Source: Tubiluchus corallicola
Lineage: Eukaryota > Priapulida > Priapulimorpha > Priapulimorphida > Tubiluchidae
Direction of reading: 5' to 3'
NCBI GenBank assembly: GCA_030141605.1
Contig: JAQGDQ010000209.1
Coordinates: 179,501-243,500, forward strand
Length of the DNA: 64,000 bases
Part shown: piece after piece, positions 1 through 64,000 of the stretch
Position numbering within the stretch: the stretch's first letter is position 1
Layout of the letters: every line of letters begins with the position of its first letter
The notes under the pieces: generated by a model
Told to the model about the DNA's origin: nothing
Databases searched by the model: none
The model's input: only the letters and a program-made list of their open reading frames with translations
Position numbers and translations under genes: made by a program

Positions 1-599
1 AAATTACGTTACCTTTACTGTTTTGTATTGCTTACCAAGTTTGACAACTATTTATGTAGCCCGCTGCTCTAACTGCTATTTCTGAGAATTGTATAGAAAT
101 TTTCTGTCGTGCTCGGTAAAAATGGCACCCTATGGTAAAAATTACGCCTTTTTCTGTACCTACCTGCCTGTTTAACCTACATTCGTTTTTGTTTCAAAAA
201 ATCTGCATAGCTTGAGTGTAACATCCGAGTTAAAGATTTGCTTTGCCAACGAAAGAAATTCGAGACGTACCGACCTAACACGTTAAACCTGCGTGGCTTG
301 CGGGGTATAGTTACAGGTGTTTAGGCAGGACACTAAATTTGAATCATCATCAAAAATTTGTCACTATTGACCAACATTAAGATCTGGTTAACGACCGTAA
401 ATCATCGTGTCTGCACAAAAATATTTATTAGAAAAAGCAATTCAAGATAAATTTATATCTCGTGCATAATTTTGAGTAACTTTTGTAATCTACAGACAGC
501 AATTCTGTTTTTATAGTATGCATAAATTCATAACGATAATTCATAAACTTATCGTTTTTACAATTAACTTTTATGCCACTCTTTATCTTTTCATCCTGC

Positions 600-745
600 A
601 CTTAGTACGGAATTACGTTACGATATTTTATCGTACTAGTACGTTACGATTCGATTTTGTAGGTACGGTACGGAATTACGGTACGGTATTTTTTAGAGGT
701 ACGAAGTACGGTATTTTTTCGTACTGTACCGTACTGCCAGCCTTG
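600..745. repeat. GTACGG-rich palindromic patch
   Basis: The trinucleotide pair GTAC/CGTAC recurs about a dozen times, including GTACGGTACGGAATTACGG and, near the right edge, its near-complement CGTACTGTACCGTACTG. Direct and inverted copies of a short word at the two sides suggest the end of a small transposon or a degenerate satellite. No flanking duplication could be fixed. Confidence 0.4.
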
Positions 746-1373
746 TATGCAACAGATTCAAACTGCCATTTTATGCAAATTACATAACAAAACCTTTTCT
801 AAAAACTTACACCTTTATTTCAGAGTTTCTTCCATATAAAACAGTCGTTAAAAACGTACAAAATAAAAGACGGCATTATACAAAAATAGTACAATACTAT
901 GTACAACACATACAATCACCGATCACCCCCTCCTGCATTCACATTTGCATAATATACAATAAAACATCAGTAATTTGAAAATAATACTAATACAAAGTGG
1001 ATACTTTAGTAAATAAATAAATTAGTTGTTTCAAGTTTAATAGAAAAACAAGACAAATAAAAGTCATCTTCTAAGAGTTTCAAGCCTTTAATTGAATGGA
1101 AGGGATTTCGAAATGTAACTTTTTAACGCCGTGTTCAGCTCTCGCAAGAAAGCAAAATGTTTTATCACTGTAGTATCACTCAGCCAACGTAATTTACTGT
1201 TGTCTGTTTGCGTGTTACTGATGACAAATGCACTAGGTATAGTTACGTAGCAATCCGTTATGTTGTACAGTTTTATAATGCTCAGCCTAATGATGCGGGC
1301 CCGTGAGCTGCAGCATCACACATCGTTAGCTAGTATTACTGACGCTGTTTATTACTTCAGATGCATCGCCAGA

Positions 1374-1400
1374 CCCCCCCCCCCACACACACACACACAC
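1374..1400. repeat. poly-C / (CA)n microsatellite
   Basis: A run of C bases passes directly into about eight CA repeats. It is a simple-sequence tract and has no coding potential. Confidence 0.85.
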
Positions 1401-2331
1401 TGTAGCACGCTTGGAAATTCTATACCATGCCAAGTATAACCCAGCTGCTGTCTCTGACCCCATCCAAGAAGAAAACCAGTTTGCCTGAGAGTCACTATTC
1501 TAGAGAGCGATAATCCTGAAATGTTAGGTTTTAACTGCTACTATAGCTACATATATCGCTAGTTTATTAATTATTAAAGTGAGTGTTGTTTGGCATTTGC
1601 TAGTAGTGTTCTGTTGCTACATTAGAAATCGTGTTTTGTGAGGCGCAATAGGTAAGGTAAACGTTAGATCGAATATTATTACTGAACAATATCCAGCTGC
1701 ACCTACGCTGGGAATATTGATAATTGTACGAAATTAAAAGCTGCTCCTTAATAAGGAAAATGAAGCATAGACCTCAATAATATAACAATAATAATAATAT
1801 TCTTTGTTGCAATTAATGTACACAAACTGTACTGTACAAAATGCATATAAAATGTGTGTTTGTATGAATAGAGTTGTGTGGCACATGTAGCATCTGTTGC
1901 TTTTGTGTGTGTGTGCTTTCAAGATCTAGACTGCAACATATTTAGCGTAGCTTTTTAATTAAATGTTCCTCTGCGTGATGTTCTCACATTTTTGTAAACA
2001 TTTTTGTGTTTGTTCATAAAAACATTTCTAACGACGCATGGTTAAAGTCAATTTTGAAATTGGAAGAGTGCATCTGGTTTTTTTCTACGCTAAAGTACCA
2101 CACTATAATCGAGTTTAACTTTTAACCGTTCTCTGAATTTTACTGTAAATATGCAACTGCTCTAATCGACTGGTCAGGCAGGCACTAGGCGAAACGACAG
2201 CACAATTATATAATTATCTGATTGTTTGTTTAGTTGATATTTAATAAAGCTCATACCATGACATTTCAGATGGTCGAACGATGCAGATTTTATCTAGGTT
2301 TTCATTTTGCATTTTAGCATTTCCACAAAAT

Positions 2332-2484
2332 ATGGATCGCAACCACAAGGCAGCCATTCTCATCGTGTTCTTTATTCTTGGTGCTGTAGCCTTCATGATG
2401 TACGTGCCAGAAATAACAGCCCTATTGTCTCGCCGTGCAAATGAAGAGGAGATTGCCAGGTCCAGAAATCTGGAGAGCGACTGA
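2332..2484 (+). CDS. possible 50-residue single-pass membrane micropeptide
   Basis: The frame from ATG 2332 to TGA 2484 encodes 50 residues. The start is MDRNHK, followed by a hydrophobic helix (about residues 8-27, core AAILIVFFILGAVAFMMYV), a short basic patch (SRR) and an acidic, arginine-containing tail ending in LESD. This is the layout of small organelle or ER membrane proteins. Acceptor-like sites (a TTTCAG at about 2270 and a TTTTAG at about 2316) precede the ATG, so it could be a last exon whose upstream exon is untranslated. I recognise no family and see no polyadenylation signal that settles it. It could also be a chance frame; the even amphipathic design is the main reason to list it. 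Confidence 0.35.
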   Translation: MDRNHKAAILIVFFILGAVAFMMYVPEITALLSRRANEEEIARSRNLESD

Positions 2485-2782
2485 ATATGGTAACAGTCGT
2501 GACATGTTTATACTCACAGTGAGTAGTCAGTCGCTGATGACCTGCCATGTTTTGGACTTGAAAATGGCGCATCCCTGTTTTGGTTATAGACTGATGCTAT
2601 TCCGATTATTGATCACTGCTTACGTAAGTGACTTGTGAATTTGATATATCTGGTAATTTCATAGCAAATTTAAAATGTTCAGTAACGCACTGCAATTACT
2701 TTCGTTTTTCATTAGTTTTTACTTAAAACCTAAAAGAGTACTACACCCTGTGTTTATTTTTTTGAAAAAATGTAGAGCTCGC

Positions 2783-3334
2783 TTAAGTGGCTTTTACCTA
2801 GCATCCGGAATGCGTATACATTATGCGTTATCCACCTGCGGAATAAAAAATCAATAGGAAATATGTGCAGAAAAAATAATGCCTAACGCAGGCTGATAAA
2901 CCGGTTCGTTGAAGACAATATAAACGGATTTAATCTATTCCGCACTCCCCCCCCCCCATGACACTAGGTAAATGCTACTTTAGTCTACCACGGAATTCGA
3001 CGTTCAGTGTATAAGACAGTACCGACTTTATTTTATGGTAAACATGTACACAATCGCAAATTTTTCATAAGCATATGTTTCATAGAAAATACTTTAAGTA
3101 GTGTACATAGATTTGCGAAGTATGAATGTATAAATGCGAGAATGTTAATTTACACGGAATGCGTATGCGTTACCGGAGTGCGGAGTAGATAAAAACTGTT
3201 TACATTGTTACCAATGCATCCGTTTGCCAGACCTGCATTGTGCGTTATTTTTTCTGCAGCTATTTCCTATTGATTTTTAGTCCGCAGGTGGATAATGCAT
3301 AGCGCATTGCATATGCCAGGTAAACGCCTCTTAA
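2783..3334. mobile_element. MITE with ~105-bp inverted repeats and TTAA flanks (piggyBac-type)
   Basis: The left arm (about 2783-2892) and right arm (about 3229-3334) are imperfect reverse complements over roughly 105 bp, sharing for instance TATCCACCTGCGGA and AATCAATAGGAAATA. The outer ends read TTAAGTGGCTTTTACC and, on the other strand, TTAAGAGGCGTTTACC. TTAA at both edges is the target site of piggyBac transposases. The 330-bp centre has no transposase frame, so the element must have been moved by an enzyme encoded elsewhere; a piggyBac relic sits at about 39.4 kb, although a link between the two is not shown. Confidence 0.75.
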
Positions 3335-4959
3335 ATCCCCATTTTCTTTCGTGCTACTGTTTGCTTATTTTCACTGTGCACCGGTTTTCATAGCTCTAAA
3401 CGATTTTCTAATTTTCTTGCAGAAACACTCCTCCGGCTGTCTTAATGAAACACAGTGGCAAGGAGTTGTAATAGAATATGCCAGTCACTGACAAAGAACA
3501 CTAGACCTATAGTATCCATCACAGCTCGAGTTAATAAGCTGGCCAAAAAAATAAAATTTCCTCAAAAGAACTTTAAACTGTGACAAGCAGTTACTGCAGT
3601 AATTACTGCCTACGTGTATATTGAACGAATGATATGGCCAAGTGTGTATCAGACCTGGAAACAAATTTATTGAAAACTTGGAAATCGTAAAAGCGGAGAT
3701 TTCGATATACAGGCTTATGCCTGCCTATTATGTGCAGGTAAATTAATAAAATATAATTCAATCGCACGAATAATGATTTTAAAATCTGACATACGTGTCA
3801 TAGCTAAGCCTTGTTATTTTCTGAGCAGCTTGTCAGTCTTCATTTTTTAGCAAGTAATACCGAAGAATTAGGTTTAGGTAAAGCGAGAGCCTGGCGATTT
3901 GCATAGGTTTACTGACTGACGTAATACTCATATTTATGAAGGTGCCATGGCCTTTTCTTGCCATAACGTATGCTCACATTTACCTGACAAATAAAAGGGT
4001 CGAAGATCTATTTACACATTTAACGGATGTGCAATGAGTGTTCTTTCTTTGTAAACTTATCTGTCAATTGATAAATACGAACATGAAACTTTCGTAGTCT
4101 GTCCAGTAAATCTGATTATGAAAAATCAATTCATGTATCATAAAATGTGCGAGAATTTGGTGATTTCATCTACTTGCTCATTGCTGAAAAGCCTTGCAGC
4201 TAAAACATGTCTATTCCAGGTGATCAGTTGCTCATCTTAGTTTGTACTGTTCGTTATAGAAGCCACAGCAACACAATGCAGTACGTGACAGAATAATCTA
4301 GTTAATAATAACGCTCTTCGCATGTTGTTGATTCATGTTGTTGTTCATCACTTATATGAGTCTGCGTAAGTGATAGCTCATGCAGTTTCCATAAAGGTAT
4401 GTGGGTGGTATAGTAATGGATCAGTAACCGTTTCTTCCCGTTTTCTGATGTCATGATTGCGCTTGACAATTTAATGTCGTGGTGCATTAACGTGCTATAA
4501 TACACAGATGGTAATAATCTAAACGATTTTACGAAAAGCAGTATCAAATCTGGCTGCATTTTTTCGTTTTCTCTGCATTTCTTTAATGCGTCGTGATATG
4601 ACAGAATATTTGCTCACTTAAAACTGTTTCTCTGCGGCAAGAATTAGTTATCAAGAAACCTTGACTTTTAAGTTAGTTTATTTCTGTATGTGCTTAAAAT
4701 CTGTAACTTCTGCGGATCTAGTTTGAAGTTTAACCGACAGATGGCAGCACATTCTTTCGAATTCAGTCTGCTAACTGTGTTAGTGCAAATAGTATAAGAT
4801 CATACAGAGACACTGAAACGTTCTACGAGCACAGACTAGTAATTGCAAAGTTCAATGTTGGCAGCCCTGGCAAAGGACAACATATCTTGGCAATTTCAGT
4901 GTGACAAATTAAAAATCAAGATATTGAAATTAAATATTTAGAGAAAGTTCCAGCATCAT
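3335..4959. other. non-coding stretch, no gene recognised
   Basis: I see AT-rich sequence without recognisable exons, repeats or RNA genes. An 85-codon minus-strand open frame at 4302-4559 has no family resemblance and no convincing context. Confidence 0.45.
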
Positions 4960-5960
4960 TTCAAAGAAATTGCATAAGCCAGTGTACAAGAACAATGGGA
5001 TAACATTGTTAATACATGCACACATGGATCAAAGGAAGTTTTGGGTTACTCTACAAATAACAAAGAAAATCTTTTGCAATGAACAAGCTGACAAATTATC
5101 AGCTGAACACAAGGAAATTAGGTTGAAGCACGGTGCAGCTAAAGACAAGTCAGAAGCTAAAAGAATTTAGAGATGTGCTTAAAGAAGAAAAATTATTAGA
5201 AGATATTGCAAAAATTGAAAACAGCAAAAATGACTCTAGTAAGATGTACAAAGGAGTCTGGGAAAATCAATAGAAGTAAACCAAAAGGCAGGATATCAAT
5301 TGAAATTGATGATGAACTAGAAGCATCAGAAATTATAACTACGTTTTTTAAAGATCTTACAACAATAATAATGCAAAAAACATTCCTGATTTAACAAACA
5401 GCAATGGAGTCACGTTTTGTTCCCGAAATCTTTTAAAGAATGAAAAAAGTCCAGATATAAATAATCTGGTAGCAAAACAGCTAAAACGAAAATACTAGCA
5501 GAAAAAGCAATCACATCCTGTTCTTGTCGCATCACGGCTTGTTACTTGATATGAGCAAGTCATTTGATATTGCAGAGAAAGGAATTCTCTTCGACGACCT
5601 ACAAACTGTATTACAACCAGATCAAATGCTCATTATTACAATTCTACTAAAGGATGTTAAACTTACTGTAAAAGTTAGGAACACCTTAAGAAAAACTTTT
5701 AATACGAATACCGGGGTCCCCCAGGGGACTATCTTAGCCCAGTACTTTCAAACTCTACCTGGAAAACGCACTTGAGATCCAAACTCCTCCAAATGACGAT
5801 CATGATTACAACAACTTCAACCAAATCTATCTTTAGGAGTAGAAGAACTTACGCGGTTAGCTGCAGATAGGAGTGGGTGGAAATCTCTAATAAATGCTAG
5901 TGCCTCAAAGTCTGCAATAGATAGAATGAGACATTGAAGAAGAAGAAGGAGACCAGTAGC
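4960..5960 (+). pseudogene. broken LINE: linker and reverse-transcriptase fragment
   Basis: Several frames on the plus strand together give pieces of a non-LTR retrotransposon ORF2. First comes a charged linker (KLSAEHKEIRLKHGAAKDK at about 5090-5150, then a segment with NRSKPKGRISIEIDDELEAS near 5265-5330). Next is the reverse-transcriptase core with LLDMSKSFD (about 5545) and the hallmark NTGVPQG (about 5708-5728). A C-terminal piece follows (SLGVEEL, then DRSGWKSLINAS) near 5830-5910. The frame changes at least three times and stops interrupt it; neither an endonuclease nor a complete catalytic FADD region remains. It is a dead 5'-truncated copy. Confidence 0.85.
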
Positions 5961-8682
5961 AGTCTTTTCTGATTTTTAATAGATTAAAAAGTAATTGTTT
6001 TCATTTATAAAAATGTTATACATATTTTTTATGTCTAACTTTCTTGCTTTGCCCAGATTAAAAGATATAGACGTACTCGAAGGGTGATACGGAAGTATGT
6101 TTTTATCATGGACACACCGTATATTTTATTGGAGAAATGCAGAGAAAAACTCACTGAAAATGATTTGTGAGGTAGTGAGTGCTTCAGCTTGTGATGCTGT
6201 AAATATTAATTGAAATTACACGGGAAAGAGAAAAAACTCAGTCCATTGTAGTCACACCAAGTTTAATAAATTCAAAGCATAAACTCGATAAGCAAACTTT
6301 ATTATACTCATATATATCACGTAGTTCGTCTTTTTGAACATCTTTACCGAACAGAGAAACAAGCAAAAATGAACAATTATACGTGACGTGTTGTCAGCAC
6401 TTACCCCGTTTTGTTCTCCCTCTCTTCCTTTTACTTTTAAGTAGCACAGGCAAACTTTCTCATTGCACTGTTTTTCTTTTATGTAGGCTATACGCTTGAA
6501 TAAACTAATGTATTTTAATAAGATTATTCAAATCAAAGATATGAAAGATGCTTTAATAAAATTCTATTTGTCACAGCTGAAAAATCCTGATAAATCGGTC
6601 ACGTCGGTCAGTCAAACTGGTCATTAATTATTATCCGCAGATGTATTCTGCTTACATATAATGACAGGAATCATAATTTAAGGAAACAAATTTATCTTTT
6701 TTATTTATATTATCCGTCCCATTTATTTTTCCTATCATTTGTATTCGTATTGTTGTTTATTATTTTGTGTGTGCTTTCTGTTTAGAAACCATGGTTGTTT
6801 ATATTAAGTGTTTTATATTGTGTTGTGACATTTTTCACTGTTTTTATACTTGATTAAGTAGAAGGGCTTTGATCTTGTAGGTTAATAACTCAAACATTAA
6901 TATTAATGAGTGTGTTAATATCAACAAAACTGTTAATAAATTTATGATATTGTTAATACTCTTATTATTAAAAATGCTGTCAGACGTGTGTATTTATATT
7001 TATCTCGTAAAATACTCTGGGCACAGCTTTTTATTTTTGTATTTTAGCTGACAATTATATTTTTATAGATCGTCCAACATAAGTCATTTTATTTTGTATT
7101 TGCGTGTAAACCGTTTCATTTGTTACTCTTATTAAAGTCACAGATGTGGTTGTTGTCATTGTCGTGTTGTTGCTGCCTCCTCAATGTGCAGAACTGCCAA
7201 TTGTTCTGGCCAACTGTAAAGAAGCCCAAAATGTCATTAGAGTCAAAATGAGTTTCTATGGTCCATTCATACAGCTACTACTGAAGGCGGAAGTTTCCTT
7301 TAATGACCTCGAAGGTCAAAAAAACTACCAAATTACCTATTTTCTGCAACTGTAAGGGTCGAATGATCCCTCAGTTTAGTGGAATTTCCCACCAAAACTA
7401 TTCGAATTATATGTTACTGAGCTCATTATTTACAGGAAAGATCAATTTTCACTGCCCGTCTCAACCGCAAAATGCTAAAGAGTTTTAATCACAAAATTTT
7501 GCTTTGCCTTCTTGAGAGATTCGACGTGATGCACTACAAAGGAGCTTTGCAAACGCCAACAACAATTTTAACTTTGTGTAGACCCGCGTCTTAAGACTCT
7601 CGCAAAAATTCTTGTTTGAGATTAGAAGATTGTTATTACAGTAGTACGATATATTTTGCTCAGTGCGTGCTTTTTGTGCAATTTATAGTTAAATGATATT
7701 ATAATTTATTGTAGGTTGTGTTTTGTAATTGCTTCTTTCTTGTCGCTTTAAACGTCTGTGACCAATTGTCATCACAGATTTTTGTAATAAAAATTTGATT
7801 TTATTCAGGAAATCGTTTTCGTTTTGAATAGTTTATGCAGAAGAGATATATATATATATATAGGCCTTCATTAGAAACCGATCCATCGAGTCAGTACCCT
7901 AGCAGTCCGAAGGTAGTCTGCGTAGCAAAATATTTTTGCTTATTTCAGTTAATTAGCGATATAATTTTTTGACAGATTCTGCATCAGTACTTGGCTAGAT
8001 TACCGAACCAGTGCGCCTGTCCTTGATATGTGTTCGCTGGCTGATTTTAACAATTTGCATGTAATAAAAGAACAAAAGGTCAAAATGTCTTTTAAATCAA
8101 AACTAATTTTTATATTTCACCAGAGCTTTCGTTCATCACAGTCTTCATAAGCTAGAATCAAATTGATGTAGCATCTTGATTATTTTTGTGATTTAAAGAG
8201 CATTTTGCCGCCTTTTGTTTTTTTACGACAGTGAAAGTCTCAGAAAAAGCATTTTATTTTTAACTTATTTGTACGTAACTTCACAACGTGAAACAAACAA
8301 AGTCACGTTACCCATAACCGTCTACGAACGTCAAAAAGTTTCACCCAGAGTACGTTAAGATAAATTGTATCTAATAATAGTATTACAAGAATCTAGCTGT
8401 CCCTTTTCGAATTTATTTCAATGAGAAAAAAGATAAAAACTAATGAACAGAAAGTAAAGAAGCAATAGATATAAATATTTTCAAGCAAAAAGTATAAGAA
8501 TTAAACAGTAAAAAACCGAAAATGCCAAATATCTACCAATAATATCGAACATTCCCAAAGTGGTGCACATCATTGATGACTAGTTACAGTATATAGTGGC
8601 TAAAACCCACACAAAGCTTAATCTAGGCATTTTATGAATCAAACGATTTATCATAAGAACATATCTTATCAATCCCTAACCT
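5961..8682. other. non-coding stretch with simple repeats
   Basis: No gene is recognised. The stretch holds a short (TA)n run at 7847-7862 and a hairpin-forming repeat at about 8065-8226, listed separately. Two overlapping 60-70 codon frames at 7146-7488 have no family resemblance. Confidence 0.45.
8065..8226. repeat. inverted repeat, ~40-bp arms (small MITE-like hairpin)
   Basis: The left arm (about 8065-8103) and right arm (about 8184-8226) are near reverse complements: AACAAAAGGTCAAAATGTCT on the left pairs with the complement of AGAGCATTTTGCCGCCTTTTG on the right apart from a few mismatches. About 80 bp separates them. The form fits a small non-autonomous element; no target duplication is certain. 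Confidence 0.5.
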
Positions 8683-10491
8683 TCACTGTCTTCCCTTTTT
8701 CTTTCCCCGCTTTTTTTGTGTACCACCAGCAGCATCCTGTCGTTTATTTCCCTTCTTTCTTTTTTTACCACCACCAGTTCCTTGCCTATTTTTCTTCTTT
8801 CTCTGTCTGCCACCAATAGCACCTTCTTGTCTAGTACCACCAGTGCCTCTAAGCAAACTTCTTTGAAAACCTCTTCTGACGTCACGGCTGGTACCTGTTT
8901 GGCGGCCTCTGTCCGTTCCTGCAAAGAGATTTCTTTCCGAGCCTCTTCTGAAACTTCTGCCAGTACTTGATGCAGATCCTCTCTTTTTGCCCCTTCTTCT
9001 CAATTTACGTCTGCCCACCTGTTCAACTTCATTCGCTGCGTCAACAGAAGCGCTCTCTGCCTGTCCAATGGGTTCTGCTGCAGTTGCTGTTGTAGCATTT
9101 GATGACCCGCTGGGTTCTGCTGCTGTTGCTGTTGTGGCATTTGATGACCCGCTGGGTTCTGCTGCTGTTGTGGAATTTGATGGGCCACTGGGTTCTGCTG
9201 CAGTTGCTGTTGTAGCATTTGATGACCCGCTGGGTTCTGCTGCTGTTGCTGTTGTAGTATTTGATGACCCGCTGGGTTCGGCTGCTGTTGCTGTTGTAGT
9301 ATTTGATGACCCGCTGGGTTCCGCTGCTGTTGCTGTTGTAGCATTTGATGACCCACTGGGTTCTGCTGCTGTTGTGGAATTTGATGGCTCGCTGGGTTCC
9401 GCTGCAGTTACTGTTGTAGCATTTGATGACCCGCTGGGTTCTGCTGCTGTTGTGGAATTTGATGGCTCGCTGGGTTCCGCTGCAGTTGCTGTTGTGGCGT
9501 TTGATGGCCCGCTGGGTTCTGCTGCTGTTGCTGTTGTGGCATTTGATGACCCGCTGGGTTCTGCTGCTGTTGTGGAATTTGATGGCCCACTGGGTTCTGC
9601 TGCAGTTGCTGTTGTGGCGTTTGATGGCCCGCTGGGTTCTGCTGCTGTTGCTGTTGTGGCATTTGATGACCCGCTGGGTTCTGCTGCTGTTGTGGAATTT
9701 GATGGCCCACTGGGTTCTGCTGCAGTTGCTGTTGTAGCATTTGATGACCCGCTGGGTTCTGCTGCTGTTGCTGTTGTGGCATTTGATGACCCGCTGGGTT
9801 CGGCTGCTGTTGTGGAATTTGATGGCCCACTGGGTTCTACTGCAGTTGCTGTTGTAGCATTTGAAGACCCGCTGGGTTCTGCTGCTGTTGCTGTTGTGGA
9901 ATTTGATGGCTCGCTGGGTTCCGCTGCAGTTGCTGTTGTGGCGTTTGAAGACCCGCTGGGTTCTGCTGCTGTTGCTGTTGTAGCATTTGATGACCCGCTG
10001 GGTTCTGCTGCAGTTGCTGTTGTGGCGTTTGAAGACCCGCTGGGTTCTGCTGCTGTTGCTGTTGTAGCATTTGATGACCCGCTGGGTTCTGCTGCTGTTG
10101 CTGTTGTAGCATTTGATGACCCGCTGGGTTCTGCTGCTGTTGTGGAATTTGATGGCTCGCTGGGTTCTGCTGCAGTTGCTGTTGTGGCGTTTGATGACCC
10201 GCTGGGTTCTGCTGCTGTTGCTGTTGTGGCATTTGATGACCCGCTGGGTTCTGCTGCTGTTGTGGAATTTGATGACCCGCTGAGTTCTGCAGCTGTTGTG
10301 GAATTTGATGGCCCACTGGGTTTTGCTGCTGTTGTAGCATTTGATGGCCCGCTTGGTTCTGCTGCTGTTGCTGTTGTGGCATTTGATGACCCGCTGGGTT
10401 CTGCTGCTGTTGCTGTTGTAGCATTTGACGACATCGTGTCTCCTGGGGCTGTAGCCTGCCTCTCATACCGGTGCCTCAAGGATAACAGCTG
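8683..10491 (-). CDS. repetitive N-glycosylation-rich protein with polybasic tail (terminal exon)
   Basis: An uninterrupted minus-strand frame runs to a stop at 8683-8685. The first in-frame ATG is at 10434 (583 codons to the stop). A plausible 3' splice acceptor (CTTTTTGTAG) ends at 10492, so this may be a last exon beginning at 10491, with the real start and signal peptide upstream and not found. About 34 tandem units of 14 residues (type SSNATTATAAEPSG, 42 bp) and 12 residues (type PSNSTTAAEPSG, 36 bp) each carry an N-x-T sequon and several Thr/Ser, so a secreted, densely glycosylated rod is likely if it is exported. The unit array ends near 9070. The last ~130 residues are non-repetitive and extremely basic (many RR, KKR, GKKKGRQ). 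Because all units are multiples of three, other frames on both strands are also long and open; I prefer this frame because it alone stays open through the whole array and the unique tail. No known family. Confidence 0.55.
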   Translation of the reverse strand, partial: QLLSLRHRYERQATAPGDTMSSNATTATAAEPSGSSNATTATAAEPSGPSNATTAAKPSGPSNSTTAAELSGSSNSTTAAEPSGSSNATTATAAEPSGSSNATTATAAEPSEPSNSTTAAEPSGSSNATTATAAEPSGSSNATTATAAEPSGSSNATTATAAEPSGSSNATTATAAEPSGSSNATTATAAEPSEPSNSTTATAAEPSGSSNATTATAVEPSGPSNSTTAAEPSGSSNATTATAAEPSGSSNATTATAAEPSGPSNSTTAAEPSGSSNATTATAAEPSGPSNATTATAAEPSGPSNSTTAAEPSGSSNATTATAAEPSGPSNATTATAAEPSEPSNSTTAAEPSGSSNATTVTAAEPSEPSNSTTAAEPSGSSNATTATAAEPSGSSNTTTATAAEPSGSSNTTTATAAEPSGSSNATTATAAEPSGPSNSTTAAEPSGSSNATTATAAEPSGSSNATTATAAEPIGQAESASVDAANEVEQVGRRKLRRRGKKRGSASSTGRSFRRGSERNLFAGTDRGRQTGTSRDVRRGFQRSLLRGTGGTRQEGAIGGRQRKKKNRQGTGGGKKRKKGNKRQDAAGGTQKKRGKKKGRQ

Positions 10492-12261
10492 CTACAAAAA
10501 GTGTTACTTTCGTTAAAACAAAAGCATTTTGTAAACTCAAAAAGTGTTAAAAGTCATCAACAGGGGAAGCCAGAGAATCCCGATTAGAAGTCTGATTATG
10601 CTCCTGTAAACCTTAACAAATTAAGCACAGATTTACTTAACCACAATACTCTGAAATTGAAGGCTCTTGGCACACAGAGGAGGAATTTCAAATCTGAAAC
10701 GAAAATTTCAGTCAGGGACTCGGGGACAGAAAAGGAAGTATTTTAGCCCGCTCGAGAACGAATATCAAAGTAGGAAACAATGTAGGCCTACACTATGACA
10801 CATTAAAATAAAGATTTTTTCATTTGATTTCTGTTAAAAATAAGTGTACTAAGTTTCATAAGTTGTTCCGATTACTACTGTAAAATAAAATGATTGTTCA
10901 AAATCACGGAATGATTGAGGAAACCAGGGATCGCAAGGAAAACCAGGGTTAACGAAGGCAGGACTCTGTAAAGTGCTGTTCTAGAGCTGATTCGCATTAA
11001 ACAAGCTTAACCTTGAAAAATATTAGAATTTAGAATCTAGAAATTATATGTCGGCGTATTGTCACATTGGCGTGAAAGAAGCTGCAGGTGTATTTGAGCT
11101 GATATTTTATTGCAACCTGACCTTGGTCATAGGTTAAAGATCAAACAGGTGACATGTTGGGAATGTCACTGCTCTTGATTGGTGCACCTGATGCAATTCT
11201 CACAGTTTTGTAGCCGGCGTCTTCTAGAGCTTAGCAACTGACAGCTATTACTCAAAATGGGCTTCTAAACTCCGGCATGTCACACTCACACGTGATTCCA
11301 GATTACAGAAAAATGACTATTAGTCGTTGAAAAAAGTTGGAGGATAGTAAACAGCACTATGAACAGACAGTTTGCAATACATTTTAGTATACATACTAAA
11401 CATTTTAGTATTTTTAATTACTTACTGCATCCAATTCATCCCACTGGATTCTTTCTGCAAAACAAGAATTCCATGAGGCGAGAAAAATCATCAGAAGCGT
11501 CTGCATCTTTCTCAGACCAAGCATGGCGGACGTCTTCGGTAGCCCTCAGGGAAGACCTTTTACGCTTGAAGATATCAGTTACTTACTGCGGAGCTTGGAG
11601 CTTTTAATCAGACTGCAAGTTACTCACGGAGTGTAATAGGCATTCAACAATCAGGAAATGAATCTATAAGCAATCTTATTCTGATTGAATATTACAAGCA
11701 GTCAAGCTGTTACAAGCCCACAATATTCATAAGTAGAGGGGCGGTGCTGCTGGTATGAATATTTCCTAGTATTTAATTAACGGAACTTTTATAGTTGAAA
11801 GCATAATTCAATGTGAATGCGATTATTTTGTTTTTAATAAAAGGAAAATTTTGTTCAGGTATTATGTGCTAGACGCAAAAACAGGCCTAAATTCTTTAAT
11901 CAAAAAAATATATGTGAATAATTATGACTCGTGTTTCACTCATTTCAATTATTATTAGACGGGCCTTCAGTCACACGTGCCTCAACACCTGCGTTAGTTT
12001 GCGTGTGCGTGAATCATTCTTGCACATGAATTCTGAATTAAAAAGGTAAACCTAGTCCTACAGGTAAGGTGATAATCGTTCTTAAACATCGCTAAAGATG
12101 CTCAATTATTATTTAACTTGCGCTGCTATTTTACGAACTGATTCCATGAACCCTTCTTTTATGACTTTCATTTGTGCCTTGTTCGTTCTTTACAATGTCA
12201 GCTTCGGAACATAAACAACCCTAAATTGCCAGTCGTACTAGTAATATAAAGCAATCCCTGT

Positions 12262-12331
<70 letters not shown>

Positions 12332-14384
12332 CGTGCTTAAACATAGCACTAATGTACATACTCATAAAGTCCTTTTCTTATGTTCATTCTGGCTTGCACT
12401 AAATGTGACAGCTGAAATTATGTTCCCTAACTACTAACCTACCTTTATTTTCTTATTACATTGTGGTGAAATAAAAATACTTTTCACATTTTATCACTAT
12501 TAATTTCGATTACATGACTGCACACACAAAGCTTCTTCTTATACAACGCCTTCTGGGTACTAAGTAATAAACAGTATTTCTATGTAAATAAGCTATTACA
12601 CTATTGTCACATTTTTACCCACAAAACACCGAATATTCGCAGTGACTGATTCGCCGTCATAAATTTCACACACAGCGAAAGTTTAAAAACTGGTGATCAG
12701 TTGTGTACAAACTAAAAACTGGTGTGCTCGCTTAGGTTCAATAAAGGAATAAGATTCGCCACATGTGATGCCCTTGTTCGATGAAGATAACGCTAAGGTA
12801 CGTTTCTTCTTTTTATAACTTTTAACATGTTATTATTTGACTTGCTAATATAGGTTAATTATATCACGAAACTAAACGTTTGTTTTCTGTGGTAGACTGC
12901 GAAGTTGTGACAAATATGTTAGTAGTCTCACAATCAATAGTTTAGCGAAATCTATCAACCAATCATCAATTTATTTGGTACATATATGGTACATAGGAAA
13001 CAAAAGACAATTAAAATTAACATTATATTTAAAAGATTATGCAACGAACTAATTAAGAGAACATGTGTTACAATTACAATTACAATTACATGTAATAAAC
13101 TACAAAAATTACAGTATACCTAAAAGAAGAAAATAATAAATAGAAATTAAGCACTTATGTGTGGAAGGCCTTGCTCATTCCCCCAGCTATAACAGATTTA
13201 TACCAGTGGATCCATGTTGGACAATAATTGTAAATGTAATGTCACTTAAATTCAGCAATTACGTTTGTATTAAATAACTACTCTTGCTATTTGTCTCGTT
13301 ATTAATTTGGCATGTCACTTATAACAATTCCATCGTAAGTTGTCAAATAACATCATTTTGTTATTGATTAATTTGCGAGGTCTAATGCCGTGAACTCATC
13401 TAATAGAGTGCCATCTATAAAGACAAAGTACAACGCTCAGCGCACAAGTACTTGCTTCAAACACGTAAAATAACAGGTGTAAGATCTAAATGGAATAAGA
13501 AATTCGATTGACATAGTTTTAGCATGTATCTGAAGACGTGTAACGTGACAGCTAGTCGTTTTCGAGCTGACCAGTCCAGGTAAAATGACCATTACTTGAT
13601 CTTTCTCGAGTCTGTAGTGTACATCGCCTACAGCTATAGCTGATTGTGTCACAGAACTTCTCAATCAGAGAAATAAAACGCCCTTGAAAAACCAGTAACA
13701 TAAAGCGATGAGACTTTCGTGAAAACACCATATTTATAGAAGCAGACGTAGCATCAAAGTCTCAGCTAGACAATAAGTAGAAAATGAAAACCCATTTGTT
13801 TTACAGAAATTATTAGTTATTTATACTCTCATATAATGTACTATCACAACCAGAGACTAGGTACCTTTTATACAAATATTATATTATAATGATTATATGT
13901 AATTTCAGATAAACACTGAAAATAAAATAAAGGCGGAGTTCAATAAATGATTTTACGTCCACTGCCTAACTGCTTTGAAAAAATATCAGAATCGGTCTTT
14001 CGGTCCAAATTTGCCACGAAATGTGTTTTCTTTTGTAGAAAATACGGAAAGCACGTGGCACTGTAATTTTTTTAAATAAAAATAAAGAAACTCCTGTATT
14101 TTTAGACAAACAAAACAAAACGGAAAGCAAACGTATATGATCAAAAATTGCTGCATAGATTTAGATTTTTTCTAAATTATTATATATATTATATATTAAA
14201 TTATTATAATTATTTCTAATAATTATTATATATAGATTGTAACTCATAAACTTTAAATTTGCTATCACAGGACTTCAAACGTGTGTTGAAGAGCTGAGTC
14301 ACGCTCAGCCAATTTTCCATCCTGTATAAATGTTTTGTAGCAAATAGATACAAAATTATAAATAAGAGTATTAGTTTCTGACTC
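10492..14384. other. non-coding stretch with (CT)n microsatellite
   Basis: No gene is recognised. A (CT)n tract occupies about 12261-12325 and a short (ATTAC)n run lies at 13070-13091. The upstream exon of the repetitive glycoprotein ending at 8683 should lie here if that prediction is right, but I could not identify one. Confidence 0.4.
12261..12325. repeat. (CT)n microsatellite
   Basis: About 32 CT dinucleotides with one or two interruptions. Confidence 0.95.
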
Positions 14385-17176
14385 CTACAGCTCTGGAGGA
14401 TAGCATCTTTTGGCACGCTTTACTAATATCCAGTTCTTGCAACAAGAATAACCTTTTTTGTTCATGATGCAAGGTATTTGAGGTCCAGCTTCAGGGCAAG
14501 GTTTGGTATCGACACTGAGACCGCTGAAATTAAAAATTATAACGCAGTTTTAAACATTAGGCTGAAAAGATAATAAAAGGAGTGTACAAGTATGAAAAGT
14601 TAAAAAGATGACAGATGGGGAATATCCAGGAACAAATTCCTCACACAATTTAAATACCCGAATCTTTACCCTTACGGTGACCCTAACCTTAACGATAATC
14701 CTAATCCGCATCACGAACTAATTCTTTGTGTGGGGGAAGTGTAAGCTTTAGCCTACTTTTCGTGGAAGGAATCGGGGCTGAAAGTTCATCTCTGACTTTC
14801 TTTAATCAAAAAATTTCAAGGTGAACATTTAAGGACGCCATTCAAGCATCAGTTTTTCCATATTGCCATAATAGCACAATGACACAGTAGGTTTAAGTTT
14901 CCCTGCAGTTTGCTATTTATATATATATATTATAAAGAGCATAAGTATGTTACTTTTCTTTTTGAAGAATGCATATAGGGATGCGCCAGTCCAGGCACAG
15001 AAACGCCAAAAATCAGCATTAAACTGTGCGATGGACCTGCAATTTATTAAAAAAATAATAGATCACAGAAACTGCTTAAAAACGAACGTGCTAAAGATTA
15101 TTTACTATTTAGGCAAAGTGAAAAAATTAGATTTATGAGGACTGAAAATTTACAAAGACTCAAATTACTACCTTATGATTCCAAGCAATTTCTGAAAATT
15201 TTAAATTATTAAGTAACTATTAAAGTAGATAGCGACTTGCATTTACTGATAACAACTTTGGTTTGACAATACAACTAATGACTGTTAAATTATAATAAAA
15301 TCAACAAAGCAATTCAAGTATCACTAAACTGCATGATCAGTATGGCGACAACAGAAAATCTGACCATGTGTAAAAAGAACAGGTGTGATTGGTAGATGAC
15401 GTGTACTACTAAACTAAAGCTTAGGTCACATGACTAAGACTGGCTTCGTTTCAAACACTTTAAGGTCTACAAGTGCACAAACAAATAATTATACAAGATT
15501 AAATTAAATTGCTTGACAGTGACAGTATATATTGTCAGTTTCACAGTGAGGAAGAACTACGTAATAAACTTCAAAATACTTGCTATTTGAATTGTTTGTT
15601 ATTTATTTATTTAATGCTTATAATACAGAGCCATGTGTTCGACTATTAAATATGTAGTCTATGTTTTATCATATCCTACCTGCAGCTTCCTTCTAAGCAT
15701 GCTCGAGATCTCACGTAGGATTTGCAGCCACACCTTCCTTTACAACTAGATGACCACTCATTCCACAAGCCCCATCGAAAATCCTCAACTTTACTTTGAT
15801 GTAGCTGATCCAAACTTGCCTCTTGAGCTCTGCTTGTCCGCATTAGCTTAATATAGCGAGAATTAATCTGTTTTAAGTCGGACAATTTCGACTTACCATT
15901 TTTCATGGCAAGAGCATCAAATTTGTTAGTAGTAGATGTCAATGTTTGTTGTTTTGTTGTGGCTGAACTGGCTACTGTTCTTATTGTAGTTGGCTGTAGC
16001 TTAATATCTTTGGTTTCGAAATTTGATATTGTAGTTTTTGCAGGAAGATTAGACGTTGTTGTTGCAGTAGAAAGTGAAGTTGGAATTGTTGTGGTAGTAA
16101 TTACTGGCGAAACAATTATTGCTGTCCTAGGTGGTGATGTGGTGGTAGTTCTTTTTATATTATGCCTGTTTACAATAGATAACGGTGTTCTAATTGTGGT
16201 AATTGCAGGCATTGGTATAGCGGAAGTTAGTTTAGTAGGAATGGACTTTGCAGTTGTAGTATTACCTGATGCCATAGTTGTTGCAGTAGTAAGCAGTGAT
16301 GTGATCATTGTTGTAGCTTCAGATAATGGTGTAGTAGTTGCTGTTGTTGTATGCACTGATGTGGTAGAACTAGGTGTTGCTGTGGGCATTGATGTAGGCA
16401 TTTTTTTTGTAATAGATGATGATACTGTATTTTTCGCAGTAGTACTAGGTATAAGTGTGGTAATTGCAGGTGTGGTTGGTGGCGCTGTCTGAGCTATAGT
16501 TGGTCCAGTAAAAGTTACCATAGAGGTAATTTTTGCTAATGCAACTGGGATTGTTGCTGTCGACGTGGTGGAAACATCAAAAGCTGAGATTTTTCCTTCC
16601 GGACGAATCTTTAAAACGTGTTTTAGGGGATGATCGTCTGATGAATTTGGATGAACAGCTGAAAAGGAAAATGAGTTGTAATTGCTGCAACTCTGTCCAT
16701 TCAAGAACATATGATATATAGCGTTTGGGTTTATATGGCTATGGACAGTTGCATAATGTGACTTCCTGATTTTTTAGACAGTGATCCAAGTAGTATAATT
16801 TAGTGATGAATCTGATTTGTTCTTTCACATTAGTATGCAAAAGTTGCAAGAATGTGACGTATCATACAAAAATATCATAGAAACATAAACGCGGGGAGGT
16901 TTTAACTGTAAGTGTAACTGGAAATAGTTAGCTGCAGGATCATATAAACTGGATAATTGTATTAATGGCGTTAGAATTGTTTAAACACTTTGGTTTATCC
17001 GTAATAAAGTGTCACAGCACAAAATTAGGCCTTTTACTACGTTTTTCTTACCGGCAACCTCAATAACAACTTTTGAGTCAAAATCAGTATTAGAATTTAG
17101 TTCTAGCAGTAGCTCATTGTAGTCAGATTCAAGATTTTTCCTTCCGTCAGGTAGGACTTCCCTATTCCCGCATAAC
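14385..17176 (-). other. exons 11-13 of the astacin-like gene: CUB end, mucin stalk, TSP1, C-terminus
   Basis: Exon 11 (17176-17052) completes the CUB with LCGNREVLP. Exon 12 (16658-15680) encodes about 270 residues dominated by Thr, Ser, Pro and Ala, suited to O-glycosylation, then the TSP1 start WGLWNEWSSSCKGRCGC and YVRSRAC. It ends at TGCAG|GTAGGA. Exon 13 (14523-14385) finishes TSP1 with LSVDTKPC and adds a 36-residue tail with CC and a basic stretch (LVKRAKR) before TAG. No EGF or second TSP1 follows. Confidence 0.8.
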
Positions 17177-20100
17177 CTGCAAAACAAGCAAAACATGACC
17201 CATGTAATTTAATTTGATATTTTTTTCCTGCAAGTCACGGTTTATTTAACAAAGTACAAAATTTACAGTCAATTTACAATGAAATTTTCATGCTTGCTTA
17301 CTTAAAGTACTTACTTAATTTAATAGGGAAGAGGGAGAAAGGCAATTTTAAAGTGTGTACCAAAAAAATTCCACAGACATATATTAATTACATAACATTT
17401 CCACAAAGTATTACACAAAGTTATATTACTCAGCATTATGCTTACTTGCTTGAAAGGTTTATGTAACTTGAAAAGAAAATTCTTAATAATTTAAAATGTT
17501 CGCGCCAACTTTTAAACTGTTACTGACTCACTTTCCCAGTGTGCACCAGTGACTCACTAAAAACGTATTCTTAATCTTATTGACAATATAAAGTAATTTG
17601 CGCTTTTGCTTAGTTGTGAAGTGTGCGCTACGAATATTCTGATTATTTTTTCAAACTTTACTCAATGTTATCTAAACTTGTTTCAAACGGCTTACCGTCA
17701 AAATGGCTGCGTCTAACTGTCTTCAAACTTCAATCTTCAAACCAGTCATCAAACTTTAACATTTTGAGTTGAATCTATATTTGACAACGATAATCTATAA
17801 CCATTGAACCTATGTAGTTTTAATTCTCTCTTTGCAGAATTAATCCAAATCATTATATCACTGTCTCAACAACAAAAATTTACGGTTTCTCATTCTTTCA
17901 TTTATTCTGTATTTTTTGTGCGAAATTTATGTTATATTTACTGTTCTGTTCAGCTCGTTAATTGGTACAGCTAAAATACGCTTAAGTTGAAATAATTGTA
18001 AAATAGTCTATTTTATTTAGGCCGTTAATCTTAAATTTCAAAAAACTGAGTCTCCCTGTGTACTCTTATTCGTTTTGTTTTAAGGACAGCAGGGAGTCAT
18101 ATGACTTTTGTTTATTGCTTAAATCCCGTCTTAAAATAAACCATTACTTACTTACTTACGTTGAGCTATTTTATTAAAACTGGGCATATTAAAACATGAG
18201 TTTTAAAAAGCTATCCGACAGCCTATACTTGCGGCAGAAAACCTTTTACTTGCATAACGCTAAAAAATCGTCTTTAAATTTTATATCACGTACATAATGC
18301 CTTATCGCGCACAGAGCTTGTATTAGCAACAACGCTGTCTGAAAATGTGAAAACTTGAAAATTCCAGCGAAGACGGTTAGGTGTACCCATTTTGATGGTA
18401 GGTCGTTTGAAACAAGTTTAGATAACACTGCGCAAAGTTTGAAAAATTAGTCAGAACATTCGTAGTGCACAGGCACACTTAATTAACTAAGCAGAAGCGC
18501 AAATTACTTTATATTGTCATTAAGATTAAGATTACGTTTTTGGTGACCAAGTGGTGCACACTGGGAAAGTGACTCAGTGACCGGTTAAAAGCTGGCCCGA
18601 GCCTTTTAAGTTATTAAGAATTTTCTTTTCAAGTTACATAAGTCTCTCAAGCAAGTAAGTGTAATGCTGAGTAATATAACTTTGTGTAACACCCCACTTT
18701 ATGGAAATATTGTGTGATATAAGTTTGTGGATTATTTGTCTCTTTAAAATTGCCTTTCTCCCCCTTCCCTTTTAAATTTTAGCAAAACGTCATATGCGAG
18801 ACGTTGACAAGAAAAAAGAAACATAATACCAGGAAGCTCTCTGACTGCAGTGTAATGGGAAGTCCTTTGAATCGCAAAAAAAATTTTGTTGTTGCTGAAG
18901 CGCAGTGTGAGATTTGTCATTGAAGAAGATTTTGAAAATAAAATATGTGCAGTAATTACTGCTGATGAAAAGGCAAACACTATGGATGCAAAGCACTTAC
19001 AGGTTAAAGAGCAGCATGTCCACAAATTTCATGCTTTTCTGTACAAAAACAGTGACAAAAGAAGGTCCTGGATAGTGCTTTACTGGCTGGCGAATTTTAT
19101 AACGTTGAAACTAGAAACTCCAATTTGAGGTATACTATAGCAGAGCCAACGTATCTAGAACTGCTGAAGTTTCTTTTATCAGTGAGAGCAAGCGCGTGCA
19201 ACGAACTAGTCCAAATAGAAAGTGGATATCCTTCATTTAAAGTGTTGATAATATTAATCCAGATTAACGCGAGATTAATATGTGGTCTAAATTGTCTTCT
19301 GAACCGGAGAAACACGAGCTTCTAATGACTACATTGAATATTAGCAGAGCTGTTAACGGGAAGCTATCGAAATGTTTGTATGAATTACCGAGCAACAAAG
19401 CTATTTTTCTAGAAAGGAGTAAGCAAGAGTTGATTGCATCTATAGAAAGAAGTGATTCCACTAAGCGCGTGACGTATAGAATGCTAAACCCAGAATTAAA
19501 GACCCCTACAATTTCCTACGAACTCTTGAACGGCATCCTATTGCTTTTACAAGGCTTCGTCTGCAGTCACATAACTTTCGAATAGAAACTGGACGGTGAA
19601 GACGAGAACCTAGAGAGCGCAGATTGTGTGACTGCAGTGCACTACAAACAGAAGTCCATATTATTAGTGAACGCCCACTAACGGAACAAGTTAGGAATAA
19701 TTGACGTCAAACATATTGGTCTATTGCTCCGCCTCCGCTGTAACGTAAGCACGCTCAGCAGCTTTCGGGACAACAGCTCACGCTGAACAACAACTGTCTC
19801 AACTAAACTAAACTAAACAGCATGACAGCCACAACTAATGTCTAATCAGCAGCTAAACTGATTGCACTTTTTCATAAACACAAATTTGCAGAGCAGCAGC
19901 TATTTTTAAACGAAATGAACACTTCAAGTAGCCAAAATGACTTTTCAATTTAAACAGAATGTAGAGACGAAGTTTCAAAGCACTACAAAATGCAGAGACA
20001 TGAGAATAATAAAGAAACTAACCCAGTTAGCCTTGCTTTACAATAAATGAGCAACAAAAATGTCTCTATTGCCTTTGAACATCCGAACATCATTCATGCC

Positions 20101-23100
20101 TGCAATGTATTTTTTCTATGTTAAGTGATCATGTGCTCGTCGGCAAGATTTATTCAGTGTTTGTATTTTCCGTTTGTTAGGCTAAGGAAATGGAATAAAT
20201 TTAATTGTTCCATTCCATAGACGACCCTTATATTGAATGTCCCATAACATAAATTACAATAAATCCGAGTTACATAAATCCCAATGGCATCTTTTAACTA
20301 TGATTATAACCAGAAAAATAACGTAAACTAGCTAATACTACATTGATGTGTAATATAGGTTTTGACCACATTTGAATTAATTTTGACTGTGAAGATCTCA
20401 TTGAGGTTTATAAAAACTGGTGAAAAAAAAGAAAACATTTTGTTTTATCTTTATTTAAAGTTAATCAAATAGTTGCTTTTATCTAACGTGCAAGGCCATA
20501 AACTAAACTAAACTGCGTATTTTCTTGACTGCAAAATGGTTTAATCAGCAACTCATAGGCGTGAGCATTGTGCATTTCTTCCTATAAACGAAACTAGACT
20601 ATATATTTCCACTAATTCACTTGCAATTTCAATTGACAATAATAAAATCTAGAACCAGGCCAATATTTCTCCCGCTAACTAATGAAAAGTTGAGCATTTT
20701 TCACAAGAGTGTTAGACGGAGCTGTAGCTAAATGTCCCGAACGTACCTGCGTTAATTAAGCTCTGCAGGCGTGTCAAATAACTTGCACGCTGATTGGGCA
20801 GTCAACGAAAATGATTGGCATTATATTACACGTCAATTATCGTAACACAAACTTCTCAGACTGTGTGAAATTATTTGAAAATGAACTAGCTTGTGTCATT
20901 TGTTTTGAAGTATTACGCAAACTAGCAGAACTTTGATATCGTTTTGTTTTTGGATGTCACTGTGCCCGCAAACAATATAATTTTGGACTAAAATTTGTTG
21001 TCTTGCTGGTTGTTACTCCGCTAATATGTTGTATAATTGTGAAAATTTTGGTCAATAAATCTACTACTAGTACTACTACTAACACCAAAGTGAACCCAGA
21101 AAACTGAATACGGATATAGGCTGCTGTCAACTGCAGCACATGATTATAGTTTTAGCACCTAACCGATTGAGTAATGAGAAAATCAAATAGTCCTTAACTT
21201 TTAAACACCGTGTCACTTACACTAATTCTAGGGCAAAATTTTTTATAATAGGCGTAATTTGCAGCATCATCAATAATTATGTTCTTTCATCTATCAGTCA
21301 CATAATTCTTTTTATAACCATTTCTATTTTTTAATATTAGATTTTTAGACTCTTAATTGATTATAATGCGTAATGTTTTTAAATTGTAACGTCATTTTTT
21401 TCGTTGTCTTTTATTTGCTATGTGCTGCTTATGTACGAAGTAAACTGATTGATTTATTGGTTGATTGACTGATTAACTGATTGACTGATTTGGTCAGCAA
21501 CGTTTGTTGCAGTCGTTGTAGCCGTCGTAACTGTCTTGACGTTTTCTTTGTAATTATACTTACCTTACGCCAGGTTTCGTAATGCCATGATGATGGGCTT
21601 CAATGTAGTCTGGACAGTAATTAGAATAATTTGCATATGAAGCCATGTCTAGTGAACCGAATGTTAGTAGAACATGATCTTCAGGTGGAGCCTGTAAAAG
21701 TTTAAATCGAAACGTCTAGCTCCAACTAGCAACTACGCCAACCATTACAATTTGCTTTATAAGTATGAAAACTAGAATGGAAGCGTTTAATGCGTTTGGA
21801 TCTAGCAGCGCCCTACATTTCTTGTAAAGATTATAATATTATCATAAGAATATCGTCGGAAGCGTTTACCTTTGTCACGCGATCCGTTTTTTCGAAAAAG
21901 TTTAAAATACGCAAATAGCGCAGATCCATTTATGCATTAGATTGACGGAAGTCGTAACAATGTAACAATTTTTATGGCAAATCAGTTTAACGGGCATATT
22001 TCAGGATCGTATTAGGACAATTAAAATTTCAGCACATTTGATGGCTGGGCAAAATTTCAGACTGTTACGATGAAAACTGGCTTGTGACACTTTTCAGAAG
22101 TAAATGTGACAAGATTAACACTAACAATAACAACAAGACCAAGTTCTAGGGATCCCGGTTCCCGGCAGTTCGTTCCGGTTCCAAAAATAAATTAAGAAAT
22201 AAACGAGCAAAACAGAATTCGGACCTCACATCATTATCACTGATGACGCGATAGCAACGATATGGTGCTATCAATAAAACCAAGAAACGACTACAAAGTT
22301 ATTCTAACCTAATTCTTTATAAATGTCTAATTAATAAAACAAAGAGACGCTTTTTGCTTGCTGGATCTTACCACAAATAAAAATTTTGCGTTTCGTCTTG
22401 GTTCCAGCACTATGTCTAACTTTGTGGCGCTGCCATCTATGTCAAGGTCAATGACGTCATCGATCTCGCCTAACCAAATTAGCATAAAAAGTATATAGAC
22501 TTGAAAAACGATACTTCCGATTTGCTATTCCTATAATGTGAAGTTTAAGTGTGTAAACTTGAATACTTAATAATGTTCATACAAAATTCGGAACATGTAC
22601 CCACGTAGCAATGTAAATACTATATTACTTTCGGTGGAAGCTTTTCGGTTCCATGCATATTGAAAATAGAGAACAATTAATTTCATTTCCCAAAAAATTA
22701 AATATATTGTAAATCATTATTATGATGAGTACTCTAAGTTTTTGGAAGAATCGGTGAAACTTTGGATATAAATATGATGTAATAATTGCTAACTGAACGA
22801 AAAAATCAGACAAATGTGTAGTCATTCGTAACTTTCAGAACAGTATGCAAAGTAACCAATATTAGTTAATTACTGTGATTAAAAATCTGTATGAAATAAA
22901 TGTGCACGAGAGTTACATGGCAGCGCAATTAATTTTATATTTGTCTAAAAACCTTCATTTATAATACTAATGCGTTTTAAATTATTTACCTACAAATTAA
23001 TTCTCACTTGTAAATATGTTTATAGTCCGCGCTAGTTTTAAATATTGTATTTTATATACGTCGCCTATTTTAATTACTAACTGCACTTTTTGTAAGTAAG

Positions 23101-25755
23101 AAATTCAATAAACAAATAAAAGTAACCTCTATTGTAGCAGAATCGATGCAGAGTTAACAGTTATGTGTCTTTGAATCAAAACATAATGTAATAAGCCTTT
23201 TCACAGTCTTGTTGTGCGCACGAGCAGTTGCTGTAGGTCAGAGGTTACCACAGCAACGCGTCTTAACTATAACCGTCACTTGACATGTGGGTAAAGCAAA
23301 GCCGTCTGCCGCATCAGTTCAGTAAGTTTAGTTGTTTTACGTGGAGTTTACTTAATTATGCACGGACTTTACTTAATTATAGATTAGACTGCGCGTAGAG
23401 TGATTTACCAAGCAAGATCTTGCTTGCGAACAAGAAAAAATGAATTAGGTAAGGTTCTAGTTAGCTGTTAAGACTGTTACTATTACAACAGCATGGGCTG
23501 CGAGGCGTTATCAAGTATACACAAATGCGCTGTCTGGTACACTTAACCTTTGACCTTTTCACGATCATCATGAATCGCTACATAACTGTGAAAAGGTTTA
23601 TTCTATTATGTTTCCACAGTTTAATGGGGAGCACAAAGTCGATTGTATCAGCAACCTTGGCGGTTTTTACCTGGCGAGTCTCCTTGAAGAATTTCACAGA
23701 ACTGACCCGAGAAGCCATAAGGACAAAAACAAGAATCGCAGTTGTTTACGTCTTGCGTACCTTCATGAAGGCAGGATGGGGTTTTGGTATCTTCACACGT
23801 TTCTGAAATAAATTTTTAATTTAATAGGCCTACACAACAGTTGAAAGAAGGGAAGTCTAACTATAAGCCTCGGTAATAAATGCAATAGCACTACCGAAGT
23901 TTTTCTAATAGACATCAGTCAGATACCGTCAATATAATGGCACGCTGTCAAACAAGGAAAACTGACGTTAACAATTCAATACGTTTAATAATTTCAAATG
24001 CTTTAATGTGACCAATAATAATGTAGGCTAAAGATAGTTTTAAGAAAATTAATGATATTAAATGATCAAAGCTCCTGAATGGTCTTCAAATAGCTTCAAG
24101 CGAACGTGGTTATTGTTTTCATTATTCCTACTAGTATATTAAAGATTTGAACCTTTCTTTGCTTTGCCGAAGTGAATGAATTAATAGAAATTCTAATGAA
24201 GCGAATGAAGAAATTGGAGGACGGATATATATATATATATACTAATAGACGAACGAGCAAACCAATAAACGAACAATACACAAATGAAAAAACGAAAAAA
24301 TATGCCACAACCAGCAGTCAAACAAACAAAATACACGCATACTTGTAAACAGTATACTTGTAAACAATATACTTGTAAACAATATACATGCAAACAATAT
24401 ACTTGCAAACAATATACTTCTAAACAACCAAAAACAAGCGCTTCTAGGAAAAGTAAATGAATACAAAAATGAGTACATCGCCCTTTTCCTTTTTCCAAAT
24501 CAAAGTTTGTACTCACTTGAGCAATACATGTGATTTAGAAGGGCCACATCTAAGAAAGTAAGATGATCTCGCTGTCCAATGGATCTAAATAGACCAAGCT
24601 CTTTCGAGCGAATTGTCGGCAATGGCCTCAATTTTGTAAATGCCTAGAAAGGAGAAAATCTAGTATCTGTGCTATACTTAGCAGTTGCATGCTTATCATG
24701 GGTATGTTTGTTCATTTCTTGTAGTTTCCTGCAAAAGTTCCTGCAGTAAGTGTTGCTGCGAAGCAATGAGCAGTCAAAGGAAGGTATAAATCTTTCTAAA
24801 ACAAATGAAAAATATTTTTTGACAACCATCCAAATTGCAAATTCCGTCGCAAAGCTTGACTGTCATCTTCGACATCACGTGCTAGTGGACTGGAGTTATA
24901 ATAGAACTATCGATTATATTATATTTATAAGTTATTTATTAAAAATTATTGCCAATTACAAAAGGAACAAAAACGAGAATTTGATTACTGAACATGCGAT
25001 TCTCGAGAATTTTAGTAACATCAAACCTGGCTTCATAAGCTTAATTCGTCGATTTTAATTTACAACTACATAGCACGTTCTTTTCTGCATAGCCATGCAT
25101 GCAACGATTTTACACTTTGCTTAACGCGTTCAGACCAAGGTCGCTTCAAAAGTCTGAGCAACAGTTTGTCATAAGATGAATATTGATTAGTTGCAAAGAA
25201 AATGGAAAATCAAATAAACCAGTGATTTCTGAAGTGCCACACATGTCTTCTTATTTAGAGACTTGTTTAGTCTATCATATGTCTTCATACGCTTAAAGAT
25301 GCTCAAACCTTTTCTCCAAATGACACCAAAAATATAAATTTAGTATCAGCACCAACTTACTTTGTAAATGACCCTTTTATTTTAAGATGGTGCTGCTAAA
25401 TTTCAATAAAATGGGTTTTCAGTAAAATAAACTAGAATAATTTGTGTAGTTTCTGAGACCATTGGTTGTAGCTCATTGCGGTCTTAAATATTGCACTGGG
25501 GCGTTTATAACTTAATACATTAATTTAACTGGATTTCTGTGTTACTTGACAGGAACCTTGCTTTATTAAACACAATGATTTTAGCACTCACTTTAATACT
25601 CTTTTAAATAACATCACTGTAAATAATGTTATATGCACCTTTATAAAAGCTAATTACAGAAGCCGTAACGTGTAATATTGTAGAATTCACTCTATGCAAA
25701 ATTGTATAATGTTTGTACAGAAATTTTTGCCTGGAAAAAAAACTAATAAAGACTT

Positions 25756-25822
<67 letters not shown>

Positions 25823-28800
25823 CCATCATCATCATCGTCATCACCATCACCATCACCATCATCATTATCATCGTCGTCATCATCATCATTTCATTAGTAA
25901 TTTTACAGAACATAAACACAATCGCCTTGAATTGTAGGACAACGAAAGAAGTGAAACAGCAACCATTACTGAGAGAAAGCATCACAAACGCTCTTTTAAA
26001 TCTTTACTATTAACTCAGTTAACTCAGTCAACGTGAACGTTCTAATTAAGCAAATTTGCGTTTATATTAAAGACGAAAACCAAGTTGACTTCAATTTATA
26101 GAGTAAAGATCAGAGAAAGTGTCACATCAATTTACCACAAGTCTATTGACTGTAATAATTCTTCCTCGTAATAATAACGATGAAATTATTTACAAATTTT
26201 AATCAAACTGTGTCATATATGTATCGTATGTCGGAAGTGGTGCTAATGAGCCATTGGCATAGCAGTGTTTGGCGTTTGCTGAAGTATCAGCTGTGTTTAC
26301 CTGTCTTGAGGGCAGATTTCTTTCATATTAGAATTTCTACCTGCCCGGTGTCTATAACAAGACTAACAGACGTATTGGTGCGACAAAGACGACGACGATG
26401 ACGATGATGATAGTGATGTTTATCAACACTTTCCTCAAAACCCATGCTGGAGTTAATGACAAACCTCAGTAGAATAGTGCATCAAACTAGACATATCGTA
26501 AGGCAAGTTGTAAGTTTCAAACCCATGAACGTAGAAGTTTTGTTCAGTTCCTACAGCAATGTTCTTCTGAATCATACGCATGTGCGAGTTGATATCTCTT
26601 CGAGAATTTTGATGCCAAATGCCAAGGGCATGGTTGACCAGATGCATGATCATACCTTTCTAGAAATGTCAATAAATTATGAGAGAAAAATATTTATCAA
26701 CATTTGTTTGCCAATAATTTTATTCTCTTAAATATTTCTTCTACTAGTAAAATTACTGTGCCATTAATTAAAAGATTGTCATAAATAATCTAATATTGTA
26801 CTTCAGTTTTCCGGATGAGAATTCTTCCATTTTACTGAAGCAAAAAAGAACTGGTGAAATACTTTACGCAACTGTTTTGCACTTGTCATTGATTACTATC
26901 TCTTGCTGTCCACCAATTCGGCCTATGTACGAGTAACACCTGTAAAAATGATCCCAGAGATTTATAAATACTTCGTGAGTCTAACCTAGGCTCTAGTATA
27001 GCCGAATATCACCAGCAGGTCGTTATATACGTCTGAAAGATGTAATTTTTGGTCACTCTTTTAAGAAGATTCATTCATTAGTTAACCTTGGAAACGGAAA
27101 GCAAAGACCTGTAAATCATCAGAATTAGAATTTCTCTGGTTAAAAATATGTGTCCAAAAACTTAGCGCGAAAATCACTACATTACAGGCAGCATTTATAA
27201 TGCCAAAAGTATTGAAGGTGGATATATTGAAAGCAAAAACAAAACGTAGTCCAAAAACAAAAATAAACAGAAGTTGTTTTATCGAATAAATAAAATTTTA
27301 ACTCTCAGATAATTCGATACTTAACTCAATGTATTAATAACTGTTAAATGGTTAAATGCCAGAAGATTATTTGTAACAAGTTACCGACTTCCCCGAGTGA
27401 AAAGTAAAGAATCGTTCTCTGATCTTAAAGGTGACCTGCTGAGTTGAAATCGCAGACAAGTACTTTTTTCTAAAGCCTCCAAACCTTGCACAATTGTGTC
27501 AGAAACCATTTCATCTGTAATCATGATGTTAAATTTAATATTAATTGATCGTGGAGCTGTCTATCAGCTCTAATCAATAAAAATCTACCAGATCATTCAA
27601 AAGTTGTCATATGAGAATTTAGAGTATGCGAATTATCATGCAAGACTGAATAAATTTTGCACTACCTCAGTCTTTTCAAATATTTAAAATCCGACACTAC
27701 AAAAATCTATACTGGATAATTTGCAAGATTTTTTAATCGTTCCGTTTCAGTATTAGTAAGTAAGCAGACCTAAGAAGTGATTACCTCAAGAAAAAGTCAC
27801 GGTATAGGGCACTATGTTATCCGGTGCGCGGCGAAAATGGCTCAGTAAAAGTGGCACAGGAAAACATGGCAGAAATGGAAAAGTAGGTAAAATAGCACTT
27901 GAAAAAATGACACGGTAAAAATGGCACATGAAAAAAGGCACATATGTTATTTTAATGCAATTGATTTCTATAATAGAATGCGCTCAGTAGAAAACTCATG
28001 TTATCCGATACTTGCAACATTAGCTTCACGGCATGACCTAGCTAAATGAGCTTTATCATTATCCATTTAAAGGACAAGAATAGAGAATTCATACAAAAGA
28101 CTTAAAACATTAGTCTCGAAATCTTGCATCATCTACATATTGTCTTACTGCACACAGAACATGTGTAAGCGATAACGCTGTATGAAACTTGTAAATTTAA
28201 ACTCCCACTTTAACTGTTAGCCGCAGCCATTTTAACGTTCAATCGTTAATAAGAAACGGAAACAAATTTAGATAACATCGCATAAGGTTAAGAAAACAAC
28301 CAGAGCATTCTTAACGCACACACTTCAATAACTAAGCAAATGTATAAATTACTATCTTGTCAATAAGATTAATAATATTTTTTTGGTAAGTCAGTGCTGC
28401 ACACTGCGATAGCGAAACAGTGATGTTTTATCAGTTAAATATTAAGTATTTTCTTTTTCAGTTACATAAGTATTTCTAACAGATTCTAATCTATTAAGAA
28501 ATAAATAACAAGAGTAATGCAAAATGATATAAGTTTATGTCAATGGAACGTTTTTTGCGACATACTTTAAAATTCAATTTCCTTCTCCTTTATTTGTCAA
28601 ATTTGCCACATATATTTGCCTAACAGCTAAATAAAAAGTATGTGCAACTGCCACGATATATTTTTTGGTATCTAAAAGCGTAAAATTTATAAAATTAAGG
28701 CCAAGTGCGGTCGCGGCTGTTAAAGAACTGTTTGCCTTAAAAAATAATTTCCATTGTCTTACCTAAATTTCTGATTTCGTAATAGATTGGTGATGTCCAT

Positions 28801-30638
28801 AAAGCTACGAATTCGTCAGTTGTTACACGATTTCTATTCCCTTTGCTTCTTACATTTTTACTTGATGGTGTTTCTTTCACTGATGCGATAAACGGTGATT
28901 GCTCATTTCTTGTTAAAATTTTAGCTTTCCCTTTTTCTTGAACATTTTCGTTTGCTGGTCTATCTATCAGCACGGGGTTTAGCAATGTTGTTGAATTGTG
29001 TGATGGAAAATGTGTTATTGATTTTTGTGTTGGTGTTGCCAATGAATGTGTTTTTGATTTTTGCTTTGGTGTTGTCAGTGGCTCTGATGCCGATTTTCGC
29101 TTTGGTGATATCAGTGGGTCTGTTGCCGATTTTTGCTTTGGTGATGTCAGTGGCTCTGTTGCCGATTTTTGCTTTCGCGTTGTCAGTGACTCTTTTACTG
29201 ATTTTTGTGATGATGTCGTCAGTGTCTCTTTTACTGATTTTTGCTTTGGTGATGTCTGTGGCTCTGTTACCAAATTTTGCTTTGGTGATGTCTGTGGCTC
29301 TGTTGCCGATTTTTGCTTTCGCGTTGCCAGTGACTCTTTTACTGATTTTTGTGTTGATGTTCTCGGTGAATCTGTTATTGATTTTTGCGTTGATAATGTC
29401 AGTGACTCTGCTATTGATTTTTGCGCTTGTGTTGTTAGCGACTCTTTTACTGATTTTTGTGATGGTGTTGTCAGTGGCTCTTTTACTGACTTTTCTGATG
29501 GTGTTGTCAATGGCTCATTTACTGATGTATGTGTTGATGTTGTCAGTGACTCTGTAATTGATTTTTGTGTCATTATCTGTAATTGGCTTCCAGGTTTGTC
29601 TGTTTTTGGTGCTTCTGTTAATAATGAATTTGTTGTTTTTGTTGTCTTTAATAAATCTGCTGATATTCTAGTTGTGGGTACATTCATTGCAATAGTAGAT
29701 GTTTTCCTAGGTGTCGTTAATGCTGCTGTTGTCTTAGCTGTAGCACTTCTTATTTGCGGCATCTCTGTTTTACTAGACTGTTTTAGAGACTTTGATTTTA
29801 TTAATGTACGTTGTGTTGGGCTTTCCCTTGTACCTGACGTCTCTATTGTCTTTCTGTTTAGTGTTTGCACGTTCGAGTTTGCCACGTTATTGCGAAATTG
29901 CATCGTAGGTACAACTATGGGGTTGAGCCTCATTCTAGATAAATGAGGTGGCATAGTGAATATTTGTCTCTTTTCTCTCCGTTTAGCCAGCAGTGGACTG
30001 AAAAGTCTACGTGCCTGAGACTCGCTTTTTAACAGTATGTCACCTTGCCACAATGGATCGATTTCTTCTGCCGAGAACTGAAAAAAGGAAAAGTGATTTT
30101 TCTTCTGACGTGTATACGAGTGAGGTTTGTAGAAAAAAACAAAAAATAATGAGTTTACCATTTCTGTACGTCCAAAAATCTTCGCCATTTCTTGCTGAGC
30201 GATCGTTATTAATTCGGTGATTTCACCGATCCATTCTCCTTGTAGCTTTATGATTTCGTCCTGTCAGGAAAACAACGAAAATAAATTTGACAATGCACGA
30301 ACGTTAAATTTTATTAATTTTCATCATATTATTAATATGATAAGTGCTAATTCTACTTGCTTATGTCATTCGTTCGCCATTTTAAAAGCCGGTCTCTATC
30401 ATTAGGTTCAATAACCTAGCCTTGAAAGTCTAAAGTAATCAATCTATAAGCAAAAAGTCAATTTCGGTCTTACTTGGTATTTGGCTATTTCTTCTTTACT
30501 TATTACAACAGTTGTTGGGTCCATTACATCTGGAGGTGGTACAATTTTCAGTCCAGCTGGTAGAGCGCTTACATTCCAAAACAACACTGCCCAAGTGACA
30601 ATCGCCGTCGATCTGTTTCTGCAATAGAATGAACCCAT
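14385..30638 (-). CDS. astacin-EGF-CUB-TSP1 secreted protein, probable pseudoprotease
   Basis: I assemble 13 exons whose phases fit at every join: 30638-30474, 30260-30159, 30077-28763, 27514-27385, 26939-26873, 26659-26465, 24643-24517, 23802-23671, 22469-22372, 21691-21564, 17176-17052, 16658-15680 and 14523-14385 (stop TAG). The product is about 1233 residues: signal peptide, pro-region, Ser/Thr linker, astacin domain (about 505-699), EGF (702-735), CUB (about 746-862), mucin-like stalk, TSP1 (about 1157-1197) and a short Cys-rich end. This is the order of nematode NAS astacins with EGF, CUB and TSP1. All four astacin cysteines (547, 572, 591, 699), the three zinc histidines (599, 603, 609) and the Met-turn SLMHY are present, but the catalytic Glu is Leu600. 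The donor of exon 5 (ACA|GTTGCG) is weak; the nearby GC|GTAAAG would shift the frame. A second in-frame ATG lies upstream at 30683. Confidence 0.8.
17315..18775. repeat. large foldback element: two ~430-bp inverted arms
   Basis: The segment about 17315-17745 is the reverse complement of about 18330-18775 with scattered mismatches. For example AACAAGTTTAGATAACA in the right arm matches the complement of the left, as do GGTGCACACTGGGAAAGTGA, TAATGCTGAGTAATATAACT and the T/C-rich end GCCTTTCTCCC. The roughly 580-bp spacer holds an (ACTT)n-ending retroposon tail near 18150. The whole lies in the intron between astacin exons 10 and 11. A third, single-arm copy is at 28140-28600. Confidence 0.8.
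18795..19705 (+). pseudogene. 3' end of a broken LINE ORF2
   Basis: Plus-strand frames give fragments of a retrotransposon C-terminus. FWSKLSSEPEKHELL precedes a 100-residue open stretch (19280-19585). In a shifted frame, LRLQSHNFRIETGR, an internal stop, REPRERRLCDCSALQTEVH and RPLTEQVRNN follow (19540-19700). The RIETGR and LCxC blocks are typical of the zinc-knuckle-like end of CR1/L2-type LINEs. Frameshifts and stops show it is dead. Its upstream edge abuts the right arm of the foldback repeat. Confidence 0.7.
21040..21085 (+). repeat. retroposon tail with (TAC)n repeat
   Basis: The sequence GTCAATAAATCTACTACTAG and further TAC units resembles the 3' end of a LINE or SINE, an AATAAA-like word followed by a simple-repeat tail. 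It lies in an intron of the astacin-like gene. Confidence 0.45.
21564..24643 (-). other. exons 7-10 of the astacin-like gene: astacin C-terminus, EGF, CUB first part
   Basis: Exon 7 (24643-24517) ends the astacin fold with IGQRDHLTFLDVALLNHMYC. Exon 8 (23802-23671) is an EGF-like module, with PSCLHEGTQDVNNCDSC then FCPYGFSGQFCE. Exon 9 (22469-22372) is inferred from its boundaries (TTAG acceptor, GTG|GTAAGA donor), correct phase on both sides, and its ending AKFLFV, which joins APPEDHVLLTF of exon 10 (21691-21564) as in CUB strands. Exon 9 has no cysteine, so the first CUB disulphide appears absent. Exon 9 is the least certain of the set. Confidence 0.7.
24345..24426. repeat. 15-bp tandem repeat (ACTTGTAAACAATAT)
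   Basis: About five and a half contiguous units of a 15-bp word with few substitutions lie in the intron between astacin exons 7 and 8. Open frames through it are by-products of the unit length. Confidence 0.85.
25755..25893 (+). repeat. (ATC)n microsatellite, likely retroposon tail
   Basis: About 45 ATC/CAT units with CAC, CGT and TTA variants in the second half. It is preceded by ACTAATAAAGACTTATC, so a polyadenylation-like word leads straight into the repeat, as in LINE or SINE 3' tails. It lies in an intron of the astacin-like gene and creates poly-Ser, poly-His and poly-Met open frames that are not genes. Confidence 0.85.
26465..27514 (-). other. exons 4-6 of the astacin-like gene: zinc site with lost catalytic Glu
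   Basis: Exon 4 (27514-27385) gives the helix and EKSTCLRF; exon 5 (26939-26873) gives CYSYIGRIGG and the third cysteine; exon 6 (26659-26465) gives KGMIMHLVNHALGIWHQNSR through SSLMHYSTE. The family motif is HExxHxxGxxHExxR. Here it reads H-L-V-N-H-A-L-G-I-W-H-Q-N-S-R: histidines and glycine are kept, but both glutamates are replaced. The Leu codon is CTG on the minus strand at 26641-26639, two changes from GAG. Spacing from Cys591 to His599 (seven residues) is canonical only if exon 5 ends at ACA, which supports the weak donor. Confidence 0.8.
27825..27950. repeat. degenerate short repeat based on AAAAATGGCAC
   Basis: At least six spaced, diverged copies of (A)AAAATGGCAC occur, for example GTAAAAATGGCACATG. 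A single similar word, GGTAAAAATGGCAC, lies at 115-128. It is in the intron between astacin exons 3 and 4. Confidence 0.5.
28140..28600. repeat. third copy of the foldback arm
   Basis: This segment has the same orientation as the right arm at 18330-18775. Shared blocks include CGATAACGCTGTATGAAA against CAACAACGCTGTCTGAAA, ACAAATTTAGATAACA, CTTGTCAATAAGATTAA, and TTTTCAGTTACATAAGT. It is more diverged and stands alone, in the intron between astacin exons 3 and 4. Confidence 0.7.
28763..30077 (-). other. exon 3 of the astacin-like gene: aspartate switch, furin-like site, repeat linker
   Basis: The exon begins after TTTTTTCAG and carries the WQGDI motif (Asp102), the astacin-family inhibitory aspartate, and then KRREKR (residues 121-126), which fits a furin RxKR site. 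Instead of passing into the enzyme it continues for about 380 residues of Ser/Thr/Lys-rich sequence. About 16 units of roughly 12 residues (type QKSVKESLTTPS, 36 bp; about 29015-29575) form its core. The exon ends with the astacin start, ALWTSPIYYEIRNL, and the donor TTTAG|GTAAGA in phase 1. Confidence 0.75.
30159..30638 (-). other. exons 1-2 of the astacin-like gene: signal peptide and pro-region
   Basis: Exon 1 (30638-30474) encodes MGSFYCRN followed by the hydrophobic segment AIVTWAVLFWNVSA, a typical signal peptide with a likely cut before LPAG, and ends at CAA|GTAAGA. I chose ATG 30638 because the alternative at 30683 would put 15 polar residues before the hydrophobic core. Exon 2 (30260-30159) encodes 34 residues (DEIIKLQGEW to FGRTEM), predicted helical, ending ATG|GTAAAC. 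Both exons end in phase 0. Confidence 0.75.
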
Positions 30639-30683
30639 TGTGGCACATTCTCTTTCAGTTCTCCAAGACTGACATCTTTTCAT

Positions 30684-33600
30684 GGAATCTCGCCCATGTT
30701 AGTACTATAATGAACGATCACTGCGTCGCTTGGGTTTCATTCAAACAATTCAAGTTTGTTATGCTTCCTAGTAATTTGACGTAGAAACCACAACATGACG
30801 TGAATAAAGGTAGTACAGAGACAACGATTACGCAATTTTTTGTAAACCTGCACACCTGCCATATGCTGTCATCATTAGTAAGCTAGAATTAAAACTGTAT
30901 GTTAGAATTATTCATGAAGGAAACGATCCTTAGATACTACACTCCGCATACAAAGTCGTGTTCACATCTGTGAAGACCTGTTTCAATGATGGAAAACACT
31001 GTTTCAAATATGCAAAGATAAGTTGCTATATAGTTTCTGTGAAACCGTCACGCATTTCTCATTAACGTATCAAATTATGCATCGTCAACTTGTAACTGGT
31101 TATATTAATATTATTTGATACACTTTTGTTCCAAACCTTGGATGCCGCTTGGCAGTTATCAGAATTACTCTACTCTACTGATCTAAGTTAATTGCCTCGT
31201 ATTCGTAATAAATAACAATCTTGGTGGTTCCACCGCACACATTAACCATATTCATTAGTGTCATTTGTGGTAACAGTTGTTGTGTATCAATTAAGAACAA
31301 GAAATGCATAATCAAGGACTTCCCACGCTCCAAACTAACATTTAACCAAGCCGCCATTATGTCTCCATAACTCCTGCTCGGCAGCTCAGAATAAGGCGGG
31401 AAGGTATTAAAGCAAAATAGCATGAATCTTTCATCCTGCAAACTCCGCCTTCCAATGGATTAATGAAATAATGATTAATACATGACGTAATGGGTTTCCC
31501 CTGTCAGTTGCCAGATTTAAAATAACTCATGTTGTGTGCTGCTAACAGGCTCTGTCTCCTGGCATGTCACTGGATCAGTAACAAATCAACCTCTCTAGCA
31601 AGCAAGCTAACGATTAACGTTAGCCCTGCTTCCCCTCTCAAGTTTGGATAAGCGGCTAGCCCTCCCCGCCCCTTAACTATAACAGCATGAGGTCATGATA
31701 ACCAGAATGACTTGGTTTCTCATTGGAGCAATAGAAGCCACTCTGAATGAAAGAATTTTCGCCCCCTTCTTAACTGGCTGAAGTGTCACCATTCACTGCC
31801 CTAGTAGGTGTAGTTGCAAAGCTGAAAATGTTGTATTCTTATTAATTGTGACGTTTGGAAGCACTTTGATTTGCATTACATTATCATGATGAATTATACA
31901 TATATTGTGATTTGTTGCAGGAACTTCAGATACGTGTTATTCTAATTTTATACGTGTTTATACCAATAATTAAAGTCGCTAGTTTATATTGATATCAGGA
32001 GTTCAGAAAGCTTAACGTTACCTCAGTCACAACAAAGCTGCAATAAGATTATCTTTTATCAATTTACAACCAGCAACTCTTCATTACCAATGAACTCAGT
32101 TTTTTAGTAAATACAAAATGTCCATATCAAAAAGCATGCTAATCTCATAACGAATTTTAAATCCTGTACGAACTAGCCGCGCCCTTTAAATCCAGTGTGT
32201 TGGGAATAACGGTTTTTATTTTTAAAATTTATTTAACCGAAAAAAGCAGGAGAGCTCGACTTTGTTCCAAGTTAAAAAAAAATCTACTTTCCAGAACCAA
32301 GTAAACGTGAAATTGTTAGCATTGCATCTTTGTATTTGGTTATATTGTTTAGCTAACAAAAAACCAAGAACAGGTGATTAAAATATGTGCTTCATTATTA
32401 AAGAAAGTTACATAATGATATTTACAATGAGATGATTGAGCATGATTTTTGGCCTACCACATACTGACAATAAACGTCCTAGCTCTACGTTTTAGATTAA
32501 ACGTTTACAAAACTGCATACTATAAATTACGTAAGCCTTAGGATATTCTCAGTAAGAAGCCTCTGATAAAAAACATAGGGATGAATAGACTACTATGCTA
32601 ACTCAACTTGATACAGGTTAAAAACAAATTATAATATACATCAGAAGAAGCCTATTGGAAATAGGAGATAGTTCATTTAATGGGCAATTAGGCAGAACGC
32701 CAAGTAATACAATCAGATTTATTCAGGAAATTTGTATGTTCGTTAATGGCAGATCCAGGCAAGCAGCTAATCAGTAAGAATAAACACTGTGCCTCGAGAT
32801 AGGCCATACTGGCTCATTTCTCGACACAGTGTCTATACTTGCGGATAGAGGGCACCAGTTATCATACTGCAGTAAATATATAGGTACTCTGTGCTTACAT
32901 AATCCCACTCACGCATTGCATCTCGGTTTAGGGCATGTTCCTATTTATACTGACGATAGCAATAAATAGTATCATTGAAAGGTACCAAATTTCAAGATAG
33001 TGTAACAGGACTACACAAATGGCTTGACGACACGTGTGCACACGTCTTACACATCTCAATCCAGTTCCCCTGATTGAAACGGTCTTGAAAACAATTTGTG
33101 TTCCGTATTTAATTTACATTTTCAGATACTAGACACGCAAAATGTGGTTTGTCCCTCCCTTATAAATATCATACATGAGATCATGATAGTCTAGATTATA
33201 AAATTATTAGCACAAAAAGCAACTCAAGTCGAAGGAAATGGCATTACGTTCGAAAACATTCCAGATAAAAAGATAAAAGTAACAAGGAGTTAACGTGTAA
33301 ATTTTCATTTGTTTATTTAAACTTTATTTTAACAAATACAAAATCTTTATAAAAATTAAAATTACGCTAAAAACTAAAAAACACTATATATCATGAAGAA
33401 ATATATACAAAAAGGTATAATAAAAAATATATATAGAATTTAAAACTCCAGGACATCAGTTAAGAATCAGCTGTTACTACGCCAGTAAGAAAGAACATAA
33501 TTATCCATGGAATTTGTGAACTCAGTGATTCGTGTTCTTAAACTATACGCATAATTTTGCAACAGTACTTTATACTACTGTAGTATAACATTTTATACTA

Positions 33601-34307
33601 CAGAACGAACGAAATAGTATTGTTCTCGAACAAGAGTTAAATTTAGTTAACAATATAGTAGATCTATGATTGCTAGCTATAATTATAGCCACTTTTACTA
33701 CAATGCATGTCTACGGAAATTCTTGGATTTGTATATATGCATATAAAGCCAATCATAAATTGCAACTGAATGTTGCTTTTACAAGGAACAGTATTTTTAC
33801 AAAATAAGAAAAATGTGGAAAACGTTAATAACAGTTGCTTATCTATCGTTGTACATAAGCTAGAGCGAATTGTAATACACAGCTTTTCTTAAAAAATCCA
33901 CAATCACAGAATAAAACAACGGCATTGCGACTGGCTGCCTACTACAGGTAATTATAAAGATATGTCTAGTGTGCATGTTAATTAAATGCTAAAGGTTCCT
34001 TAACTACTTAGCAGCAGGCGGCTATCTTATTGTTATTTTACAATTAACTTTTAGTCAGTGTCCATGGTTTTTACAAGCTACACGCTTCTCGAGCATTTGT
34101 GGACTTTTCTTTGTATATCGGATATCACGTTTGCCATTACTGGTCAGGACCAGCGGTTGCGGCCAGATATCGTTTGTTATTGCACCCGAAGTAGCAGTGA
34201 CCGTAATTTTCAAACATTTACACAATTAGAAGATTAAAGTAGCAGTATCCAGAATTATTAATACAAATAATTATTACTGTCTTGGTTATCCTTGTATATT
34301 AGGTATT
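30684..34307. other. non-coding stretch
   Basis: No exon with family resemblance is seen. It contains the probable upstream region of the astacin-like gene at its left end, a hairpin at 32784-32832, and at its right end the probable 3' untranslated region of the minus-strand membrane-protein gene. Confidence 0.45.
32784..32832. repeat. hairpin with ~15-bp arms
   Basis: ACACTGTGCCTCGAGA on the left pairs with TTCTCGACACAGTGT on the right with one mismatch and one bulge, separated by about 18 bases. It may be a remnant of a small inverted-repeat element. Confidence 0.55.
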
Positions 34308-34925
34308 TTAACCTTGTATGGAATAACGTAGTGAAGCCTCTCTAACAATAGAATAATTATTAACCATACTGTACGGATTATCCGGTTCAAGAACATGATC
34401 AGCAATCACTGGTTCTGCAAGAGTAGTTCGTCTGGCCCTAAACGGATGTGCCAAAGAAATGATTTCTGCCATGTCTTTGGCTACAATCACGGCAAAGATG
34501 CTAGCTATCACGGAAGCGCAGGTCACCAATGCCAGCAAAAGATAAGCCCACCATAACAAATTTGACACTGTCACCCATTCATAAATGGCAAAGCAAGCTA
34601 CTTCCGTTGCAAATAATACTGAAATAATGGAATGTGCGTAGGTCACGCTTAATTTACATTTTCTATTTCTCGTCAGAATTCCGCACACGCCCCCACTGAC
34701 CACAATGGCGCCTGCTACAGCTGCTATAATGTCAAAAATTCCCACTAGTTCAAGTTCTTTATAGCCAATTATAACAGCAATAATTTCGGAGACAGTAATG
34801 ATGACGCCGGTAAAGATTAGAACGATAGAACAGATGAATACTTGATGTAGACGATGGTGAAATTCTGACACTGATATTAAAGGAACATTTGGGGCATCTG
34901 TTTGCACGCTAAGTCCTGGATCCAT
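34308..34925 (-). CDS. four-helix membrane protein, single exon (MS4A-like topology)
   Basis: A 205-residue frame begins in a good context (AAAATGG) at 34925 and ends at TGA/TAA-bounded 34308 without an intron. It shows four hydrophobic helices at about residues 29-53, 59-83, 91-115 and 121-147. The N-terminus (MDPGLSVQTDAPN) and C-terminus are polar, so both ends probably face the cytosol. The last 25 residues carry tyrosines in NPYSMVNNYSIV and RYSIQG, possible sorting or phosphorylation motifs. The topology and the helix-2 glycine-rich face (AAVAGAIVVSGGVCGIL) recall MS4A/CD20-type and related four-pass families, but I cannot place it in one. A broken partial duplicate lies 600 bp upstream (35528-35652). 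Confidence 0.7.
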   Translation of the reverse strand: MDPGLSVQTDAPNVPLISVSEFHHRLHQVFICSIVLIFTGVIITVSEIIAVIIGYKELELVGIFDIIAAVAGAIVVSGGVCGILTRNRKCKLSVTYAHSIISVLFATEVACFAIYEWVTVSNLLWWAYLLLALVTCASVIASIFAVIVAKDMAEIISLAHPFRARRTTLAEPVIADHVLEPDNPYSMVNNYSIVREASLRYSIQG

Positions 34926-35527
34926 TTTAAGCCCTTTTGTAGCAGAATCATTAGCCTAATCCTGGCACATGTAGAAAATACTACAATTTTCGCCGGCTCC
35001 CTTTCAGATGTGAACAAGTTCTATCTGAGAGAAACAGAAACGATGAATCATATTAATTTAAACAAACTCCAGAGATATAAGCAAAGGAAGATTTATATCA
35101 AATGCTGTTGTTCTGTTACTGTTAATTCAGTTTCTCCTGGCAAAATATTTTCAGAAATAGTCAATTGTTTGTGAAAAATAATCATATGCACCTGTAATGC
35201 AAGAAGTGAAAATGTTTTGTTATGCTCTGTCAGTGACTCCGAATTCAACGTGAATTAATTGTATTAAAAAGGAAATGGTGGCTAGTAAATCAGTATAGGT
35301 ATCTCAAAAAATTGTACTTTATTATCGCTATCAACAGAGCAAGGTGTTTTCAGCACACGCAGACACTAAACGTTTCTAGACGAAAACTTGTTTTATACGC
35401 ATAACGTAGGCTATTATTTTCATGATAGCTCATATTCGCGCAAATAAGTATATTCGCATATTTTATACAAATTTGAAAAACAGCATTGTTATTACTAGAT
35501 AGCATATATAATAGTATATATATATTA

Positions 35528-35652
35528 TTGTCACCCATTCACAAATGGCGAAGCGAACTACTATCGTTGCAAATAATACTAAAATAATTCCGCATACGCC
35601 CCCACTGACGACAAAGGCACCTGATACAGCTGCTATAAAAATTCCTTCCAGT
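35528..35652 (-). pseudogene. broken partial duplicate of the four-helix membrane protein gene
   Basis: This segment copies two pieces of 34569-34743. TGTCACCCATTC.AAATGGC and GTTGCAAATAATACT are followed directly by ATTCCGCA.ACGCCCCCACTG and ACAGCTGCTATAA. About 50 bp (34629-34678) and a further 6 bp are deleted, so the frame is lost. The copy is bounded on both sides by TA-rich microsatellite sequence. Confidence 0.85.
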
Positions 35653-35673
35653 ATACAAATTTATACACATATA

Positions 35674-35675
<2 letters not shown>

Positions 35676-35703
<28 letters not shown>
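35676..35703. repeat. (TA)n microsatellite
   Basis: About 14 TA units immediately to the right of the membrane-protein pseudogene fragment. Confidence 0.9.
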
Positions 35704-35707
<4 letters not shown>

Positions 35708-37249
35708 AACTAAGTTATGCTGCGTATATATATCTTACCAGCGTAAAAACTTTGTCTTTCAGACGTTTCTTTTCACATTTAAAATTATCTTTATTTAGCC
35801 ACACCACTGTGTTTGTTGTATCATGATTGTGAAGAAATCTACTCGAACGTGGACTTTGAACTGAATGTTGAATGGTATCCACTCCAAAGATATCCACATT
35901 TTGTAGGAGTCTAGGTGTTTTATATATAGCTGCGCACTAAGTTATTAACCTACTATGCTTACAGTGGTAACCAGGTAGGCTATGCAGAAAAAGCAATAAT
36001 ATGGTTTTTGCAGAAGTATAATAAAAGACGCCTAGAAACGAGGATAAAAAAATCGATAAAAGGGTTGATCACACTGAAAGTGCTCATAACTTGCTTGTAG
36101 GACAATGACAACTGCGAGTTGCTACGTACTTAATATTGCCAGACACTTTATGCACAAGTATTATACCCATACCCTATTACACTATTATTATTTTTGTTGT
36201 CTTGTTAGGCATTCAGTATTAGGCATCGACTCATAGTGTTGAATAGTTCGAAAGCTAAAATACGCAGAGTTATAAAACATGCGATCTACTATTGCTTAAA
36301 ACGCTTCTCAGAAGAGCTAGAGGTTACTCTCATCAAAATTAACTTATTGGGAAACAAATCTTATGTGTGTGACAACGTCAACATGAAACATGAGCACAGC
36401 ATCAAAAATCATATTGGTACATTGCCACACATCACAAGACCAATACGTATAACATTATCTACTTGTACATTCATACAAATAATCATAGCAGCATAATTAA
36501 AGCAGGTTTTGTTACATACCAGGTAGCAGGCCATATTTTCATATTTGAAATAATAAAAAACAATTAACTTATATGAAAGCAAAACTAAACTATTATAACT
36601 AGACGTTGTACTAAAAGCTTTAGCCAAGAAGATTATAATCAAGACAAGCATTATAGACAGGTATCACACGGGCATTATAGAGACAGGCATGAACTTTAGA
36701 CAGGCATTAGAATCAACCCAACAGTCCGCTAGCTGTCTATTTAGCCAGTTCAGTCGTACATTTAAAGAATTATTTAAATAAGTATGCCACCATTAGTTAA
36801 CTAGAAAAGAAAGAATATCGTTCCGCAACCTTTGATTACTCATGGCATACCAAAATCGATACAAAAGGCAAGTGTACAAACCTCATCAACTGTCAAATTC
36901 ATTGCCAAAAAGATCCCCATATTTAATGTAGCAAGCTAAATCACTTAATAGAGTTCCAAAGAAAAAGTACTATGACCACATTTTAATCTCAATAAAAATA
37001 ATAATGATATTTTGTAAGGAGATAAATAAGGAGTTTAATTAATGATATTATTAAAAGAAACGCAAAAAGTGAAATTACCACCACTAAAATAAAACAGAGT
37101 GGTCATACAACAACGATTGACCAACGGTCAACGAGTGGGACAAATATGGCTGCACAAATACTTAAAACACATATTAGACTAAAAATAATCAAAATGTCAG
37201 TTTTTTTATTTTAAACTCAATTGCCGAATATGCCGAATATTGCCGAAAA
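35704..37249. other. non-coding stretch
   Basis: No gene is recognised. The part after about 36900 may be the decayed upstream linker of the LINE relic that starts near 37250. Confidence 0.4.
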
Positions 37250-37995
37250 CTCAATTGCCTATCTCTGACGCAAGGTATTTTCCCTGACAGTTTAAAAGTA
37301 ACTAAATTAGTACCAATTTGTAAATCTAACATACCAGAAAACCCATATGACTACCACACAATATCGATACTAACACCAATCGCGAAACTAGTTTAAGATG
37401 TGATGTATAAAAGAACTAATAATTTTTTAACTATAAATAATGTGCTATCAAAATTCCAATTTGGATTTTGAAAGAATTATTCTATTTTTCTAGCAACTGC
37501 AGAAATAGTGAACACTCTAGTACACATTTACACAGGTAATAAATTGCACACATTTGACTTATTTCTATATCTGTTAAAGGCTTCTGATATGGAAGTACAG
37601 CACACCGCTCTAAATTAGAATCTTATGGCACCCTTGGAACAGCATTAACTCTAAATAAATCTTACTTAACTAACAGACAGCATTATACGACAATCAATAA
37701 CACAAATTCAAATTATGAAATAATGATATGTGGCATACCCCATGGATCGACACTAGGGCCACTGTTATTTCTGTTGTGCGTGAACGACCGATCACACTGT
37801 ACTGTTCAAAATTTAACTCCAGGTTATTCGCAGACGGCATTAATCTGTTCCTATCAGACAATAATGTAAATAATCTAGAGACAAACACTAATGTGTAATT
37901 ATCCAAAATCGGTTGCTGGATGCACGCTAATCAATTATCCGAAAATTTTAAAAAACCAAATTCATGCTCATTGAACCATCTTTCCGTTTAACTGG
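37250..37995 (+). pseudogene. broken LINE reverse transcriptase (Jockey/CR1 type)
   Basis: Translating across frames gives IFPDSLKVTKLVPICKSN, YDYHTISILTPIAKLV, NNVLSKFQFGF, then CGIPHGSTLGPLLFLLCVND and RLFADGINLFLSD, and finally LSKIGCWMHANQLSEN. These correspond in order to reverse-transcriptase blocks of Jockey/CR1 elements. The PQG of GIPQG is PHG and the FADD box is FADG, so the catalytic site is destroyed. Several stops and frameshifts are present. Confidence 0.88.
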
Positions 37996-39417
37996 TCAAC
38001 GATCTCATGTGGGAACATTCAATATATTGCTGTATAAAACTCTGCTGGCAAATTGTTCAAAATTAGTATATAGTCTGTTTGCTAAGCGAAACTCTAACGA
38101 ACATGCACACAAAGTTTAGTTTTCCAAAAATAAAATTAAGTTACTGATTGGGACATCGCAAAATCCGAAAGATTCGTGTTTTTGACCCGCACATTACAAA
38201 TAAGTCTCACCAAGTTATTCATTCAGATTGGCCCGGGCACCCTTACGGAAAATTTATGTCTTTACCTGTAGGTAAACACTAAACATGCATAAAACATAAT
38301 TGATTCCATTCCTACCCATAGAAACGTCCATGCGCCTCTGTGACCTACAGTACAGTTGACTCCTGCGTGCCTGTAAGCATGTCTGTGAAGGGTGTGACGA
38401 TGTAGTCTAATTTTCGCTATTGCAAATAGGTGGTTCGTGACTTAAATGTAACACTTGGGTAAAGAATAAAACACTTAGTCGAAAACACTGGGAAAACAAC
38501 CACTCAATTAATAGAATCATATAAGAATTTAATTAATATCCCAAAATACATTGCAAGACAAATATTAATAATAAAGATTAAGCTGGCTAAGGAAAAAAGG
38601 AAAACGTAACATTTTTCACCAGTTCTGTTTTGGCATCATCAAGCGACTTTTCTCCTGCTTCCATCCCGCGTAGTCTTTCTCTGACTCCTCGCCAGGGGGC
38701 TTCATCGAGAAATGGTGTACCATAGAACGGCTGGCCACACTTCTTCATGTATCCGACTACGTGAACGACGTCTCCAAACTTTGACGACTCCTGATGACGT
38801 CTTCGCCTCCACTTATATGACGCCAAAATATAGTAGCATTCGAACTCCTGTACTCGTCACAAGGTAAGGATCACCAATTTCGTAATCACAGCATGGAAGC
38901 ACCAAGGACGGTATCATCAACGTCAGGTAAATACGGGGAAGTATCATCAGCAGCAGATATCACGACAACTGGTAAGTATAATCTTTAATAAGTTATGTAT
39001 CATCAGCGTCAGGAAAATGTATCAGCAACAGGTAAGTATCATCGCTGAAACTCAGCTATCATCTCTGTCGTAACTATGTAGACAGATCGCTTTTTTACAA
39101 GCAAGCACCGCTCCTACTAAACCATCATTCTGTGACATGAGAACGTCCGCTTAACTCGACAACTTAAAGCGGAATCCCTGGGCGAACTGAACAGCCATAC
39201 CGTTAAGCAGTTTAACTAAACTTCTTTTATAAAAATTGAAAATAATAAATGGTGGAATTATAACAGTAGGAACTAGTTACATAACCTGGCCTAAAATAAG
39301 CCTGAGCGTTACAACGGGTTTTCGGCAGCATGCCTTCAGCTGCTAGACATTTTAGCGCGAACTCCGCGTTCAACCACCACATTGACTCTCACTCCAGGTA
39401 GACAGGGCCTGGCAGGT
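37996..39417. other. non-coding stretch with two unassigned frames
   Basis: A minus-strand frame of 79 codons (38587-38826, start MASYKWRRRRHQESSKF, later GQPFYGTPFLDEAPWRG) has a balanced composition but no family I recognise. On the plus strand ATG 38893 opens a 27-residue frame ending at a donor-like CTG|GTAAGT, and the word GTATCATCAGCGTCAGG recurs four times at 38910-39035. Neither is convincing as a gene. Confidence 0.3.
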
Positions 39418-39975
39418 AAATCTCCCTTCGATTTGTGGAAAGAATTTTTCACTGATGTTTTCACGAGATCGTGCATTAGTCAATTCTTTACGCAACACGT
39501 GATAAAAATCGGGCCGATTTCAACATTCAGAAAGATGAGTTGTATGTGTTTTTTGGTATAACGTTACTTTCGGGTTACAACAGACTTCCTAGTAAGCAAT
39601 GTTACTGGAGCAATGCGCAGGACTTGGGCTTTTCAATTGTGAAGGAATCGATGAGCTCAAAGCGATTTTTATGCATCAAGAGATATCTCCATCTTGCTGA
39701 TAATCAAAATTTGTCTGCTGGAAAGCTACCGAAAGTTAGCCCTCTGTTCGACGCACTGAATGAATCGCTCAAAAAATTTGGCCTCCTTGATTCTCATCTC
39801 AGCATCGACGAATCAATGGTTCCGTATTCCGGAAGACACAGCGCTAAGCAATTTATAAGAGGAAAGCCTATTCGTTTTGGCTACAAACTGTAGGCCATAT
39901 GTGCAAATAATCGGTTCCCTTACCATCTGGAGGTGTACGTAGGCAGCAAACCAAATGAACAGAAGTCTAACGTCA
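39418..39975 (+). pseudogene. broken piggyBac transposase (PGBD/DDE_Tnp_1_7)
   Basis: The left part reads KSPFDLWKEFFTDVF, then shifts frame near 39480 and continues [39 protein letters not shown] and [20 protein letters not shown], closing with [10 protein letters not shown]. These blocks are the piggyBac family core, with the first catalytic Asp in SIDESM. The codon after YKL, normally Trp (as in FGYKLW), is TAG, and in-frame sequence AICANNRFPYHLEVYVG carries on after it. The C-terminal third is missing. It is a dead fragment. Confidence 0.9.
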
Positions 39976-40305
39976 TATAAAAATTTTATATCTTAGAATA
40001 TAATTTGTCTATGACATAATACGAAGTGTTTAAGCACGTAAATACAGTTTGTTTTTTAAATTTACCTAACCAAATTAATTTTAGGTATGTTTATCAGTTT
40101 AATTTTAATTTTGTCTTTCTCGGTTAATAACTTCAGCACTTTTTAACTCTGCTCCTTCGTGAATTTTGTATCTTTTATTTTAATGACACAGCAATACATT
40201 TTTTATCTGTAGTTTTCTGGACAAAATAAATGATTACTTTTGAGCCTTAAAAGGCCATTTTGACCCTTTGTTCTTTGATGACAACACATAACGTCAAATC
40301 AACTA

Positions 40306-40497
40306 CAGTTAAGCCTCGTTATAACGTTCTCCTTTATAATGCCAACTTCACTTTATGCCCAAATTTTTAGCAATACAAAATGTCAACATTTGCATAAAAA
40401 TGTATGTATTAATGCGCCTTGATATAATGCCAAACTTGCTATAACACCAGCTTTTTTGCAGTCCCAAACTAGGCGGCGGTATGCAGAGGTATGACTG
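40306..40497. mobile_element. 192-bp pogo/Tigger-type MITE, TA-flanked
   Basis: The ends read CAGTTAAGCCTC on the left and, on the other strand, CAGTCATACCTC on the right, and TA flanks each side (40304-40305, 40498-40499). Such CAGTyaAACCTC ends with TA target sites are characteristic of pogo-group Tc1/mariner elements. A diverged copy is in an ATP synthase alpha intron at 56504-56692. Confidence 0.75.
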
Positions 40498-41607
40498 TAT
40501 ATGACGTTCGATGCCTATGAGGCACCCTGTATTTGTGCGCTACCAACACTGAAGGTTAAACTGAAGCATGTATATAAAACATCCTGTACATAGAAGCAGA
40601 AACTTATTGGACAATAAAATGTTCTTGGGATATTAAATTCCAATTTATCATGTAAGCTTAGAAACAAACGCGTTTCTTAAACCCGGGACTTATAAAGCTT
40701 CTGAAAAAAGGACTTAGAAAATGTAGTATGCAAAAAATTTGACATTACTAGCATCACAAATAACCCAACAGAAAGCTGTAGTATATAAAAACAACGTATA
40801 TTATTATAATCAATCACTCCATTAAAAGTGTATACACAAACGAAAAAATCAGTACAAATATTATCAATGTTTTAAACAAAAACCAATATGACTTTTCATT
40901 CCAGGCAGCCATTATGACTTTTCAATCCAGACAGTCTATTGTTGCTGTTCATTACAGACACATTATAACTTTTCATAGCAGACAGTCCATTATGACCTTT
41001 CAATCCACTCAGTCCATTATGTCTATTCAATCCAGAAGTCAAAAACCTAGGAAACCTCTTTAGCAGACAAAATTCCTGCACAAGTGCTTATAAGGTTCAT
41101 ACAAAATGAAAATTATTTATTCAGCAAACTATAACAAAGATTAGTTATATTTTCTTTAATACAGCTGTAAGATAACTGAAATGCTCAAACATACTTACTT
41201 CCAAGTTATAAGATATTCACATATGAAAATTTTCTGCTACTGTGAGAACTAGTCGGGTAAGCACAGAACTTCTAAGTATACAAACATCAGCTTGGTTTAA
41301 TTGATTATGGATTAAGGAATTTTATTTAATCGTGTTTATGATTAAGGAAATAGTACAAAGTTAAAAAACTCGGAGTACAGCAAGTTGCACGTATTGATCA
41401 GATAATAACTTAAAGAAGAAGAAGGATGTAAGAGGATATTTTCAACAGTTTACATTTTCATAGTGATAAATTACACTGAAATCTATATGAGCAAGTATTA
41501 TAAAATATGGTGCTTTTGTAAACACTAACACATTTCATAACAAGTACATTAGAGCATTTTCAGTATTTTGGTAAATATCACTCTAATAAAATACAAACTG
41601 TACACTA

Positions 41608-41989
41608 AGGGTGAGCATCAAACGTTCAAATTCGATTCGAACGAGTTTTATTAGTATTTGCCCCATTCGATTCAAACCTAAAACTACAGATTCGAATAAT
41701 TCAGCACTTCGATGTTCTTTATCATTAAAACGATTGAAACATCATGCAATTAGCATTTAGCTGCAATTACTGTGCACAATTTTACACAAATTATTGGTGG
41801 TTTTACTGCAGAACAAAATCGAGTAATATGCATGATAATTTTTAAGACTAACTTTTACTGGTGGTTCGAAAACTTGTTAGAAATCTTTCAATCTCAATTC
41901 GAATTCGAAATACTGAAGTTCGGTTCGATTCGATCTCGAAAGTCACAAACTCGATTCGATTTCGCCTTCTGGTAGAGAATGCTCACCCC
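41608..41989. mobile_element. hAT-type MITE with 7-bp flanking duplication
   Basis: Inverted ends AGGGTGAGCAT and ATGCTCACCCC bound a 382-bp element, and TACACTA is repeated directly outside both (41601-41607, 41990-41996). GGGGTGAGCA ends and a 7-8-bp duplication are typical of hAT elements. Inside, TCGATTCGAA-type words recur in both orientations. No transposase remains. Confidence 0.75.
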
Positions 41990-42264
41990 TACACTACTTA
42001 CAATTTTAATTTTTTATGATTTGTCGCTGTCCTCACTGTCGGTTATTTGTAAACACATTTAAATACATGTTCTCATAATTCTAATAAGTGGCACTGCAGT
42101 TCACTGGATCTGCTTTTCAGCTGCTACAATGAGGATAGTATCATTAGTTTAACGAGTACAACAAAAATAGTGTAAAACAGACGAGTAACAGGTCTCCATC
42201 CAAACTGTGCAAATGCACATAACATTTCATAAGTCCTACACCAGCAGCAGGAGTCATACCCGCT

Positions 42265-42500
42265 TTTATACCAGGTGGCGTAACTCAATGGTAGTGTGAT
42301 TGCTTCCACTGGGAGGTCGCTGGTGCAACTCCTGACCGAGTCATACCAATGGTTTACAAATGGTCCTGCTGGTTCTTCGACCAAGCAAACAGGTTTATAG
42401 AAGTAACATGCGGGAAATAATAATTGGGGCTGCCTTGGAAATAAGTATTGAGTTACTTAAGGTGTTATCCCTGGATTATCTCCTAAACGAAATTATTATT
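42265..42500 (+). mobile_element. tRNA-derived SINE
   Basis: The head CAGGTGGCGTAACTCAATGG has an A-box-like segment and, 35 bases on, GGTGCAACTCCTGACC is a degenerate B box, so the head derives from a tRNA gene. A body follows with CTGGTTCTTCGACCAAGC and GGGGCTGCCTTGGAAATAAG, and it ends in an (ATT)n tail (ATTATTATTATATTATTAT). The promoter boxes suggest former RNA polymerase III transcription. Confidence 0.8.
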
Positions 42501-43322
42501 ATATTATTATAAACCGCTTAAAAACTGCAAAACATATTTATCACAATCGTGTGAAATAACAAGTAATAAATACATAATTTTTGTTATCAACTGTATATAG
42601 AAATGACAATTTCAACATTACAATTAGAACTAAAATGATTTAAGTGCAACAAAAGATGCATCTCAGTAAGATTCCAAATCTTGACACAAATTGTCATACA
42701 CTCCAACAATTACGACATGATAAACTTTTGTGATACATGTACGAAATAACGTGAGGCATAATTACGTGCCTTTGCTCAAACAGAAAAGTTACATTTTAGT
42801 TAAACTGAAACATTAACATGACAAAATACACAGACCTACCATAGACAAACACACCAGAAACTTGTGCAATTAATGACAAAACATCCCACGAGATTCACTT
42901 TGGCAGATCTTTCAATTTTCAGCTAAATATTTAACATTTCATACGTTACCAAAAAAGCTTTTTAATACCTTACAGCAGAACACAGATGACAGGTCTTGGT
43001 AATTTAAGAAAACGAATTTACAAAAATACACTAAAAGAAATTCTTATCTATTTCAAAGTTTCTTTCGCAGATGTTCGCAAACGTTATTATTATAGCATAA
43101 TCTAGTCAGGTTTCATAAAAAATGTTTAAACAAAAGAAGCAACTTGCTCAAAAGTTATGATATTTCAACATACATTACTTATACCATCCTAGTAGTTTCA
43201 CCTACCACTATCACTATGTACATTGAGATATCAACAAAACACAAAACTCTATGGTAGGATATTTTCACAGTACAAGTGTAATTTTCTTGCAACAGTAATT
43301 GAAGCCAGAGCTGAATTTATCA

Positions 43323-44561
43323 TTACACACTGTAACCACTGACTAGTGTTGTATAAGGTATTTCTTTCTTTTGCCAAAACAGAATGCACGATGAGATCAA
43401 ACCAAGAACCTACACAGAAAAAAGTGTTCAAAATACTGATTAGCTAAAAAGCAAAACGATAAAAAATTAGAAAAGAGAAGTGCAATAACTAATGCTGTTC
43501 TTCATTTTCACATTATAAACAGCTATCTTATGAAAATTAAACTAACTCGAAGTGCAATAACTAATGCTGTTCTTCATTTTCACATTAGAAACAGCTATCT
43601 TATGAAAATTAAACTGACTCGAAGTGCAATAACTAATGCTGTTCTTCATTTTCACATTAGAAACAGCTATCTTATGAAAATTAAACTCACTCGAAGTGCA
43701 ATAACTAATGCTGTTCCTCATTTTCACATTAGAAACAGCTATCTTATGAAAATTAAACTAACTCAAATACCATTTAATTTGTGATTTGTTAATTTATATG
43801 CAGCTTGTACTGCAGCACAGCAAAATGTTTTTGTAAAAATTACTTATGTAGTAGTTCTTTTTTACTAACAAAAGCTTTGCAATCTGTTTCTTCAATAGTT
43901 CACCTGTTGAACATAAGCCATTAAGGTTTTTGAGACATTCTCTCACAAGAAGTGATAAGCTAATCACTAATCAAAGCTGCATAAATAAAAAAATAAAAAA
44001 TGCTTGGCCAAGTAGTAAAAAACTCGGCTAAACTCAAAAATACATATTTTCACGTAGAATTGCTTACATTCAAAATAAATAAAAACAGCAGTTTTTCAAA
44101 CATTGTGGTAAACTTACCAATAAAGTCACAATACCAATAGCCAAACCAATTATGTAGCCCAAATGGTCCCGAAATTCTTGCTCTAACTTTTCGAGACATC
44201 CCTAAATCAAAAGCATTGATGTCAGTTTTTGAATCTTTTGTCACATCAACAACTACGTATGACAGAAAATGCAGTTATAGTCTCTTTCAATATTTCGACC
44301 AGCAAAAATAAATGAAAGAACCACCAACTATATCAAAAGCAGATCAGGGTCACAAAGAATAGATGTTAAAAAACATCACAGTTACCATTTAATAATGTTT
44401 TACGCATGTGGCAAATAAAAATCAATAGTTATAAATCATACAAGGAGAAATATGTTTAAGAAAATTTTTTAACTTGATTGTTGCTCAAAATTGCATGCAA
44501 GCTTAGATGCCTACAAATTGCACATTTAACCACGACTGTGTTTTGTTGTACATATTACTGT

Positions 44562-44658
<97 letters not shown>

Positions 44659-47600
44659 TATATATATGTGTATATATATTTCCAATTTAGCAAATTCAAA
44701 TAATAATAGCTTACCACAGTGTAAATTTGCAAAGGTTCAATTGTTGATGAGGTGTTACAGTTTGGGTTAATACAGCAACTGGGAGGGACTGCATTGTGTT
44801 CAGCATACCAAGGTGTATCTGTCCAGTCTGTGTAGTTGTAACCACCACAACATTTCAGCTGAATTTATTAATACAAATTATTAATAAAACATCATACAAA
44901 TGCATTATGGAATCCTTCTCAGCTAAAAAGAAAGAATGTTGACTACAACTTTAAGTACCAGTGATGTCTATTGGTGCAATTAACAAATCGCACAGAGTAA
45001 AGAATCTGTCAATCTTAAGAAAAGGAGTCAAGCTATCAGAACATTAGGTAAGTAAGTAAACAGGACATTGGAACAAACAGAAGGCAACTTTTGAACTAAA
45101 AAAGATTATCTAATCACAAAAAGTTGTCCTTCAATAAGGGAATTTTTAAAACCTGAAATGAGAAATTAATTTACATTTAATTACAGGCAACAGTTAACAG
45201 TTCTACTGTCTCATAAAATATATTCAGCTTGACAAAGCAAAAAAAAATTGTAAGTTAGTTGAACTAGGCTAACCTCGATTTGCATGTAGTCGACTTCATT
45301 TCGCAATTCAGTATTACTGTCTGAATAATTATGCAGAGCTTCTTCAACCTTTCCATGGAAAGTCTCCTTCAGCTGGTAGTAAAAGAATAGTTATTTAATA
45401 ACCATGTTGCCACTAAGTAATTAATGCGCAGTGACAGAACGTATCAGCATGCAATCACAATTTCTCAACATTTAAGCTAATAATGTTATATTAAAAATAC
45501 CCAGAAACTCATTCAATATTGAAAAGATTATCTCCAAGAAGCTTTATAGTTAATAAGTATAGCGACAAAAATTCAATCAATACTACTTATGTCACTGTAA
45601 TGGATGAATAGCATTATGTCAGCCTACTCGAAACTGCACTGATTTATTGTTATAAATCTAATATAAAATAATATACCAAGACCAGTATTCTCAACAATAT
45701 TAAACATAAATAATCATGAACTAAAAGCAAACAACTATAGACCAGAAATTATATCAAGAATTGCATTAATCTGTACCTAACTTAGCTTAGGCCCATTGAT
45801 CATGGTAAATTCTCAAAAATTTTGTTCAAAAATGCCATGACGGCTACTTACCATGTCCTTATAGACATAGCCTAATACGCCAGCAGTGATCAACAAAACT
45901 AATATTACCAGTAGTAGACCGAACAACTAAAAAAATACAAAAACGAGTTTTATGAAAGACTAAAAATTTAAGAAAAATGAAAGCTAGTCATAATTAATTC
46001 ACAGCAAATTAATTCCTGGCAAAATACAAAGAGACTATAAAAATCCAAGACAGTCAAGCAATCAAACTTAAAGCAAAGCACAAGTCACGCAGCACGTTGG
46101 GTTTATTTTATCACTTAAACTTAGAAAAAGATAACAAAGACGTTTACAAAAAAAGTGTTTATAAAGTAAAAAATTAATTTATACTACATCTGTATAGAAA
46201 TTTTCAGGTATGGTGGTAGCTGCTAATCAGGTGACAATTATGACATAGCTGGTAGACTTCATTAATTTTCGTAAGAGCATTGTGGCTTTCTGTAAGTGTG
46301 CACTGCTTAAACTAATTCAAACTTCTACAGACTGCCTAATGTTCATGCAAAAGTATCACAATACTAGCAATCTAACTTTTTGTAAAAACTTATTGTACTT
46401 TAGACAGAAGTTTACAGTGTGCTGCTTTTCTTCGACCGATGAAAGGCATAATAGGTGGAACAATGGGCGTTCAAGACGGAAGCACTCAAAGAGTGACGTG
46501 ATCGCAAAATAAACTGATTTTACTAATAATACAAGGTGCTCATCATACTGTTATTACTAAATCCTTATAACATTTCTCACAAACATTGAAATAAGCTCAA
46601 CTTCCCAGAAGGCTTGGTCTTTCCTTTAAAACATCTAAGCAGTACTATAAGCATAATGCATTGCAATGTCAGTGCTTTTTTGCCTGAGTGGCACGATATG
46701 TAAATGTTCAATTACAGACATCTCACAGCAAAAAACCAGAACAATGTAATTTTAGTGGCTAAGATTAACCTATAAATAGATTCCAGATTTTGACTAACAT
46801 TGTTTTGCTGTAAGATAAACAGTTGGAACTTACTTACAGTGGCCAGAAGACAGCGATTCGTTTGACAAGCACCGCAGCAACTTAGAATTCCCATGATAAA
46901 CATGCCTAAGCCAACTGCCATAGCAATTATAGCTGGCACGAGGGTATACTTGGCCTCAGTAATGTGTTCATAGTGACCATAAGTTTTGAACACATAGCCA
47001 CCAGCAAATATCAAAGCAGCTGCTGCCCCCTGAAATTGACGAAAAAAATTTGTTAACAGTATCTCAGGGCTACTTCTGTTATTGATTTATTATTAACTCT
47101 ATGCAAGAATTACCAATATTAATTCTCTACGTTATTTATTTATGGATTTATATAAAACACCATTTTCTTGATAACCACTTCTTGGTGATGAATTACATAT
47201 CAAACTAATCACGTCAATTTCCCGTGGTCCAGTGGGTTTATTTTTCAATTCAAGTCTGGGAGGAACGGCGGGCAATAAATACAGGCTGAAAGTGTGCAAA
47301 ACCTATAAAGTTGAGAATTGAAGAATGGGACTGTGAGAGATGGAGTGCTGTATTATCAGAAAGAGCTTTCAGTGGAAACTGTAACTGGCATAGTTTGATT
47401 TCTTGAGGCCTCCGCAATAAGCATTTTTCTAGACCCACCTACACGGAATTTTTTTTTTGAAACTTTGGCTAAACACAGTGTACAAAATTCATTGCATTTC
47501 TCTTTAGCATATTTCATTTTCCTCACTACATATATCCATTTTATTATATTATTTTGCTCATTGTTTCAGACATTATCATCAAGTTTTATACTATTTTTTC

Positions 47601-48501
47601 ACTGATTCATATGTAGTCTATTTTGTTTTTCTCACTACATAATTCATTATATTATATTATTTTGCTCACAGTTTCAAGTTTTATTATATTTTCTTATTGA
47701 TCTACATATAGTCTATTTAGTTGCATACTCATATTTCATTGAATATTTTGTTCGCTCCATTTCTGCTTCTTTATATTAGTTTTCTTGTTCCATAGTCCAT
47801 TCAATAATATACCTGATTGATATATTTGATTGAATACCATTGCATATTTTCGATCCATTATATATGGTTCCTTTTTATCGTACATATTTTGTTCTTTTAA
47901 CTGATTCTTCATTTATGCTTCAATTTTTTTCACTTGATTTGACTAGATTTTATAGCTTAATCAGTTGGTTACATGCTTTACATATTTGGTTGAACATCCA
48001 TTGCATATTTTTTATTTTATCATATTATGTCCTTGTTGGTTATTTCGCTTTCAAGTTTAATTTGCTCCCTTATACTTTGATTCACAGTACAGTTGATTTT
48101 CTTCTTCTAATTTATAATTATACCATGTACAGCAGCACTAGAAAATTTTCTTACAATTTACACTAACCTCAGAAGGGTAGCTGACTTGATGACCAAATGG
48201 TCTTTCGCTACCCTTTTCCAGTGTAAACATGCACAACACGATTAACAGGAGAGAACAATATCACCGTCAATATGCAGGCTGTGCGTGTCATTTATTGTTA
48301 CAATGTTAACAATAATTGAGTCATACTATTACATCCTGCACCCCCTACCACATTCCTTTGTGTATAATTTTTCCTAATTAATTAGACTAAAAATCTGTAA
48401 AATTCTGGTAGATGTCTACCTGATCATCTAATCTTGCTTACCCAAAACACAAGGCCTATTAGGGCCATAACCATTTTTGACGTAATTCTACAACCTCCCA
48501 T
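43323..48501 (-). CDS. tetraspanin
   Basis: Seven exons, all phase 0, give a complete 246-residue protein: 48501-48442, 47029-46838, 45926-45852, 45372-45274, 44858-44715, 44201-44118 and 43409-43323 (TAA). The start MGGCRITSK has the juxtamembrane cysteine usually palmitoylated in tetraspanins, which decides for ATG 48501. Transmembrane helices lie at about 11-33, 52-74, 85-105 and 204-230. The large extracellular loop carries the CCG signature (145-147), PPSCC, a single C and GC before helix 4, six cysteines in all. Sequons are at 124, 150 and 177. The tail [10 protein letters not shown] holds YTTL, a tyrosine sorting signal. Tetraspanins organise membrane microdomains; the subfamily is not assigned. 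Confidence 0.95.
43478..43762. repeat. 72-bp minisatellite, ~4 units
   Basis: Units begin at 43478, 43550, 43622 and 43694 with AAGTGCAATAACTAATGCTG and differ at only a few positions. The array lies in the last intron of the tetraspanin gene. Since 72 is divisible by three, frames on both strands stay open (24-residue units), but no start, splice or family supports translation. Confidence 0.92.
44560..44680. repeat. (TA)n / (TATACA)n microsatellite
   Basis: About 120 bp of TA repeats with CA/TG interruptions, in the tetraspanin intron between exons 5 and 6. Open frames with Ile-Tyr repeats on both strands are products of this tract. Confidence 0.95.
47460..48215 (+). mobile_element. T-rich retroposon-like element with 3' hairpin, copy 1
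   Basis: A strongly T-rich body with diverged internal repeats (for example TATTATTTTGCTCA twice) ends in GGGTAGCTGACTTGATGACC, a loop and CGCTACCC, a stem of seven to eight base pairs (48175-48213). It is in the first intron of the tetraspanin gene, antisense to it. The same hairpin recurs at 49678-49718. The left boundary is not defined. Confidence 0.5.
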
Positions 48502-48930
48502 ATTTGCTTCTTAAAACAATCACAAGAATCACTAGCTGAAAGAGTCGTTAATTTTGCCAAACACAAAAAACGTTTTAAAAAGACAAAAAATAAACAGACT
48601 TTTTGAGACCCGTGATTCTGATCGTCGTAACGTATAACCTCTAAAAGAAATAGAAAGCTTTTGCTTTTAAAAATAAAATAAAATGAGTAAGTTGCAAACA
48701 AATACTTGAGTTTATTCTAGAAAAGATAGTGTCAAAAAATTTCTCAGGAAAATTTTGAACTGGTTTTTCAACCTGGTCTTTAACAAAGAAATATTTTAAT
48801 ATAAAAGTTAGTGACATTCATCAGCAGGTATCACCGGCCAAGTGCAAGCAAGGTCTACAAAAAAGTGTTAGGTGCTGGCTGGAGTATCGGGAAAGAAAAT
48901 AGTTTACAAAATTAATGTGAAGTGTCTAAA
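48502..48930. promoter_or_regulatory. divergent promoter between tetraspanin and ATP synthase alpha
   Basis: The two start codons, 48501 (minus) and 48931 (plus), are 429 bp apart head to head with no other gene between. Both transcripts must initiate in or near this stretch unless untranslated first exons lie further out. I see no clear TATA box, so a shared bidirectional promoter is an inference from spacing. Confidence 0.6.
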
Positions 48931-57088
<8,158 letters not shown>

Positions 57089-58373
57089 TTTAATTGTATT
57101 AAATTGTTTCACGAATGTTTGTACAATTCCTTGTTACCACAATTACACATGTTTAATTACTACAAGTTTATGTGATGGAATATAAATAAGATGTTAAAAG
57201 AATGATTTGAATTGAATATCATTCTTTAGCAAAATGACTATAGAAACATTGTTTTAAGTGACAGCAGTAGATATTTAAAGTTTCAGATGCTTATCATGTT
57301 TCATGTCGCTGTTAGCAATTGGTCAGGATGGTTCTGATAATGAACTAATAAACTACATTAGTAACTGGAAATCTCTAGTTCTTTCATGTTCCATAAAATA
57401 AAAGTTGGAAGTATAGAATAATAACATCAGCTCATATGGAAATGAGCATCAAGAGTGGAGTGTCACATGGTGAAGAAACTATTTTTAGTTGTTTGTGAAG
57501 GTAACCGACACAAAAACAATTCAGATCTGTGCAACTGCAGCTGCATTTCTCCCCTTTTCCTAACCCCTCTATCTCTCTGAGAGAGCCTCGATATCTGATG
57601 AAACCTCTCGGAAGTTTAGTGGCAGTTATGTATTATCCATTTACTAGCCAGGCTCAACTTTGCGTAACTCATGAAGCAGCTAATCAGTACCGCACCTAGC
57701 TAGTATAGTTATGGGTGGGTAGTCAAGCAGACACCATGACTACTCAGCCGTTCCTCTGTAAGAATTAAACTATGGGCTTAAAAATAATGTAAGTTTAAAA
57801 AGTCTAAAGACAGTACTGTCAGAAGCCTAAATTTGTTTAGACCGACTTTCATGCATCGTGTATGCCAAATCCAGGAAAATATTGTAACTACAAAAAATGC
57901 ATAATCGTTGGCTTGGTTGTACATGTCATATTGTCCATCACATAACTTTATTAATCTCCAAGAAACTCAAGATATTGAACGCCGTCTCGAAATACATTAA
58001 TCATTTAGAGACCCTTCACTCCTGTGGGTTTTTTTTGGAAAATGAAGCATCCCTCGCAGACGCGCATTCGTACTGTCTCCAGACTCCAGAGCATATGAAT
58101 CTAGATCTATTGATGCGAATCCCCTTGTTCGCCTGTCACCCTGTGCTGCCACCGCAAATTTGTGGGTTGCCATAGTTTCGAAATTGTTTACAAGGTGAAG
58201 ATGTTTTGGCAAGGTGTTTCTGAAAGCCTAAAAAGCATTTCTAAAAAAATTATTTGGTTATAATCAATGTGTTACTGCAATCAGTGTGTCACCAGCAATA
58301 ACTTTAATAGTGGTGTGTTTAACTCCGCAGTGATAACAAATGTAGAAGTATGTGAACAGATAAGAGGTTTATT
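57089..58373. other. 3' flank of ATP synthase alpha and 5' flank of the next gene
   Basis: AATAAA at 57347-57352 and another within ATAAAATAAAAG near 57396 are candidate polyadenylation signals for ATP synthase alpha. The rest shows no gene. Confidence 0.5.
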
Positions 58374-61300
58374 ATGTCGGCTGAGTCAAAGGCCAAGCTT
58401 AAAACAGAAAAGAAAGAAAAAGCTATTGAATACTACAAATTAAACGCCCATGTGGTGGAAAGCGTCGATAAAGTTTTCAATTTAATGTTTGACGATGAGC
58501 CTTCTGACATATACGGATATTTGGTAACTACAATTCTATAATGCTTGGAGTAGTAGAATTTAATTTAGTTTGTTTTAATTTAAATTATTATTTAGTTTTA
58601 GTATAGCTCTGATTGGAAAATTGTACATAACTTTCGGTTGATGTGTTTTCCCAGCATCATAATAATTGTACAGTGAACTGTACTTGCACAGTTGCACTCC
58701 TTAAAAGAGAGGCACAAAATACCAGTTGTAGGGATACCCGGGCGATGGTATATGCATATACATATAATATATCTCTTTTGCTGTGGCAGTGCGCTAATCC
58801 AAATAAAACCGTCAATATTATCAAATTATCAACGTTTATTTTACTTATAGGCAAGTTTCTTTGGAAAGTTGGCAGATACTCATCGGATTTCAAAGGTATT
58901 CTGATAATAATTAATTATAAGAATATATCCATTTTTTTTCATTTACCAAGTCACTAGATAATGAATCTTCTGAATGTTCTATCATATACTGATGAAGAAT
59001 CTTCAGTAACTGTGGTCACTTGTGAAATTTTATGAGTTTATCCTGTGTAATCTAGAATAAAGTTTGTAAAGTTGACAAGATACCAAAATTTTTTGATGAA
59101 CCCTAGTGGTATTTTATTTCATTAACATCTTTGCAATCCACACGACAAAATGATCTTATTCCATTCTTACAATCATATTCTGCATTTTAGTGTTTTTTCT
59201 GTGTGCCTCATTGCTTACATTCTCCGCAGAAGCAGCAGAAAAAACTGTTTAAGCCAATAGCACTAAAAACAAATGGAAAATTATTTTGTTTGTGAAATGA
59301 ATTATGAAGAATGACTTTTCATGTCTTAGTAGTGCTGTCACGAACACTGATGATTTCTCATTTAAGATTGTTGTTGATGAAATACGAAATGAATCTTGGA
59401 AGCGTTCAATTTCTATTAACATCTACTGTTTGATCAACTGCTCTGAAAAGGTGAGGAACTGACTCTAATTTAAGACTTTACATTTTTTTTATTTGAAAGC
59501 ACAAGGCACATATAGAATTATATTGCTGGAATAGAATGTGTGATTTTGCTAGTGTGTCAATGGGGTCTGAACCAGTAGCTGCAGTGCAAATAGTTTTTCT
59601 GTAGATTTTATATTTTTTACCGAATTTATTTGTTTCCACAGCTTGTTATTATATATAGATACTGATAAAAAGAGCTAGATTAATGTTAAATTAGATGGAA
59701 GTCTGATTTATTAAATTTGGACAGTTAAACAAAGGCAGTGTGCATGCTCTTGTAGATTTCAATTCAAGTCAATTATTTTTAGCTTAACACACAAGACAGC
59801 AATTGTCAACTAGATCACTACAAAGATAATATATATATATAGTGAAAACAATGAATATGTATATATATAGATAGATAGATAGATGGTATATTATGCTGAA
59901 AAACACAACTTTGGTACATATTTTTACATTTTTCTTGATTCACTTTAAAAGTACCATAATTTCAACTTAAACTATAAAGTGGGAAACTGGTAAAATCAAA
60001 GCGTAACATGTCTGTACCAAATGATGAATCATTTATCAATCATTAAAGTTAAAACTGTGTTTAATAAATTAATTCTTTTGAATAGCATATGATAAAGAGA
60101 AATTTCCTTACAATGGAGGAATGTGAGAATGTGTTAAGCACGCTTTCCTGTATAGATCAGTTTATCACCACAGAATTAATTGGTATGGATCCTCTAGATC
60201 AGCCTTCAATTGATGCAACTATTAGGTGATTACATTGTAGACTTTCCTTTGATATTTTCAGGGTATGTGAAATGTTTTTGTAGTATGTTTGTTACAGCAG
60301 TATATTGAATACTGATGGTCTCAGTTGCTTGATATTTGTATTGGTAAGACCACTTGCAGCTGCTGCTATTACAGCTAGTGTAATGCCATCTGAAATAGTG
60401 CTGGTCAGAATTTGCATCTAGCAGACTCATTATATTGGTATGTTGAAATGCCAGTAATCACCTTTTTTATTGCTACCTCAACAAAGTAGGCAGCTATAGA
60501 ATTATCAAGTTCTGTCTGTCTGTCTGTCAGTCCGTCTGGCACCACTTTTTCTCTGCTTTGGAGTAACCTAGGAAATTGGTAGCTCGAATGGTGGTAGGGC
60601 TTGGTCAAGGTTGGGGGAGCCTATAAATTTCTGAATCAGTTGGTGCAGATTTGGATTTTTTGCTATTTCTTAAAGATTCGTGTATAACAACTCATGCTGT
60701 AATCTGCCTACATAGCCAAACGAATTATGACTAATTAGCCAGATATCGGGTAAAGGTTGTTTTCAAGCCCATTACCATGAGCATGTATTAGCTTTTGTGA
60801 CACTGTATATTCTGCATAACTTAATATTCTGCATTCTTAGGTGTGCATTTGACAGTTATCAGAAAATGGAAAAGGATACTGAGTTGCGAATACTCAGCAT
60901 GATATTGCAAGCTGATGACCAGGAGAAGCAAAAAGAAGGAAAAAGTGCTGCACTGTCATCCATAAGTCACCATTGGTAATTATTAGTGCATTATTCACTT
61001 TTGTTTTTATAATTATCAAAGACTTCTTTTGTTTGGTTAATGGTGATAATTAGTCATATTTCCTGATACTTGGATTCTTTTCGTAATATATGAAAACTTG
61101 CTTTAATAATGCAAACTTATGTCTGGTCTGTTTTGCAAAAGCATCCTGACAGGTCCTGATATTCTAGGCCAGGAGCGTAGCCAGGTTCTAAAGTTAGGTG
61201 GAATAAGCTCATAAAAAAGCCACTGTGGCACATACCAAATAATTTTTAACTCATTGATTATACATTTTAATTTTTTTGTGTTTAATATCAAAACGCTGGG

Positions 61301-62956
61301 AAGATACAGTTTTAAAGGAAGTACGTAATTGCAATTTTGTATAATTGTGTATTTTAATTACATATAACAAAATGTAAAGACAGTGAAATTTGCCTTTGTA
61401 ATATATAATTGACAGTAGGCCTACTACTAGACAATCATGTGACAAGAATATATTAAAATAATTGCATTTGGGACACTTGGTTCAATCAGTCATCCTTGAC
61501 AAATGAGTTGCAAGCGTAAATGCATGCTCAGTTCAAAAACATGGGAGACAGCTTGATAAAATAAAGTAATGATTCCATTGTTGAAAAGGCCCCTATTTTG
61601 AAAAATGAGCTCGGGGGAGCGGTTGTTCTCCTTGCTCTTCTATTAGCTATGCCGCTGCTCTAGGCATTTTAGACTGAACAGAAAAATAGCAATGCATACT
61701 TTTCAGCATGAGTCAGGTAGCCAGGAAATATGTAAAGAGTCCCCGAACTTACAGGTTTGGATAAGATCTTGTAACAGACTGTAGAAGTTTTGGGTCACAG
61801 AAGCTTCCTCCAGTTTTTGGTCTTGTAACCTTGATCTTTGACCTTGCAGTCTAAAACGGATAAAGTTCTTCTTCTATTGATGTCCCTAAGACACTTAAAC
61901 ATTCAAGCTGCCTGAACACTATTCATTTTACAGCTTATACTTATATTTTTGCCGCGTAGCTAGTGTAAACACATTTCAAAACTGCCCTACGGAAGATGCG
62001 CTTTCAGGATTGGAGAGGTAACCTGAACTGAAGGTCGAATAATTATTATTGTTACTATTTATTCGCTCTCAGAAATACAATAACGAAATTATGTACAAAC
62101 AGTAGTCAAAAATAACTATACAGGTTAAGTAAATAAGATTAGTTGAAAATATCAACATAATACTCATACACCAAAATTTCTGTACAACATGACATTACTT
62201 GTTATGACAAAAATAAGTGTCAAATTAATACAGACCTATAACATATAAACTTGCTACCCATAATCAGTTATATATATATACAAACTACCTATAACATTAT
62301 ATTTTATGTCAATCAACGGATATGCAACGAGTTACAGCAAATATGAATCAAAATAGAAATTAGCTCGTTTTTCGAGAAACTTGTTATTTGTTTCGATAGC
62401 TTGTATTGTATCTCTGACAGGTGAACATATTGTAGCTTCTCTTTCTAGGTTGTAAGATTTCTCAGTAATACAATATAATAAATGTTTCAAATCATGATAG
62501 TTTAAGTTATTATTATATTTGTAAGGTATTAACTGCAAATTGTAGTAGCCGATAATTGACCTCACAGAAAAAATAGCTTGTTTTTTGCAAAGTGAATGGT
62601 GACAGGTAATTTTTGCACATTGTTTCTCATTGTCTTCTGGGCTTATCTCTAAAAGTCAGCTTTGTAGTTTCCTCTCTTTGTTTCTCCCTTCCTAAAGTGA
62701 GTGGAAAATTTGTTCCTCTGTAAATGTAGGGAAAATGACTAGCAAGAAATGGAAATCCTTAGTAAAATTTAAATGAATTATAGTGGCTTTATTGGCACTA
62801 CTTTGTGTTATGATTTTTTCACAGCTCTTTGCCTATTTTAGCAAAGTGCCTGAGCTGTTTGCCGTTCCCTTGGTTTCACAGACAGCATGTGCTTTGGCTT
62901 CGGTAATTTACGAGGTGCCCTTATTCCGTCATATACGAGAAATTGCTGAGACTGAG
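58374..62956 (+). CDS. ENO4: enolase-4-like protein, 5' part
   Basis: Six plus-strand exons are recognised: 58374-58523 (start MSAESKAKLKTEKKEKAIEY; ends SDIYGYL), 58851-58895 (ASFFGKLADTHRISK), 59385-ish exon from about 59368 to 59452 (IVVDEIRNESWKRS to CSEK), 60086-60225, 60841-60975 and 62825-62956. The first three match the enolase 4 N-terminal region, which pairs a YGxLAxxFxKLAxxxxIxK segment with an IVxDxIxxG-like strand. The last contains SQTACALASVIYEVPLFRHI, equivalent to the enolase helix ending in PLYRHI. Enolase 4 is a sperm-linked enolase relative with a long insert in its N-terminal domain. Exon 5 ends in phase 2 but exon 6 opens in phase 0, so one exon between them was missed or a boundary is different. 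The catalytic barrel lies beyond 64000. Confidence 0.72.
59826..59885. repeat. (TA)n and (ATAG)n microsatellites
   Basis: Short TATATA runs and ATAGATAGATAGATAG within an intron of the enolase-4-like gene. Confidence 0.85.
61163..61665. mobile_element. possible DNA transposon remnant with GCGTAGC-type ends
   Basis: AGGAGCGTAGCCAGG on the left and TAGCTATGCCGCTGCTCT on the right resemble the CAGTGGCGTAGC-type inverted ends of several animal DNA transposons. The match is imperfect and no target duplication is evident. It lies in the intron before enolase-4-like exon 6. Confidence 0.4.
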
Positions 62957-64000
62957 GTAAATCAAGTGGCATAGCAAGTATTGCTGTTGTATGTGATTAA
63001 TGTGCATTTTAAAAAATGGTTATCAGGATTTACCATCTAGGCATTCATGTTACTTTTTCAACCTCGTAAATAAGCGAGGCATTTTGACTAGACTGGAAAT
63101 ATCTGACCTGGTTGCAGACCTGCCAAGCTCTCATGCATTAAGCATTTTAAATCTTTCACATGCGTACACGCATCAAATTTCAGTTCACAGTCATTCCCCA
63201 ACTTCACATGCAAGTTTGCAAATCAGTTGATTTCCTTTGCCCTCAGTACCAACCGCGAGACAATTAGTAGCTTCTACTATAGAGTAGCGTTCATGAGGTT
63301 CACAATGTAGGTTGCACTAAAGGGTATTACAGTTACTGAATGGAGGCACTTTTCGGTGCTATTGAACTTTTTTCATTGAACTATTTGAACATTGTGAAGT
63401 ACAATAACAGCATAAGAAAGTTCAGTAATACACAAAAATTACGTTAATTTTTTTGCCTTCATTTTTAATAAATTGATTTTGATGCACAAAAAATGCAAAA
63501 ATTTCTGGGGTATCATTTGCCACCTTGACCCCTATAGGGAGCGAGATGATCCACGGACTTTCTAAGTTTTACAATCATTTTTACATCAAATGGTTGGCAG
63601 GTCTGTGGTTGATTTAGCCAGGATTTTGCAGCATATTATGCAGGCATGAATTATAATAAATTTGTGAGATTATGATATCTATATGTTTTTATTTTTGTAA
63701 GTCTATAAAAACTGTTTGTTGTCTAAATTTCTTTTTATCTTTTTGTAATTGGGCATTGCAAGGTAGTGATAAATGAAATGAACAGATGCTTTGAGTTTTT
63801 TAAATTTAAGTATATTGCTAATACTAATCTTATACTACAACACCAAACATCAAAATCTGTTTGTTTGCCGCAAACTGGAAACATTAACTTAATTCTATTG
63901 GTTTTGTGTTTTATAATTTTAACCATTGCACTGTGAATGAAATATCATTTCAGATACTCTTGCAAACATTAGCTATATAAATAATGTAATTAATCTTTTT
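62957..64000. other. intron of the enolase-4-like gene to the window edge
   Basis: No further exon could be recognised before the window ends. An acceptor-like CCTTTGCCCTCAG at about 63233-63245 is followed by a frame that stops within seven codons. Confidence 0.4.

What the first reader, a model, noticed from the sequence alone, without database searches (positions are those of the whole stretch)
26465..26659. Astacin domain with intact zinc ligands but no catalytic glutamate
The signature reads HLVNHALGIWHQNSR where the family has HExxHxxGxxHExxR. The three zinc histidines, all four domain cysteines, the SLMHY Met-turn and the GQR end are kept, yet the general-base Glu is Leu and the Glu that anchors the mature N-terminus is Gln. 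Two lost active-site residues in an otherwise well-kept secreted multidomain protein suggest a zinc-binding pseudoprotease, perhaps a matrix binder or a competitor of active astacins.
Basis: partly seen in the sequence, partly recalled or inferred. Interest (0 to 1): 0.85.

Follow-up and report, generated by a model that had tools for sequence, protein, structure and literature searches.

The report
Astacin protease lacking its catalytic glutamates
An animal gene for a secreted protein carries a well-preserved zinc-protease domain in which both key glutamates are replaced, so it is probably a protease look-alike that binds rather than cuts, although one poor splice signal and the lack of relatives to compare leave room for a gene that is simply decaying.

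Summary
Exon 26465-26659 (minus strand) encodes the centre of an astacin (M12A) domain, HLVNHALGIWHQNSR; the domain, spliced from five exons, matches Pfam Astacin over positions 2-189 of 189 (160 bits). In 37 aligned homologues these are Glu in 36 of 36 and 37 of 37 rows. The gene model has 13 phase-compatible exons and 1233 aa: signal peptide, propeptide with aspartate switch, astacin, EGF-like, CUB-like, Thr-rich linker, TSP1-like end. CUB and TSP1 are my reading only. Best explanation: a zinc-binding pseudoprotease of matrix or cuticle. Against: the exon 5 donor, directly before the active-site exon, scores below about 90% of GTs in the window, so decay or mis-splicing is a live rival. Orthologues, dN/dS and transcripts could not be tested (genome search did not complete). 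Glu-to-Leu here is a known recurrent break in related zincins (PMC3650047): new member of a known kind.

The parts
30474..30638 (-). exon 1: signal peptide and start of propeptide (an in-frame ATG also lies upstream at 30683)
   Evidence: hydrophobic stretch read by eye; donor CAA|gtaaga
30159..30260 (-). exon 2: propeptide
   Evidence: phases fit
28763..30077 (-). exon 3: propeptide with aspartate-switch motif WQGDI (Asp 102), RREKR site, Ser/Thr/Lys/Pro-rich stretch (36-bp repeat at 29013-29567), NRNR|V507 at the position of the mature astacin N-terminus, start of the astacin domain
   Evidence: motif by comparison with FXGDI in PMC9848320 (passage)
27385..27514 (-). exon 4: astacin domain, first Cys (TCLRF)
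26873..26939 (-). exon 5: astacin domain, Cys 2 and 3 (CYSYIG...DKC); very weak donor ACA|gttgcg
26465..26659 (-). exon 6: active-site exon HLVNHALGIWHQNSR ... SLMHY; Leu for the general-base Glu, Gln for the family-specific Glu
24517..24643 (-). exon 7: end of astacin domain (IGQR ... HMYC)
23671..23802 (-). exon 8: EGF-like module
   Evidence: searches (factor IX EGF, E 0.0023; Pfam EGF_C8A_B_C6 below cut-off, E 0.034), Cys pattern
22372..22469 (-). exon 9: CUB-like region, part 1
   Evidence: phases; CUB label by reading only, no Pfam hit and no CUB protein among the PDB hits
21564..21691 (-). exon 10: CUB-like region, part 2
   Evidence: reading only
17052..17176 (-). exon 11: CUB-like region, part 3
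   Evidence: reading only
15680..16658 (-). exon 12: Thr-rich linker and TSP1-like WxxWxxW start
   Evidence: TSP1 label by reading only (searches found no match)
14385..14523 (-). exon 13: Cys-rich C-terminus and stop codon

Best explanation
The gene encodes a secreted, multidomain astacin whose protease domain still folds and probably still holds zinc through three His (and the Met-turn Tyr) but cannot hydrolyse peptides, because the general base is Leu. It also lacks the Glu that anchors the new N-terminus after activation. Most likely it works as a non-catalytic extracellular binding protein: the zinc cleft and the C-terminal EGF/CUB/TSP1-like modules hold matrix or cuticle proteins, and it competes with, shields substrates from, or scaffolds active paralogues. 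Shown: gene architecture as a model, residue losses, retained zinc ligands and disulfide Cys. Inferred: folding, zinc occupancy, absence of activity. Speculative: the partner and the competitive role.
For: Pfam Astacin 160.4 bits over model positions 2-189 of 189. Of 11 columns invariant among the 37 homologue rows (counting columns with at least 20 rows), the window keeps 9 and loses exactly the two Glu. 13 exons, 3702 nt open, all phases compatible; 11 of 12 donors lie in the best 6% of GTs of the window. Aspartate-switch motif kept (WQGDI for FXGDI). A deposited astacin-family chain with Ala at the general-base position (8a28) is described with its zinc (figure legend), so the site can hold metal without this Glu. 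Under plain neutral decay, three changes in the two Glu codons with an intact frame have a maximum likelihood of 1e-7 to 7e-6 (3e-7 to 2.4e-5 if the weak donor counts as one hit), against 0.31 if the frame was kept by selection (post hoc and approximate).
Against: The exon 5 donor ACA|gttgcg scores below about 90% of all GTs in the window; if the GT 5 nt downstream is used instead, the frame runs into a stop at the start of exon 6 (read). No transcript, orthologue or paralogue was seen. Besides the two Glu, four of the 23 columns at least 85% conserved also differ, and the DRD motif is partly lost. The CUB-like and TSP1-like regions matched nothing in Pfam; the PDB gave nothing for the TSP1-like region and no CUB protein for the CUB-like one. 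Binding partners are pure inference.
Confidence: 0.52

Rival explanations
1. A recently or slowly decaying astacin gene: catalytic residues and the exon 5 donor were lost under relaxed selection, and the protein is absent or useless.
For: Very weak exon 5 donor immediately before the active-site exon; both Glu and part of the DRD motif altered; CUB-like and TSP1-like regions without Pfam matches.
Against: No stop or frameshift in 3702 nt and 13 phase-compatible exons; the other nine invariant positions kept; three changed bases in the two Glu codons against an otherwise intact frame is improbable under neutrality (approximate).
Confidence: 0.3
2. The exon 5-exon 6 junction is mis-modelled, or the assembly is wrong locally, and the native protein differs around the active site (alternative donor, unseen exon, sequencing error).
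For: Donor quality.
Against: CKT|KGMIMH gives the family spacing from the third Cys to the motif (alignments); exon 6 has a normal-looking acceptor and a donor within the best 6% of GTs; no second astacin exon was found in the window; the Leu codon differs from both Glu codons at two or more bases, which one base error cannot explain.
Confidence: 0.12
3. The domain keeps some hydrolytic activity with an unusual general base.
For: Zinc ligands and Met-turn Tyr are intact.
Against: The Glu is the catalytic general base/acid in the family (PMC9848320, passage) and Leu cannot replace it; Glu in 36 of 36 homologue rows.
Confidence: 0.03

Closest known systems
Nematode astacins of subgroup V (NAS-33 to NAS-38, e.g. 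DPY-31/NAS-35, NAS-36, NAS-37)
   Same: Secreted, propeptide, astacin domain, then EGF-like, CUB-like and TSP1-like regions in that order (PMC2824743, PMC4406453; passages)
   Different: DPY-31 carries HExxHxxGFxHExxRxDRD (PMC4406453, passage); here HLxxHxxGIxHQxxRxDIN. CUB and TSP1 are not confirmed by any profile; organism unknown.
Catalytically dead ADAMs with zinc His kept (ADAM7 HQLGHNLGMQHD, ADAM29 HHLGHNLGMNHD; M12B)
   Same: Zinc His and Met-turn kept, general-base Glu lost (PMC11266112 Table 2, passage); E-to-L is a recurrent break seen in reprolysins (PMC3650047 section 6)
   Different: M12B with disintegrin modules, not M12A; no astacin family-specific Glu to lose (the residue there is Asp).
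Hatching enzymes: HCE1 (3vtg) and LOC792177 protein (3lqb; zebrafish hatching enzyme, recalled)
   Same: Closest solved structures by sequence (E 4.4e-24 and 1.1e-23); share NHALG
   Different: Both Glu present; solved chains of about 200 residues hold the catalytic domain only.

Membership tests
Astacin family (M12A) | Astacin catalytic-domain fold by sequence profile | tested here: met
   PF01400 160.4 bits, cut-off 22.5, 2-189 of 189
Astacin family (M12A) | Zinc motif His/His/His with Gly (HxxxHxxGxxH) | tested here: met
   HLVNHALGIWH
Astacin family (M12A) | General-base Glu | tested here: not met
   Leu, CTG at 26641-26639; Glu in 36 of 36 homologue rows with a residue there
Astacin family (M12A) | Family-specific Glu after the third His | tested here: not met
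   Gln, CAA at 26611-26609; Glu in 37 of 37 rows (one of the two retrieval patterns allowed only E or Q here)
Astacin family (M12A) | XXRXDRD motif after that Glu | tested here: not met
   NSRRDIN: R and first D kept, last R and D lost (motif from PMC9848320, passage). Several bacterial homologues also vary here
Astacin family (M12A) | SxMHY Met-turn | tested here: met
   SLMHY
Astacin family (M12A) | Four Cys of the two disulfides | tested here: met
   exons 4, 5 and 7
Astacin family (M12A) | Propeptide aspartate switch FXGDI | tested here: met
   WQGDI, Asp 102, Phe replaced by Trp; motif from PMC9848320 (passage). A PDB search with this stretch found no propeptide
Astacin family (M12A) | Peptidase activity | not testable with these tools
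   needs purified protein; predicted absent
Nematode astacin subgroup V | EGF module after the astacin domain | tested here: inconclusive
   factor IX EGF E 0.0023, Pfam below cut-off
Nematode astacin subgroup V | CUB domain | tested here: inconclusive
   no Pfam hit, no CUB protein among PDB hits; reading only
Nematode astacin subgroup V | TSP1 domain | tested here: inconclusive
   WxxWxxW...C pattern read by eye; no Pfam or PDB hit
Nematode astacin subgroup V | Host organism is a nematode | not testable with these tools
   genome search unanswered; no other call names the organism
Zincin pseudopeptidase | Fold kept, catalytic residue lost | tested here: met
   by sequence
Zincin pseudopeptidase | Maintained by selection and expressed | not testable with these tools
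   no orthologues or transcripts reachable; only an indirect frame argument

The most novel reading that the evidence does not exclude
A conserved lineage of pseudo-astacins in a nematode-type cuticle or matrix protein: zinc retained as a docking site, catalysis and the N-terminal activation lock abandoned together, used as a decoy or scaffold that tunes active astacins.
Probability: 0.25. Interest if true: 0.65.

Novelty: new member of a known kind. Interest (0 to 1): 0.4.

Why it matters
Pseudopeptidases are described in many metallopeptidase families. In the passages I saw of a 2024 review (PMC11266112), astacins are named once, as metzincin relatives, and the substitution table shows no M12A case. 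My eight paper searches listed no paper whose title or abstract start reports a pseudo-astacin; the larger ones showed only part of their hits. A maintained one would offer a natural test of whether the astacin cleft can serve as a zinc-dependent binding site, and loss of both glutamates together would suggest that the N-terminal anchor is kept only for catalysis. If it is a dying gene, it is ordinary.

Tried and rejected
Mutually exclusive active-site exon: not found in the window (only a chance-level match at E 0.32 and three HE..H pentapeptides on the plus strand without astacin context). Single-base sequencing error at the Leu codon: rejected, two or more bases differ from both Glu codons. 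Own-genome paralogues and taxon: the genome search for PF01400 was unanswered. Viral contigs: 48 stretches matched a pattern, none a relative. Propeptide against PDB: three hits, none an astacin. I first thought the long propeptide insert unusual; astacin propeptides of 34 to 486 residues are reported (PMC9848320, passage), so I dropped that. Papers looked at by passages without finding a pseudo-astacin: PMC11673157, PMC8191133, PMC4826915, PMC8879239, PMC10050594.

Recalled, from no call: that MEROPS lists non-peptidase homologues for M12A; the donor consensus weights used; the substitution and indel ratios used.

Full report
What is there. The minus strand of the window carries a multi-exon animal-type gene. 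Exon 26465-26659 encodes KGMIMHLVNHALGIWHQNSRRDINSHMRMIQKNIAVGTEQNFYVHGFETYNLPYDMSSLMHYSTE. Alone it matches Pfam Astacin with E = 1.1e-15 and 17 distinct solved sequences at E up to 1, named as hatching enzymes, meprins, tolloid/BMP1 and astacins among others. With its neighbours it forms a complete astacin domain: 160.4 bits, E = 5.2e-47, model positions 2-189 of 189; the best solved relatives are 3vtg and 3lqb, fish hatching enzymes.

Gene model. Thirteen exons from 30638 to 14385 give 1233 residues with every phase compatible and no internal stop. Order: hydrophobic N-terminus; propeptide with WQGDI, one residue off the FXGDI aspartate switch (motif from PMC9848320, passage); RREKR; a Ser/Thr/Lys/Pro-rich stretch with a 36-bp repeat; NRNR followed by V507, which lines up with residue 1 of mature crayfish astacin (1ast aligned query 9-192 to chain 9-194); the astacin domain; an EGF-like module (E 0.0023); a CUB-like region; a Thr-rich linker; a TSP1-like end. 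The CUB and TSP1 labels are my reading of the sequence: Pfam gave no match for either, the PDB gave none for the TSP1-like part and only unrelated weak hits for the CUB-like part (E 0.2 or worse). If they are right, the order is that of nematode subgroup V, described as nematode-specific in PMC4406453 (passage). No call names the organism.

The lost residues. I aligned all 34 bacterial loci fetched, whose retrieval patterns do not cover the general-base position, with three solved animal enzymes. Some rows are short or distant (E up to 8e-5). The general base is Glu in 36 of 36 rows with a residue there, and the family-specific Glu is Glu in 37 of 37 (one of the two retrieval patterns required E or Q at the latter). 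Among columns with at least 20 rows, eleven are invariant; the window keeps nine and loses exactly those two. Of 23 columns at least 85% conserved, the window differs at six: the two Glu, plus Trp to Leu, Gly to Asn (Asn also in both hatching enzymes), Phe to Ile, Ser to Thr. The XXRXDRD motif also loses its last R and D, though several bacterial homologues vary there too. The Leu codon is CTG at 26641-26639.

Mechanism. In astacins this Glu is the general base/acid, and the family-specific Glu binds the buried new N-terminus after propeptide removal (PMC9848320, passages). Leu cannot do the first job. With three His and the Met-turn Tyr intact, zinc binding is likely; the solved chain 8a28 has Ala in place of the Glu (alignment) and its structure is described with zinc (figure legend; that the Ala is engineered is my inference). 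Loss of both Glu fits a protein that no longer needs activation. The most likely role is non-catalytic binding in matrix or cuticle. The role is inference.

Evidence against. Eleven of the 12 donors fall in the best 6% of the 7305 GTs in the window (both strands); the exon 5 donor ACA|gttgcg falls in the worst 10-11% (recalled consensus weights). It sits directly before the active-site exon. Using the GT 5 nt downstream would run into a stop at the start of exon 6. So decay or mis-splicing is a real rival. Against simple neutral decay, a rough likelihood calculation gives 1e-7 to 7e-6 for three changed bases in the two Glu codons plus an intact frame, and 3e-7 to 2.4e-5 if the donor is counted as one hit, against 0.31 if the frame was kept. 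This is post hoc, assumes ancestral Glu, independent changes and recalled indel ratios, and does not replace orthologues.

Novelty. Dead zincins are well known. E-to-L at the general base, which needs two base changes, is reported as about threefold over-represented and seen in reprolysins (PMC3650047, section 6 read); dead ADAMs with the zinc His kept are tabulated in PMC11266112 (passages), where I saw no M12A case. Eight searches listed no paper reporting a pseudo-astacin in its title or abstract start; one search listed 20 of 175 papers, 20 of 61, 12 of 74, 6 of 7, and the other four listed all their hits (3, 5, 5 and 5). Subscription papers are mostly not held. I therefore call it a new member of a known kind, with the M12A placement as its main novelty.

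Noticed in passing
8686-10491 (-): 602-aa ORF made largely of a 42-bp tandem repeat (SNATTATAAEPSG-type, rich in N-glycosylation-like NAT/NST/NTT triplets) with a basic Lys/Arg/Gly tail; long open frames cover the repeat in all three minus frames. No Pfam match.
   Followed up: partly
39480-39890 (+): Fragment of a transposase matching DDE_Tnp_1_7 (PF13843, E 1.6e-31), piggyBac type by recall.
   Followed up: partly
51504-57085 (+): Exons of an ATP synthase alpha subunit; one exon matches PF02874 (E 1.2e-8), the others are recognised by eye.
   Followed up: partly
44529-47086 (-): Tetraspanin-like exons (46715-47086 E 4e-7, 30.4 bits against a Pfam cut-off of 32.1; 44529-44864 E 0.025).
   Followed up: partly
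43477-43764: Four 72-bp tandem copies, 97% matches.
   Followed up: no
28942-29946 (+): 334-aa open frame antisense to the repeat exon 3 of the astacin gene, probably a by-product of the 36-bp repeat.
   Followed up: no
37588-37866 (+): Reverse-transcriptase-like fragment, recognised by eye only.
   Followed up: no
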